64,000 nucleotides of DNA, from positions 1 to 64,000 of the forward strand of contig JAJQFO010000096.1 of NCBI GenBank assembly GCA_021201095.1. Direction: 5' to 3'. The translations under genes were made by a program, and so were the position numbers. Origin of the DNA: Lachnospiraceae bacterium (lineage in GTDB: Bacteria; Bacillota; Clostridia; Lachnospirales; Lachnospiraceae). The notes beneath the pieces were generated by a model. It was not told the origin of the DNA. It saw nothing but the letters and a program-made list of their open reading frames with translations, and ran no database searches. This document shows positions 1 through 64,000 of this stretch, one piece after another. Numbering within the stretch: the stretch's first letter is position 1; each line of letters opens with the position of its first letter.

Positions 1-134
1 TTGGCATTGCTTCCGCTATGCACACCCGATTTTGTCGGCTAACAGTTGATAAGTTTGTATTAGTTCCTTATCACTGTTAAGCCAAGATATCCGGGGTTTT
101 TTACAGGGAAGGTATTTCCTGATCCCAAAAAGCT

Positions 135-1745
135 TCAGATCGCTTCCACCGCCGCTTTTTCTACCGCGATGCCGGCCTTGTAGCTCTCGATATAACGGTC
201 GAATCCTTCGACATCCGCCGGATCGGGCTGCATCTCGGTGCCTTCGCAACCGGCAAATACGCTCTCATTCAGGAAGGTGTCGAGAGTCTCGCCGCCCTTT
301 TTATGTACCAGATAGGAGGCCAGGATCGCCATGCCCCAGGGGCCGCCCTCTCCTGCGGTCTCCATCACGGATACCGGGGAGTTCATCGCCGCGGCGAGGA
401 TGCTCTGGCCGACGCCTTTTGTCTTGAACAGGCCGCCGTGTCCCATGATACGGTCTACCTGCACGTCTTCGTTTTTCAGCAGCAGATCAAGGCCGATTTT
501 CAGGGTTGCCAGGGAGCCGTACAGGTTCGAACGCATGAAGTTTGCAAGAGTGAATTTCGCATCCGGTGTACGCACCATCAGCGGGCGGCCTTCTTCATTC
601 AGGCCAGTCACCGGCTCTCCTGCGAAATAATTATAGGAAATGATGCCGCTGCAGTCTTTGTCGCCCTCGAGTGCTTTGTTATAGAGGGTGCCAAAGAGCT
701 GATTCATATCAACCTTTACTCCAAAGGTCTCAGCAAACTCGCGGAACAGCCCCACCCATGCGTTCAGGTCGGAGGTGCAGTTGTTGCAGTGCACCATCGC
801 TACTGCATCGCCGGTCGGGGTCGTCACCATGTCGATCTCCGGGTACGCCTTTGAAAGCGCTTTTTCCAGTACGATCATGGCGAAAACGGATGTGCCGGCT
901 GAGACATTGCCAGTGCGTACCGCTACGCTGTTCGTCGCAGCCATACCAGTGCCTGCGTCGCCTTCCGGCGGGGCAATCGGAATGCCGCTTTTCAGTTTTC
1001 CGGAAACATCCAGCTTTTTCGCGCCTTCCTCGGTCAGGAGACCTGCATCCTCCCCGGCCAGAAGAGCCTTCGGCAGAATTTCGCGCAGCTTCCAGGGATA
1101 CCCTTTGGGAGCGACCAGCGCGTCAAACTGATCCATCATTTTCTGATTGTAATCTCTGGTCTCACTGTCGATCGGAAACATGCCGGACGCATCGCCGATG
1201 CCCAGCACCTTCTGACCGGTCATCTGCCAGTGCATATAACCAGCGAGCGTAGTAATAAACGTGACATCCTTCACATGCTCTTCCCCATTCAGAATCGCCT
1301 GATACAGATGAGCAATGCTCCATCTCTGCGGAATATTAAACTGGAAAAGCTCAGACAGCTCTTTTGCCGCCTGCTCCGTAATGGTATTTCTCCAGGAGCG
1401 GAACGGCACCAGCAGCTCATCGTTTTTGTCAAAAGCCAGATAGCCGTGCATCATCGCGCTGAAGCCGATGGCCGCAAGATTTACAATCTCCGTATCATAC
1501 TGCTTCTTCACATCTGCCGCAAGATCGCTGTAGCAGTCCCGCAGTCCGCTCCAGATGGCATCCAGACTGTAGGTCCAGATCCTTCCGTCAAGAAGCTGGT
1601 TTTCCCACTCATGACTGCCGGACGCAATCGGCTGGTTCGCCTCGTCCACCAATACCGCCTTGATCCTCGTCGATCCGAATTCCAGGCCGAGGATGGCTTT
1701 GCCGCTTTCAATTGTTTCTTTAGCTTTTGCTGCGTCAACTCCCAT
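135..1745 (-). CDS. FGGY-family carbohydrate kinase (pentulose/hexulose kinase-like)
   Basis: 536 aa ORF; N-terminal [18 protein letters not shown] phosphate-binding motif and C-terminal [26 protein letters not shown] motifs typical of FGGY kinases. Confidence 0.88.
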
Positions 1746-1928
1746 TTTTTACCTCCTAGTATAAAATATAATCGTGTCAGAACATAACGGTTCCATATCT
1801 TCTCAGCTGTTAAGCTTATCCCGCGCATTGTATAGAATACCCACCCCCGCAATCGGAGATTGGGGAATATCCCATAGAAGCATGGAATGCCTCCCGGCGA
1901 GGGCATAACCCGGCGGGAAAAAGCCTGT

Positions 1929-2636
1929 TTATAATTGCTTCGCGATCTTCACAATCCGGCTGGTGCCAAGTCTGGACGCCCCCAGCTCCAGAAAATGCGC
2001 CGCATCATCCAGCGATGAAATCCCTCCGGCTGCCTTGATTTTCACATCACTCCCGACATGCTCCGCAAAAAGAGCGACATCCGCGAAGGTCGCACCGCCC
2101 TTGCTGAAGCCAGTCGAGGTCTTGATGAAATCAGCGCCTGCTTCCGTGACAATTTCGCAGAGCCGGATTTTCTCCTCGTCCGTCAGCAGACAGGTTTCAA
2201 TGATCACCTTCAGGATTTTGTCTCCGCAGGCGGCCTTCAGGGTGCGGATTTCCTCCCGGATGCAGTCGTACCTCTGATCCTTCACCCAGCCGATGTTGAT
2301 GACCATATCAATCTCATCTGCGCCGTTTGCAATCGCATCCTTTGTCTCAAATTCCTTGACTGCGGTCGTATTGTAGCCGTTCGGGAAACCGATAACCGTA
2401 CAAACAGCCGGAAAGCTTCCGGCACAGGCTGCACCTGCCGCAGCCGTTTTATCCTGCAAAGCAGCCTTTTTTCCCTGCAGATACTCACTGGCCTTCTTTA
2501 CATAGCTTGGCGGAATGCACACCGACGCCGTCCCATAGCTCACTGCATCGTCGCAGATCTGCTGAATCTGCTCCCAGGTCGCGTCCTGCGCCAGCAGGGT
2601 GTGATCCACATGCTGCAATATTTCTTTTAAGTCCAT
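1929..2636 (-). CDS. deoC: Deoxyribose-phosphate aldolase
   Basis: [48 protein letters not shown] motifs; start set at [15 protein letters not shown], preceded by an AGGAGG-like SD. Confidence 0.93.
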
Positions 2637-2780
2637 TCTTTTTTCCTCCTGGTTGATTTTGATCATATAAAAATTGAATAATTTTTAGACCACTATTACC
2701 TATGTTCAGGATGCCATTTTCCCAAATTCATACAATTCATCCGGACAAATATCCTGTCCATCCGACCAGACAACGGTAAT

Positions 2781-4436
2781 TTAGCCTCGCAGTCTCCGCT
2801 TCCGCACCGCCTGCCACAGCAGATACAGCAAAATCAACGCCCACACTGCCGCGATTGTGCCAAGCAAAATCACCGAAGTCCGCGGCAGCGGTCCCAGATC
2901 CTTCAGCCCTCCGTCGTCCCCATCGTCGGTCGTCTCGATCTGGTCAAGACGATAGAGAGATGTCACGTCGCTGTAGAGTGTCTCGAAATACGCGTCATCA
3001 ATCGTCTCCGAGCGCCGGGCGGATTTGGTTGTATTTTCAACCAATTGTCCCGCCGCGCTCCGCAGGGAAGTGGAACCGTTGAAAACAGCCGTGGTGAAGG
3101 TGTTTTCAATGTTGTCAAGCAGCAGCTTTGCGGCGTCGATTTTCACGCTGTAGTAGGTGGAATTGTCCTCGCCTGAGCGGGACAGATAGTCCTGATACTC
3201 TGCCGACTCCTGCGCTTTGGTTGTCACCGGAAGATAGCCTTCGGTCTGAGAATACGCGATCTGCACCTCGTTTGTGAGCAGATACTGGGCGAACAGCCAG
3301 GAAGCAAGAACCTCCTGCGGATCGTCTTTGTTAAAAATACAGATGGACGGTCCCTGGGAAATCATCTGCGGATTTTCCGTATCGTACTGCGGTACCGCCA
3401 TGACCACAGTCTCAAACTCGACCAGCTTATCCTCGCTGATGTCCAGAAGCGGTGCGTCCGTGCCCATCCAGGTGGCCCCGGCTGTGGAGTCAATCGCGAA
3501 AATACACTGCCCTGCATTCAGGAAGTTGGCCGGATAGCCGGAAATCTTGAAGGTGGAAAACTCTCTCGATTCGGCGTATTCCGCGATCTCGTACAGCAGC
3601 TCCGTCGTTGTATCGTTAAAGATCAGGATTTCTCCGTCCTCCGTCGAATAGCCTGCGTCCAGCTGCTTCAGCATGGTGATCATCATATTGTCCGTCGATT
3701 TGTAGATAAACGGGATCATGACGTTCTGACCATTCACCACAAAATTGCCATCTTCGTCCTTTTCCATTGCCGCCTCGCACACCTCCCAGATAAAATCCCA
3801 GGTCAGCGTCTCCGGCAGTTCAAAACCCAGAGCTTCAACATAGGTCTTGTTCACATAGCAGGCCTCAGTCGAACGCATGTAGGGCAGGGCATAATAATAT
3901 CCGTCGATCTGGCATTCCTCCAGAAACTGCGGCACAATCTCATCGACCGTCGGCGAATCAAAGGCCAGTTCACTCCCGCCCAGCCCGTATTTTTCATCCG
4001 TCATCAGATCGTCCAGCGAGACGACCTGATTGTCGCCAGTCAGATACGTGGCGATATGATCCGGGTACGTGATGCAGACATTCGGCGTCGTATCCGTCGC
4101 GATATTCGTGATCACGTCGTTATAGATATCCGAATAATCCGTATACAACCGGATGTTCACCGTAATATTCGGATACAGCTCCTCAAAATCCGCAACCGCC
4201 TGCTCGTAGATCGCCACCTGCGTTTTGTTCGTATCATTTTTCGCCCAGAACGTAATCTCATATTCCTGCGACTCGTCAAACTCGTCCGGCACCGCAAACG
4301 CCTCTTTCGTTTCCTTTGCGCCGTGACAGGCCGTCAGGGAAAATACGCAAATCAGCATCAGGAATGCGAAGGAAATCCTTCTTCGCCCGATACGGAAAGA
4401 ACCGTCTGATGTTTTTTTCCATCGTTTTCCATTCAT
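2781..4436 (-). CDS. Extracellular sugar-binding lipoprotein of ABC transporter, with C-terminal TM segment
   Basis: Signal peptide with lipobox LTAC; EITFWAKNDTNKTQVAIYEQAVADFEELYPNI typical of family 1 SBPs; C-terminal hydrophobic helix followed by RKRRLRG. Confidence 0.85.
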   Translation of the reverse strand: MNGKRWKKTSDGSFRIGRRRISFAFLMLICVFSLTACHGAKETKEAFAVPDEFDESQEYEITFWAKNDTNKTQVAIYEQAVADFEELYPNITVNIRLYTDYSDIYNDVITNIATDTTPNVCITYPDHIATYLTGDNQVVSLDDLMTDEKYGLGGSELAFDSPTVDEIVPQFLEECQIDGYYYALPYMRSTEACYVNKTYVEALGFELPETLTWDFIWEVCEAAMEKDEDGNFVVNGQNVMIPFIYKSTDNMMITMLKQLDAGYSTEDGEILIFNDTTTELLYEIAEYAESREFSTFKISGYPANFLNAGQCIFAIDSTAGATWMGTDAPLLDISEDKLVEFETVVMAVPQYDTENPQMISQGPSICIFNKDDPQEVLASWLFAQYLLTNEVQIAYSQTEGYLPVTTKAQESAEYQDYLSRSGEDNSTYYSVKIDAAKLLLDNIENTFTTAVFNGSTSLRSAAGQLVENTTKSARRSETIDDAYFETLYSDVTSLYRLDQIETTDDGDDGGLKDLGPLPRTSVILLGTIAAVWALILLYLLWQAVRKRRLRG

Positions 4437-4458
4437 TTTCTTAAACCACCCTGCTTTT

Positions 4459-5355
4459 TCAAGCCTTCAGTCCCCCGCGCGACACGCCTGCCATGATCTG
4501 CTTCCGGAAAATCAGAAACAGCACAATCAGCGGCACGGAAATCACCACAACTGCTGCCATCATTGCCGGGATATTCTCTCGGCCGAAGCCGTTCTCCCGG
4601 ATCTCCTGAATCCCGTTCGACACCAGATAATAGTTTTGGTCATCCGTGATCAGGCGCGGCCACACGTAAGAGTTCCAGCACTCGATCACCTTCAGAATCG
4701 TGATCGTCGTCACCGTCGGCTTGGAGATCGGCAGCATCACCTTCCATAGATATTTAAAATCCGAAGTTCCGTCCACCTTTGCGGCATAATACAGACTGTC
4801 CGGAACCTGCTCAAAATTTTCCTTCAGCAGATAAATATAGAAAACCGATGTCACCGACGGCAGAATCAGGCCCGGAAACGAATTGCGCAGATTCAGATTC
4901 GTGATGGTCACAAAATTTGTAATGATCACCAGCTCATTGGGAATCATCATCAGCGAAAGGAAAAACACAAACACCACATTTTTCCCCCGAAAATCCAGCC
5001 GTGCGAATGCGTACGCCGACAGCGTAATCACCACCAGCATAATCGCCGTCGTCACCAGCGCGAAAAATACTGTGTTCGCCAGATACCGGGCCAGCGGCAC
5101 CTGCGTAAATGCGTCCGCGTAATTCTGCCAGGTGGGCGTCAGCGTGAAAAACTTCGGCACCGATTCTGAGCTGTATTCCCCATAGCTCTTCACCGAAGTC
5201 AGCACCATCCAGTAAAACGGAAAGAGCACAATCAGCGCCCACAGCGCCAGCAGCACCGCCTTTCCAATGCCCACAATCCGGCTCCAGAGGCGCGCGCCTT
5301 TTTCCATTTTTGTATAATCATCCATATCAACAAGCCTCTCATTTCGAAGATGCAA
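4459..5355 (-). CDS. Carbohydrate ABC transporter permease (MalG-like)
   Basis: FPFYWMVLTSVKS start region, EAA-loop-like AAKVDGTSDFKYLWKVMLPISKP. Confidence 0.9.
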   Translation of the reverse strand: MHLRNERLVDMDDYTKMEKGARLWSRIVGIGKAVLLALWALIVLFPFYWMVLTSVKSYGEYSSESVPKFFTLTPTWQNYADAFTQVPLARYLANTVFFALVTTAIMLVVITLSAYAFARLDFRGKNVVFVFFLSLMMIPNELVIITNFVTITNLNLRNSFPGLILPSVTSVFYIYLLKENFEQVPDSLYYAAKVDGTSDFKYLWKVMLPISKPTVTTITILKVIECWNSYVWPRLITDDQNYYLVSNGIQEIRENGFGRENIPAMMAAVVVISVPLIVLFLIFRKQIMAGVSRGGLKA

Positions 5356-5365
5356 TATTCATTTT

Positions 5366-6280
5366 TTACTGCTGCGCCCTCCTGCTCACCAGCAGATTAA
5401 TGCATGTAATGGTCAGTATGATCACAAACAGCAGGATCGCTGCCGCAGACGCGTAGGACGGATATCCGCCGCTGTCGCCGTAGAGCATGTCATACACATA
5501 CCCGACAATCGTATTCATCTCAGCCGCGTTCAGGTCGGTCCCAAACAGCGCAACGACGTCGCTGTAGGCCTTGAACGCTCCGATGAAGCCTGTGATCACC
5601 AGGTAAAAAATCATCGGGGAGATCATCGGCAGAGTAATTTTCCAGAAAATTCGGAATTTCGAGGTGCCGTCTACGCGCGCTGCCTTGTAATAGTCCTCAT
5701 TGACAGACGCCAGAGCTCCGGTCAGGATCAGGATCTTGAACGGCATGACGACCCAGATCGTATAGATACAGAGCACCAGCATCTTTGCCCAGTACGGTCC
5801 GTCGATAAAGTCCACAGAAGTACCGCCGAAAAAGTTGATCAGCAAGTTGATCATGCCGTCGCTGTAGGCCGTCTTTTTAAAGAGGATCATAAAGACCAGG
5901 CCAACCGCCAGCGTGTTGGTGACATAGGGCAGAAAATAAATCGTCTGCAGCAGGTTCCGAAACCGTTTGATCGAGTGCAGAGCAACCGAAATCAGCAGCG
6001 CCAGGCCGGTCGAAATCGGTACAGTGATGATTACAAGAATGAAGGTATTTTTTACCGCCTGCAGAAAATAGGGGTCATGCAGGACATAGGAATAGTTGTA
6101 AATACCCACGCCGTAGTAGGTCTGCGAGGTAAAATTGTAGCCTTCCTCGAACGAATAAATAAACACGTCAATCAGCGGGTACACCAGGAACGCGCCCAGA
6201 AATAGAACCGCCGGGAGCAGGTACAGCCAGCCTTTTAAATTGCCGAATCTGCCTTTCGCCATATTCATAGCAGATCTCAC
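5366..6280 (-). CDS. Carbohydrate ABC transporter permease (MalF-like)
   Basis: Multiple TM segments; EAA loop AARVDGTSKFRIFWKITLPMISP. Confidence 0.9.
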   Translation of the reverse strand: MRSAMNMAKGRFGNLKGWLYLLPAVLFLGAFLVYPLIDVFIYSFEEGYNFTSQTYYGVGIYNYSYVLHDPYFLQAVKNTFILVIITVPISTGLALLISVALHSIKRFRNLLQTIYFLPYVTNTLAVGLVFMILFKKTAYSDGMINLLINFFGGTSVDFIDGPYWAKMLVLCIYTIWVVMPFKILILTGALASVNEDYYKAARVDGTSKFRIFWKITLPMISPMIFYLVITGFIGAFKAYSDVVALFGTDLNAAEMNTIVGYVYDMLYGDSGGYPSYASAAAILLFVIILTITCINLLVSRRAQQ

Positions 6281-7518
6281 TCCTTTCGTCTGCCCGCTGC
6301 AGGTGTCTGCTGTTGATCAGGCTGTTTCCCGGAAGCCGTCTTGTCCGCATCCGCAAACGCAAGCCTTAGCCTGTCTTCACTCTCCCTGTCAAAAAGAAAT
6401 ACCTTATCCGGGCGCAGGGCAAAGCGCACAGTCGAACTGGACGTGTCCACCCGGTTTTCCGTGCTGATGATGGAGCGGACGGTCGGATTTACGGAAGAAG
6501 CGTTGCGGGAAAGCACGCTGATGTCGCGGCCCATCACCTCGACGCCGTTCAGTGCACAGGTAAACGGACCGTCCGGGCACAGCCGGAAGCCCTCGGGGCG
6601 AATGCCAACCCAGACATCACGGTTCTGGAGCACGTTTTGAGCGCAGCCCAGCTGCAAAGCGTTTCTATCAATAGCAGCGCGGCCTGCCGCCACGCCCTGG
6701 CGCACATCCAGCACCCGTTCTTCTCCGATATAGAGTCCTCCGTCCCGGAGCTGTCCCTCGAAGACATTGATCGGCGGCGTCCCCAGGAACTTCGCAACAA
6801 ACAGATTCGCCGGGCTGTCATAGACCTCCTGCGGCTTTCCTGTCTGCTGCACCACGCCGTCTTTCATCACCACGATCATGTCAGAGATACTCATCGCCTC
6901 GTCCTGATCATGCGTCACGAAAATCGTCGTGATCCCGGTTTCCCGCTGGATCCTGCGGATCTCTTCCCGCGTCTGCAGCCGAAGCCGGGCGTCCAGGTTC
7001 GAGAGCGGCTCATCCAGAAGCAGCACCTTCGGCTCCTTCACAAGTGCCCGCGCGATCGCCACACGCTGCTGCTGTCCACCGGAGAGCTCGCCCGGTCTGC
7101 GGTCCATCAGCTGGTCGATCTGCACCAGGCGCGCCACTTCTTCCGCCTTTGCATTCATCTCCGCCTTCGACAGCCTGTCCTTCCCCTTGCGGTTTTCCAG
7201 TGGGAACAAAATATTCTGACGCACCGTCAAATGCGGATACAAGGCGTAATTCTGAAACACGAGGCCAATCCCCCTGTGCTCCGGCGCCAGATGCGTCACA
7301 TCTTCCTTCCCGAAAAAAATCTTTCCCTCCGTCGGCACCAGCAGTCCGCTGATCAGGTTCAGCGTCGTACTCTTGCCGCAGCCGGACGGCCCCAGCAAAG
7401 CAATCAGCTTCCCATCCGGAACGGTAAAGGTAAAATGATCGACCGCGACCACATCCTCTTTCTTTTTCCGGTCACGGCTCGGAAATTTCATTGTCAGGTT
7501 CTGTAAAACAATCTCCAT
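6277..7518 (-). CDS. Carbohydrate ABC transporter ATP-binding protein (UgpC/MsmK-like)
   Basis: Walker A GPSGCGKST, signature LSGGQQQR, Walker B VLLLDEPLSNLDA, C-terminal TOBE-like region. Confidence 0.93.
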   Translation of the reverse strand: MEIVLQNLTMKFPSRDRKKKEDVVAVDHFTFTVPDGKLIALLGPSGCGKSTTLNLISGLLVPTEGKIFFGKEDVTHLAPEHRGIGLVFQNYALYPHLTVRQNILFPLENRKGKDRLSKAEMNAKAEEVARLVQIDQLMDRRPGELSGGQQQRVAIARALVKEPKVLLLDEPLSNLDARLRLQTREEIRRIQRETGITTIFVTHDQDEAMSISDMIVVMKDGVVQQTGKPQEVYDSPANLFVAKFLGTPPINVFEGQLRDGGLYIGEERVLDVRQGVAAGRAAIDRNALQLGCAQNVLQNRDVWVGIRPEGFRLCPDGPFTCALNGVEVMGRDISVLSRNASSVNPTVRSIISTENRVDTSSSTVRFALRPDKVFLFDRESEDRLRLAFADADKTASGKQPDQQQTPAAGRRKE

Positions 7519-7542
7519 GATTTCCTCCGCTCTGTAAAAATC

Positions 7543-7569
7543 GGATAGGGGTATTCTCTCTCCCTATCC
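7543..7569. repeat. GGATAGGG...CCCTATCC dispersed hairpin, copy 1
   Basis: Inverted repeat ggataggggtattctctctccctatcc, shared with 21054-21087 and 21808-21840. Confidence 0.6.
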
Positions 7570-7589
7570 AGAAAAACCCTGTCCGGCAG

Positions 7590-8993
7590 CTACGCAGCAT
7601 CCAGATTCAGCCAGACACGCGCAGTAAAGACTTTGGCCTGTTCATCAAACTGAAATCGTGCGTTCCCGCCGTATTTTTCTGCCGTATGCTGCAGACTTTG
7701 CAGCCCATAGCCGCCCTCTTCCCGACCGCTGGCAAACGCTGCTGCGGGGAGGAAGGATCCATCCAGATGATATCTGCCGGAAGGATGCACTTTTTCACAC
7801 GGGTTTATAACCTGTATAGCCATCGACTGATTGATCACACTGATTTCTACCGTGATCCAACGCTCTCCCCTGATCTGTCCGCACGCCTGAATGGCATTTT
7901 CCATGATATTCCCCAGCAAAACAGTCAGATCAACCGGCGCAATGGTGATGTCTGCGCAGTTCGCTTTTACGCTGCAGCGGATGCCCTGATCCGCCGCCAT
8001 TCCCACATAATACTGGAGCAGTCCGTTGATCGTATTATTTTTACAATAGGCAACCATATCCCGATGGCTGATTTCCACTGTCAGCTCGGAAAGGTAGTCT
8101 TTCATAGCCTCCTCATCACCCACGGCAAACAGCTCCGACAAATGGTTCAGCGAATGCCGCATATCATGGCGCAGCCGACGGATGTGTTCCATCTCGTGAG
8201 TGATGCTTTCATACTGCAGATTCTGAATTTCCAGAGTCTTACGCTCCTCACTGTCACGCTTCCGGCGCACCGACTCCCGGAATAAAGTCCAGTAGAACAC
8301 ACCCAGCATTGCCACTACCAGCAAAAGCGGCGGTACAAGCCACCACCAGTAAGCCGCCAGCATTCCGGCAGGTCTGGAGGCGTCAATAATCAGTATGGCA
8401 AAATAGAGAAATGTCATCAACAGCACCAGGCTGAATTCCCTGCGGATATTTTCAATTTCGATCTCTGCCAGATATTCCCGCACTGCCCGGCCCATAAGCA
8501 GTGCAAAAGGAGGAAACAGCAGTACCGCTGTCCCTGCGTAAAGTGCCAGTGTCAAAGGTGGATAAATTTCCGGCAGAATGCCGCCGGGGAACAGTGGAGT
8601 AACAAGATTTACCAGCAGATACTGTGTCGCCGCATAAAACAGTGCCAGCACCAGTGCTATTAATTTTTTGATCGTCTCCACCTGCAGTAAACGAAAATAG
8701 AAAATAATAAAAATCAGAAGCGCAAGCAGCATATACAGATTTGCAAATAACGCCATATAATAAGTGGAATAGATGGCGTCCAACCCCATGATGAGAGGGA
8801 ACAGGACGGAAGACAGGAGCGCAAACACGCCGCACACGACAAAGACACGTCTGCGCGGCCAGAGGAACGCACCTTCCGTAAAAGGCATCAGGCAAAGAAA
8901 CATTCCCGCGCCGAGCTGAATAAAAAATCCGGCAAAATTACGTAAATAAAAACCCAAGGCGGAACGCCTCCTTTCCTGCTGCGGCAAAGGCAA
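7590..8993 (-). CDS. GHKL-domain sensor histidine kinase with N-terminal multi-TM region
   Basis: Multiple TM helices, H-box-like RRLRHDMRHSLNHLSEL, N-box-like LLGNIMENAIQAC, G-box-like GYGLQS. Confidence 0.85.
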   Translation of the reverse strand: MPLPQQERRRSALGFYLRNFAGFFIQLGAGMFLCLMPFTEGAFLWPRRRVFVVCGVFALLSSVLFPLIMGLDAIYSTYYMALFANLYMLLALLIFIIFYFRLLQVETIKKLIALVLALFYAATQYLLVNLVTPLFPGGILPEIYPPLTLALYAGTAVLLFPPFALLMGRAVREYLAEIEIENIRREFSLVLLMTFLYFAILIIDASRPAGMLAAYWWWLVPPLLLVVAMLGVFYWTLFRESVRRKRDSEERKTLEIQNLQYESITHEMEHIRRLRHDMRHSLNHLSELFAVGDEEAMKDYLSELTVEISHRDMVAYCKNNTINGLLQYYVGMAADQGIRCSVKANCADITIAPVDLTVLLGNIMENAIQACGQIRGERWITVEISVINQSMAIQVINPCEKVHPSGRYHLDGSFLPAAAFASGREEGGYGLQSLQHTAEKYGGNARFQFDEQAKVFTARVWLNLDAA

Positions 8994-9118
8994 AAAATCC
9001 CGTGTCCACTCTTCATCCGAAGGTCATTCTAGCATACAAAGCTGCGGCCTGCAAGGCGCTTTTTCCTGTTTTTGCATGCAGTCCGGCCCTAAAGTACATT
9101 TTTCTGTTTTGCATGCAG

Positions 9119-10522
9119 TCAGGCCCGCTTTCCGGAAAGCTTCTTTCCACTCTTTCTGGCCGTCTTTTTCTCTTCTTTATCCGCATCCCCTGCATCTGTA
9201 TCGAACGGCAGGGACACCTTTTCCAGCTTCGCGCGGATGTTTTCACCCGCCCTGTCTGCAAACACCGCAACCTGCTCCGCTTCCTCTTCGGAAAAACCTT
9301 TCAGACAGACATTTCTGCATTCCGCAAGGGCACGGTCAATTTCTTCTGTGTAATCGGCCGCCTTGTCCAGCACATCAATTACGAGTCCTTCTTCCGAGTC
9401 CATTTCAAAATCAATCAGTTTTTCCCGTTTGAGGCGGCTCAGCGCACGCGATGCTTTCTGTACGTTCAGCCCGGCCAGCTCCGCCATCTCTCTGCGGCCG
9501 GCAAACTGTCTGACATTTTTGAACAGCAAAAGCAGCAGGGCTTCCTCCAGTGTGATCTGCCTGAGCATGGCGGCAAGCCCCAACTGGTACTCCAGAAGCT
9601 TTTCAAAATAATAAACATCCGCCAGCACTCCTTTTGTCTCGCTGACAGATCTTCCGGCCAGCTTCAGGCTCTCCTCTCCAAGCTTTGACGTGCCCGGGGC
9701 GACCGACGGCATGACAAGTCCGTCCCAGGCCGTGCTGACCAGGAACATCCGCACCTTCTGCTTTACTTCCGCATAACCTTCCTCGTAGACATCCCGGTAA
9801 AAAGCATTGTAGTAGTCAAACACGGTATTCTTCATTTTGACCGTATTGCTGATGCTGATCCCTTGTGAGACGAGACTGTCCTTGCGCTTCACATAATAAT
9901 AAACCGGCACCTGAATCGCATAAATAGATTCGGCGTAACGGATGTATTCCAGATTGAACAGAAAATCCTCGCACCAGTTGAGTTCTTCGTCCATGCGGAT
10001 CTGATGCTCTTCGATGATCGCGCGTCGAAACAGCTTATTCCAGAGGACTCCGTAGTAAAAATCCGCCGGATTTTCAATCATATAGGAAGCAAACTCCCGG
10101 CGATCCATGACGTGATCCGCATCAATATCGCCCTTCTGGGAGAGTCGTTTCCCTGTCACGCGGTAAAAATCCCCAATTACCAGATCGCAGCCCTTTTCAA
10201 TCGCCGGACGCATCAGCAGCTTTGTCGAGTCCGGTGTCAGCCAGTCGTCGCTGTCTGCGAACTGCACATATTCCCCCTGCGCCAGATCCAGCGCCCGGTT
10301 CCGACTGGCAGAAACGCCCGCGTTTTCCTGATGAATCACGCGGACTCTCTGATCACGGGCGGCATACGCATCCAGCAGCACGTCCGTGCCATCCACGCTC
10401 CCGTCATCAATCAGCAGAATCTCCAGATTCTGATATTCCTGATTCAGAATGCTGTCCACACAGCGTTCAATGTAGTCCCTCGCATTGTATACGGGAACAA
10501 TGATACTTACCAGTGGTTCCAT
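9119..10522 (-). CDS. Glycosyltransferase family 2 with C-terminal MarR-like winged-helix extension
   Basis: VSIIVPVYNARDYIERCVDSILNQEYQNLEILLIDDGSVDGT GT2 motif; C-terminal REMAELAGLNVQKASRALSRLKREKLIDFE resembles a winged helix-turn-helix; Lys-rich tail. Confidence 0.82.
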   Translation of the reverse strand: MEPLVSIIVPVYNARDYIERCVDSILNQEYQNLEILLIDDGSVDGTDVLLDAYAARDQRVRVIHQENAGVSASRNRALDLAQGEYVQFADSDDWLTPDSTKLLMRPAIEKGCDLVIGDFYRVTGKRLSQKGDIDADHVMDRREFASYMIENPADFYYGVLWNKLFRRAIIEEHQIRMDEELNWCEDFLFNLEYIRYAESIYAIQVPVYYYVKRKDSLVSQGISISNTVKMKNTVFDYYNAFYRDVYEEGYAEVKQKVRMFLVSTAWDGLVMPSVAPGTSKLGEESLKLAGRSVSETKGVLADVYYFEKLLEYQLGLAAMLRQITLEEALLLLLFKNVRQFAGRREMAELAGLNVQKASRALSRLKREKLIDFEMDSEEGLVIDVLDKAADYTEEIDRALAECRNVCLKGFSEEEAEQVAVFADRAGENIRAKLEKVSLPFDTDAGDADKEEKKTARKSGKKLSGKRA

Positions 10523-10800
10523 CTATGTCCTCCAAATTTACAGCCAAAGCAGTTCATGTCCGTTATATAACGTAAAAATCTTCTTTTTTGTCCGTTCCCT
10601 CCACGCGCTCACAGCCTGCCATTTTCATTTATGCCCCGCAGCGGGGCACACCATATGAGCATGAACAGACACATCGCTACAAGAGTATCAATTTATTCAT
10701 TACTTGTCAATCTGCGGAAATCTTAAAAATTCGGAAATCCATTGCCCGCCCCTGATCGAGCGGGAGGCGGCCTTTTTGCCCCCTGCCCGCCGCGCCGGCC

Positions 10801-10890
10801 GCGAGTTATGTCATAAGGATTGCTGACGTAGTCAGAGGATTCCTTATGACGTGGGCAAAACCACTAATTTCCTTTCGCGGCTGTGCGCAT
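10801..10890. repeat. Dispersed hairpin element, copy A (hairpin 10810-10850)
   Basis: GTCATAAGGATTGCTGACGTAGTCAGAGGATTCCTTATGAC followed by a ctttcgcggctgtgcgcat tail shared with copy C. Confidence 0.7.
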
Positions 10891-10937
10891 AAAAAAAGAA
10901 TCCCCTGCCACAGTGTATTCCGTGTGGCAAAGGATTC
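10891..10937 (-). terminator. Rho-independent terminator downstream of the radical SAM gene
   Basis: Minus-strand GAATCCTTTGCCAC...GTGGCAGGGGATTC followed by TTTTTTT. Confidence 0.75.
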
Positions 10938-11007
10938 CGATTCATCAGCACAGTAACCGGATCAGGGAGACCTTCTCACCCTGTCCGCTGCATCGGCAGC
11001 GTCTAAT

Positions 11008-11048
11008 GTCATAAGGATTGTCGACGAAGTCGGAGAATCCCTTATGAC
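11008..11048. repeat. Dispersed hairpin element, copy B
   Basis: GTCATAAGGATTGTCGACGAAGTCGGAGAATCCCTTATGAC. Confidence 0.7.
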
Positions 11049-11065
11049 GTGGATTTTAGCAGGAA

Positions 11066-12439
11066 TCAGTCAGCCTGACCCGCCTTCGCGCTCTTGGGAT
11101 TGGCCGTCCAGAGTTCATCCGCGGTCGACGTCCAGTTTTCGGCGTACGGCGTGGTCTTGTCGCATAAATCGTCCACGCTCTCCGGGCTCTGGTAGTCGGT
11201 GTTGACTGCCCCAGTCTTTTTCACCATGGCGCGCAGGCGCTCCGGATTCTCCAGCATCGGGCAGGGACGCAGCATGTTCTCATTGAACGGCTGGTTATCG
11301 TGGTAAGCCTGGAAAAGCGGGCTCTTCAGGGCATCCTTGAGCGAGGTGTTTTTGATGTTGCAGTTGGAATAGTGAATAAACACGCACGGCTCCACATCGC
11401 CTTTTGCGTTGATGTGCATGTACAGCCGGCCTCCGGCGATGCAGCCGTGCACATACTCTGCGTCATTCTGGAAATCCAGGGTAAACATGGACTTCGTCCC
11501 GCGGTATTCGCGGATCTTTTCGTATACCTTTTTGCGCTGTTCCGGTGTCGGCAGCAGATCCGGCGACGCGTCGTTCCCGACCGGCATGTAATGGAAGAAC
11601 CAGGTAAAGAACGCACCGCACTCGATCAGGTGGTCAAAGTATTCCTCGCTGCAGATGCTGTCCACATTCGCGGAGGTGTAGCAGGTGGATACGCCAAACG
11701 GAAGTCCGCGGTCCTTCAACAGCTTCATGGCGTGCATGACCTTCTGGTAAATGCCGTCGCCGCGCCTGCCGTCGTTGGCCGCTTCTGAGCCTTCCACACT
11801 GAAGGCCGGAATGAAGTTTTTCACCCGCAGAATCTCATCACAGAATGCCTCATCGAAAAGGGTTCCGTTGGTAAATGCCAGAAACTCGCAGTCCGGATGC
11901 ATCTCGCACAGCTTAATCAGGTCTTTTTTCCGCACGGTAGGCTCGCCGCCGGTATAGATGTACATATAGACGCCCAGCTCCTTGCCCTGGCGGATGATGG
12001 AGTCGATCTCCTCCAGCGTCAGGTTCAGCTGATGGCCATACTCCGCCGCCCAGCAGCCGGTGCATTTCAGGTTGCAGGCACTCGTCGGATCGAGAAGAAT
12101 CGCCCAGGGCACGTTGCAATTGTGCTCCTTCGCGTAATCCTTCTGAATCGCGGTGCCCTTCAGGCTGGCGTTGATAATGAAATTTTTAAAGAAGGTCTGA
12201 CGTACGCCGGGATCCAGCTCGTACATGCGCAGGATCAGTTTATACCAGTTATTGTCCTTATCCGCAATTGCTTTGCGGATCGCATTTCTCTGCGCCGTGT
12301 AATACTCCTTCGGCATGTACTTATCCACCAGATCCATGAGCTTCGGGATGTTCGTCTCCGGATCCTTTTCCAGGTAATTCAGTGCTTTCGTCGCCACAAT
12401 TTCTGTAGCTGACAATTTCGCTTTTTCTGCAAGTTTCAT
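11066..12439 (-). CDS. Radical SAM protein
   Basis: DPTSACNLKCTGCWAAEYG (CxxxCxxC), YIYTGGEPTVRK; C-terminal Cys-containing region (CIAGG, EPCVF, RPCPM). Confidence 0.88.
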   Translation of the reverse strand: MKLAEKAKLSATEIVATKALNYLEKDPETNIPKLMDLVDKYMPKEYYTAQRNAIRKAIADKDNNWYKLILRMYELDPGVRQTFFKNFIINASLKGTAIQKDYAKEHNCNVPWAILLDPTSACNLKCTGCWAAEYGHQLNLTLEEIDSIIRQGKELGVYMYIYTGGEPTVRKKDLIKLCEMHPDCEFLAFTNGTLFDEAFCDEILRVKNFIPAFSVEGSEAANDGRRGDGIYQKVMHAMKLLKDRGLPFGVSTCYTSANVDSICSEEYFDHLIECGAFFTWFFHYMPVGNDASPDLLPTPEQRKKVYEKIREYRGTKSMFTLDFQNDAEYVHGCIAGGRLYMHINAKGDVEPCVFIHYSNCNIKNTSLKDALKSPLFQAYHDNQPFNENMLRPCPMLENPERLRAMVKKTGAVNTDYQSPESVDDLCDKTTPYAENWTSTADELWTANPKSAKAGQAD

Positions 12440-12722
12440 GATTTCCCTCTCCTTTTATGTCTTTCGTGTTCCCTGTCAGAGTACCTTCAGCGGCTCAATC
12501 CGAATGTCTGTAAAGCATGCTGAATATTCGAAGCGGCTGCGTCACACACTGCACCGCCGGAATAGCCGCAGTATACGCTGCACTGTCAGATCAGCACAGC
12601 TCGTTTGAAACAGCTGCAGCGTACACGGACAGGAATGTTTTCAGATAAATGTATGAATAAGCTCTCCGGCATATGAATGCAGCCAGTTTTTTTCATCTGC
12701 CAGCATTGGCTTCCACTGATTT

Positions 12723-13367
12723 TCACTTTGAGCCATCCGGTACGTCTGCAAACCGGTCCAGTATTTTAACCGTGTAGATAGCGACACACAGGGTCAGCAA
12801 TCCCTCCAGCAATACTGCCGCACCGGCCAGTGTCATCATATTTTTTGTTTCCTCAAACGGATCAATCACCAGAATCATGCCAAAAATCCCTGCCAGAATG
12901 GCAATGAGCAGAATTCTCCACCAAAGGGCAAGTCCGAATTTTCTGGCGTCTATTGACATTTGGATTCGAAACAGCGCGTCCGTCAGAATCACCAGTCCCA
13001 GCACCGCATACAGCAGCCGCTCATAAGCTTCCCCGCGGATCAGGATCATTAATCCCAGGGCAATCAGCAAAATCCCGAAGGCAAAATCATATTGAAATGC
13101 CAGACAATAAAAGTCTTTCGAAAAATAGCCGATCATTTTAATGATTCCATCGGCGATAAAGACCGTTCCAAGAAACCAGATCAGAATGTCTGCCGGGCAG
13201 TTTGGATTGGCAAGAAGGCAAATGCCGAGTATGCATATGATCACCGCAATGGTCACATAGCCGTTCCGCGCTATTTTCAGAGTCCTAAGTGAATCCATGC
13301 CGTCCCCTCCTTTCGGAAGAATTTTACCGAACTGGCAGGAAAAATAAAACAGACAAAAAAAGAACAA
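12723..13367 (-). CDS. HdeD/DUF308-like membrane protein
   Basis: About six hydrophobic helices in the repeated pattern typical of the HdeD family. Confidence 0.65.
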   Translation of the reverse strand: MFFFCLFYFSCQFGKILPKGGDGMDSLRTLKIARNGYVTIAVIICILGICLLANPNCPADILIWFLGTVFIADGIIKMIGYFSKDFYCLAFQYDFAFGILLIALGLMILIRGEAYERLLYAVLGLVILTDALFRIQMSIDARKFGLALWWRILLIAILAGIFGMILVIDPFEETKNMMTLAGAAVLLEGLLTLCVAIYTVKILDRFADVPDGSK

Positions 13368-13471
13368 TGTCTAAAATTCAGACATTATTCCTGTTTTGAC
13401 TAATTTCTTCCAGATCTATCTATATTCGATGATAAACAGTTCGATAGCCGACTGATTATTTTACAGATACA

Positions 13472-14212
13472 TCAGTCAGGCCGCCGCTCGTCCGAAGCCT
13501 GACGCAGCAGCTCCAGAGACCGCCTCATTCCTTCCGCCAGATCTTCTCTCATTCCATGCTCCAGCCACTCCAGAAGCACACCTTCCAGAGCGCATTTCTG
13601 CAGATTTCGGATCAGGCGCTGATCTTCCTCAGATAATTTTTGCATCTCGGGCATCTGGTCCACAGGCAGCACATAATTAGAAACCATATAGTCGCACAGC
13701 TGCTCCAGCTGATGCTGCAGAACTGCCCGGTCCAGAGAGCGGTAAATATGGAGGATTGCCCGTTTATTTTCCTGAAGCATGTCCACAATCTGTGTCAGGC
13801 CTTTCACCATATTTTCTGCTGTCTCCGGCAGGGCAGAATGCTCTTCCGGAACGCTTTGGGCGTCGCAGGAGCGACCTGCCCTCGCCGGGTTATGCCTCCC
13901 ATCTCCGATTGTGGGGCGAGGAGGCGTTTCCATAGCTCCTGCGAAACGCGCAGCGTTTTTAGCATCGCAGGAGCGACCTGCCTCCGAAGCGCAGCGAGGT
14001 GGCACTTCCATAGCTTCCTTCATGATCCGGTCCATTTCCCGTTTAAACGCATATTCCATGACATCCGTGATATCCCGGAAGTGATAATAAAAGGTGTTTC
14101 GGTTAATCCCGCACCGTTCCACGATATCCTTCACCGTAATTTTGGTAAACGGCCGCTCATTCAGCAGTTCAAAAACGGTCCGAATAATCAGCTCTTTTGT
14201 CATCATTGCCAT
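13472..14212 (-). CDS. TetR/AcrR-family regulator with repeat-derived internal insert
   Basis: N-terminal TKELIIRTVFELLNERPFTKITVKDIVERCGINRNTFYYHFRDI HTH; internal low-complexity segment corresponds to dispersed repeats. Confidence 0.85.
   Translation of the reverse strand: MAMMTKELIIRTVFELLNERPFTKITVKDIVERCGINRNTFYYHFRDITDVMEYAFKREMDRIMKEAMEVPPRCASEAGRSCDAKNAARFAGAMETPPRPTIGDGRHNPARAGRSCDAQSVPEEHSALPETAENMVKGLTQIVDMLQENKRAILHIYRSLDRAVLQHQLEQLCDYMVSNYVLPVDQMPEMQKLSEEDQRLIRNLQKCALEGVLLEWLEHGMREDLAEGMRRSLELLRQASDERRPD
13858..14016. repeat. Repeat-derived segment inside the TetR gene (two GCAGGAGCGACCTGCC units)
   Basis: tcgcaggagcgacctgcc occurs twice (about 13863 and 13974), each followed by GC-rich sequence and ttccatagct. 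Confidence 0.7.
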
Positions 14213-14251
14213 AAAAAATCACGTCTTACCCTTTGTACTCGTTGTGAGGTA

Positions 14252-15253
14252 TCACCTGCCGCAGATCTGGTCGATCGTGCGCAGCTCTTCCGCCGTAAAG
14301 TCCCGATGCTCCGCCGCGGAAATGTTCTCCGCGATCTGCTCCGGACGCGACGCGCCGATCAGAACGGACGCGACGCCGTCATCCTTTAAAATCCAGGAAA
14401 GTGCCATCTGCGCCAGAGTCTGCCCCCGCTTAAGAGCCAGATCATTGAGGGCCTGTATCTGTCCTAAACGTTCCGGAGTCAGATCGTCCGCCTTCAAAAA
14501 GCGCGGATCGCGGCCAATCCGGCTGTCTGAGGGAATGCCCTTCAGATATTTGTCCGTAAGCAGTCCCTGCGCCAGCGGGCTGAAAGCAATGATGCCCATA
14601 CCGATTTCGCGGCAGCAGTCCTTCACGCCGTCGTCCTCGATCGAACGGTCAAAAATCGAATAACGTCTCTGGTTGACAATCAGAGGGCAGTGCAGTTCCT
14701 TCATAATCGCCATCGCTTTTCTCGTATTTGCCTCGTCATAATTGGAAATCCCGGCGTAAAGCGCTTTTCCACTCCTGACGATGGACGCAAGAGCCTCCAT
14801 GGTCTCTTCGAGCGGCGTCTCCGGATCCATCCGGTGGTGGTAAAAAATGTCCACATACTCCAGCCCCATTCTCTTAAGGCTCTGGTCCACACTGGCAGTC
14901 AGATATTTTTTGCTCCCCCAGTCGCCGTAGGGTCCCGGCCACATCCCGTAGCCGGCCTTCGTGGTGATCACCAGCTCATCGCGGTACGGAAGAAAGTCTT
15001 CTTTCAGAATTTTCCCCAGATGCTCCTCCGCACTCCCTGCTACCGGGCCGTAATTGTTCGCCAGGTCAAACTGCGTAATCCCAAGGTCAAACGCCGTGCG
15101 GCACATGGCCTTCATCGTGTCATAATTGTCCTTGCTCCCGAAATTGTGCCAGAAGCCCAGAGATACGGCTGGAAATTTCAGACCGCTTCTTCCTACCCGG
15201 TTGTATGCCATCCGATCATAGCGTCTGTCGCTGGCTACATATACATCGCTCAT
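14252..15253 (-). CDS. Aldo/keto reductase (YghZ-like)
   Basis: FDLANNYGPVAGSAEEHLGK, YVDIFYHHRMDPETPLEETM motifs; start at MSDVYVAS with GGAGGAAAG SD. Confidence 0.88.
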   Translation of the reverse strand: MSDVYVASDRRYDRMAYNRVGRSGLKFPAVSLGFWHNFGSKDNYDTMKAMCRTAFDLGITQFDLANNYGPVAGSAEEHLGKILKEDFLPYRDELVITTKAGYGMWPGPYGDWGSKKYLTASVDQSLKRMGLEYVDIFYHHRMDPETPLEETMEALASIVRSGKALYAGISNYDEANTRKAMAIMKELHCPLIVNQRRYSIFDRSIEDDGVKDCCREIGMGIIAFSPLAQGLLTDKYLKGIPSDSRIGRDPRFLKADDLTPERLGQIQALNDLALKRGQTLAQMALSWILKDDGVASVLIGASRPEQIAENISAAEHRDFTAEELRTIDQICGR

Positions 15254-16058
15254 CTTCGCTTTCCTCCTCATATTCAATATTTATCAATGTCAGCCCGTGT
15301 GCCTGCGCGGTATCCCCCGCAAGGCTGCGGTCCTTTGCCTCCAGAATCTTCGGAATCTCTTCAGGCGCCAGCCTTCCTCCGCCAACTTCAAGCAGCGTCC
15401 CCACGATAATGCGCACCATATTATAGAGAAATCCATTTCCGCAGATGCGCACGGTAATCATACCGCCGGTTTTCACGGCACAGCAGTCACGCGGCGTTTC
15501 CATCGGAAATGCGGTCGGATCCGGCTCGAAAAGCACATCCAGACTATAGATCGTCCGCACCCGGTTTTTGACCTCCGGCTTATTGGTACAAAAACTGGTA
15601 AAATCATGCGTCCCGACCAGGTAAGAGGCCGCCTGCCGCATTTTCTCCACATCAAGATCCCAGTGGTAAAAAAGGGAATACAATCGATTGATCGGATCCG
15701 GGAAGCGCCGGTAGCAGATTTTGTATTCGTAGGTCTTCCGGGTCTTTCGGAAACGGGGATGAAAATCCGGTGCGACTTCGCAGGAATCCTGAATGCGGAT
15801 ATCCGCGGGAAGGCGCGTATTCAGCGCGTAGGAAATGCGCTCGGCGGGCATTCTCGCGGAGGTGTCAAACACCGCCACATTCCCTCTTGCGTGTACGCCG
15901 GCGTCCGTCCGGCTCGCGCCCAGCACATAAATATCCTCGCCAAGCAGCTCGCTCAGATGCTGGTTCAGCATGCTCGAAACCGAGACGCCGTTTGGCTGCA
16001 CCTGCCAGCCACAGTAATTCGTGCCGTCATAGGCGACGATCAATTTTACCCGTTTCAT
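15216..16058 (-). CDS. truA: tRNA pseudouridine(38-40) synthase
   Basis: MKRVKLIVAYDGTNYCGWQVQPN, GASRTDAGVHARGNVAVFDT, FLYNMVRIIVGTLLEVGGGR. Confidence 0.95.
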   Translation of the reverse strand: MKRVKLIVAYDGTNYCGWQVQPNGVSVSSMLNQHLSELLGEDIYVLGASRTDAGVHARGNVAVFDTSARMPAERISYALNTRLPADIRIQDSCEVAPDFHPRFRKTRKTYEYKICYRRFPDPINRLYSLFYHWDLDVEKMRQAASYLVGTHDFTSFCTNKPEVKNRVRTIYSLDVLFEPDPTAFPMETPRDCCAVKTGGMITVRICGNGFLYNMVRIIVGTLLEVGGGRLAPEEIPKILEAKDRSLAGDTAQAHGLTLINIEYEEESEDERCICSQRQTL

Positions 16059-16140
16059 GCTCCGTATGCCCCAAAACCTTTCCGGCATGCAGCCAAATGT
16101 ATAATGGTATATCCTTGCAATTTTCGGCAGTCAGTTCTTC

Positions 16141-16977
16141 TCACCATCCCAGCGCCGTAAACAATACCGTTTCCACAATATTAAGCCTGCTTACAGCCAG
16201 CATCACCAGAAAATACGCCAGCAGGATCAGGTAGGCCCAGCGATCCCGGCTCTTGTATACGAGCGGGCGCATTTTTGTCCTGCCCTCGCCGCCGTGGTAG
16301 CCTCTCGCCTCCATGGCCATGGCCAGATCATTGGCGCGGCGGAATGCAGAAATAAACAGCGGCACCAGCAGCGGGATCATATTTTTCGCCTTCTGAATCA
16401 GATTGCCCGACTCAAAATCTGCGCCGCGGGCCTGCTGTGCCTTCATGATTTTGTCCGTCTCCTCGAGAAGGATCGGGATAAAGCGCAGCGCGATGGACAT
16501 CATCATTGAAATTTCATGGATCGGCATATGCAGCTTCTTTAAAGGCGACAGTGCTTTTTCCAGTCCGTCAGTCAGGTCATTCGGCGTGGTCGTCAGGGTC
16601 ATCACAGAGGAGCCGATGATCAGATAAATCAGCCGCACGGCCATGGAAACCGCCGTCTTAATGCCTTCCACCGTGATCTGAAAAATCCAGAATCTGACTA
16701 CGACCGTCCCTGATACCAGAAACAGGTTGAAAATAACGGTAATCATCAGCAGCATGATAATGGCTCTTAAGCCCTTGATCATAAATTTAAACGGGACCTT
16801 TGATGTTTTGATCACGGCAGCAAGAAAAATTGTTGCCACCAGGTATGCCTCGATTTTCCCGAACGCAAACAGCGATATGATAAACACCAGTGTTCCTGCG
16901 AGTTTTACTCTTGGGTCCAGTTTATGAATGACGGAATCCGTCGGATAATATTGGCCTAACGTAATCTCTCTTAACAT
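16141..16977 (-). CDS. ecfT: Energy-coupling factor transporter transmembrane protein
   Basis: HKLDPRVKL, ARGADFESG (Ala-Arg-Gly) and MEARGYHGG motifs; adjacent to ecfA genes. Confidence 0.93.
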   Translation of the reverse strand: MLREITLGQYYPTDSVIHKLDPRVKLAGTLVFIISLFAFGKIEAYLVATIFLAAVIKTSKVPFKFMIKGLRAIIMLLMITVIFNLFLVSGTVVVRFWIFQITVEGIKTAVSMAVRLIYLIIGSSVMTLTTTPNDLTDGLEKALSPLKKLHMPIHEISMMMSIALRFIPILLEETDKIMKAQQARGADFESGNLIQKAKNMIPLLVPLFISAFRRANDLAMAMEARGYHGGEGRTKMRPLVYKSRDRWAYLILLAYFLVMLAVSRLNIVETVLFTALGW

Positions 16978-17134
16978 GGTTTTCTTCTTTCCATATATTG
17001 ATTTTTCTGCCTGATCCGCGCCGTCCAGGCCGCATCGACGGAGCTTAAGCACTTTCCTTGTGCCTTTTCATCCGCCCACTACAGATACGAAAGGAAAACA
17101 AAGCGCGTCCGGCATTCATCCAATCTAAATATAA

Positions 17135-17998
17135 TCACTTTGCTTCATTCATTCCGCGCAGACACTTCGCAATGCTTTCCGCTGCCTCTGCGGCGGTGGC
17201 GGCATCGGTATCGACATCCCAGCCCAGGGCAGAGAGCTCATGCATAAGGTAAATCTCCTGCGGGGCGGCCAGTCCTACGGCTTCGAGCTCCTGATAATGG
17301 CGAAAGACCTTCCGCGGCTCGTCGTCGTAAAGCACCTCTCCCTTATTCATCACAATGATGCGCTCTACATAGCGGGCGACATCCTCCATACTGTGTGACA
17401 CCAGCACCACCGTGATCTTCCGCTCCCGGTGCAGGCGTGCCACCTGATCAAGGATCTCGTCCCGTCCGCGCGGGTCCAGTCCCGCGGTCGGCTCATCCAG
17501 CACCAAAACCTCCGGCTCCATCGCCAGAATCCCGGCAATCGCCGCCCGCCTTTTCTGTCCGCCGGAAAGATCAAAGGGAGACGCCTTGTAATACTCCTCC
17601 CCCAGGCCGACCATTTTCAGGGCATCCGCCGCGCGGCGCTCAATTTCCGCCTGGTCAAGCCCCAGATTTTTCGGACCAAAGCAGACATCCGTAAACACAT
17701 CGGTCTCAAAAAGCTGGTATTCCGGATACTGAAACACCAGTCCCACTTTGCCGCGGAGCTGCTTCATAGAGTAGCCTTCCGCGTAAATATTTTCTCCATT
17801 ATAATAAATCGTCCCTGAAGTCGCTTTCAGCAGACCGTTTAAATGCTGGATCAGCGTCGACTTTCCGGAGCCAGTATGCCCGATAATCCCGATAAACTGC
17901 CCGTCCGGCAGCTCCAGGTTGATATCCTTCAGGGCATGCTGCTCAAACACCGTGCCGTTGCTGTAGGTATAGTTCAAATGCTCGATCCTGATGGACAC
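17135..17998 (-). CDS. ecfA2: Energy-coupling factor ATPase 2
   Basis: GHTGSGKST, LSGGQKRRAAIAGILAMEPEVLVLDEPTAGLDP. Confidence 0.92.
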   Translation of the reverse strand: MSIRIEHLNYTYSNGTVFEQHALKDINLELPDGQFIGIIGHTGSGKSTLIQHLNGLLKATSGTIYYNGENIYAEGYSMKQLRGKVGLVFQYPEYQLFETDVFTDVCFGPKNLGLDQAEIERRAADALKMVGLGEEYYKASPFDLSGGQKRRAAIAGILAMEPEVLVLDEPTAGLDPRGRDEILDQVARLHRERKITVVLVSHSMEDVARYVERIIVMNKGEVLYDDEPRKVFRHYQELEAVGLAAPQEIYLMHELSALGWDVDTDAATAAEAAESIAKCLRGMNEAK

Positions 17999-18155
17999 GT
18001 TTTATTTCCTCCTGTACAGACACTGTCACCTGCTGCAGTCACAACATATGACAGTGCATCCTTTGAAATGTCTGCAGCCAGACTCATCCGGCGAATCATA
18101 TTCGGTCTTTTTCCCTGCATGAATACATCGATTTTCGTACTCAGCCGCATGTCTT

Positions 18156-19019
18156 TTAAGCATGTGACGCCCGGTATTCCTGCAGGGCCTCCACCAGCTC
18201 TTCGTTCGACAGAATATCCGGCCGCAGATCAAAGCCCATTTTCCGCAGATCGTGCGTCACAAGTGTCGCCTGAGGCACATCCAGCCGGTAGGATTTCAGC
18301 TCCTCCACGCGACCGAAAACCTCGTGTGGCGTCCCCTGCATGACAATTTTCCCGGCGTCCATGACGATCACCCGGTCGGCATCGATCACTTCTTCCATAT
18401 AGTGCGTGATCAGGATCACCGTCACGTGTTCCTTCTGATTCAGCTCATGGACGGTCCGGATGACTTCCTTGCGGCCATTCGGATCCAGCATCGCCGTCGG
18501 CTCGTCCAGGACAATGCACTTTGGCTTCATCGCCACGACGCCCGCGATCGCCACGCGCTGCTTCTGTCCGCCGGAAAGCTTATTCGGCGAGTGGGAACGG
18601 TACTCCCACATGCCGACCGCGCGAAGGCTGTCCTCCACACGCTGCCAGATCTCCTCCTGCGGCACACCCATATTCTCCGGTCCAAAGCCGACATCCTCAT
18701 CTACAATCGTGCCGATGATCTGGTTGTCCGGGTTCTGGAAAACCATACCCGCGCTCTGGCGAATCTCCCAGAGCTTCGACTCATCCTGCGTGTCCTTGCC
18801 GTCCACCCAAAGCGATCCCTCACTCGGCAGCAGAATCGCGTTGATATGCTTTGCCAGCGTGGATTTTCCGGAGCCATTATGCCCTAAGATCGCGATAAAA
18901 TCCCCGGCCTCCACATCCAGATCCACGCCGTCGACCGCTCTCTGCTTTGACTCCACATTGCCATTTTCATCATATTTTAAATAATCAAAAGCAAGCTTTG
19001 CAGCTTTGATAATTCCCAT
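18156..19019 (-). CDS. ecfA1: Energy-coupling factor ATPase 1
   Basis: GHNGSGKSTLAKHINAILLPSEG, LSGGQKQRVAIAGVVAMKPKCIVLDEPTAMLDPNGR. Confidence 0.92.
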   Translation of the reverse strand: MGIIKAAKLAFDYLKYDENGNVESKQRAVDGVDLDVEAGDFIAILGHNGSGKSTLAKHINAILLPSEGSLWVDGKDTQDESKLWEIRQSAGMVFQNPDNQIIGTIVDEDVGFGPENMGVPQEEIWQRVEDSLRAVGMWEYRSHSPNKLSGGQKQRVAIAGVVAMKPKCIVLDEPTAMLDPNGRKEVIRTVHELNQKEHVTVILITHYMEEVIDADRVIVMDAGKIVMQGTPHEVFGRVEELKSYRLDVPQATLVTHDLRKMGFDLRPDILSNEELVEALQEYRASHA

Positions 19020-19209
19020 ATTTTATCCTCGTCTTAAGTCATGTCATGTTGTAAACGCGCAACCGTGATGTGGTTGACAGTCTTTCTGTACTCAGCCGAT
19101 TATAACAACTCATAGGGTAAAATGCAAGGTGAAATATTGTTTCCGCTGTGCTAATTTCCGAAACTAATCTTATTTCAAAAACAGTCTCCGGTTTATGACA
19201 GCGCCCGTC

Positions 19210-20226
19210 TTATCCAATATCCTGCTGTTCGATAAAATGTAATTTTTTTGCCAGTGCTCTCGAGGCCTGATTATTCAGACGTATTCGCAAATAGATTTCG
19301 TCCGCGTCCAGCCGTTCATAAGCGTATTCCAATGCAGTCTGGCACATTTCTGTGCCAAATCCCTGTCTCCGATAGGCGCGATCCAGCATATACTGAAGCT
19401 CCAGAGCAGATTTTTCTGGTCGCGTCAATATCTGGCATTCCTCCGATTCTGTCACTGGAAAAGCCAACCGAAATATCCTATACGCTGCCGCTACTGTCAG
19501 CTGCCCGCTCCTCACAGAGCCTTCCTCAGCAGCTGTCAGCCGCACGCTTTCCACAGAGCCTTCTTTAGCGGCTGACAATTGCCTGCCTTCCTCACTGTCT
19601 GCCCGAGCAATCGTCGCGGCATCCCACGGAGCGAACCCGCAGCAGCCGATCAGTTTTCCTTCATGCAGCACACTCCACAGGCCATATCCCTGCAAACGGT
19701 AAGCAGTCTTTATATAGGAAGAAAGCCGTTCCTCCGAAAACATATCCGCATTCACAGACAGATTTTCCACGGCTCCGCTCTCATTTCCAATGCGTATCAT
19801 CTCCGGCAGATCCCGCTCCGCCATTTCCCGGATTTCCAGACGCTCTGTTCTGGCAATCACGGCAGGCAGCCCCTGTGCGCGCAGCATCCACTCTTCCAGA
19901 TATCTTGCGTCAATCCCTTCAAAGCCCTCCAGCACCAGGGCGGCGCCGTCAAACCATTCTATAGAATAACTGCATCCAAAGCAAACGACATCTGCCTGGG
20001 AAAACTTTGCGCATCGTTCTGGTGAATCTGTCAGCACCACTGCCTCTTTGCACCACTCACCTCGTCTCTCCCAGATTTTCTGCGTCAGGTTTTCGCAGCC
20101 CACTCCGGTTTTCTCCAGTTCCTCCCTCAAAAGAAGAACTTCTTCTTCCCACTGCGGCTGCAAATCCAAAAAGACCTTCCGCAGAATTCTGTTATCCGGG
20201 TCCTTCAACACTTTTTCCCTCCGCAC
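19210..20226 (-). CDS. GNAT-family acetyltransferase with internal in-frame tandem repeat
   Basis: C-terminal LELQYMLDRAYRRQGFGTEMCQTALEYAYERLDADEIYLRIRLNNQASRALAKKLHFI is acetyltransferase-like. Confidence 0.75.
   Translation of the reverse strand: MRREKVLKDPDNRILRKVFLDLQPQWEEEVLLLREELEKTGVGCENLTQKIWERRGEWCKEAVVLTDSPERCAKFSQADVVCFGCSYSIEWFDGAALVLEGFEGIDARYLEEWMLRAQGLPAVIARTERLEIREMAERDLPEMIRIGNESGAVENLSVNADMFSEERLSSYIKTAYRLQGYGLWSVLHEGKLIGCCGFAPWDAATIARADSEEGRQLSAAKEGSVESVRLTAAEEGSVRSGQLTVAAAYRIFRLAFPVTESEECQILTRPEKSALELQYMLDRAYRRQGFGTEMCQTALEYAYERLDADEIYLRIRLNNQASRALAKKLHFIEQQDIG
19493..19605. repeat. Imperfect ~39-bp tandem repeat (about 3 units) inside the GNAT gene
   Basis: ctgtcagctgcccgctcctcacagagccttcctcagcag / ctgtcagccgcacgctttccacagagccttctttagcgg / ctgacaattgcctgccttcctcactg... 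Confidence 0.75.
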
Positions 20227-20465
20227 AATTTACGCATTACTAATTTTTCCGGTCTACGCTCCGCTTCGGCTGGTTCCTGCGTCCGGCATCCCGCAGCGAG
20301 ATGTGAATGTAGCATATAACATTTATGCCATTGTTCCCAGTATAGCAAATAAATTTGCTCTTGTCATCCTCCCTGCACAATGCTAAAATAGCGAAAGCGG
20401 TAAATCAGAATCAATTCCGGGAAAAGAATAACTGCAGAAATCAAATAAGAAAGGAAACATAAACT

Positions 20466-20987
20466 ATGGCACAGAACCCAGTCGTTACCATCACCATGGA
20501 AAATGGAGACGTGATGAAGGCGGAGCTTTATCCGGACGTCGCGCCGAACACGGTAAACAATTTTATCAGTCTTGTGAAAAAGGGCTTTTATGACGGCCTG
20601 ATCTTCCACCGCGTGATCAGCGGTTTCATGATCCAGGGCGGATGCCCGCAGGGAACAGGTACTGGCGGCCCCGGCTACTCCATCAAGGGCGAATTCGCGC
20701 AAAACGGCGTTGTCAACACGCTGAAGCATGAGCCGGGCGTGCTTTCCATGGCGCGCGCGATGCATCCGAATTCCGCAGGCAGCCAGTTCTTCCTCATGCA
20801 CAAGGCCGCCCCGCATCTGGACGGCGCATACGCCGCTTTCGGAAAGGTGACGGAAGGCATGGATGTGGTCAACAAGATCGCCGAGACGCCGACCGATTAC
20901 CGCGACCGTCCGCTTACCGATCAGCGCATCGCCTCCATGACCGTGGAGACCTTCGGGGTAGAATATCCGGAGCCGGAGAAGATGTGA
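20466..20987 (+). CDS. Cyclophilin-type peptidyl-prolyl cis-trans isomerase
   Basis: FHRVISGFMIQGGCPQGTGTGGPGYSIKGEF, GSQFFLMHKAAPHLDGAYAAFGKV. Confidence 0.95.
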   Translation: MAQNPVVTITMENGDVMKAELYPDVAPNTVNNFISLVKKGFYDGLIFHRVISGFMIQGGCPQGTGTGGPGYSIKGEFAQNGVVNTLKHEPGVLSMARAMHPNSAGSQFFLMHKAAPHLDGAYAAFGKVTEGMDVVNKIAETPTDYRDRPLTDQRIASMTVETFGVEYPEPEKM

Positions 20988-21053
20988 GAGAAACGGTAAG
21001 GATGTAAGACAGCAAGGGCGTTTTGGCTTTCCACAGGGAAACATCACAGCGAA

Positions 21054-21087
21054 AATCGGATAGGGGAAACCAGTCCCCTATCCGATT
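21054..21087 (+). terminator. Terminator-like hairpin after the cyclophilin gene (GGATAGGGG family, copy 2)
   Basis: aatcggataggggaaaccagtcccctatccgatttta. Confidence 0.65.
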
Positions 21088-21241
21088 TTATTCTGTTTCA
21101 TCTAATCTCAAAATCTTACCACGCTTCATCAGACCATGCTTTAATCATCCAGGTCTGCCTCGTGTACTGTGTCTCCGATTGCTTCCATTTGTGCGACAGA
21201 GTGATGAAGGCGCCGCATATTGGCCTCTGAGTAAAAAAGGA

Positions 21242-21775
21242 TCATAGATCCACAATCCTCGCAGCATGATGTACTGCCGGGAGAAATTTTTCCAGCACAT
21301 CTGCAGTGCGCAGCCGCAGGCTGGAGGTATTGACACAGGGATGGCAGCCGAAATACTCTGGCTTCGTCACATCCCGGTCAATCAGCAGCTGCACCCGGTT
21401 GTCCCTATCATTCATCAGTCCCATGATACTCACCGAGCCCGGATGGATGTCCAGAAATTCGACCATATAGGACTCGTCCGCAAAGGAGAGCCGCGGCGAC
21501 TCAATCTGCCTGGAGAGCTCTCTCGTCACAAACTTCTTTTTCCCCGGCATCAGCAGCAGATAAAACGCCGTCTTCTGGCGGTTGCACAAAAACAGGTTCT
21601 TGCAGATCTCAATCCCGAACAATTCATCGACACCCTTGCAGTCGTCGATCGTCATCGCCGCCTCATGATCTGCCCGATCATAGGGAATCTGCAGCGCGTC
21701 CAGCAGATCATAGGTCGCGATCTCCCGCCTCTGCCGTCCACTCACATCCGTCGGTCTTCCGTGATAAATTTCCAT
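21242..21775 (-). CDS. YbaK/ProX-type aminoacyl-tRNA deacylase domain protein
   Basis: Start MEIYHGRPTDVSGRQRREIATYDLLDALQIPYDRADHEAAMTIDDC; NLFLCNRQKTAFYLLLMPGKKKF, VSIMGLMND, FGCHPCVNTSSLRL; SD GAAAGGAG upstream. Confidence 0.85.
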   Translation of the reverse strand: MEIYHGRPTDVSGRQRREIATYDLLDALQIPYDRADHEAAMTIDDCKGVDELFGIEICKNLFLCNRQKTAFYLLLMPGKKKFVTRELSRQIESPRLSFADESYMVEFLDIHPGSVSIMGLMNDRDNRVQLLIDRDVTKPEYFGCHPCVNTSSLRLRTADVLEKFLPAVHHAARIVDL

Positions 21776-21807
21776 ATAAAACTCCTTTCGCGGCCGTGCT
21801 TTTGTAA

Positions 21808-21840
21808 TCGGATAGGGGAACGCCTCTTTTCCCCTATCCG
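21808..21840. repeat. GGATAGGGG hairpin, copy 3 (upstream of the ybaK-like gene)
   Basis: atcggataggggaacgcctcttttcccctatccg. Confidence 0.6.
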
Positions 21841-21895
21841 CCGCGCCGAGCCGCTTCCAGCGAAAGCTGGATGAATTCCTCACGCGGCTCGTGTG

Positions 21896-21935
21896 CGTAA
21901 AAAGAAAACAGCCCCTTTCTTTCCGAAAGGAACTG
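21896..21935 (-). terminator. Rho-independent terminator for tRNA-Ala
   Basis: Minus-strand CAGTTCCTTTCggaaaGAAAGGGGCTGttttcttttt, 11-bp stem including G-U pairs. Confidence 0.75.
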
Positions 21936-21943
21936 CGTATAAA

Positions 21944-22016
21944 TGGAGATAAGCGGAATCGAACCGCTGGCCTCTTGAATGCCATTCAAGCGCTCTCCCA
22001 GCTGAGCTATACCCCC
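21944..22016 (-). tRNA. tRNA-Ala (anticodon GGC), 3' CCA not encoded
   Basis: Minus-strand GGGGGTATAGCTCAGCTGGGAGAGCGCTTGAATGGCATTCAAGAGGCCAGCGGTTCGATTCCGCTTATCTCCA folds as a cloverleaf. Confidence 0.95.
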
Positions 22017-22086
22017 ATATCAGGTACTGTCTATAAAAAACAGCACCACATGATTCATACTTTATGATTCATGCTCTATGATCCAT

Positions 22087-22271
22087 GAAAACCCCAGAGT
22101 GCCGTTTCCCACCATCTGACTCCTGGCAATGCCAGGTGGGTGACCGCAGCGCCGATATCTGCCTTCCACTGCAAACGGAGGCCTGACATCAACCGGGCAA
22201 TATAGGAATCCCATTTAAAGTAAATGCAGGTTCAACACAGCAGGAGTGTCGAACACCCCAGGAATTTTTCA
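22087..22271 (-). ncRNA. ssrS: 6S RNA candidate
   Basis: About 185 nt; terminal stem pairs AAttCCUGGGGUGUU with GGCACUCUGGGGuuUU, with a long bulged rod between; upstream promoter TTGCGA-17 nt-TATACT. Confidence 0.78.
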
Positions 22272-22279
22272 CTGACCAT

Positions 22280-22308
22280 AGTATACTCCTATCGAAGCAT
22301 TTTCGCAA
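22280..22308 (-). promoter_or_regulatory. Sigma-70/SigA-type promoter of the 6S RNA candidate
   Basis: Minus strand TTGCGA AAATGCTTCGATAGGAG TATACT (17-bp spacer), about 8 nt before the predicted 5' end. Confidence 0.75.
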
Positions 22309-22456
22309 CTGGAAAATTATTTTTTTCTCTTGTTCTTTATTTCCGCGAATCAACAAGCCAGACCGCCAGAATCATAAGGAATCCACTGGCATTCTGGTTC
22401 CTCCACTGCCGCATCCTGGCACAAGCCAGGAACCTTCCTCTTGCGGCTTGTACGCA

Positions 22457-23662
22457 TCACATTGCCTCATAGGTTGCCCGCACCGCTTTTATGAAATCCT
22501 CGCTGTTTAGCACGGTCACATCCGGCAGGGAGGTAATCAGCGCCAGATCTTTGGTCATCTTTCCGCTCTCGATGGTCGCGATGACAGCCTTTTCCAGACG
22601 GTCGGAAAACTGCATCAGCTCCGGAATGTCGTCCAGCTCGCCGCGCTTGCGAAGCGCGCCGGTCCAGGCGAAGATGGTAGCCACGGAGTTGGTCGAAGTT
22701 TCCTCGCCCTTCAGGTACTTGTAGTAATGGCGCTGCACGGTGCCGTGCGCAGCCTCGTACTCGTATTTTCCATCTGGAGAAACCAGCACGGAGGTCATCA
22801 TCGCCAGAGAGCCGAACGCAGAGGAAATCATGTCGCTCATGACATCTCCGTCGTAGTTTTTGCAGGCCCAGATGAAGCCGCCCTCGGATTTCATCACACG
22901 CGCGACCGCATCGTCGATCAGGGTATAGAAATAGACAATCCCGGCTTTCTCAAACCGCTCCTTGTATTCCGCATCGTAGATCTCCTGGAAAATATCCTTG
23001 AAGGTATGATCATACTTTTTGGAAATAGTGTCTTTTGTGGCAAACCAGAGATCCTGCTTCGTATCAAGCGCATAGTTAAAGCAGCTCCGCGCGAAGCTCG
23101 CAATGGATTTGTCAATGTTATGCATGCCCTGGAGCACGCCCGGGCCTTTGAAGTCAAACACTGTCTCACGCAGTTCTTCGCCTTTCTCGCCGGTAAACAC
23201 AAGTTCTGCCTTTCCCGGACCCGGCACGTCGATCTCTACATTTTTGTAGACGTCTCCATACGCATGTCTGGCGATGGTGATCGGCTTTTTCCAGGTGCGG
23301 ACATAGGGCTCAATCCCCTTGACCGTGATTGGCGCGCGGAACACCGTTCCGTCCAGAATCGCGCGGATCGTGCCATTCGGGCTTTTCCACATTTCTTTCA
23401 GATCATACTCCGTCATACGGACAGCGTTCGGTGTGATCGTCGCGCATTTGACTGCCACGCCGTACTTTTTGTTGGCATTGGCGCTGTCGATCGTCACCTG
23501 ATCGTTCGTCGCGTTGCGGTTCGCCAGGCCGAGGTCGTAATACTCACTCTTCAGATCAATGTAGGGACAGATCAACTCGTCCTTGATAATCTTCCAGAGG
23601 ATGCGCGTCATCTCGTCGCCGTCCATCTCCACAATCGGTGTCTTCATTTTGATTTTTTCCAT
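22457..23662 (-). CDS. icd: NADP-dependent isocitrate dehydrogenase
   Basis: [71 protein letters not shown]. Confidence 0.95.
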
Positions 23663-23974
23663 AATAGTCCTCCTTGGGTATGCCGCCTCGCACACGGGTA
23701 TGTACAAAGATTAAGGCGATGCACGAAAACAATCGCGATACTGCATCGAATTATAGTTGATTCAGACCGGTTGCGCAAGTCCTGGTCGCGCAATTATCAG
23801 AAATTCAAAATTTTTTTGCTGCAAATCATATCCGGGAAAATAATTTTTCAGGATTTCCCGCATTCCTCAACCCGTGATCAACGTTGTCCTTCTAAGGTAT
23901 CGCTTGCTATATCGCAATAACCGCGCAAAGCATGAAGAGAATTCATGATGATTTTCACAGCCAGTCCAGTCATA

Positions 23975-24631
23975 CTATGCAATTGGTTTATATTTCCTCC
24001 GCTTTCGCTTCCGCCGTTTTTTCTGTCCATGCTGCTGCCGGTATTCGTTGATGGTATCGAGAATCGTATTGTAGTCGCGCTCAAACAGCTCGTCACAAAT
24101 CTGTGGCGCAAGGGTTTCCTCCGGCACGGTCAGCAGGATTTTATCAATAACAAACTCCTTGCTCTTCCCGGCATATTTCGGCATGGCGTTGAGCTGCTGG
24201 ATATGCACCAGCTCCGGCCGCCACAAAAGACTCAGCTTCTGCTTCCGGTGCATGTTCGGATTGTCCGCGGCGGCACGGAGCATGTAAAAATCCGGCCGTC
24301 CGTTTTCCAGTTCCACTGTAATAATACCCCAGTGCTCCGGCACATGCTCCTCGATGTGCTGCGCATGACTGGTACCGGCGACTATATAATTCTGGTCAAA
24401 GTATTTATCATAATCCTCCACCTGCGTCCGCAGCCGCGCGTACGTATCGGCATCGCTTTTAATCTCAACGCCGACCACCGACTCCGGTCGGACCATCACC
24501 ACGTCCGCACGGGAACCACCCATGCGTTTTTCCTCGAAAATGCGGATTTTCCCGAAATATTCCTCCAGAAAATCAAAGAGAGGCTCGCGGATGTCCTTGT
24601 CATGTAAAATATCGTTCGATGATGCACTCAT
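23975..24631 (-). CDS. Sce7726-like, PD-(D/E)XK-type nuclease-fold protein
   Basis: HDKDIREPLFDFLEE, GGSRADVVMVRPESVVGVEIKSDADTYARL (D...ExK); strongly basic C-terminus KKRRKRKRRKYK. Confidence 0.65.
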   Translation of the reverse strand: MSASSNDILHDKDIREPLFDFLEEYFGKIRIFEEKRMGGSRADVVMVRPESVVGVEIKSDADTYARLRTQVEDYDKYFDQNYIVAGTSHAQHIEEHVPEHWGIITVELENGRPDFYMLRAAADNPNMHRKQKLSLLWRPELVHIQQLNAMPKYAGKSKEFVIDKILLTVPEETLAPQICDELFERDYNTILDTINEYRQQHGQKKRRKRKRRKYKPIA

Positions 24632-24752
24632 GCTTTTTATCCCTGCCGTTTTTATTCATTCGCAGCTGCGAAGTTACGAAACAGCTACGTTCCTTCCGAC
24701 CAGAAGAAGTCCTCTGATAGTCGTTTAATTCCCCGGTATTGTGCGGTATAGT

Positions 24753-25025
24753 TCACCGCACCCAAAATCCTTTCTCATTCTCAACAACCGGCATTTTATC
24801 CGTATCCATCCATTCAATGCGAATATAGGGATCGGAATTCAGCTGCTCCAGCATCCGATGAATGCTTTCTTCGTAGCCTTGCACTTCAACACTCACACTC
24901 CCGTCCCACTCGTTTTTCACCCATCCGGTCAGGCCCAGGGCATTTGCCGCCCATTTGGCCTTGTAGCGAAAGCCGACGCCCTGCACGCGTCCATGGAAGC
25001 GAATCTTTTCTCTGATTTTGGACAT
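24753..25025 (-). CDS. acyP: Acylphosphatase
   Basis: IRFHGRVQGVGFRYKAKWAANALGLTGWVKNEWDGSVSVEVQG. Confidence 0.95.
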   Translation of the reverse strand: MSKIREKIRFHGRVQGVGFRYKAKWAANALGLTGWVKNEWDGSVSVEVQGYEESIHRMLEQLNSDPYIRIEWMDTDKMPVVENEKGFWVR

Positions 25026-25211
25026 TGTATTTCATTCATCCCCTTCTCCGTGCCGGGCAGTCTTTATCCGCATCTCCAATCATTCTTTCACCGAAACTGC
25101 AAAGCGGATATCCATACAGATTATCTAAAATTTTCTATAAAATGCTGACTGACATTTTCTGCTGCTGAACATGATTCAGCTGCCCGAAACCACATGAATC
25201 GAAGGATTTTT

Positions 25212-27368
25212 TCAAATCCGCATAGTCAGACTGATTCTCTTTTTCGCCAGATCGACGCTGAGTACCTTTACCTCCACGATGTCTCCGACGCTCACAACCT
25301 CCAGCGGATGCTTGACGAACTTTTTGTCTGTGAGCTGGGAGATGTGTACCAGACCGTCCTGGTGGACGCCGATGTCGACGAATGCGCCGAAGTCGATGAC
25401 GTTGCGGACGGTGCCCTTTAAGATCATGCCTTCGCGGAGGTCTTTCATCTCCAGCACGTCTGTGCGCAGGATGGGCCTGGGCATCTCGTCACGCGGGTCG
25501 CGCCCCGGGCGGACCAGCTCGTTCGCGATGTCGCGCAGGGTCGGCTCACCAATGCCGATCTGCTCTGCCATTTTTTTGTAGTCGCGGATGCGGACCAGCT
25601 TCACGCTCTGCGCAAAAAAGCTCTCTTTGGTATGTCCCAGCTGTGTGAGCAACTTTTCTGTCGCCTCGTAGCTCTCCGGGTGGATGCTGGTCTGATCCAG
25701 CGGCTCGTCACCGCCCGTGATGCGCATAAATCCGGCGCACTGTTCAAATGCTTTTGGACCGAGCTTAGGCACCTTTAAAAGCTCCCTGCGGTTTTTGAAG
25801 CGGCCGTTGGCTTCACGGTAGGCGACAATGTTTTTCGCAATGGTTTTTGTGATGCCGGATACGTGCTCCATCAGCGGAGCGGAGGCTGTGTTCAGGTCTA
25901 CGCCGACACGGTTTACCGAATCCTCCACCACACCATCCAGGGCCTCTCCGAGTTTTTTCTGATTCATATCGTGCTGGTATTGGCCGACGCCGATGGACTT
26001 CGGATCAATCTTGACCAGCTCGGCCAGCGGATCCTGCACACGCCGGGCAATGGAAGCTGCGCTCCTCTGGCCCACGTCGAAATTCGGAAATTCCTCTGTC
26101 GCCAGCTTGCTGGCGGAGTAAACGGAAGCGCCCGCCTCGTTGGTAATCACATAAGAAACCTTCTGCGCGGTTTCTTTCGGAAGCTCTTTCAGAATCTCCA
26201 CAATGATCTGCTCGGACTCGCGGGAAGCGGTGCCGTTGCCCACGGAAATCAGGGTCACACCATATTTGGCAATCAGTTTTTTGACGGTATCCTTGGCAGC
26301 GCGGATTTTCGCGTCGTTGGTCGGCGCGGTCGGGAAAACCACTGCCGTGTCGAGCACCTTGCCGGTCGCGTCCACGACGGCCAGCTTGCAGCCGGTGCGG
26401 AAAGCCGGGTCCCAGCCGAGCACCACCTGCCCGGCGATGGGCGGCTGCATCAGCAGCTGCTCCAGATTTTTCCCGAAAACGGAGATTGCGCCGTCCTCTG
26501 CCTTCTCCGTCAGATCGCTGCGGATCTCCCGCTCAATCGCCGGCCCGATCAGGCGGCGGTACGCGTCCTGCACAGTCGCCTTTAAAACCGGAGTCGTGTA
26601 GGGATTGTCCCGCGTAATCACCTGGTGCTCTAAATATAAAAGAATCTTTTCCTCCGGCGCCTCGATTTTCACGGTCAGAATCTTCTCCTTCTCGCCCCGA
26701 TTCAGTGCGAGAATCCGGTGTCCCTGCGTTTTGGAGAGCGCTTCAGAGAAATGGTAATACATTTCGTAGACGGACTGTGCTTTCTCGTCCTTCGCCTCGC
26801 TGGTGATCAATCCTTCCTTCATCGTCATCTCGCGGATGCGGAAACGGTAGGACGCCTCGTCGGAAATCGTCTCCGCCAGAATGTCGCAGGCTCCCGCGAT
26901 TGCATCCTCGGCCGTGCGCACTTCCTTTTCTTCCGAAAGGTATTCTTTCGCGTCTTCTTCCAACGGGCGTCTTGTCATCTGCAGTAAAATCAGATTGGCC
27001 AGCGGCTCCAGTCCCTTCTCCTTCGCGATCGTCGCGCGCGTGCGGCGCTTCGGGCGATAGGGGCGGTACAAATCCTCCACCACCACCAGCGTCTGCGCGG
27101 CCTCGATCTGACTGCGCAACTCCGGTGTCAGCTTTCCCTGCTCCTCGATGGAGGAAAGCACCTGTGCCTTGCGCTCCTCCAGATTTCTCAGATAAGTCAG
27201 CCTTTCAATTAATTTACGCAGTACCTCGTCATTGAGCGAGCCGGTCGCCTCCTTGCGGTAGCGGGCGATGAAGGGAATCGTGTTGCCCTCATCGATCAGC
27301 TTTACCGCCGCCTCCGCCTGGGCGGGGCGGATTTCCAGTTCCTGCGCGAGTGTTTTAATAATATCCAT
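25212..27368 (-). CDS. tex: Tex-family S1 RNA-binding protein
   Basis: MDIIKTLAQELEIRPAQAEAAVKLIDEGNTIPFIARYRKE, DPAFRTGCKLAVVD, C-terminal S1 domain. Confidence 0.95.
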   Translation of the reverse strand: MDIIKTLAQELEIRPAQAEAAVKLIDEGNTIPFIARYRKEATGSLNDEVLRKLIERLTYLRNLEERKAQVLSSIEEQGKLTPELRSQIEAAQTLVVVEDLYRPYRPKRRTRATIAKEKGLEPLANLILLQMTRRPLEEDAKEYLSEEKEVRTAEDAIAGACDILAETISDEASYRFRIREMTMKEGLITSEAKDEKAQSVYEMYYHFSEALSKTQGHRILALNRGEKEKILTVKIEAPEEKILLYLEHQVITRDNPYTTPVLKATVQDAYRRLIGPAIEREIRSDLTEKAEDGAISVFGKNLEQLLMQPPIAGQVVLGWDPAFRTGCKLAVVDATGKVLDTAVVFPTAPTNDAKIRAAKDTVKKLIAKYGVTLISVGNGTASRESEQIIVEILKELPKETAQKVSYVITNEAGASVYSASKLATEEFPNFDVGQRSAASIARRVQDPLAELVKIDPKSIGVGQYQHDMNQKKLGEALDGVVEDSVNRVGVDLNTASAPLMEHVSGITKTIAKNIVAYREANGRFKNRRELLKVPKLGPKAFEQCAGFMRITGGDEPLDQTSIHPESYEATEKLLTQLGHTKESFFAQSVKLVRIRDYKKMAEQIGIGEPTLRDIANELVRPGRDPRDEMPRPILRTDVLEMKDLREGMILKGTVRNVIDFGAFVDIGVHQDGLVHISQLTDKKFVKHPLEVVSVGDIVEVKVLSVDLAKKRISLTMRI

Positions 27369-27420
27369 ATATTCTCCAATCCGGCAAGAAACGCCTTGGT
27401 GTTTCTTGTCAACTTTATAT

Positions 27421-28002
27421 CTATTCCATTTCACTTATCACATTTGCAAACCAGTCACAACTATTTTCATAAAAGATCCATCTTTTTTCTTCATACTTGG
27501 CAACTTTTCTGAACATTTCCGTATTATCGTAAATCAATGCCAGATCACATAAGGGCAGTACCTCTTTCAATCTGATCAAAGAAGCGTCATATCGTTTTCG
27601 TATAAGATCTTCCTCTATCCCATGTCCACCAGCTTCTACACGCTGCCGGACTCTCTCTACCGCAAGATCAGCGTTTGCCAGGCCAACGTAATACAATCGT
27701 ATAAAAAAACCCTGCTCTTTTGCTTTTCGAATTGTTATGATATTTGTGCGACCTGCCAAAGTTGTTTCCTGGCTGAACGAAATGCCTTCTTTGATATAGT
27801 GATTAATCCTGAACGCTGCTTCTTTCATTGCCTTCCATTGGTCTTTTTCAACACTCCAGTCACCGCCAGCAGCGCTTAAAATTTCATCTGAATTCACCCA
27901 TTTTTCATCTGAAACAGAATTCATGATTCCGTAAATTGTAGATTTTCCCGCTCCATTCACACCTGCATATATGGTATATACTTTTTCCTGATTAAATCCC
28001 AT
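27421..28002 (-). CDS. Zeta-toxin-like P-loop kinase
   Basis: YTIYAGVNGAGKSTIYGIM Walker A, SFSQETTLAGRTNI, RVRQRVEAGGHGIEEDLIRKRYDASL. Confidence 0.82.
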   Translation of the reverse strand: MGFNQEKVYTIYAGVNGAGKSTIYGIMNSVSDEKWVNSDEILSAAGGDWSVEKDQWKAMKEAAFRINHYIKEGISFSQETTLAGRTNIITIRKAKEQGFFIRLYYVGLANADLAVERVRQRVEAGGHGIEEDLIRKRYDASLIRLKEVLPLCDLALIYDNTEMFRKVAKYEEKRWIFYENSCDWFANVISEME

Positions 28003-28004
28003 AA

Positions 28005-28190
28005 TTACCGTTTTATCATCTCTTTCTGTTTCTGCTGAATAAAAAAGTCGCTTACAATACAGTAAAAAAGATTTTCCTCCTCGTCTTCAATTTTAACAGT
28101 ATCATTCAACAAGGCCTCTTCTGGATTAAATATGGTTTTGCACTGTAAATATGCATCGTGGATCCTTTTTTCAGCTACTCTTTCTGGCAT
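28005..28190 (-). CDS. Small protein 2 nt upstream of the zeta-like gene, candidate antitoxin
   Basis: MPERVAEKRIHDAYLQCKTIFNPEEALLNDTVKIEDEEENLFYCIVSDFFIQQKQKEMIKR; position typical of a TA pair. Confidence 0.55.
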   Translation of the reverse strand: MPERVAEKRIHDAYLQCKTIFNPEEALLNDTVKIEDEEENLFYCIVSDFFIQQKQKEMIKR

Positions 28191-28729
28191 TTTAATTTCT
28201 CCTTCCATCCACCTTATATGCCGCATAACAGTTCTTCATCTGCGATTTGTTTTCCCTGAAATTTGTTAGGCAGCACTCTTTTTGTGGATTATAACATACC
28301 GCCCTCCATTTCTTCAATCCATTTTTCTGAATTTAGAGCTTCTTTTACCGCATTTGGCGCCAGCGACAAATGAAAGCGGGGCAATCCAGCAAAAGCGGAT
28401 TCAGCAGCTGTCATTTTAGCAGATTTTAATATTTTTAATCAGTTTTTCTCTATTTCCTGCACCTTTAAAATTTGCAGATCGCTTGTTTTCTGTTTCCTTT
28501 TGTGATATCATATGTTCGTTCTCGCGAAGCGAGTATGGACGAAGGCCGCGCCCCTCGCCGGGGGGGCATCCCACGCTTCGCATGGGATATACAATCGCGA
28601 AGCGATTCTTTCATGCGCGGCTTTCATTGTGTTATATCTCGAATGTCAGACAGATTTGTGCGTTCAGAATTTCTGTCCCCAAAATACAGACAAATATGAG
28701 AAGCTACTTTCATGAAATGGAGTGACGTT

Positions 28730-29323
28730 ATGCCTGGTTACGATGATGAATATATGTATGAAACTTCTCCGCACCGCAATAAAAATCCCATGTCGACCGC
28801 TGCGCTTGCGCTCGGCATTCTTTCCATTACCTGCTGCTCTATCATCTATGTCTCGCTTCCTTTCGGAGCCATTGCGATCATCTGCGCGATCCTCTCCCGC
28901 GGAAACGGACAGATGCCCGGACGAAGCAAAGCCGGTATCATCTGCGGCATTGTGGGACTCATCGCAACAGTATCCATCACGGTGTCCTCCTTATATTATG
29001 TCCTGACGACAGACGAGGGCCGGGATTACCTGCAGTATTACTATCGGATCTATTCAGGGGATTATGATTTTGATCTCGACGAGACGCTGGAAGAGATGTT
29101 TCCTTTCCTTTATGGTTCTGATAATGATACAGGCAGTTCCAAAGATGCTGGATCAGATAACGGCAGCCAGGAATACGGCGGTTATGAAAATGAAATCCCA
29201 GGCGATGATTATGAAGATGAAATTCCGGGGTCCGGCGGTTCGAATGGTTCAGCGGGCGAAGACTCCGGCGGAAGTAACGGTTCCAATCATTCCAGCGGTC
29301 AGGACGACGGCGGATTCATTTGA
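28730..29323 (+). CDS. DUF4190-like membrane protein with acidic/Gly-Ser-rich tail
   Basis: TAALALGILSITCCSIIYVSLPFGAIAIICAILSRG two-TM region, low-complexity SGGSNGSAGEDSGGSNGSNHSSG tail. Confidence 0.65.
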   Translation: MPGYDDEYMYETSPHRNKNPMSTAALALGILSITCCSIIYVSLPFGAIAIICAILSRGNGQMPGRSKAGIICGIVGLIATVSITVSSLYYVLTTDEGRDYLQYYYRIYSGDYDFDLDETLEEMFPFLYGSDNDTGSSKDAGSDNGSQEYGGYENEIPGDDYEDEIPGSGGSNGSAGEDSGGSNGSNHSSGQDDGGFI

Positions 29324-29391
29324 TACCGCAAGGCCCAGGAACATACAAGACAAAAAAGATATCATAAATTCCTGTCAGGAGGCAGTTCTCT

Positions 29392-30108
29392 ATGGAAAAA
29401 CCTGTTACAAAAGAAATCAAATGCTACGCCCGCTGTGTATTGACCGGAAAGCATGCGTCACTGGCCGGTATCACATTACTTTTGGAGGCTCTGAATCTGC
29501 TGCTGAGCGCCCTGGCTTTGCAGGCGGCTCCCTATGAGTCCGGTGTGATCAGTATTCTTCTCTATTTCGGCTGCTCGATACTGGTCAATATTATTTATTA
29601 TATTCTGCTGGCCGGGCTGTACGGCATTTACCTGGATATCGTCAACAACCGCTCCTATCGCTGGAAGGATCTGTTTGCCGCTTTCACGGAGCATCCGGAG
29701 CCGGTGGCAATCTTCTCCGTGATCCAGTATGTGCTCTCCTACGTGCTCATGCAGGTCGTCGTCTGGGGGCTGTCGATCGTCATCAACTGGGCATTTTACG
29801 GAGAGGCGGAAAACCTGATTATTTCCACTGCTGTCGTTATCCTGACAACGGTTCTTTACATCTACCTCCAGATTTCCTTCGCCATGGTATTGTTCGTCCG
29901 CGCGGCAGACCCCTGGCAGTCATTTGGCGAAATGATGAAGAAGGGATGGCAGCTGATGGACGGCAGGCGCTCCCGCTACTTCACGATGATGCTCTCCTTT
30001 ATCGGGATGTATCTTCTGGGCCTGCTCTCCTTCGGCATCGGGTTTCTGTTCGTAAATCCATATGTATTTACGACCGAAGGCTACTTTTATAAAATGATCG
30101 AATACTAA
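29392..30108 (+). CDS. Multi-TM membrane protein of unknown function
   Basis: Several hydrophobic helices; ORF followed by a strong terminator. Confidence 0.7.
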   Translation: MEKPVTKEIKCYARCVLTGKHASLAGITLLLEALNLLLSALALQAAPYESGVISILLYFGCSILVNIIYYILLAGLYGIYLDIVNNRSYRWKDLFAAFTEHPEPVAIFSVIQYVLSYVLMQVVVWGLSIVINWAFYGEAENLIISTAVVILTTVLYIYLQISFAMVLFVRAADPWQSFGEMMKKGWQLMDGRRSRYFTMMLSFIGMYLLGLLSFGIGFLFVNPYVFTTEGYFYKMIEY

Positions 30109-30110
30109 AA

Positions 30111-30162
30111 ACGCCCCGGTACGGAAAACCTGGATTTTACAGGTTCCCGTACCGGGGTGTTT
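30111..30162 (+). terminator. Rho-independent terminator
   Basis: cgccccggtacggaaaacctggattttacaggttcccgtaccggggtgttt. Confidence 0.8.
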
Positions 30163-30489
30163 GTCTGTGTCAACTCAGATTACCCTCCGGATGCGGCCAT
30201 GCCGCCTTCCGGCGATTTTCTGGCAGCTATCCGGCCGTGTTCTAGATTTCTCTCCACAGAAAAGTCTGTATCCTGGCATCTCTGTACCTTGGCAGATAAC
30301 GCTTTACACTTCCCGTTTCAATATCTTCTTACTTCGATGCCTTTTACTTTGCTGCTTCTTTTTTACTTCGTCACCTTCCAGTTGTATACAGCGATGTCAC
30401 GCAGGAAAATGGACTTAAGGTCCTCCGTGATATCGCCCATTCTGCTGGTATAGGTCGCATGTTGTTCTCATGATCAGCTGATTTCTGCC

Positions 30490-31833
30490 TCAGGCCTTCT
30501 CCAGCAGCACGTCAATCAGCCGGTAACCTTCCGGGCGGAAGATACCGCCTTCTGCCGCAGTACGTTCGCAGTAAATTCTGCCATCAGCCAATGCCTCTTT
30601 ATCCGCTTTGTTCTCTCTGTTTTCCATATCAGCAGCCGGTGCCGCCGCATCTGCGCTTTCCAGGCTTTCTTTCCTGAGCGTCTTCGTGCTGTCATAGAGC
30701 AGATAGGGAATCGGATCGGAGGTATGCGTGCGGATGCGGATCGGCGTCGGGTGATCCGGCATCACCAGCATGCGGTACGGCTCCCCGGAGGCGTCCATCC
30801 GCTCCTTTACAATGCGGATAATCCTCTGGTCAAGGTTCTCGATCGACTGTATTTTCCGCTCCAGGCTGCCCTGATGCCCCATTTCATCCGGTGCCTCCAG
30901 ATGCACGTAGACATAATCCGAACCGCCGGAAAGCAGGGCATCGACCGCCGCAAGAGCTTTCCCCTCATAGTTGGTCTCCAGGCCGCCGGTAGCGCCTTCC
31001 ACAAGCACCACATTCATCCCAGCGCCGATCGCAATGCCCTTTAACAGGTCAACCGCTGAAATCATCGTGCCTTTTACACCGTTTTTATTTTCAAAAGAGT
31101 CCACCATCGGCTTTGTACCCGCGCCCCAGAACCAGCAGCTGTTCGCCGGGTTTAAGCCTCTGGCCTTGCGCTCCAGATTGATCGGATGGTCCTTTAAGAT
31201 CTCATAGCTGCGCTTCTGCATGGCCAGAAGCTCCTCATCCTTAGGCAGATACGGCCCGATCACCTCCGTCAGATGATCGTGGGGAGGAATGAGGGATTCC
31301 AGCGCATCGCTTAATAGCTTCTTTGGTTGCCCTTCCTTTCCCTCAGAGAGTGTTTCCACCCCGTTCGCCTTAATCACGCAGTGGCGGTAGCTCGTCCCCA
31401 CGTAAAACTGGTAGGTCTCGTTTTCCAGTTCCTTCTGTACCGCTGCGAGCAGAACCGCCGCGTCTTCTGTGCTGATCTCGCCGGAGCTGTGGTCGATGAT
31501 CCGCTTCTGCTCATACGGCTCTTCCTCCGTGAGCGTCACCAGATTGCAGCGCATTGCCACATCTGTTTCCTTCATCGGCACACCGATGCTCAGCGCTTCG
31601 AGCGGCGAGCGCCCCGTATAATAAAGGCGGGGATTATACCCCAGAACCGCCAGATTCGCCGTATCGCTCCCCGGAGCCATGCCGTCCGGGATCGTCTTCA
31701 CCAGCCCGATCTCACCGGTTTTCGCCATCTCATCCATCGCAGGCGTCCGTGCTGCCTCCAGCGGTGTGCGTCCGCCAAGCGCCTCCTGCGGCTCGTCCGC
31801 CATACCGTCCCCCAAAATCACGATATATTTCAT
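30490..31833 (-). CDS. ApgM-type cofactor-independent phosphoglycerate mutase family protein (possible homoserine kinase analogue)
   Basis: MKYIVILGDGMADEPQEALGGRTPLEAARTPAMDEMAKTGEIGLVKTIPDGMAPGSDTANLAVLGY; neighbours hom and an ACT regulator. Confidence 0.88.
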   Translation of the reverse strand: MKYIVILGDGMADEPQEALGGRTPLEAARTPAMDEMAKTGEIGLVKTIPDGMAPGSDTANLAVLGYNPRLYYTGRSPLEALSIGVPMKETDVAMRCNLVTLTEEEPYEQKRIIDHSSGEISTEDAAVLLAAVQKELENETYQFYVGTSYRHCVIKANGVETLSEGKEGQPKKLLSDALESLIPPHDHLTEVIGPYLPKDEELLAMQKRSYEILKDHPINLERKARGLNPANSCWFWGAGTKPMVDSFENKNGVKGTMISAVDLLKGIAIGAGMNVVLVEGATGGLETNYEGKALAAVDALLSGGSDYVYVHLEAPDEMGHQGSLERKIQSIENLDQRIIRIVKERMDASGEPYRMLVMPDHPTPIRIRTHTSDPIPYLLYDSTKTLRKESLESADAAAPAADMENRENKADKEALADGRIYCERTAAEGGIFRPEGYRLIDVLLEKA

Positions 31834-32074
31834 GGTAACATCTGCCTCTTTTCTCTTTCCTTATCTACTATTTCTCAGGTATAATACAAAGCATACCATC
31901 AAAAAGCAATTTTTAATATTACTAAAGTTTTCAAAAACAGTGCAGTTTAAAATAACCTGTGTGTGTCTGTCTTTCTCTGAAGACAGGAGTCATTACCAGG
32001 TAAACTGCATTGCGGATACGAATCACTCCCGTAAAATCCGCTTTCACGAAAAACAAATCATTCACGGGAAAACA

Positions 32075-33304
32075 TTAGCCACGGATACGAATCATTCCCA
32101 GGATCTGCCCCTCCAGCTTCGCCGCACACTCCTGATAAGCCGCCTCGGTCATGACTGGCGTGATAAATCCATATTCTCCATCCAGATCCGCCTGTACGAT
32201 CGAAATCGCGCCAAACACGTTCTTGACTACGCTACAGTCGTTTGCGTCGCCTACCACACGCACAAAGAACTGCTTCTTGGTCTCCGCCACCGGCTGCATC
32301 TGCTGCTTTTCGGGACTCCACTCAGACATCACGCTGCGTCCGAGCGTCTGTGCCTCTTCGATCACGTCCGCCACCACAGCACTCGCGGTCGCGTCCTTTC
32401 CGGCGCCCTGCCCATAGAACATCGCATCGCCAAGCATATTCCCATGCACAAAAATTGCATTAAACACACCGCTCACAAAATACAGCGGGTCTGTCTTTTT
32501 TACAAGGAACGGCGCAACCATCGCGGTCACTTTGCCCTCGTTTTCTACATCCATGTGGCTGTACGCCAGCAGCCGGATCGCCATGCCCAGCTCCTTCGCG
32601 TAGCGCACTTCCGCAGAGGTAATTTTCGTAATACCTTCTGTGTAAATATCGGTAAAATCAACGCGTTTTCCGTAAGCCAGGGAAGAAAGAATCGCGATCT
32701 TGCGGCAGGCATCGTGCCCCTCTACATCCGCCTCCGGGTTGCGCTCTGCATATCCCTTCTGCTGCGCGTCGCGCAGGACATCGTCAAATTCCAGCCCTTC
32801 CTCAGACATCTTCGTCAGAATATAGTTGGTCGTACCATTCACAATACCAGTGATCTCGTCAATCACATCCGCGCCCAGGGAGGTACGCAGCGGCCGGATG
32901 ATCGGAATACCGCCGCCGCAGCTCGCCTCAAACAGGTAGCTCACCTGATGCTCCTTCGCCGTTGCCAGCAGCTCGGTGCCGTATTTCGCGACCAGCTCCT
33001 TATTGGATGTGCACGCGGATTTTCCTGCCTCCAGCGCACGCTTTGTAAACGGATACGCGGGATTCAGCCCTCCCATCGTCTCCACCACAATGCGCACCTC
33101 CGGATCATTGATAATCACATCATAATCATGCACCAGCTTCTCCTGCACCGGATCCCCCGGAAACTCCCGTAAATCCAGCACATATTTCACCTGCAGATCC
33201 ACGCCGGTTTTTTGAAGAATGCTGTCATGATTGGTCTCAATCACCTTTACTACTCCGGAACCGACTGTCCCATATCCTAACACTGCTACAGCTACCATTT
33301 CCAA
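32075..33304 (-). CDS. hom: Homoserine dehydrogenase
   Basis: VAVLGYGTVGSGVVKVIE, GIVNGTTNYILTKM, AYGKRVDFTDIYTEGI, C-terminal ACT-like region. Confidence 0.95.
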   Translation of the reverse strand: MEMVAVAVLGYGTVGSGVVKVIETNHDSILQKTGVDLQVKYVLDLREFPGDPVQEKLVHDYDVIINDPEVRIVVETMGGLNPAYPFTKRALEAGKSACTSNKELVAKYGTELLATAKEHQVSYLFEASCGGGIPIIRPLRTSLGADVIDEITGIVNGTTNYILTKMSEEGLEFDDVLRDAQQKGYAERNPEADVEGHDACRKIAILSSLAYGKRVDFTDIYTEGITKITSAEVRYAKELGMAIRLLAYSHMDVENEGKVTAMVAPFLVKKTDPLYFVSGVFNAIFVHGNMLGDAMFYGQGAGKDATASAVVADVIEEAQTLGRSVMSEWSPEKQQMQPVAETKKQFFVRVVGDANDCSVVKNVFGAISIVQADLDGEYGFITPVMTEAAYQECAAKLEGQILGMIRIRG

Positions 33305-33422
33305 TTGTCTCCTCTCAATTCCTTTTTACAGCTGCTCTGTCCCTTTATGAAAAGCATTTGCCGCGCAAAAACCGCGCAGTCCCGCCTTACAATCATGAAC
33401 CAGACATCGTCTGCCTCTGACT

Positions 33423-33866
33423 TTACTCCCGCGCCAGAATCCTCAGATCCTGCACGCCTTCCTTCGACTCGATCACTTTGATCATGCTTGAAAGATCCCC
33501 GGTCGAGGGAAGTATCTCTACACTGAGTGTCAGCATCGCGACACCGTTCGTCGGGATACTCTGGTGGATCGTCAGAATATTCGCATGATATTCCGCCACC
33601 ACATGCAGCACATCCGACAAAAGCCCCGGCTCGTCGTGCACCTGCATCAGGAAGGTAAACGTCCGCCCCTGCACGTTATCGCGGAATGGAAAAATATCTT
33701 CCTTATATTTATAGAAGGAGCTCCGGCTGATCCCGACCGCGTCCGCAGCCTCCTGCACAGTAGATGCCCGACCGGTTTCCAAAAGCCGCTTCGCTTCCAC
33801 GACCTTCATCAACACCTCGGGCACCGCCTTTTCTTTCACAACATAATAGTTTGACCCATCTGACAT
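33423..33866 (-). CDS. ACT domain-containing protein (PheB/ThrR-like) with HTH-like N-terminus
   Basis: TVQEAADAVGISRSSFYKYKEDIFPF followed by an ACT domain FLMQVHDEPGLLSDVLHVVAEYHANILTIHQ. Confidence 0.85.
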   Translation of the reverse strand: MSDGSNYYVVKEKAVPEVLMKVVEAKRLLETGRASTVQEAADAVGISRSSFYKYKEDIFPFRDNVQGRTFTFLMQVHDEPGLLSDVLHVVAEYHANILTIHQSIPTNGVAMLTLSVEILPSTGDLSSMIKVIESKEGVQDLRILARE

Positions 33867-34155
33867 CTTTCCATCCTCCTGGCCAAAGTGTTTGCGTCAG
33901 AAAAACATTTGTATACCACGGATGGAATCTTACCATACTTCATGGAAGGATGCAAGTAAAAAATAGCTGTAAACAAGTACGGCTTCTGTGCATCTTTAAC
34001 ACTACGCAAAAACCAAAAATACAGCCGGTAACTGTTTGAAAAGCAGTGCCCGGCCGCAATTTTTCGTCCATAGCAGTCATGGTGATTTTCCTATGTCCTT
34101 GCCAGCAACGCGAATATGGGCATATGCCCGTACCCGCATTAATTCTAATTGTTTT

Positions 34156-35287
34156 TTACTCCGCCTGCTCCAGCGACTTCCCGCCCAGAGACATCCATTT
34201 CAGATAGGCATTGATGAACGGATCCAGCGCCCCGTCCATGACTGCGTCTACATTGCCGGATTCCTCGCCGGTGCGCAGATCCTTCACCAGCTTGTAGGGC
34301 TGCATGACATAGGAGCGGATCTGGTTGCCCCAGCCGATCTCCTTGACCTCGCCGCGGATATCGGACTCTTTCTGCGCATTCTCCTGCTCGCGCAGAAGGA
34401 GCAGCTTGGTCTTTAACATCTGCATCGCCTTGTCCTTGTTCTGGAACTGGGAGCGTTCATTCTGGCAGGTCACGACAATGCCGGTCGGCAAATGCGTAAT
34501 GCGGATGGCGGAGGACGTCTTGTTGATGTGCTGGCCGCCCGCGCCGCTGGACCGATAGGTATCAATGCGCAGGTCGTCCGGATTGATTTCCACATCCACG
34601 TCCCGCTCCAGCACCGGCATGACATCGCAGCTCACAAAGGAGGTCTGCCTCTTGCCGGCGGCGTTAAACGGGGAGATACGCACCAGCCGGTGCACGCCTT
34701 TTTCGGATTTCAGATAACCGTAGGCACGGGATCCGTTGACCTGGAAGGTCACTGATTTGATACCGGCCTCCTCACCGTCCAGCAGATCCAGGACTTCCAC
34801 CTGATAGCCTTTTTTATCCGCCCAGCGCGTGTACATGCGGTAGAGCATGGATGCCCAGTCGCAGGACTCCGTGCCGCCTGCTCCGGCATGGAGCGAAACG
34901 ATCGCGCTCTCCTCGTCATACTCTCCTGAGAGTAGCGTCTTGATCCGGATATCATCTAAGGTCTGCTGAAATTCATCCAGCATCTCCTGGATCTCAGGAA
35001 TGACCGCCGGATCGTTTTCCTCATATCCCATCTCAATCAGAAGCTCAATCTCCTCATACTGGCTCTGCAGCTGCTGATAAGTGGAAACATCTTCTTTGAG
35101 GCTGGCAAGCGTCTTCATGGATTCCTGCGAGGCTTCCGGATTGTCCCAGAAATCCGGCTCCTCCATCCGGCGCTCCAGCTCCTGTATCCGCTGTTCTTTG
35201 ACAGCGAGGTTAAAGTGAATCCCTCACTTCCACTAATGGTTTGGTGTAGCTGTTTAAAATTGTTTTGAACTGGTCAAGTTCTACCAT
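34156..35287 (-). CDS. prfB: Peptide chain release factor 2 with programmed +1 frameshift (zero frame 35287-35210, then +1 frame 35211-34156)
   Basis: ATG GTA GAA ... AGG GAT TCA CTT TAA C; zero frame MVELDQFKTILNSYTKPLVEVRDSL*, then +1 frame NLAVKEQRIQELERRMEEPDFWDN; HAGAGGTESCDWASM and RSSGAGGQHINKTSSAIRITHLPTG (GGQ) motifs. Confidence 0.93.
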
Positions 35288-35532
35288 TGTGTCACCTTCT
35301 TTCTATATATTATCGCGCGTCTCCCCGGCATCCCCCAGTTCGGACACGCTCTATGCTCTATCGGACAGATGACATTTTCGTCAGCTGTCCGCTGTGCCTG
35401 GCGGATGCGGCGCAAGCCGCAAAATTCCTTATCCGCCTATGTGTCTCCAAAACAGCAAAGCGGTACTACTAAGCTCAATCTGCGCCTGGCGGCTTGATTT
35501 TGCTAAACACCGACATTGCTTTAACGGTCCTC

Positions 35533-38106
35533 TCACGCCTTCCGGCCGCAGCACTGCTTGTACTTCTTGCCGCTGCCGCAGGGGCACGGGTCATTGGGGT
35601 AAATCTTTTCGGCCACACGCTTTTTGGGGGCGCGGACAGCGGTGTCGTCTTTGTTGGTGCCGGTTACTTTGGCCACTTCCTCGCGCTCGACCTTCTGCTC
35701 AACCTTGATGTGGTAGAGCAGGCGAACGGTATCCTGCTGAATGCCGGCGGTCATTTCGTCGAACATCTCATAAGCGCTCATCTTGTACTCCACCTTCGGG
35801 TCGCGCTGTCCATAGGCCTGCAGGCCGATGCCCTGGCGGAGCTGATCCATGTCGTCGATGTGATCCATCCATTTGCGGTCAATGACCCTGAGCAGGATGA
35901 CGCGCTCCATCTCGCGGAATTTCTCGTCGTCACCAACTTCCGCTTCTTTGGCCTCATAAAGCTTCACTGCCGCTTCGTTCAGGGAGGCCTTCAGTTTTTC
36001 CTTATCAGAAATGGACGCCACCGTTTCTTCTGTCACCGGCGGAAGGGGGATGGTCGGCAGCAGGAGTGAGTTGAGTTCATTCAGATCCCAGCTTTCCCGG
36101 TCGTTGTCGGTACAGCTTCTGTCTACAGCGCGGCTGACAATCTCGGAGGCCATCTTCAGGATATAGTCGCGCATGCTCTCGCCGTCGAGTACACGGCGGC
36201 GCTCCGCATACATAATCTCGCGCTGCTCATTGTTGACCTGATCGTATTCGAGCAGGTTTTTACGGATGCCAAAGTTGTTGCTCTCGATCTTCATCTGCGC
36301 CTTCTCAATCGCGCTGGAGAGCATCTTATGTTCGATCTGCTCGCCTTCCTTTACACCGAGAGACTTAAAGACATTCATCATTTTCTCAGAGCCGAACAGG
36401 CGCATCAGATCATCTTCCAGAGAAATATAGAATCTGGACTCGCCTGGGTCACCCTGACGGCCGGAACGGCCGCGCAGCTGATTGTCAATACGCCGGGACT
36501 CATGACGCTCGGTGCCAATGATCTTTAAGCCGCCGGCAGCGCGGGCCTCATCGTCCAGCTTGATATCCGTACCACGGCCGGCCATGTTGGTCGCGATGGT
36601 GACGGTGCCGTGGATACCGGCCTCGGCGACAATCTCTGCCTCCATCTCATGGAACTTCGCATTCAGCACCTGGTGCTTGATACCGGCGCGCTTGAGCATA
36701 TTGCTCAAAAGCTCGGATACCTCGATCGTGATCGTGCCGACCAGCACCGGCTGCCCTTTGGCGTTGGCTTCCTTGACCGCCTCAACCACCGCACGGTATT
36801 TTTCCTTCTGGGTCATATAAACCGCGTCGTCATAATCAATACGCTGCACCGGGACGTTGGTCGGAATCTCGATCACATCCATGCCATAGATGTCCCGGAA
36901 CTCCTCCTCCTCTGTCAGCGCGGTACCGGTCATGCCGGCTTTTTTCTCATATTTATTAAAGAAATTCTGGAAGGTGATCGTGGCGAGCGTCTTGCTCTCG
37001 CGCTTTACCTTCACATGCTCCTTTGCCTCGATTGCCTGATGCAGGCCGTCCGAATAGCGGCGCCCCGGCATAATACGGCCGGTGAACTCATCGACAATCA
37101 GGACCTCATCGTCCTTTACCACATAATCCTGGTCGCGGAACATCAGATAGTTTGCCCGCAGCGCCAGATCGACATTGTGCTGGATCTCCAGGTTCTCCGC
37201 GTCTGAGAAGTTGTCAATGTGGAAAAACTTCTCCACCTTCTCGATGCCCTGCTGGGTGAGCGTAACCAGCTTGTCCTTTTCATTGACGATAAAATCACCG
37301 GTCTCGGTGATCTCCTCACCCATAATCGCGGTCATCTTCGTGACCTCGCCGCTTGCCTCGCCCTTTTCCAGCTGTCTGGCCAGAATATCGCAGACCTCGT
37401 AGAGTTTGGTGGACTTGCCGCTCTGTCCGGAAATAATCAGCGGGGTACGCGCCTCATCGATCAATACCGAGTCGACCTCATCGATGATCGCATAGACCAG
37501 GCCGCGCTGTACCAGCTGCTCCTTGTAGATCACCATGTTGTCACGCAGGTAATCAAATCCGTCCTCATTATTCGTAATGTAGGTGATATCGCATTTGTAC
37601 TGCTCCCGGCGCTCGTCGTTGTTCATCGAATTGAGCACACAGCCGACCGTCAGTCCCAGAAAGCGGTGCACCGCGCCCATCCACTCAGCGTCACGGCTCG
37701 CCAGATAATCATTGACCGTGATGATATGGACGCCCTGTCCGGTCAGTGCATTTAAGTACGCCGGGCAGGTCGATACCAGCGTCTTACCTTCACCGGTACG
37801 CATCTCAGCGATACGGCCCTGATGAAGAATGATGCCGCCCATCAGCTGCACCCGGTAATGCTCCATGCCCAGCACACGCCGCGCCGCCTCACGTACGGTC
37901 GCGAACGCTTCCGGCAGCAGATCATCCAGTGTCTCGCCTTTCGCATAGCGGTCCTTGTATTCCTGCGTCTTTCCCGCAAGCTGCTCATCCGAAAGCGCCA
38001 TCATGTCCGGCCGCAGCGACTCTATCTTGTCCACCAGCGGCATGATGCGCTTCAGCTCATGCTCACTGTGTGTCCCAAACATCTTTTTTACAAAATTAAA
38101 TGCCAT
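35533..38106 (-). CDS. secA: Preprotein translocase ATPase SecA
   Basis: [33 protein letters not shown]-terminal [17 protein letters not shown] zinc motif. Confidence 0.97.
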
Positions 38107-38206
38107 TGCCCCTCTCCAATCAAAAAATTTTCAAAAAGCCCGCAAGCGCGCTTTTCTTTCGCCAAGTCACACTATAACACTTTACGCAAAAAAGAGCAAG
38201 AATGTA

Positions 38207-38255
38207 ATGAAAAAGCGCGTCCGGTATGCAGCCACCGCATACGCAAACGCGCTCA
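38207..38255 (-). terminator. Rho-independent terminator downstream of rplT
   Basis: Minus-strand AGCGCGTttgcGTATGCggtggctGCATACcggACGCGCTTTTTC. Confidence 0.8.
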
Positions 38256-38267
38256 TTGCTGTGAGTC

Positions 38268-38624
38268 TCAGGCAATCTTTGTCTTCGCGAGCTCAGCCAG
38301 GGAAGCAAATCCTCCCGGATCATTCACTGCCATGTCCGCGAGAACCTTACGGTTCAGCTCAACGTTGGCAAGCTTCAGACCATACATGAATTTGCTGTAG
38401 GACAGACCGTTCAGACGGGCAGCTGCGTTGATACGTGCAATCCAAAGCTGTCTGAACTGACGCTTTTTCTGCTTTCTGCCTGCATAGGAGCTGGTCAGAG
38501 CACGCATAACGGACTGTTTCGCGATTCTATACTGCTTGGATCTGGCTCCTCTGTAGCCCTTCGCAAGCTTTAACACACGATTGTGTTTCTTTCTTCTGTT
38601 CATTCCACCTTTGATTCTGGCCAT
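38268..38624 (-). CDS. rplT: 50S ribosomal protein L20
   Basis: [37 protein letters not shown]. Confidence 0.97.
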
Positions 38625-38699
38625 TTCTTTGAACCTCCTTAATAGTAGTAAACCAATAGTAAATCACATTTGCTGTAAATGGCTTTCATCCGATCTCTA

Positions 38700-38897
38700 T
38701 CAGAGATACGGCAAAATCTTCTTCATGTTGGAAGCATTGGTCACATCCGTAATCGTTGACTTCCGAAGATTTCTCTTTCTCTTGGTCGACTTCTTGGTTA
38801 AGATATGGCTCTTGTAAGCTTTGTTTCTCTTTAAAAGGCCTGAACCGGTCTTTTTAAAACGTTTCGCAGCTGCTCTGCTGGTTTTCATTTTTGGCAT
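38700..38897 (-). CDS. rpmI: 50S ribosomal protein L35
   Basis: [45 protein letters not shown]. Confidence 0.96.
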
Positions 38898-39063
38898 TTT
38901 ATGCTTCCTCCTTATGCTTGTCATTGATAGTGAATGGCAAAAGCTGCCGCCCACCATAGTAATCCTGTGTCTGATCCCCAGGGGCTGCCGGACCCTTCCG
39001 TGTCCGGCGGATGATCCGAGCTGCCGGAAATATCCTGTACAGAATGTGCCGACAGATCGATCC

Positions 39064-39564
39064 TTACTGAGTACGCTTCTCTGTCAGGAACAGGGTAAGC
39101 GTCCTGCCCTCCTGCTTGATCGGACGGTCTACGACGGCGACATCCGCCAGAGATTTCGCGACATCCTCAAGGATATAGCGGTTGGCCTGCATATGGGCCA
39201 TCTCTCTTCCGCGGAAACGCAGCGTCACCTTTACCTTATTCCCCTTGGCGAGGAACTTGCGGGCACTGCTCACCTTCGTATTTAAGTCGTTTTCATCAAT
39301 GTTCGGAGATAATCGAATCTCTTTGATCTCAACCGTTTTCTGTTTCTTTCTGGCCTCTTTTTCCTTGCGGGCCAGCTCATAGCGATACTTCCCGTAGTCA
39401 ATGATCTTGCACACCGGCGGCTTTGCCGTGGGAGCAATCTTCACGAGGTCAAGGTCGGCCTCTCTCGCCAGCTTCTGGGCTTCCTTTGCAGACATGATTC
39501 CAAGCTGCTCGCCGTGTTCACCGATCAGACGGACTTCCCGGTCTCTGATCTGTTCGTTAATCAT
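39064..39564 (-). CDS. infC: Translation initiation factor IF-3 (start may lie slightly upstream, possibly non-AUG)
   Basis: [63 protein letters not shown]. Confidence 0.95.
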
Positions 39565-39616
39565 TAATTCGCTAATGTTCGTACACCTCCACACATTGAT
39601 ATGACTGTTTGCCTGC

Positions 39617-39716
39617 GCCGGGCGCGGGTTATGTCACAAGGATTGCCGGCGAAGCCGGAGAATCCCTTGTGACGCGGGCAAAGCCGCTAATCTCCTTTCG
39701 CGACCGTGCGCATCAA
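39617..39716. repeat. Dispersed hairpin element, copy C (hairpin 39633-39673) in the infC leader
   Basis: GTCACAAGGATTGCCGGCGAAGCCGGAGAATCCCTTGTGAC plus a ctttcgcgaccgtgcgcat tail. Confidence 0.7.
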
Positions 39717-39775
39717 AAGAAAAAGGCGGATCACAAAGTCATCCACCTGCATACACTGATCCGTCCATCCGCCGC
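39714..39775 (-). promoter_or_regulatory. Leader terminator/attenuator upstream of infC-rpmI-rplT (L20-leader-like)
   Basis: Minus-strand ggcggatggacggatcag...ctttgtgatccgcctttttctttt; two overlapping pairings (GGCGGAT/ATCCGCC, GGATCA/TGATCC) before a U-tract. Confidence 0.65.
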
Positions 39776-40050
39776 CAGGCAACTCCGGCATACATGATCG
39801 CATACTGCAAATAAAAAATGCGAAAACACATGCTGTGAAGCCTGTCATCTGCGCCGTCCGGCAAATCAAACTATAAACCACTGGTCACAGCATTCTGTTT
39901 CCTGCGTGCCAGGGTGAGAGTGGATACTCTGCTTCCTGTTTTCAACCTATGACACTTTAGCACAGGCTTTCATATGTGTCAAGAACTTTTTTTGTTTTCC
40001 GCGCGCCATTTCCCACGCACCATTTATGCGCCGTTTCTCGCCCACCTTTT

Positions 40051-41412
40051 TCACACGCCCTCGCGCGTAATGTTTTTCAGCCACTTCCTGCTTTTATAAT
40101 GATGCAGCACCCAGGGCCACTTGACGAATTCGTCCGTGCAGAGGAGAAAATAAACCCACATCGGCGGCAGCTTCAGGGCGAAGGCGGCCAGAAAACCGAG
40201 CGGCACAGCGTAGCACCACATATCGATTGTGTCGCAGATCAGGCCGAAGCGGCTGTCTCCGCCCGCCCGGAAAATACCCGCAATCAGGGTCGTATTGACC
40301 GCTGTCCCCATGATATAGTAGGTATTGATCAGCAGCATGATTTTCAGATAACCTGACGCCGTCTCTGAAAGAGACGCAAAGCGCAGAGCAAAGGGCATGA
40401 CCGCCGCCACCAGGAGGCCGCCGAAGATGCCTGCGGCCACAGTCAGGTGCATGGACCGGGAAGCGTCCCGGCCGGCGTCTTCCAGCTGGTTCGCACCGAT
40501 CTCCTTGCCGACAAAAATACCGGAGGCGCTCGCGATGCCATAGCAGAGTACCGTTCCGAAATTGCGCACCACAACGACGATCGCGTTGGCCGCTACCACG
40601 TCTGATCCCATATGCCCCATGATCACGGAGTACATGGAAAAACCCACGCTCCAGATAATATCATTTGCCAGCGCCGGGACGGACAGCCGCAGAAAATCCC
40701 GCATCAGCACACCGCCCTTCCAGAACATCGCGTCCGGGCGAAGGCGGACATTTTTTGAGGCAAAAGAAACGCAAAAGCAGGCAATCAGCTGCAGCACCCG
40801 CGAAATGGAAGTTGCAAGCGCGACGCCCTTCGCTCCCAGACGCGGCGCGCCAAACAACCCGTAGACAAAGACTGCGTTCAGGCAGACATTAATCAGGAGG
40901 GCGCCTACATTCAGCGCCGTGCTGGTTTTCACACGCTCTACGCTGCGCAGAGTGGAGAGATACACTTCCGAAAATCCCCAGCAGAGGTAGCTGACGCTAA
41001 TCACGCGCAGATAGGACATGCCAATCTCTATCAGCTCCTGATCAGAGGTAAACAGCGTCATCATCTGCCTGGGAAAAAATACTGCCGACAGAGCAAACAG
41101 CAGCGAAATCCCCACTGCGAAGCGCAGGGCGATTCCTTCTACTTTTTCGATAGCCTTCAGATTTCCTTTTCCCCAGTATTGGGCACAGAGCATCGTCGCC
41201 CCGGTGCCGAGTCCATAATAAACCATATACAGAATGTTGGAATACTGCACGGCCAGAGATACAGCAGAGACTGAAGACTGTCCCACCGAATTCAGCATGA
41301 TCACGTCTGTGGAGCTGATCGCCGCGCTGAACAGATTCTGTATCACAATCGGAAGAGCCAGCCGCAAAATCTGCGCGTATGACTCTCTTCCTGTTTTTAC
41401 TTTTGTTTTCAA
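40051..41412 (-). CDS. MATE-family efflux transporter
   Basis: 12-TM architecture, LALPIVIQNLFSAAISSTDVIMLNSVGQSSVSAVSLA. Confidence 0.9.
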   Translation of the reverse strand: MKTKVKTGRESYAQILRLALPIVIQNLFSAAISSTDVIMLNSVGQSSVSAVSLAVQYSNILYMVYYGLGTGATMLCAQYWGKGNLKAIEKVEGIALRFAVGISLLFALSAVFFPRQMMTLFTSDQELIEIGMSYLRVISVSYLCWGFSEVYLSTLRSVERVKTSTALNVGALLINVCLNAVFVYGLFGAPRLGAKGVALATSISRVLQLIACFCVSFASKNVRLRPDAMFWKGGVLMRDFLRLSVPALANDIIWSVGFSMYSVIMGHMGSDVVAANAIVVVVRNFGTVLCYGIASASGIFVGKEIGANQLEDAGRDASRSMHLTVAAGIFGGLLVAAVMPFALRFASLSETASGYLKIMLLINTYYIMGTAVNTTLIAGIFRAGGDSRFGLICDTIDMWCYAVPLGFLAAFALKLPPMWVYFLLCTDEFVKWPWVLHHYKSRKWLKNITREGV

Positions 41413-41858
41413 AACTCACCTCTCCCCAGCAGCTGGTCCTCCCATCGCTGCAGATTCCCAAGAATCTCCAGCACACGCGCATGCGCCATATCCACCTGGC
41501 GGATCGCGTCGTTGATCCGCGACTGCACCAGCCAGTCGGCGACCATGCCGTCAAAAAACAGATCCGCAAAGCTCAGAAAAGAGCCGACCTCTACATTAAT
41601 ATTCATCGGGATGTCGATATCCCGCAGCTCTTTTTTTAATACCTGCAGATAATACTTCGCGTCCTCGATCTGGCGCTGCGCCTTATCCATACGCCCATGC
41701 TTGAGCATGGTGGTCACCATCCCGCCGCCAAATAAATCCAGAAGCCCCCAGTTTTTAGCTCCTTTTAACTCTCTCTGTGCATTTTCCAGACTGTCCAGGG
41801 CGCGGTTCGCAGCCGTAATCGCCTCGCGGATCTCCTTCAGTGTGTCCTGATTCGTCAT
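41409..41858 (-). CDS. Conserved helical protein of unknown function, overlapping the MATE start
   Basis: 149 aa, contains WGLLDLFGGGMVTTMLKHGRMDKAQRQIEDAK; 4-nt overlap with the next gene. Confidence 0.75.
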   Translation of the reverse strand: MTNQDTLKEIREAITAANRALDSLENAQRELKGAKNWGLLDLFGGGMVTTMLKHGRMDKAQRQIEDAKYYLQVLKKELRDIDIPMNINVEVGSFLSFADLFFDGMVADWLVQSRINDAIRQVDMAHARVLEILGNLQRWEDQLLGRGEF

Positions 41859-41914
41859 GGATATGGTCCTCCTGCTATCATAAATTCGATGCTGCCAGGC
41901 TGAGCATCAGCTGC

Positions 41915-42241
41915 CTACGCATTTCTCTCTATGGATTTCTGTGTGTCAAATCCATCCGGGTAACGCCTTTTCAGTTTATCAATATTTGCCTGCAGTACCG
42001 TCTCCAGGGGCAGATCCAGCGCTGTCGCCGCCTCCGCCAGATACCAGGCAATGTCGCCCAGCTCGTCTGCCAGATGAGCTGCATCCAGCTCATGCCCCTG
42101 CGCGAGCCACTTTTTCACAATGTCAATCGCCTCACCGGACTCCCCGCACAGCCCCATCACGCTGTTGATCAGGACATCCCTGCGGTCAAGCTCCGGGTTC
42201 AGCGTCGTCATCGCCAGCTTCTGGTATTCATTGATCGTCAT
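41915..42241 (-). CDS. MazG-like nucleotide pyrophosphohydrolase domain protein
   Basis: LMGLCGESGEAIDIVKKWLAQGHELDAAHLADELGDIAWYLAEAATAL (ExxE...ExxD). Confidence 0.9.
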   Translation of the reverse strand: MTINEYQKLAMTTLNPELDRRDVLINSVMGLCGESGEAIDIVKKWLAQGHELDAAHLADELGDIAWYLAEAATALDLPLETVLQANIDKLKRRYPDGFDTQKSIERNA

Positions 42242-42435
42242 AAATCTGTCCTTTCCGTATCTTATACAAATGGCGCCGCCACAAACGCCATCTTTTCACG
42301 AATGATTGGAACGCTCCACACTATGCATCTTCGCTGCAGCAGTGTCAGGCAAAGTTTTTCCCAAATCCATGCCGCGTTCCGCTTCGATCGAAATCGGCAC
42401 CCATGGGTTTTCAGCAGGCTCCGCCGGAAATCCTG

Positions 42436-43008
42436 TCAGACAAACTCCGTCGGGAACTTGCATAGTGTTTCATAAATTTTCGGATATTTGCGTTTTAAAG
42501 AAATCAGCCTTCCATCCTTCCCCAGGAAGCAATGACCGGTCATCCCTGTACAGCAGACCGCGTCATCCTCTGCCCGCCGTACTTCATAGCGGAGTGTCAG
42601 ACGGATGCCGTCAAATTTTTCTATCGCCGCGTGGATTTTTACCGTCTCACCAAAGCGAACGCTGATTTTGATTTTTGCTTCAATCGACAGCACCGGACTC
42701 ATGATGCCGGCTGCCTCCAGCCTGTCATAGCCATATCCGATCTCGTCCAGCACGTGTACCCTGCATTCCTCAAACCAGCGGATGAAATTGGAATGATGCA
42801 CCACTTGCATCTGATCCGTCTCATAGTACTGAACCTTGTGAATCCATGGAGTGATTGTGACGGCAGCTGCAGCCGCATCTGCAGGATCAGCCAGAGCAGG
42901 CGCCTCATTGGCAATCTTCTCTGCAGCTGCGGGCGCAGCTGTTTTTATGTCTTCCACTTTATCAATGCCAGCATTTCCTTCTATTTTTGTAGTTTTCTCC
43001 ATAATCAT
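42436..43008 (-). CDS. Acyl-CoA thioesterase, 4HBT/YbgC-like, with Ala-rich N-terminal extension
   Basis: KVQYYETDQMQVVHHSNFIRWFEECRVHVLDEIGYGYDRLEAAGIMSPV. Confidence 0.88.
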   Translation of the reverse strand: MIMEKTTKIEGNAGIDKVEDIKTAAPAAAEKIANEAPALADPADAAAAAVTITPWIHKVQYYETDQMQVVHHSNFIRWFEECRVHVLDEIGYGYDRLEAAGIMSPVLSIEAKIKISVRFGETVKIHAAIEKFDGIRLTLRYEVRRAEDDAVCCTGMTGHCFLGKDGRLISLKRKYPKIYETLCKFPTEFV

Positions 43009-43057
43009 ACATAATCCTTACTGCTAAAAGTATTTGTATAAGGTCTAAAGCCCTCAC

Positions 43058-44800
43058 TTATAATTCCTCCAGGACATAATTTTCTTTTTCACACACAACC
43101 TTGCACTTTTTCTTAAAGCAGGCGATTCCATATTTGTAAATGGTATGATATCCCTGAAGCTTCAGTTCGCGTGTGTAATCCATCCTTTCGATCTGAGCCA
43201 TCGCGTCTTTGCATCCTTCAGCAAGATGCGCATTATCAGCATACTTAAACTCCATGATCATGCCGATGCTTTCCCTGGCAATCTCGACCTTCACGTCGCA
43301 ATATCCATCGCCGCTGTCGGCATTCGTTTTCGCTTTCCAATTATCTACATTGGCTAGGATCCCGATCATAAGGCCATGGTAGAGAATCTCTTTCTTATCT
43401 TTTTGTACAGAAGAATCTCTTACCGTAATAGAATCATAAAGGTAAGATGTAAGCAGCTTTTCTGTTTTTTCCGCATTGCCAGTCTTTAACGCATCACAGA
43501 ATTCCTCAAACCGTTTGCTGTTTTTCCTGACCATGCTATTAAAGTATGCGGTGATCTGCCTGATAAAAATCTTTCGGATCTCCTTGTTTGGAATTGCGAG
43601 CTGATAAATATCTTCATCTGCTATCCCACGCTGCGTCAGATAGCCCGTTGCAAACAACACGCTCCATATATTGTCAATCGTGTCATAAATCTGATTATAT
43701 GTTAAATCCTCGTGGATTTCCTTCGAAATCGTTTCTCCCGCTACCAATGCTTCAATTTCACTCTTAGTTTGCTCATTACCTGATTTTTCAATTAATCGGC
43801 GTACCGCATCATTGCCGCTCGTGTTGGACCAGTAATCTTTGGGGCGTGCATCAGGGTCCCCGGTCAGTTCATAACAGTAACTGATAACATCCCATGGACA
43901 ATATACCTCCATATTGCCGAAGCGATATCCGTCATACCATTCCTTTACGGCATCATACTTATTATCAAGCCCGTAATAATTAAGGACTTCCCTGACTTCC
44001 CTATCCGTGAATCCAAAGTATTCATCAAAACGCACCGTAGTAATGGACAGAATATTGGGATTATTTAAACCAGTAAAAATGCTTTCCTTTGCCACGCGAA
44101 GGCATCCCGTTAGCACAGCAAAATATAGACTCTCATTGGATTTCAACGCCTTATCAAACATGCCCCGGACAAGCTTTACCATCTGAGGATAATAGTTTCC
44201 CTCGCTCGCTTTTGCCAGCGGAACATCGTACTCATCAATTAAAATAATTACCTTTTTCCCGAAATGTTTTTGTAAAAGATCGGAAAGTACACTTAAACTT
44301 CCTTTTATAACATCCTCCGACATATTGAAATAATCTGGATGATCCGGGTCAACGTTCACCAGTTTCTTATACATTTCCTTTTCCGTTTCTGTAAGACGCC
44401 CGCTTTCTAAAAGGAAATGGAACCTGAGTGCTTCCCTGCCAATTTCAGAACACAAATCGGATCTTGCACTCTCATAATCACTGCCGTCCACACTCTTTAA
44501 ACTGATCGAAATAACCGGAAATTTTCCCATGTATTTTTCGCAGAGCTGTGTCTCTCTGGAAATTTCAAGTCCTTCAAAGAGAGCGCTGTCACATCCAATT
44601 TCCAAAAATGCTTTCAGCATACTCATATTCAGAGATTTCCCAAAACGGCGCGGGCGGGTAAAAAGATTTACTTTTCCCCACGCGTTCAGTAAATCACGGA
44701 TCATTGCCGTTTTGTCGACATAGTAGAATCCCTCTGTCCGAATCTCGTGGAAATCATCAATCCCAATCGGGAGCTTCCTTTTCATTAATTTATCTGCCAT
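43058..44800 (-). CDS. AAA-ATPase-like plus PD-(D/E)XK nuclease-like protein (DUF1703-type)
   Basis: MKRKLPIGIDDFHEIRTEGFYYVDKTAMI, LFTRPRRFGKSLNMSML, VIILIDEYDVPLAKA, C-terminal IMEFKYA. Confidence 0.92.
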   Translation of the reverse strand: MADKLMKRKLPIGIDDFHEIRTEGFYYVDKTAMIRDLLNAWGKVNLFTRPRRFGKSLNMSMLKAFLEIGCDSALFEGLEISRETQLCEKYMGKFPVISISLKSVDGSDYESARSDLCSEIGREALRFHFLLESGRLTETEKEMYKKLVNVDPDHPDYFNMSEDVIKGSLSVLSDLLQKHFGKKVIILIDEYDVPLAKASEGNYYPQMVKLVRGMFDKALKSNESLYFAVLTGCLRVAKESIFTGLNNPNILSITTVRFDEYFGFTDREVREVLNYYGLDNKYDAVKEWYDGYRFGNMEVYCPWDVISYCYELTGDPDARPKDYWSNTSGNDAVRRLIEKSGNEQTKSEIEALVAGETISKEIHEDLTYNQIYDTIDNIWSVLFATGYLTQRGIADEDIYQLAIPNKEIRKIFIRQITAYFNSMVRKNSKRFEEFCDALKTGNAEKTEKLLTSYLYDSITVRDSSVQKDKKEILYHGLMIGILANVDNWKAKTNADSGDGYCDVKVEIARESIGMIMEFKYADNAHLAEGCKDAMAQIERMDYTRELKLQGYHTIYKYGIACFKKKCKVVCEKENYVLEEL

Positions 44801-45053
44801 GAATAAAACGCTCCTTTCCTCACATCAAATCTTGGATTCGCCCTCACATTTCTATTGATTTCTATTGCTATTATACATATATTTGCTGGTAAATCAACCT
44901 TGCGGGCAGCAAAAAAGGCTAAAAATCAAAGGTTGAAAATCATGGGAAGCAAGAATAGAAGAAGCCCCGCGAGAGCTTTTCTCCACATGCTATATGCTTT
45001 CATACGAACTTCACAGCAAGTGCAAAAACCTGTGCTGAATAGTTATAAAAAAT

Positions 45054-46421
45054 CTACAGCAGCGCCAGCCGCCGCCACGACCCCCGGAAATAACGAATCA
45101 AAAAGCACAGAATCCGGAACACCCAATCGATCACCATGCCGATCCAGACGCCCACCGCGCCGTAGCCCATCTGCTGCCCCAGCACGATGCTGATGCCGAT
45201 CCGGAATACGCACATGGAAAAAATGGAGATGCCCATGGTATATTTCACATCGTTGCACGCACGCAGCATGTTGGGAAAGGTAAACGCCATCGGCCAGAGC
45301 AGGATCGCAAATCCATCATGAATCCGCACCAGCAGGGCCGCCAGCGCGGTGGTCTCTTCTCCCAGCCCGTAAAGAGTCAGAATCGGATCCAGGAACAGCA
45401 GAATCGAGCCGGCACACACAAGCGTCAGCGCATAGGCACAAAGGATCAGTTTTTTCGTGTAATAACGGATCTGTTCCTCATCTCCCGCCCCGACACAGCG
45501 GCCGATCACGGCAATCATGGCCAGGTTCATGGCCTGTCCGCCGATACAGCCCATAGAATCCAGGCTGTTAGCCACGCCGTTCGCTGCGATCTGGACCGTA
45601 CCAAAACCGGAAATGATGCTGACGACCACGACACGTCCCAGCTGAAAAATGCCGTTTTCAATGCCGCTCGGAATGCCGATCAGGTAAATGCGCCGGATCA
45701 GATTCCTGTCAAAGCGAAACTTTCCGGGAGCAATGTGAATCTCCAGCTTCGGATTGTGCAGCAAAACATACAGGACGATCGCCGCAAACGCGCGGGAAAT
45801 CAGCGACGGCACCGCGACGCCGACCACACCCGCGTGCAGGACGAAAATACCGACGGCATTGCCGACCACGTTGATCAGATTCATAACAATGGAAACCTTC
45901 AGCGTGATTTTCGCATTATTCATGACACGAAAAATTGCGGCGGAGGCGTTATAGACAGCCAGAAACGGATAGGACAGTGCGGAAATCGCCATGTAAAGCG
46001 CGGCCGCCGCAAATACATCCGCATCAATACTGCCAAAAAACAGACGGATCAGCGACTGTCTGCCCAAAATGATCAAAATGGAGAGCACGATCGTAATTAA
46101 TAGTGTCGAAACAATCAGCTGCATCACCGAATGGCAGGCGCTATCGCGCTTTTTGGCACCCAGAAACTGCGATGTCACGACCGCGCCGCCGGTCGAGAGC
46201 GCGGAAAGCACCGCGAACACCAGATTATTAATCATATCTACCAGTGACACACCGGAGACGGCCGCCTCCCCCGCGTTGGACACCATCATCGTATCCGCCA
46301 TTCCGACCGTGATTGCAAGCGCCTGCTCCAGCACCAGCGGCAAAATCAGAATCAGCAGGTCATGGTTGGAAAACAGCCGGCTGACCGGCTGTCTGTTGTT
46401 TGTTGTCGTTTTACGCATCAT
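45054..46421 (-). CDS. MATE-family efflux transporter (second copy)
   Basis: ILPLVLEQALAITVGMADTMMVSNAGEAAVSGVSLVDMINNLVFAVLSALSTGGAVVTSQFLGA. Confidence 0.9.
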   Translation of the reverse strand: MMRKTTTNNRQPVSRLFSNHDLLILILPLVLEQALAITVGMADTMMVSNAGEAAVSGVSLVDMINNLVFAVLSALSTGGAVVTSQFLGAKKRDSACHSVMQLIVSTLLITIVLSILIILGRQSLIRLFFGSIDADVFAAAALYMAISALSYPFLAVYNASAAIFRVMNNAKITLKVSIVMNLINVVGNAVGIFVLHAGVVGVAVPSLISRAFAAIVLYVLLHNPKLEIHIAPGKFRFDRNLIRRIYLIGIPSGIENGIFQLGRVVVVSIISGFGTVQIAANGVANSLDSMGCIGGQAMNLAMIAVIGRCVGAGDEEQIRYYTKKLILCAYALTLVCAGSILLFLDPILTLYGLGEETTALAALLVRIHDGFAILLWPMAFTFPNMLRACNDVKYTMGISIFSMCVFRIGISIVLGQQMGYGAVGVWIGMVIDWVFRILCFLIRYFRGSWRRLALL

Positions 46422-46978
46422 TCTGCCGTTTCCTTTCCCAGATACCGGTTCACTTCCCGCATCACATCAAGCAGATTTTCCAGATCCCGCTCCCACTCTC
46501 CTGTCTCCAGGGAATGGTTCGCGTCCGCAATTATGAAAAGCGGCAAATTTCTCTTTTCGCACTCCGCTTTCACGATCTCGGTCTTCACCCAGCCGTCCTT
46601 CGTGCCGTGGAAGACAATCCCCGGCTGCTCCATCAGCGGAAACGACTGCGCAACCGGCGTGAAATAAACATTTTTCGTCGTCAGATGATGCTTCTTCCCG
46701 TAAGCAGACGCGATCGCCGTGCCGACACTTTTCGATAGAAACAAAATCTCCTCATACGCGGAAAAGTCCACATTTTTCAAAAGCTCTTCCGCCTGCTCCA
46801 GTGCCAGATAAAAACATTCCTCCATCTTTTTGGCATCACCCTTGACGCCGGACGGAAAATTGCCATAGGGCACATCCATCAAGTCATAGCCGTGTGCCGC
46901 GGCAACCTTTTTCCCATAATAGAGCAGCGGCTTATCCACATGATAGCCGATGCCCGGAAATGCGACTGCAAGCTTCAT
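46418..46978 (-). CDS. Alpha/beta-hydrolase-like protein
   Basis: LFLSKSVGTAIASAYGKK nucleophile-elbow-like motif, IVFHGTKDGWV, ADANHSLETG. Confidence 0.7.
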   Translation of the reverse strand: MKLAVAFPGIGYHVDKPLLYYGKKVAAAHGYDLMDVPYGNFPSGVKGDAKKMEECFYLALEQAEELLKNVDFSAYEEILFLSKSVGTAIASAYGKKHHLTTKNVYFTPVAQSFPLMEQPGIVFHGTKDGWVKTEIVKAECEKRNLPLFIIADANHSLETGEWERDLENLLDVMREVNRYLGKETAE

Positions 46979-47112
46979 TTTTTCATCTGCCTCCTCATTC
47001 TCTGATCATTTACAGGCCACACGATCCAGTTTTGTACAATTAAGTCTTACTGAATTCCATCCCCTTATTCTTATTAGCCGAAGAACACCTGCTTTCCCGA
47101 ATTTGCGCAATT

Positions 47113-48180
47113 TCAGCCGCTGCAAGACCCGGTCGATGTCAGCCATCTTCTGCGAACCCCTTTACTTATCAAAGCCGATATCTGGTGAATGCACCATCCG
47201 GAAAGAAAAGAGAGTACGAACACAAGCCCTGTTGCCAGCAGTCCCCTCCACCAATACTGAGATGCCGCATATCCCTTCTCCCAGGCGAAAATTTTCTGGT
47301 CAAAAACGCAGGAAATCAGGTACATCTCCAGCGTCACGCCGGATATGAGCGCCGCCATCCGGCAAATCGTCTCATTTTTACACTCAAGCTGGTACACGGC
47401 CAGAAAAAGCAGCACCGTAATCGCCGCCGTCCCCGCGTGATTGTAGCTGATTGTAAAGCCATTTTCCATCTTGGTGCCCTGCGAAGTCACACAATTAACC
47501 AGGGCAAAAGCCACCGCGATCGCCGCCACGCCCGCCAGGCAAAGTCCCCGGCTGACCTTCGGCTGATACGTCCGGATATAACATCCGATCAGATAATAAG
47601 TGAAAAAATATAAATTCACCCAGTAATTCGGAATCAGGTTCAGCGTGTTTTCTCCATCCAGCGTCAGCACGTTGACCGTCTTCGGCAGGATCGTCAGTAG
47701 CAGCATCACCGCCACCATCCGCCGGTGCATTTTCTGCGAACCGGCCGCATTCCAGGCCAGATTCACAAAGGGGCTCAAAAGCAGCAGACCGATATACATT
47801 TCTATGTACCACCCATAATTTGCCCCGGAAAAATCGAAAAACTCCACGATCCACTGATACAGAGTCTTTTCAGTACCGGCCACCAGTATTTTATAGCCGA
47901 TACAGATGAACGAAATGATCGCCCACGAAATCAGGATCGGCACCAGCGAAAAATAATAGCCCCGCGACCAGGTCTTCCCACATTTTAAGTACCCGGTAAT
48001 CACCAGAAACATCGGCACACAGCACATAAAAATAATCCTGCCGCTCACAGCCGCAATCATCACCGGGTTGTCCACCGGCTTGCTGTAAAAACCATTGCGC
48101 AGGAAAAAATGCAGCCAGTACAGCAAGCATAAAGCCAGAATGCGGGCCACATCCAGACCAAAAAATCGTTTCTTCTCCAT
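47113..48180 (-). CDS. Membrane acyltransferase (acyltransferase family 3-like)
   Basis: RFFGLDVARILALCLLYWLHFFLRNG, multi-TM. Confidence 0.78.
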   Translation of the reverse strand: MEKKRFFGLDVARILALCLLYWLHFFLRNGFYSKPVDNPVMIAAVSGRIIFMCCVPMFLVITGYLKCGKTWSRGYYFSLVPILISWAIISFICIGYKILVAGTEKTLYQWIVEFFDFSGANYGWYIEMYIGLLLLSPFVNLAWNAAGSQKMHRRMVAVMLLLTILPKTVNVLTLDGENTLNLIPNYWVNLYFFTYYLIGCYIRTYQPKVSRGLCLAGVAAIAVAFALVNCVTSQGTKMENGFTISYNHAGTAAITVLLFLAVYQLECKNETICRMAALISGVTLEMYLISCVFDQKIFAWEKGYAASQYWWRGLLATGLVFVLSFLSGWCIHQISALISKGVRRRWLTSTGSCSG

Positions 48181-48207
48181 TTTTCTCTCCCTTTAAAAAT
48201 TCAGTTT

Positions 48208-51200
48208 TTATGCAGCTTCTTTGTACTGCAAATAAACGTACTCGTAGATTCTCCTTCGATATTCTGAGATGCGGATTTCATCATAGCTTTCCGGAAGTTC
48301 TTCCCAGAGGACATCGCGAATCAGGTTATCTACCGCAGCTTTTGTTTCCTGTTTATCTGTCCAATGATCCAGTTCGGCGATCTTTGCTTTGATTTTTGCC
48401 AGCAGGTCTACGGCTACTTCTTTTAGTTTCTTAATATCCTGCCTGGACAGATTGTCCTGAAACAGCAAATCATACAAAGACAGCTCTTCATCGCTTGAAA
48501 ATCCTTCCCGGACATAGCGCTGCTGCTCACGGTCCAGATTAGAAGCTAAATCCATCAATTCCATGAACGTCTTTTCTATGGTTGCCCTGTCCTGTTCGGC
48601 ATTATACTGATTTATAATTTCCTGATATCGTTCATAGTAGTTGATGCGTCCCGGGTTAACCGCTATCATCTGTTCCAGACGCATGGCAATCAGATTTTCC
48701 AGGTCCTTCATAACCAGATTCTTTTTCTTTGCTCTGGCAAATTCCCGGCGCAGTAAATCAAAATCAATCTTGCTGATATCAAACTGCCGGGAGGGAACAA
48801 GGCCATTCCCCTGGCGTTCAATGAGTATATACTCATTTACAATACCGTTGATCTGCACCATCAGATCCGTGTTGTCGGCATGTTTGCGCTTTTTCTGAAG
48901 TTCCTCATAAATCGCAAGGATCGCATCCTTATATGCTCTGGTTTCCTGGTCTACATCATCTCTGTTGGCATATTTCATCAGCCGATTTAACTCAACCGCA
49001 TAGGTCTGGAATGTCTTTTTGATTTCCAGCGTTTCGCACATGGCATTTGCAGCATCCTGAAGCAATGCCAGTTTCTTAAAATCAGTTGCGTCTATCAAAG
49101 CTTTCAACGAAAAATTATGTTCAGCCAGATAATCATTGGCGGCGCCGACCACCTCATAAATCCTTGCAATCAACTCATCCTTATCAATAGTTGGGTCAGC
49201 TCGATTGCCGCCATCGGCATTTGCCGTATAATCTGCAAGCGCTTTCCTCAGTGCCTTAACAATGCCGACGTAATCGACAATCAGCCCGTTGCTCTTCCCC
49301 TCGTTCACACGATTAGCCCTGGCTATCGTCTGCATCAGGGTGTGGGCTTTCAGCGGTTTGTCCAGATAGAGGCAGGAGAGACTCTTTACATCAAAACCAG
49401 TTAGCCACATAGCGCAGACAAAAACGATGCGGAAGTTACTGGAGCTATCCTTAAATTCCCTGTCCAGCTCCCGTCTTTCCATCTTTTCCCGATGCGGCAG
49501 AATATCCAGTCCCCATTTTTTGAATGTCTGAATCTCATTCTGCTCCTGACTGATGACAACTGCCATTTCGGTTTCTTCCATCCACCGCAGTTTTCGCTCC
49601 AATTCCTGCGTTTCCTGCTGTGTTGCAGTTTTTAGCTTATCCCTTACAGTTTCGATTTCCTCCTGCCAATATTCCTGCACATAGTTATACATCCGCACAC
49701 AGGTTACTTTGTTCAGGCAGACAAACATCGCTTTACCGCTTGTCCACAGGTCAGAATAATGTCCAACAAAATCCTTGGCAATGGAGCGCAGTCTCGGCTC
49801 CGCCGTCAGAATATGAATCTCTTTGGCAAATTCGCGTTCCAGCTTTTCCTGCTGCGCCGCGTCCAGATCGGCGGCTTCAATGGCATCCATAATTTCATCT
49901 GTAATTTCCGGGTGCTCCAGCTGGACGATTTTGTCCGCCCGGTTTTCGTAATAGAGGGGAACCGTCGCACCGTCATCAACGGCCCGTTTAAAGTCATAGA
50001 CAGAGACATATCCGCCGAAGGTTCTCTCTGTAATATTATCATTGGAAAGCAGCGGCGTCCCAGTGAAACCAATTCGAGAGGCCGTGGGCAGCAGCTCCAT
50101 CATATGATCAGCAAAAATTCCATACTGGCTGCGGTGTGCCTCGTCGGACATGATAATAATATCGTGATCCGGATAAATGGGCGGCGTTCCAGGCTGATTG
50201 AACTTCTGAATCAACGTGAAAATGAAGCCTGGATTTCCCCTTAGCATCTCAATCAACGCTTTGCCGCTGGGCGCAATAAACTTTTTCGCTTTCGCTTTTC
50301 CCAGCAGACCGCAGTTTTCAAAAGTGTCGCTGATTTGCTTATTCAATTCGTCCCGGTCTGTCAGCACCACAAACGTCGGAGAGCCTTCATACTTCCTCCG
50401 AATCTTCTGCGCCAGAAATACCATAGAATAGCTCTTACCGGAACCCTGCGTGTGCCAGAAAACACCCAGCTTACCGTCCTTCAGATTTCTGGCTTCATAT
50501 GCTTTTACCGCTTCATTGACTCCAAGATACTGATGGTTTCGGGCGAGAATTTTAGTCGTGTGACCGCCGGAGTGGTCAAAAAGAATGAAATTTTCAAAGA
50601 GATCAAGGAAGGTTTCTTTTCTACAGATACCCCTCAGCATAGTTTCTAAAGCAACGTCACCCTCATCGCTCTCTTTCAGCCGCTTCCACTCGTGGAAGAA
50701 TTCGTACTTGCTGCCCAGCGTGCCGACTTTTGCCTCCACGCCGTTGGAGAGCATCAGGAAGGCATTGTAATAGAACAGATGTGGAATGGTGTCAAGATAA
50801 TCCGTGTAATTGTCCGTGTAGGCGTTCTGCACATCCACAGTCGTCTTTTTCAATTCCACAAACAGCAGGGGAATCCCGTTGACAAAGCCGACAATATCTG
50901 TTCGCCGCCGGTAAAGGTCGCCATGGATTTTCAGTTCCTTAATGGCAAGAAAATGATTCTCCAGAGGATGTTTGAAGTCGATCACGACCGCTATTCTCGT
51001 ATCAGTCTGACCGTCAGGCTTTTTCACTGTGACCGGGATCCCATCCCGAATCAGAAAATATTTCTCCTCGTTGATCTGCATCAAAGAAGCGGTGGAAAGC
51101 TTTTTTTCCAGTGTCTTCTGTGCTTCGTCCACCTGAGAGGGTGTAATCCACGGGTTCAGCTTTTTCAGGGCTGCCCGAAAATACCGGGTCAGCAGAATTT

Positions 51201-51351
51201 CCCTGTAGCTCGTCCGGCCAAAGGTGCCGTCAGCCCCTAAAATCTCCGTATTATAGGCAAAAGCAACCTCCCAGCCCAGCTCATCGTGCAGAAGATGGCC
51301 GGCAGACTCCTGAACTAATGTATTTTCAGAGTAGTCGTAGCTCAATATCAC
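48208..51351 (-). CDS. hsdR: Type I restriction enzyme R subunit
   Basis: DIVGFVNGIPLLFVELKK nuclease motif, WHTQGSGKSYSM Walker A, IIIMSDEAHRSQYG DEAH, QTIARANRV. Confidence 0.95.
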   Translation of the reverse strand: MILSYDYSENTLVQESAGHLLHDELGWEVAFAYNTEILGADGTFGRTSYREILLTRYFRAALKKLNPWITPSQVDEAQKTLEKKLSTASLMQINEEKYFLIRDGIPVTVKKPDGQTDTRIAVVIDFKHPLENHFLAIKELKIHGDLYRRRTDIVGFVNGIPLLFVELKKTTVDVQNAYTDNYTDYLDTIPHLFYYNAFLMLSNGVEAKVGTLGSKYEFFHEWKRLKESDEGDVALETMLRGICRKETFLDLFENFILFDHSGGHTTKILARNHQYLGVNEAVKAYEARNLKDGKLGVFWHTQGSGKSYSMVFLAQKIRRKYEGSPTFVVLTDRDELNKQISDTFENCGLLGKAKAKKFIAPSGKALIEMLRGNPGFIFTLIQKFNQPGTPPIYPDHDIIIMSDEAHRSQYGIFADHMMELLPTASRIGFTGTPLLSNDNITERTFGGYVSVYDFKRAVDDGATVPLYYENRADKIVQLEHPEITDEIMDAIEAADLDAAQQEKLEREFAKEIHILTAEPRLRSIAKDFVGHYSDLWTSGKAMFVCLNKVTCVRMYNYVQEYWQEEIETVRDKLKTATQQETQELERKLRWMEETEMAVVISQEQNEIQTFKKWGLDILPHREKMERRELDREFKDSSSNFRIVFVCAMWLTGFDVKSLSCLYLDKPLKAHTLMQTIARANRVNEGKSNGLIVDYVGIVKALRKALADYTANADGGNRADPTIDKDELIARIYEVVGAANDYLAEHNFSLKALIDATDFKKLALLQDAANAMCETLEIKKTFQTYAVELNRLMKYANRDDVDQETRAYKDAILAIYEELQKKRKHADNTDLMVQINGIVNEYILIERQGNGLVPSRQFDISKIDFDLLRREFARAKKKNLVMKDLENLIAMRLEQMIAVNPGRINYYERYQEIINQYNAEQDRATIEKTFMELMDLASNLDREQQRYVREGFSSDEELSLYDLLFQDNLSRQDIKKLKEVAVDLLAKIKAKIAELDHWTDKQETKAAVDNLIRDVLWEELPESYDEIRISEYRRRIYEYVYLQYKEAA

Positions 51352-52493
51352 TTCACCTCCAACTCTCCATTCATCAGCCTGGGCAACAGGCGGTCACGGG
51401 CCTGTATAGCTTTTGAAGTTTGCTCTCTGCAAGTATCTATCTTTGTAAAAATACCAGTCACAATTTGCTCAAAGGCGTTCGCAATATTAGATGTAGGCAC
51501 AAGAATTTCCTCGGCTTTTAAATACTTAAAATGTCGTGCATAATGATAGTTTGATAAATCAACATTTACAAGACTACAGTATAGTAACCGCTGCGGCATC
51601 CGAAGTTCTCCAGATACAACTAATTGTGTTCCATCGGCACCCTTTGCAAAAGGAAATGTAATCAGTTTCAAAATCCTTGTATGATCGCCAAAAACGATGA
51701 TTGGCTCATCCGGTACAACCATCGCTTCCGCATCATTAGTATATCCAGCTATAAATTTTTTGCTTTGATCTATCACGGGTATATTCCCATTCTGTAAATA
51801 GTCAGCAGTCTGGATTTGCTTTGTACGTGGTACCTTTTTGAGGACATCGCCAACAGGCACTTTTTCCCATCCCATCGGTACCCCATCCACGATCTCCGTT
51901 GTCTCCCATCCTGGAAAGCGCAAATCTACAAACCACTCCTTATATATCCGTTGTACAGCCTCCTCCAGCAGCTTGATTTGCTTGCGATTGTTTTCAATAA
52001 GGTCATCGTAAGCAGAAAGAATATCGGCAATGCGACGCTGGACGAGAAGAACTGGCATATCTATAACAACATTTTTCAGTTTTTCTCCAGGCATATGCTT
52101 AATAGTAGCCCCTGTGAAATATTGCTCTAATTCTCCACGTCTACCTGCCCATAAAAACCAATAATATAAAAAACGAAAATCCAAGCAATCATGTTTTCGA
52201 ACACGATGTAGAGCTTTCTGGATTTTCATATCAGGAATCTGGTTTTTCCATAAAGCACATCTTCCGGGTTCGCCGCCTTCACATATCACAAGGTCGCCGT
52301 AGCGAAGACCATACCGCTCATCCTCATCTTCTTCAAATCTCATTTGAGGAAGATCATTAAGATCAAATTCACCCCATCGAACATTTACATTCGCAAGATA
52401 CGGTTTAAATTCGCCTTTATTCTTCTTCTGATCTAGCATTTTTCCAAGGCAAGAATCGGTGACATCACCTAATTTAATCTTTTCCCATCTCAT
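51348..52493 (-). CDS. hsdS: Type I restriction enzyme specificity subunit
   Basis: Two TRD-like halves separated by QRRIADILSAYDDLIENNRKQIKLLEEAVQRIYKEWFVDLRFPG; 4-nt overlap with hsdR. Confidence 0.93.
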   Translation of the reverse strand: MRWEKIKLGDVTDSCLGKMLDQKKNKGEFKPYLANVNVRWGEFDLNDLPQMRFEEDEDERYGLRYGDLVICEGGEPGRCALWKNQIPDMKIQKALHRVRKHDCLDFRFLYYWFLWAGRRGELEQYFTGATIKHMPGEKLKNVVIDMPVLLVQRRIADILSAYDDLIENNRKQIKLLEEAVQRIYKEWFVDLRFPGWETTEIVDGVPMGWEKVPVGDVLKKVPRTKQIQTADYLQNGNIPVIDQSKKFIAGYTNDAEAMVVPDEPIIVFGDHTRILKLITFPFAKGADGTQLVVSGELRMPQRLLYCSLVNVDLSNYHYARHFKYLKAEEILVPTSNIANAFEQIVTGIFTKIDTCREQTSKAIQARDRLLPRLMNGELEVK

Positions 52494-52709
52494 ATTCTCC
52501 AGCCCCGCCTGTTTTCATCCATCCTCTAATTTCTGGAACTCCTCCAAATTCAACTCCTGCATCATTTCTTCCACCGCAAGCAAAAACGGTCAAGACAAAT
52601 CCGCACAATACCCTCCACATTATAGAGCATTCTGAACATTCGGAACACACCGCATTCCATTTTGAAAAAATCAAATTGATTAGTTCCACTGCGTGTAATT
52701 TAAAAACGT

Positions 52710-53930
52710 TCAAATTCCAAGCTCTTTGAAATTCCGGGTGATGGTATCCATCAGTTCATTACTCTCTGCCTGCAAAGTCAAAAGTTCCTGCTGGATCTCC
52801 GTCATGCGCTCATGAAAATCCACCCCGTCATCCTCCACAGGAGCGACGCCCACATAGGCTCCCGGCGTCAGGGAACAGCCTTTTTCTTCTATAATTGTTG
52901 CCCGGTCAGCGATTTTGCAAAGCCCAAGGACATCCTGATAGACACCGTCGCCAAATTTTTCATATAGCCAGCAGGCTTCTTTTGCAATCGTAAGCTGTTT
53001 CTCCAGCGCGGTAATCGCTTCGTCATATGCACTCTGAACCGCTTTCTTTTCCCGTTTGGCTGCAGCATTGACAGCTTCTTTTGCCTCTGCACGTTTTTCC
53101 TGAACAGCCTTTTCCAGTCTTTCCCGGATTTCCGTAAAAGCATCATCTGAGCCGAGGGCAGTGTGGTATTCCGCCAGCAACGACTTATATTTATCAGTTT
53201 CCCCACGATAGAGCCAGACAATGGCGTTCAGATTTTTCAGCTGCCAGTCCGTCCACTCATTCAGCGTCCGATCCACGACCGTGTAATAATTCCGGGCATC
53301 GATGAACAGCACCTTATCCAGCAGTTCCTCCGGTTTACCCTTGTCGAAAAACCAGAGAGAACATGGCAAGCTTTTCGTGTAGAAAAAATTATTGGCAACG
53401 CTGATCATAACATCCACGTGACCGGTCCTGATCAGTGCTTCCCGGATGTTCTTGTCTTTGCCGGAGGAATCCGTCGCAGAGGAGGCCATGACGAAGCCGG
53501 CCCGCCCATGCTCATTCAGATAAGAGTAGAAATAGGAAATCCAGAGATAATTGGCGTTGCCGACCTCTTTCTCTTTGTTCACTCCCGGCAGGCCGAAGGG
53601 CAGCCGCCCGGCAGAAAGAGCCGATTCCGACTTTACCTTATCAACATTGAACGGGGGATTGGCCATTACATAGTCGCAGCACCCGTTCAGATTGTGTGCA
53701 TCATGATAGAAGGTGTTGGCTTCATCCCCGGATTTGATCACGCCAGTCAGGCCATGCACCGCCATATTCATCAGACAGAGTTTGGAGTTATACTCCACCT
53801 TTTCCTGCCCGTAAAAGGTCATGGTGTTGTTAGCAACCATGCCAGCCTGATTCACAAAATCGCCTGTCTGCACGAACATCCCGCCGCTGCCGCAGGCCGG
53901 ATCTATCCGGACGCTATCTTTGATACAAAC
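52710..53930 (-). pseudogene. hsdM: Type I restriction enzyme M subunit, N-terminally truncated (part of ORF 52710-54281)
   Basis: RIDPACGSGGMFVQ, YGQEKVEYNSKLCLMNMAVHG, CDYVMANPPFNVDKV and C-terminus present; residues upstream of DPACGSGG do not look like an HsdM N-terminal domain. Confidence 0.75.
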
Positions 53931-54097
53931 ACTATCTGTGAAAGTAGGGCAAAAGCCACCAGAAAAGCCCGGAAAACGGACATTTTCGCAGGATTCCCTG
54001 ACGAAAAGAGCCGAGAGGAGTCCGCTGGCTGACGCTATTGGATTGTAATCATATGCTGCTGCCAACATCAGTTTTGTCCCCACCTTTCCTAAAGAAT

Positions 54098-54197
54098 GAG
54101 CTATTGCCAAAAAGTACAGGCTATTGCCAAATTGTATAGCTAATGCCAAAAGGTATGAGCTATCGCCAAATTGTGTAGCTACCGCCAAAAAATGTCC
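54098..54197. repeat. Cluster of five ~19-21 bp GCTAnnGCCAAA repeats
   Basis: gctattgccaaaaagtacag / gctattgccaaattgtata / gctaatgccaaaaggtatga / gctatcgccaaattgtgta / gctaccgccaaaaaatgt. Confidence 0.8.
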
Positions 54198-54520
54198 CCG
54201 TCCTAACCCATTTTGACTGATTACAATTATGATTGTGACGGATAAACTATTTTTACCCGTTCTGATCCACATATCGGGCAAGTTTCCGGCATCTTATAAA
54301 CAGCCGCATCATAATCTTGAAAAAGGTGTTGATTTATAATTAAAACTGACCCAGGTTTAACGAGTAAAACTGACCCACCCTGGAGGGCGGGGTCGTGAGT
54401 AAGTAATCCTGGTTCCATACACTGTACCTTGAAAATTTAACACTTAAAATTGACCCACCCAAGGCAGCCAATGTACAATCCTCTCTGTGTGTGAATCGCA
54501 CAGAGAGGAGGTGAAAGAAG

Positions 54521-56059
54521 GTGTACAAGTTGCAAGATTGGGCCGCTGTCCAGAAGGTCTACGCACAGACCCATTCGAAACGAATGACAGCGCAAATCCT
54601 GGGTATGTCCCGGAATACCGTTCGCAGATTGCTTGAGCAAACCGATACGCCTGTATACAGCCGGACAAACTACAAGTCCTGCACCGACAGCTACAGGGAA
54701 CAGATTATTGAGTGGCGGTGCAAACCCTATGAATACAACGGAACCCGTATTTTCAGGGAACTGAAAAAGATAGGGTATACAGGAAGCATCGGCCCGGTTT
54801 ACCGTCTCCTGCGCAGGATTGACGAGGATGTCGGAAAAATCAGTTCTAAAGCGACCGTCAGAGTGGAAACACCGCCCGGGGATCAGGCCCAGTTTGACTG
54901 GTCTGAGTATTCCATGGTCATCGGCGGCAGGGAACGGAAGGTGTACTGCTTCTCTATGGTTCTGGCAGCATCCAGAAAGAAAGCTGTCTGCTTTTCATTG
55001 AAAGTAGATGCGGAGGCTATTTATGAATCGATCCAGGAACTGTTTGAAGATCTCGGAGGGGTAACGCTGGAACTGCTGATTGATAACCCCAAAGCGCTTG
55101 TGATTGAAAACAATCCCAAAAGCGAGGATGAAATCCGCTACAATCCGGAAGCCCTGATGCTCGCGAAACATCTGGGAACGGAACTGAATGCATGCCCCTG
55201 CTACTGGCCACGCAAGAAAGGCAAGGTAGAAGCCCCTTTTACATACATTGAGCAGCAATTCGTAAAAGGGAACAGTTTTGCAACCATGGAGGAACTGAAC
55301 CGCAGGGGGAAAGCTTTTGTGAATGCCTGGTGTGATGAAACACATGGGACAACCAGACGGGTTCCAAACCAGCATTACCTGCTGGAGGAGAAGCAGACTC
55401 TGCAGCCGCTTCCGAAAAAGCGGTACCGTATAAAAGAACTCCAGAAAAGGATTGTGAGTTCCGACAGCTTTGTCAGTATCAATGCCAGCAAATACAGCGT
55501 ACCTGTCAAATACGTTGGAAAAACCCTCCAGTTCCGCATAGTCTATGGGTTCCGCATTGAGCTCTACGATGGGCAGGGAGAACTGGTGCTAAAGCTGGAG
55601 ATGGCGGACAAAAAACACTCAGTCACGTCAGATGCTGAGCATTATTCGGAGATCGCGCAGCCGGTCAGCACATCCGTCCCACAGATCCGCAGGGATTTTA
55701 CGGAGACATTCCCGAACGGCCAAAAATATCTGGAAGCTGCCGGACGGAAGTTTGCACAGCCAACGCACCACGCGAGGAAGATTATGCTCCTGCTGGATCT
55801 CTACGATGCCGGGACGCTGGACCGCTTTATCTGTTACAGCATCAGCCAGGACAAGATGGACATCCGGTCATTCAAGGGACTGCTGCGTGATTATAATGTC
55901 GGAAAGCTTATACTTCCATCCGGGGAAAGCGGATGTGCAACAGGAACCGCAGCTACAGCCGGGTCCGCCGGAAGCGATGACCCCGCCCTTACCAGGGACT
56001 GCAGCTATTACGAAACAAACGCAATGAAGGAGGCCAGCGGTGGAAGTCCAAAAGAATGA
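54521..56059 (+). CDS. istA: IS21-family transposase IstA
   Basis: N-terminal HTH MTAQILGMSRNTVRRLLEQ, GDQAQFDWSEYSMVIGG integrase core, CYWPRKKGKVEAPFTYIEQQFVKGNSF. Confidence 0.95.
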   Translation: MYKLQDWAAVQKVYAQTHSKRMTAQILGMSRNTVRRLLEQTDTPVYSRTNYKSCTDSYREQIIEWRCKPYEYNGTRIFRELKKIGYTGSIGPVYRLLRRIDEDVGKISSKATVRVETPPGDQAQFDWSEYSMVIGGRERKVYCFSMVLAASRKKAVCFSLKVDAEAIYESIQELFEDLGGVTLELLIDNPKALVIENNPKSEDEIRYNPEALMLAKHLGTELNACPCYWPRKKGKVEAPFTYIEQQFVKGNSFATMEELNRRGKAFVNAWCDETHGTTRRVPNQHYLLEEKQTLQPLPKKRYRIKELQKRIVSSDSFVSINASKYSVPVKYVGKTLQFRIVYGFRIELYDGQGELVLKLEMADKKHSVTSDAEHYSEIAQPVSTSVPQIRRDFTETFPNGQKYLEAAGRKFAQPTHHARKIMLLLDLYDAGTLDRFICYSISQDKMDIRSFKGLLRDYNVGKLILPSGESGCATGTAATAGSAGSDDPALTRDCSYYETNAMKEASGGSPKE

Positions 56060-56792
56060 AAATGATACCGGATATATTGAAACGATGATGAAACAGTTCA
56101 AACTGGTAGATATGAGGGAGCAGTATCAGGATCTGATCCGGGAAGCGGAAGAATCTTCCATGGGATATGAGGAATTCCTCAGGCGACTGCTGTCAATAGA
56201 GGAGACAGGGAAAAAGAGACGCCGGACGGAGAAGCTGCGCCATGCTGCCTGTTTTGAGGCGGAAAAGAGGCTGGAGGACATTGATTACAGCTTCAACCAT
56301 ACACTGGACAGGGACAAGATCACAGAACTCGGACGTCTTGGTTTCCTGGAAGCATGCGAAAACATCCTCATAATCGGCCCACCCGGAGTAGGGAAAAGCA
56401 TGATCGCGACCGGGATCGGCATGAATGCCATCAATGCAGGGTACAAGGTGCTCTTTGTCAACGCGAAGGATCTTGTTGACCGGCTGTACGAAAGCATGAA
56501 TGCCGGAACGCTGCGCGAAATGCTCGCAGAGCTGGACAAAATCCCGCTTCTGATCATTGATGAACTGTCCTACATAAAAATGGACAGGGAAAGAGAGAGC
56601 CTTTTCTTCCAGGTAATCCGGAACAGATATGAAAAGAACTCCCTCATCATAACGACCAACCTGCCAATGGGCAGGTGGGACGAACTGTTCAGCGGCAAAC
56701 TGGCGGCTACCGCAATCCTGGACCGTCTGGTGCACCACTGCCACATCCTTAGTATAACCGGGGACAGCTACCGTGTCAAAGGGTCAAAATAA
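56040..56792 (+). CDS. istB: IS21-family helper ATPase IstB
   Basis: LIIGPPGVGKSMIATGIGMNAINAGYKVLFVNAKDLVDRL, PLLIIDELSYIKMD; overlaps the istA end. Confidence 0.96.
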   Translation: MEVQKNENDTGYIETMMKQFKLVDMREQYQDLIREAEESSMGYEEFLRRLLSIEETGKKRRRTEKLRHAACFEAEKRLEDIDYSFNHTLDRDKITELGRLGFLEACENILIIGPPGVGKSMIATGIGMNAINAGYKVLFVNAKDLVDRLYESMNAGTLREMLAELDKIPLLIIDELSYIKMDRERESLFFQVIRNRYEKNSLIITTNLPMGRWDELFSGKLAATAILDRLVHHCHILSITGDSYRVKGSK

Positions 56793-56819
56793 AAGTGTTG
56801 ATAGAAAGGAACGTGTACT

Positions 56820-57281
56820 ATGAATATAGAAAAGAAACGCAGGAAGGCCCTCGAAAAAGAACTGAAAGAATACGAAAAGGTGACCCCGATGTCGAAAGAT
56901 GAGAGGTCGGCACTGCGCAAGTGGGTAAAATGTGGCAACAGCGTACATGAAAACGATGATTATGTCTGCGACGATCATGGACGGCCTGCTGACTTTCTGG
57001 ATGTATACCGCCACTGGGACGAGGAATATAAAACGATTTCCGGTATGAGCGAAAGAGAAAGAGAGCAGTATCTGGATATAAGATACCGGGGCGGCATAAA
57101 AGCAGAGACGTCACCAGCAGTCCCGTCATATGATGAACTGAAAGACAAGGTACGGCGGCTTTATAAGAAAAATCTTCTTTACTGGCTGTACATTACCAGC
57201 GCAGGACTGCAGGAAGAAGCCCTGGAGTATATGGAGGAGCATGTCGATGACGAGCTGGTTCCGTTTGATATTTTCGATTAA
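56820..57281 (+). CDS. Hypothetical passenger protein within the IS21 element
   Basis: 153 aa ORF 28 nt after istB, same strand; MNIEKKRRKALEKELKEYEKVTPMSKDERSALRKWVKCGNSVHENDDYVCDDHG. Confidence 0.7.
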   Translation: MNIEKKRRKALEKELKEYEKVTPMSKDERSALRKWVKCGNSVHENDDYVCDDHGRPADFLDVYRHWDEEYKTISGMSEREREQYLDIRYRGGIKAETSPAVPSYDELKDKVRRLYKKNLLYWLYITSAGLQEEALEYMEEHVDDELVPFDIFD

Positions 57282-57369
57282 TTGTTAAATGGAAGCCTGA
57301 CACTTTTCGTTACTGCCGCCTGTAACAACATCAGCCAACGGCTGAACAGTACCTCATCGCGCCTGCCAG

Positions 57370-57612
57370 CTTTTTGGAGAGGCCGGGGTGTGGGGCAGAG
57401 CCCCACGGGGAAACTATATGGCGTGAGATGTAAGCGGAACGGTTTCTCCGTGTACAATGAGTTGGCCGATGCGGGAAAAGACCGGTTTTAGTCAGCTTCC
57501 CGTGTCGGCACCGACCCAGGACACGGGGAAACAAGCCTGTCAAGTGGACCGTGGAATAATTGAGCGCGCCTTTTGCGCTCCATTATGCCGCGAAAGCCAC
57601 TTGACAGGCGCA
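57370..57612. other. Structured non-coding segment inside the IS21 element, including a ~75-nt hairpin
   Basis: GGGGTGTGGGGCAGAGCCCCAC; CCCGTGTCggcaccgacccagGACACGGG; CCTGTCAAGTGG...GGAATAATTGAGCGCgccttttGCGCTCCATTATgCC...CCACTTGACAGG. Confidence 0.65.
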
Positions 57613-57666
57613 GAGTGAAGCGGCGCACAGGGCGAAAACGTATATCCAGACAGAAAGAGGTACCCT

Positions 57667-58113
57667 ATGGCAAAAACCGTAATCCGTGAAGAAATGTTTC
57701 CTGAGATCGTAGCCGAATACAATTCCGGTGGGAAAACGGCTGCGTATGATTTGATACGAAGTAAATATGGGTTAAAACAGCCATACTTTGTGCTTTCCAG
57801 GATTAAAGGAAGCGACAAATATGTCTATAATTCAGAAACCGATCGTTTTGAAGAAACACAGGATAATCCGGCAGATGAAGTATTTATGAGCCTTGAGGAT
57901 CTGTGCCAGCCGCCGGCGGCAGGACATCACGCACGTAAAGAAGAGCCGATTATTGATTCAAGACCAGCTGCCATGGAGAAACTGGTGCATGAACTGATCA
58001 GCGACCGTCTTTTGACGATAAGTAAATACGTTGCATTGGATACGTCTACAAGGACGATTCTAATTGACCAGTCCTCACTATCCGCAGATGGATATCGGAT
58101 CGTAACCCATTAA
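57667..58113 (+). CDS. Hypothetical passenger protein within the IS21 element
   Basis: 148 aa ORF MAKTVIREEMFPEIVAEYNSGGKTAAYDLIRSKYGLKQPYFVLSRIKG, just inside the right end. Confidence 0.7.
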   Translation: MAKTVIREEMFPEIVAEYNSGGKTAAYDLIRSKYGLKQPYFVLSRIKGSDKYVYNSETDRFEETQDNPADEVFMSLEDLCQPPAAGHHARKEEPIIDSRPAAMEKLVHELISDRLLTISKYVALDTSTRTILIDQSSLSADGYRIVTH

Positions 58114-58243
58114 CAGGGGTGGGTCAATTTTCAGTGTAAAATCAGGATGACAGATAAAACTGACCCACCCTAGGAATCGCTGTAAGTGGGTACCAAGATG
58201 GGTCAATTTTAAATGAAAAAGTGGGTCAATTTTACTTGACAAT

Positions 58244-59770
58244 CTACAAAAGGCAATTCATGCAATGAAAATACTCCTTGCTCATAAGAGCTTGTTGCTT
58301 ATTTTCAACCTGAAATGCTATCTCGCTGCGAGCAGGATTATTTCCAAGTATAAAATCAGGCAAGAGGAAAAGCGATGTCCCGATTTTAAGAAAACCATCC
58401 TCTATTACTGTCTCAAGATACTCGTAGTTCTTATACATAAAAATTACATATCGGCGTTCTCGTTCATCATGCCATTTATAATCTTTTACGGACAAAATCC
58501 AGTACTGGAGAAGCTCCTCCATAAATGAATGTTTTTGCTTGTCGGACAAGTCAAACTGGTCAACTACGCTAAATAAATATCTTAGTTCCTCCCTTGCTTC
58601 TTCTCGATCATAAATAACATCAAAAGCAATTACTTGTGATATAAATGGAAGCGTAATGTTTTCGTCATCAACCGAGCCATTCGACTTGCTGAACTGTCGC
58701 TTACCAATTGGTCCAATCAACTCAATGATTCTATCATTCTTATAACCATATGTACATTCCCCATAATCGCTCTGCATATCACCATTATTCAAAGATTTAC
58801 TGTACGATGTAACAAAATACTTTCTGGTAGGCGTAAAATCGAAATCTGTTGCCCATTGATAAGGAAGCCAAGACGTATCTTCAAACAACTCAGGAATCAC
58901 TTTTTGCTCTCGTTCATCATTAAGATACTTAATTTCTTTCATCCAAATCTCATGATTTTCTGCACTTGTTTTGGCAACGTCTCTTGACACATATTTGCAA
59001 ATATAATCCTCATTATATCCATTCCTGGATTTCAGTATGTAATTACTAACCTGAATTTTCAGCATACCCTTAACAGGTCTCTGGGTGATATCCTTTTTCC
59101 ACAATTTAAGCAGATATGCTTCTAATTCAAATAGCTTGGACAGTTCATCTCGCGTGAATTCCCATAGTTGTTCTTTTTTATTTCCACGCATATTGCTTAT
59201 GTCTGTAAGCATAGCTAAAAATGCATAAGCCAAATCGCCAATATCTTCTTCCTCTGTCCATTCATTCAAACAACTCTCAACAATCGTAATTAACTGGTTT
59301 GAAAAGTCGGCTGTATTCTCAATCGTATACTTCTGGTATGCGAAGTGATACAGCTTTAGCTGTGGCAACAATATTTCTTCATATGGTTTTATTCTGTAAC
59401 CGTCTTCATCATCCAAGCCCAATATAGGATTATTCCAGGACATTATTTTCTGCAATCTGGTTGCTTCTGTAATAAGATCATACAAGTAAACCTTAATAGA
59501 ATTTATCTGAAGGCGTTCAGCTTTTACATAAAGTATGTTAATAAGCTGAGCCTCGAACTCAGTAACGCGCATTCTGCCAAAGCTTGAGTACTCATTTGCG
59601 TCATTATTACAAACCACCGCCAATAATACTTCTCTGGTTTTATATGATGGATCATGTTCAAACTCTCTTATTTTGTCTGCTATTAATTCAAGTTTACTTT
59701 CTCTACCATTTTGGGGCCAATCATCTGGTTTGGTATTCATAAAATTATCTTCTATTTCGTCGCTCTTCAT
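58244..59770 (-). CDS. Unknown protein with DUF2971-like C-terminal region; stop codon abuts the IS21 right end
   Basis: KYFVTSYSKSLNNGDMQSDYGECTYGYKND and KDYKWHDERERRYVIFMYKNYEYLETVIEDGFLKIGTSLFLLPDFILGNNP resemble DUF2971 signatures. Confidence 0.6.
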   Translation of the reverse strand: MKSDEIEDNFMNTKPDDWPQNGRESKLELIADKIREFEHDPSYKTREVLLAVVCNNDANEYSSFGRMRVTEFEAQLINILYVKAERLQINSIKVYLYDLITEATRLQKIMSWNNPILGLDDEDGYRIKPYEEILLPQLKLYHFAYQKYTIENTADFSNQLITIVESCLNEWTEEEDIGDLAYAFLAMLTDISNMRGNKKEQLWEFTRDELSKLFELEAYLLKLWKKDITQRPVKGMLKIQVSNYILKSRNGYNEDYICKYVSRDVAKTSAENHEIWMKEIKYLNDEREQKVIPELFEDTSWLPYQWATDFDFTPTRKYFVTSYSKSLNNGDMQSDYGECTYGYKNDRIIELIGPIGKRQFSKSNGSVDDENITLPFISQVIAFDVIYDREEAREELRYLFSVVDQFDLSDKQKHSFMEELLQYWILSVKDYKWHDERERRYVIFMYKNYEYLETVIEDGFLKIGTSLFLLPDFILGNNPARSEIAFQVENKQQALMSKEYFHCMNCLL

Positions 59771-59825
59771 ATTTCACCACATCTATCTTTCATGAAACAT
59801 TTCAAATAGCCTATCCGCGCTATTA

Positions 59826-60701
59826 TTATTCCTCATTTTCCAAAGACTTAAGTGTTTTTCCTTCCGATGTTTTCCAACTCGTCAATCCATTTGCGCTTTT
59901 ACCAATCACAAACATCGCAGCATATGAAGGACTGGTGAAAAGCATATTTTCCTGCAGCACACCATTTTCGTCAATTGGAGCTGACTTCCTGCGCTCCTTG
60001 ATTACTGCAGGAATTGTATTATCATCCTTAAGAGAAATCTGGCTTCCCTGGAAAACTACAAATCCCTCTGACGTCTGACTGCCATCGGCTTCAACTTTTC
60101 CAACATTTTTGATGCTTCTCTCCAAATGCAACATAATCGTTTCTTTATCTGGATTTTCTGCAGCAGACTTTTCCTGCTCGGATTTACCAGGAATCGGTTC
60201 CAGGACCTTATATCCAAGAGCGTTAATCAAAACCTTCACATTGTCTATGAATTCATCCATAACGGCAATCTGTGACTCTTTCAAAACGGTATGACTATAC
60301 GTATTCTTGGTCAAAACCAGATATCGCTTGCTGTTTCGAGCAATCTCCACAAAACGATTTTCAAGATATCGAATATGTGCTTTATTCAAATCGCGGCCTA
60401 CAAACACTACAGCAGTATTCCAGTAATATTTTTCCTTCTCAGACTGGTAATCACGGAGATGCTGAAGTAGTCTTTCTTTTACATTTTCCGCCTCGCCTAT
60501 GTATACAGAATCTGAGCCATCGTCCTCTTTACAAAACAGGAAGTATACTCCCGGTTGCATAAAATCATCCCTGTCGCAGGAAGAGACTTCAATACGTGGA
60601 ATTTTCAATGCTTTTCCATTCCAGTTTGATAACTCTACAGTGATCAAGCTATCCGCCGTTCCATTTACTAGGAACAGTTCGATTGACTTCCCATATGCCA
60701 T
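59826..60701 (-). CDS. GIY-YIG nuclease-family protein with C-terminal DUF4357
   Basis: PGVYFLFCKEDDGSDSVYIGEAENVKERLLQHLRD; C-terminal LFTSPSYAAMFVIGKSANGLTSWKTSEGKTLKSL. Confidence 0.85.
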   Translation of the reverse strand: MAYGKSIELFLVNGTADSLITVELSNWNGKALKIPRIEVSSCDRDDFMQPGVYFLFCKEDDGSDSVYIGEAENVKERLLQHLRDYQSEKEKYYWNTAVVFVGRDLNKAHIRYLENRFVEIARNSKRYLVLTKNTYSHTVLKESQIAVMDEFIDNVKVLINALGYKVLEPIPGKSEQEKSAAENPDKETIMLHLERSIKNVGKVEADGSQTSEGFVVFQGSQISLKDDNTIPAVIKERRKSAPIDENGVLQENMLFTSPSYAAMFVIGKSANGLTSWKTSEGKTLKSLENEE

Positions 60702-60770
60702 TATACCTTCCCGCCTTTCAAATTGTTGCTATGCTTATAATAAATTTTGTTTTCCGTTTGTTCTGAATAT

Positions 60771-61370
60771 CTATTCTCCTGCAGAAGTATCATTAGTCAC
60801 ACCTTCCGTATCTGCAGGTGCCTCAATAAGGATATCAACCATTTCAGCAATACAGGTTGTATAATATGTATAATACGTATTTCTGGTTTCTCTTTCTCTG
60901 CTTTTCAGATACTCATTTGGATCAACAAATCTTCTTTCATTTCCACTAAAACATGCATTAATAACCTTTCGCTTTGCCTCTCCACTCTCATGCGCAATAT
61001 AATTCCGAAGTGCCCTGACTTCCTGTACTACTGGCTTATATTTTGCATCGCTCAAAAGTATATCAAAAGGATTGACTACAAAAATATGTTTTGATAATTT
61101 TTCAATTTTATCAAAGTATTCAATATATTTTTTATTACCATCTACCATAAAAGCATTAAATTGCTCTTCACTTTTGAACTGTAGATTCAGTGGAGGTACA
61201 TATCCAGTTTCCGAAGGGTTACCAGTAGCATAGGATAAAAACAAGTTTGATAAAAACTTTTCAAACTGTATCCATATTTTAAAGAGAGCTATGTCGTATC
61301 TTTGCACATCTGGTTTAGAAGCCCATTCGGTCCAAGTAGTTATTGCTCCTTTTACATCAGTGCTCACCAT
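60771..61370 (-). CDS. HEPN-like domain protein
   Basis: Mostly helical, with EVRALRNYIAHESGEAKR containing an RX4H (RNYIAH) motif; start MVSTDVKG overlaps the DUF262 stop. Confidence 0.7.
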   Translation of the reverse strand: MVSTDVKGAITTWTEWASKPDVQRYDIALFKIWIQFEKFLSNLFLSYATGNPSETGYVPPLNLQFKSEEQFNAFMVDGNKKYIEYFDKIEKLSKHIFVVNPFDILLSDAKYKPVVQEVRALRNYIAHESGEAKRKVINACFSGNERRFVDPNEYLKSRERETRNTYYTYYTTCIAEMVDILIEAPADTEGVTNDTSAGE

Positions 61371-62460
61371 TATCTTCACCCACAAAATATCTGTTCAAAA
61401 ACGAAATCCTTTTTGTTCTCTCTGGTTTATTTGTCGTACGAGAACTGTGATTCTTCTTGAACTCAGCCCATTCTGATTCCACTGATTTAGACGGATCAAC
61501 ATCAGCAACTTTTATCGCATAGTCATTCAAAAAATTGGCGCATCTAGAATATAAGGAATCCAAATTGTTTCGTATCTCAGAGTCGCTGAATTTTTCGTTT
61601 CTAGTCATTTTGCTATCCTTTATGCCATACATCTGATGTGTCACTACAGCATAAAAAGTAAAGAAATAATTCTTGTTATTTAAACAGGCTAAATTACCCT
61701 CAAGGTAGTGATAAGCGGACTCGATAACATCCATGATTGATTCAATCTTGTTTTCAATCACTCCATCTGCGTCAAAAGAAGAATCATATTTTTCATACGT
61801 TTTATCAATAGAAGTCGGTGTCTCGGAGACGATGCCATCAATCAGCAAAATAAGCATCGAAGTAATTAACTCTGCGTCGCGCATCCTAGTACAATCATTA
61901 TCGGACAGCAATTTATATCGCAAAAAGAAATCTCGATACAATGACGCCAAGTTATAAACCATGACTTTGAAGTCGCCCCAGTATTTAGAATTTCTGATTT
62001 CCTGCTTATTCAAAACATAATTATTGGAATTTAGGCGGGCAAACATATCATAGATTAGTCCCTCATCTTTCTCAGTAACAACTTCAGCTACTATTTCAAA
62101 CTCTAAGATTGCTTCTCTTGCGTCATCGTCCAAATCCGAATATTTTTTCCCTCCATACTCCTTATTGTGTGATTTTTTTATTGCAAATTTTTCATCTACA
62201 ACATACTCAAGGATGGCGCGAATTCGCTGTTGTCCATCAATTATCTCTCGGCTTGTTGATTTAGTATTAATATCAACCTTTTGGCGCAAAAAGATAGGCG
62301 GAATAGGCAGTCCTCGAATAATAGTGTCCATTAAATATGCCTTTGCCTTATCATTCCATACATTATTTCTCTGATATTTAGGAGAAAGCTCCAATTCGCC
62401 CTTTGCGCTCCATTGTACAATATCACTTATCTGAACAATCTTTGATGTTGTCTTATTCAT
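61357..62460 (-). CDS. DUF262 domain-containing protein (GmrSD N-terminal/ParB-like fold)
   Basis: LSPKYQRNNVWNDKAKAYLMDTIIRGLPIPPIFLR and REIIDGQQRIRAILEYV (DGQQR). Confidence 0.92.
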   Translation of the reverse strand: MNKTTSKIVQISDIVQWSAKGELELSPKYQRNNVWNDKAKAYLMDTIIRGLPIPPIFLRQKVDINTKSTSREIIDGQQRIRAILEYVVDEKFAIKKSHNKEYGGKKYSDLDDDAREAILEFEIVAEVVTEKDEGLIYDMFARLNSNNYVLNKQEIRNSKYWGDFKVMVYNLASLYRDFFLRYKLLSDNDCTRMRDAELITSMLILLIDGIVSETPTSIDKTYEKYDSSFDADGVIENKIESIMDVIESAYHYLEGNLACLNNKNYFFTFYAVVTHQMYGIKDSKMTRNEKFSDSEIRNNLDSLYSRCANFLNDYAIKVADVDPSKSVESEWAEFKKNHSSRTTNKPERTKRISFLNRYFVGEDNGEH

Positions 62461-62531
62461 GACAGAACCTCCATAATAATCTTTTTTGAATTAGTATACC
62501 CCGAAAAATGCCAACCTATGAGTACTAATAT

Positions 62532-63168
62532 TTATTCCACACCCAATACCTTAAACACAGTATCCTCCACACTACTATAAAAATCAAATTAAATCTGCCG
62601 GTACGGTTCCCAGGTCTGCTGCCGAGGTCATCGGTAGAAGCACTTTCTTTGCATCGCTGTCCACACATACCTAAGGCGCATTTGTCAGCTCGTACACCTT
62701 AATCATGGTTCCATGGTTCCACTGATACTGATTTCTCCAAGTACGGCCAGTGAACTCAGCGCCGGTTTTCCGAATACAATCGAGCAGATGGCAACCAGTA
62801 TTGGTAGCACCAGTCGGCTAGTCATTCCAATGTCCTGCAGGTCTTGATACTTCCATTGACTTTGAGGAAGTTGAAAGCTGTATTGGTCGCTTCTCTGCAG
62901 CCTCGGTCAGATCCGATACCGTTACATTCGAGTTTTCCGTTTCCGGGAAGCATCTGTGATTCCAAAAGGAATACTCCAAGCATTCCTGACTTTCCATGGG
63001 AGACAGTCTAAACCTGTCCGGGATTGCACATGCCTTCCGGGATATACTTACCACCGCCTTGCTCTGGCACAGAAACATAACGTTCCTCAAAGCTCTCCTC
63101 ATCAATGTAGGAAAAGTTCACATTGTAGAATTCCATACCAACAAACTTTTTACACTGACTTAAGACAA
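62532..63168 (-). pseudogene. brxL: Degraded C-terminal fragment of BREX Lon-like protein BrxL
   Basis: Conceptual pieces: FEERYVSVPEQGGGKYIPEGMCNPGQV*TVSHGKSGMLGVFLLE; GNGKLECNGIGSDRGCREATNTAFNFLKVNGSI; DIGMTSRLVLPILVAICSIVFGKPALSSLAVLGEISISGTM; IKVYELTNAP*VCVDSDAKKVLLPMTSAADLGTVPADLI; FDFYSSVEDTVFKVLGVE*; internal stops and frameshifts. Confidence 0.7.
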
Positions 63169-63171
63169 CAA

Positions 63172-64000
63172 TTATTCCGTCAAATGTCTAGGTGCACTGG
63201 AAATTGATTCGGCAAACTTTGAGCGTTCCTTTTGATAAATCCGTTCCGCATATTCCTTAATCATATTACTGATCCACATGAATGCCGTTGTTCCTTCAGA
63301 ATAGTCTGCCTCAGCATACATATCTATTCTGCCATCATGACGCATTTGCTCAACTTGCCTAAAGGCTATTTTATCCTTCGGGGGATAAATGGCAAATGTC
63401 GATCCCCCATTTTTATGGACTAAAGAAAATGCAGGAATATCACTTGGACCGTCTGCAATGTAAATCATATTTTCAAATCGCACTCTTCGAAGTTCCTCTG
63501 GCATCTTTGAGTTAACATCCACTTCAGGATGTTTTGGAATACCTTTGTTAATCTCAAAGATAGCTCTTGTCTTAGAAGTATTATCAATGGTGTAGCCGAT
63601 TTCTGAAATAATCCGTTCCCCTTCTACCTCATGTTCAATCAATTCACATCCCCACACACCATCTACGTAATCCATAACAGAGGAGCCTAAGATTTCAGCC
63701 TTAAATCCTGTGCTTACAATATAATGCTCCACCCGAATTCCATATTCTTGATATGCGTTGTTTTCTTCAATCATCCTTTTTGTTTTACTAAATATTTCAG
63801 GAACACCTGGGTAGAAATTCAGTTTTTTCCCAAACTCCCTTAGCTTCTCATTATTCAAACCTGCAAATTGACCGCCGGGCTGCGCACAACTGATAAAATG
63901 ATTGAGGTAAATTGTGTCATGGTTTACATGAACACCTTGTTCATCCAGATATTTTTGAGGTAATGAATTTACTTCTTTCCAAAACTCACTTGAATTGACA
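63172..64000 (-). CDS. HAD-family hydrolase, 5' end beyond the window edge
   Basis: Frame stays open to 64000 (VNSSEFWKEVNSLPQKYLDEQGVHVNHDTIYLNHFISCAQPGGQFAGLNNEKLREFGKKLNFYPGV); RFENMIYIADGPSDIPAF motif. Confidence 0.75.
   Translation of the reverse strand, partial: VNSSEFWKEVNSLPQKYLDEQGVHVNHDTIYLNHFISCAQPGGQFAGLNNEKLREFGKKLNFYPGVPEIFSKTKRMIEENNAYQEYGIRVEHYIVSTGFKAEILGSSVMDYVDGVWGCELIEHEVEGERIISEIGYTIDNTSKTRAIFEINKGIPKHPEVDVNSKMPEELRRVRFENMIYIADGPSDIPAFSLVHKNGGSTFAIYPPKDKIAFRQVEQMRHDGRIDMYAEADYSEGTTAFMWISNMIKEYAERIYQKERSKFAESISSAPRHLTE

Follow-up and report, generated by a model that had tools for sequence, protein, structure and literature searches.

The prfB gene within the 64,000-nucleotide stretch of Lachnospiraceae DNA analysed here (the window) probably carries a working +1 programmed frameshift cassette whose UGA has been replaced by UAA, so that the shift would respond to total RF1 + RF2 and RF2-specific feedback would be relaxed, with a stop that drifts within the family and has gone on to TAG in one genus. 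The site itself is a member of an already known minority class; the new part is the family-wide drift of the stop and the UAG clade.

Anatomy of the prfB site

The product of prfB is RF2, as indicated by its profile match and its motifs, and the gene follows secA, as in B. subtilis (Table 1). An open zero frame whose last codons are AGG GAT TCA CTT is interrupted by TAA C, the stop standing at codon 26 as it does in E. coli, and the remainder of RF2 is encoded in the +1 frame, beginning with AAC at 35211 (NLAVKEQ...). This arrangement of 25 codons, TAA and 351 aa of RF2 in +1 bears out the programmed site proposed in the initial annotation, and the SD-like box AGGGATTCA and CTT TAA C, with AGGG 5 nt from CTT and C at +4, stand in the E. 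coli register, as had also been proposed. The window gene thus resembles the E. coli / B. subtilis type in its SD-like box, CUU_U, +4 C and RF2 body in +1, but its box has the family form rather than AGGGGGTAT, and UAA replaces UGA, so that RF1 can compete. The reading of the stop as UAA rather than the RF2-specific UGA proved correct, and two near relatives, L135 and L137, carry the same TAA. UGA is typical of the prfB frameshift class and not required for membership, because 1.4% of genomes with the motif are known to have UAA (PMC12421855). When the leaders of five close relatives were compared, the codon differences were mostly synonymous in the zero frame and mostly nonsynonymous in the other frames.

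Table 1. Features of the prfB locus and two RNA matches elsewhere in the window
Feature	Position	Strand	Description
secA, upstream neighbour of prfB	35533..38106	-	ORF; SecA-like sequence and a C-terminal 14-residue stretch
secA-prfB spacer	35300..35530		about 245 bp
prfB Shine-Dalgarno GAAGGTG	35293..35299	-	read directly; similar AGAAGGTGA-like box 5' of relatives' prfB
prfB start ATG	35285..35287	-	read directly
Zero-frame leader, ATG to CTT	35213..35287	-	open frame of 25 codons, MVELDQFKTILNSYTKPLVEVRDSL
Internal SD-like AGGG	35221..35224	-	putative shift stimulator; GGG in 104/104 family sites
Slippery CUU_U	35212..35215	-	CTT at 35215-35213; CTTT in 104/104 family sites
In-frame stop UAA	35210..35212	-	codon 26, read directly; UGA in most bacteria
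+4 C after the stop	35209..35209	-	C in 103/104 family sites
+1-frame RF2 body	34156..35211	-	351 aa + stop, the stop ending at 34156; TIGR00020 prfB 523 bits (cut-off 370); SPF and GGQ motifs
GA-cis RNA	13931..14013	+	Rfam match, 42.8 bits
6S RNA	22087..22267	-	Rfam match, 58 bits

The spacer between secA and prfB exceeds the length found in several relatives and includes part of a dispersed repeat, which has 11 other partial matches genome-wide at 71-90% identity.

Frequency and lability of the UAA site

In the survey of Prince et al. (2025), which covered 8,164 motif-bearing genomes, the stop was TGA in 98.6%, TAA in 1.4% and TAG in none, and the TAA sites were judged to be scattered at random and poorly tolerated (PMC12421855). 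The window shares CTTTAAC and an intact cassette with these TAA-type sites, and UAA at this position is therefore not the novelty that it was initially taken to be. In Lachnospiraceae, however, TAA accounts for 17% of motif-bearing prfB, is retained at the level of genera and has a daughter UAG clade. We read the prfB site in the 130 Lachnospiraceae genomes with the best RF2 matches, from a draw of about one per genus, and found TGA in 86, TAA in 18 and a motif that was absent or not recognised in 26, which gives TAA in 18 of 104 motif-bearing genes (17.3%). The 80 nearest GTDB r220 records, a set that partly overlaps this draw in organisms, displayed TGA in 61, TAA in 10, TAG in one and no motif in eight. 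Outside the family, prfB itself was read in 89 further genomes of the phylum, with one genome for most of the families sampled; TGA was present in 78, TAA in a single genome and no motif in 10, and the resulting rate (1/79) agrees with the published world rate. The family differs from the rest of the phylum (18/104 versus 1/79, Fisher p = 3.3e-4) and from the published survey (18/104 versus 114/8164, p = 3e-14, the 114 being derived from the reported 1.4%; PMC12421855), these p-values being guides only, since the compared sets include related genomes. TAA at the prfB site is rare worldwide and common in Lachnospiraceae; the initial annotation had staked its reading on UAA being uncommon in a survey, an expectation that holds globally and fails within this family.

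A 15-mer pattern scan of 397 family genomes detected the TAA or TAG form in 49 (the TAA form in about 47). Because the reversed 15-mer gave no match in the same 397 genomes and only one of the 31 matches with checked loci (L260) was not prfB, the site is not a chance match. The phylum-wide pattern AGGGGRTMTCTTTARC matched none of 399, an uninformative result given that its TGA counterpart matched just 4 of 101 genomes. Loss of UGA driven by GC content was rejected, the TAA loci being slightly richer in G+C (0.518 versus 0.482).

From GGG to the +4 C, variants made up at most 2% of the 104 family sites at every position but one, the second stop base, where A was present in 17%; the scan required GGG and pyrimidine-TT, so the invariance at those bases is partly built in. 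The base preceding GGG was A in 89 sites and G in 15. An RF2 tree of 144 sequences, some of them selected because they carry TAA, implies at least 26 switches between stop states. Because the stop alternates among the relatives of the window (TGA in the nearest, L134, and in G152, the other species sampled in its genus, and TAA in L135, L137 and the window), and because both sampled species of five genera carry TAA, the TAA state is inherited yet labile. Such variation agrees with selection that acts on the shift and only weakly on the identity of the factor reading the stop. Three family members without the frameshift (L049, L051 and L122) have Asn at the former stop position (SLNL, SLNP), which fits loss from an ancestor that had TAA and not TGA.

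A UAG clade in the genus of Candidatus Fimimorpha

One of the 80 nearest relatives, Candidatus Fimimorpha excrementavium (L198), displayed the site CTT TAG C. Among eight species of its genus, TAG was present in six (L198, L216-L221) and TAA in two (L222, L223), and G292, the sole genome with TAG in the family draw, has the same site as one species of this genus. In a tree of SecA and RF2 proteins, the six species with TAG group together in one clade (94/94) that is sister to the TAA pair, with the genus supported at 100/99. Because the TAG species form a single clade, the simplest path is TGA to TAA to TAG, with one transition each. In a DNA tree of prfB alone, the two TAA species fell within the TAG group; this tree was set aside, since its letter composition is uneven and the SecA and RF2 protein tree separates TAA from TAG species. 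No other report of a TAG-type prfB frameshift site was found by text search of a limited paper collection, nor is one present in Prince et al., who used the absence of UAG from 8,164 genomes to argue that autoregulation is the universal purpose of the frameshift (PMC12421855).

Both prfA and prfB are present in this genus, and the SPF motif of RF2 and the PxT motif of RF1, which determine specificity, are unchanged. An RF2 broadened to read UAG was rejected because the recognition domain showed no change confined to the TAG species. Reassignment of UAG found no support either, as UAG ends 42 of 251 long ORFs (17%) in a 348 kb sample, much like in the genome of the window; no tRNA with a CUA anticodon was detected in an incomplete set of 30 tRNA loci. 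Before TAG, the codon differences were almost exclusively synonymous when read in the zero frame, which did not hold for the other frames, and both frames therefore appear to be translated across TAG. As RF2 is not expected to read UAG, its self-regulation in this genus has probably been lost or rewired.

Release factors predicted to be sensed by the shift

The textbook rationale of the RF2 frameshift is that its stop codon is read by RF2 alone, whereas UAA is read by both RF1 and RF2, and UAG is specific to RF1. Full-length RF2 (25 + 351 aa) would arise only if the peptidyl-tRNA on CUU slipped to UUU before a release factor acted. Because either factor can read UAA, a UAA cassette would sense RF1 and RF2 together and not RF2 alone, so that RF2-specific feedback would be relaxed, and the competitor at the UAG cassette of the Candidatus Fimimorpha genus would be RF1 alone. 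In Lachnospiraceae, selection for shift efficiency would hold the cassette in place but leave the stop free to drift between TGA and TAA. The predicted sensing at UAA and UAG extends depletion results from B. subtilis, in which ribosomes queued at UGA and not at UAA when RF2 was depleted and at UAG when RF1/PrmC was depleted, and in which changing one stop codon rewired the release factor that was sensed (PMC8073009). The same results support the loss of RF2 specificity that had been considered likely for this site.

RF2 autoregulation could instead be fully retained if RF2 performed most of the termination at UAA, which would then act much like UGA. Prince et al. argue that RF2 is still dominant at UAA in most bacteria, which may preserve some feedback (PMC12421855), and the otherwise intact cassette is consistent with such retention. 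We nevertheless consider it unlikely, given that RF2 depletion in B. subtilis produced no queue at UAA (PMC8073009) and that the change to UAG in one genus would preserve feedback by RF2 only if the RF2 of that genus could read UAG. UAA is a minority even in Lachnospiraceae, and UGA may thus still be favoured.

Translation of RF2 from an internal start, with the frameshift as a relic, deserves mention because the ORF supplied with the sequence begins, as had been pointed out, at an internal ATG (35166) that has GGAG 6 nt upstream, leaving out 25 + 15 = 40 codons. The cassette core and the zero-frame protein sequence are strongly conserved, however, the Met of this ATG is Leu in some relatives (for example, L025 and L063), and the frameshift losses in the family are in-frame and remove the CTTT-stop, which together make this reading very improbable. 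That TGA was misread as TAA by base calling or assembly is hardly credible: although a single base in an assembly of 362 contigs is concerned and the close relatives L134 and G152 have TGA, roughly 47 of the 397 family genomes have the TAA form, as do both sampled species of five genera and two near relatives, L135 and L137. A caveat to the UAA reading is that the genome of the window scores 5.35% for contamination and contains a second secA-prfB pair, with the UGA-type site AGGGGATCTCTTTGAC, on a 2.7 kb contig (C270); the RF2 encoded there is 54% identical to that of the window, and the pair is probably foreign, a contaminant. Many of the relatives compared are metagenome assemblies.

With regard to the genus of Candidatus Fimimorpha, we lean slightly towards a scheme in which RF2 synthesis needs frameshifting at UAG, so that RF2 is unable to regulate itself and its output is set by RF1 through cross-regulation, with UAA sites such as that of the window as the bridge. 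A freely drifting stop beside frozen shift machinery, together with a UAG genus, uncouples retention of the frameshift from RF2 feedback, which had hitherto been seen together, and the natural UGA, UAA and UAG versions of a near-identical cassette make the question directly testable. If the proposed cross-regulation is true, Lachnospiraceae would retain the cassette not for RF2-specific feedback but for some other reason.
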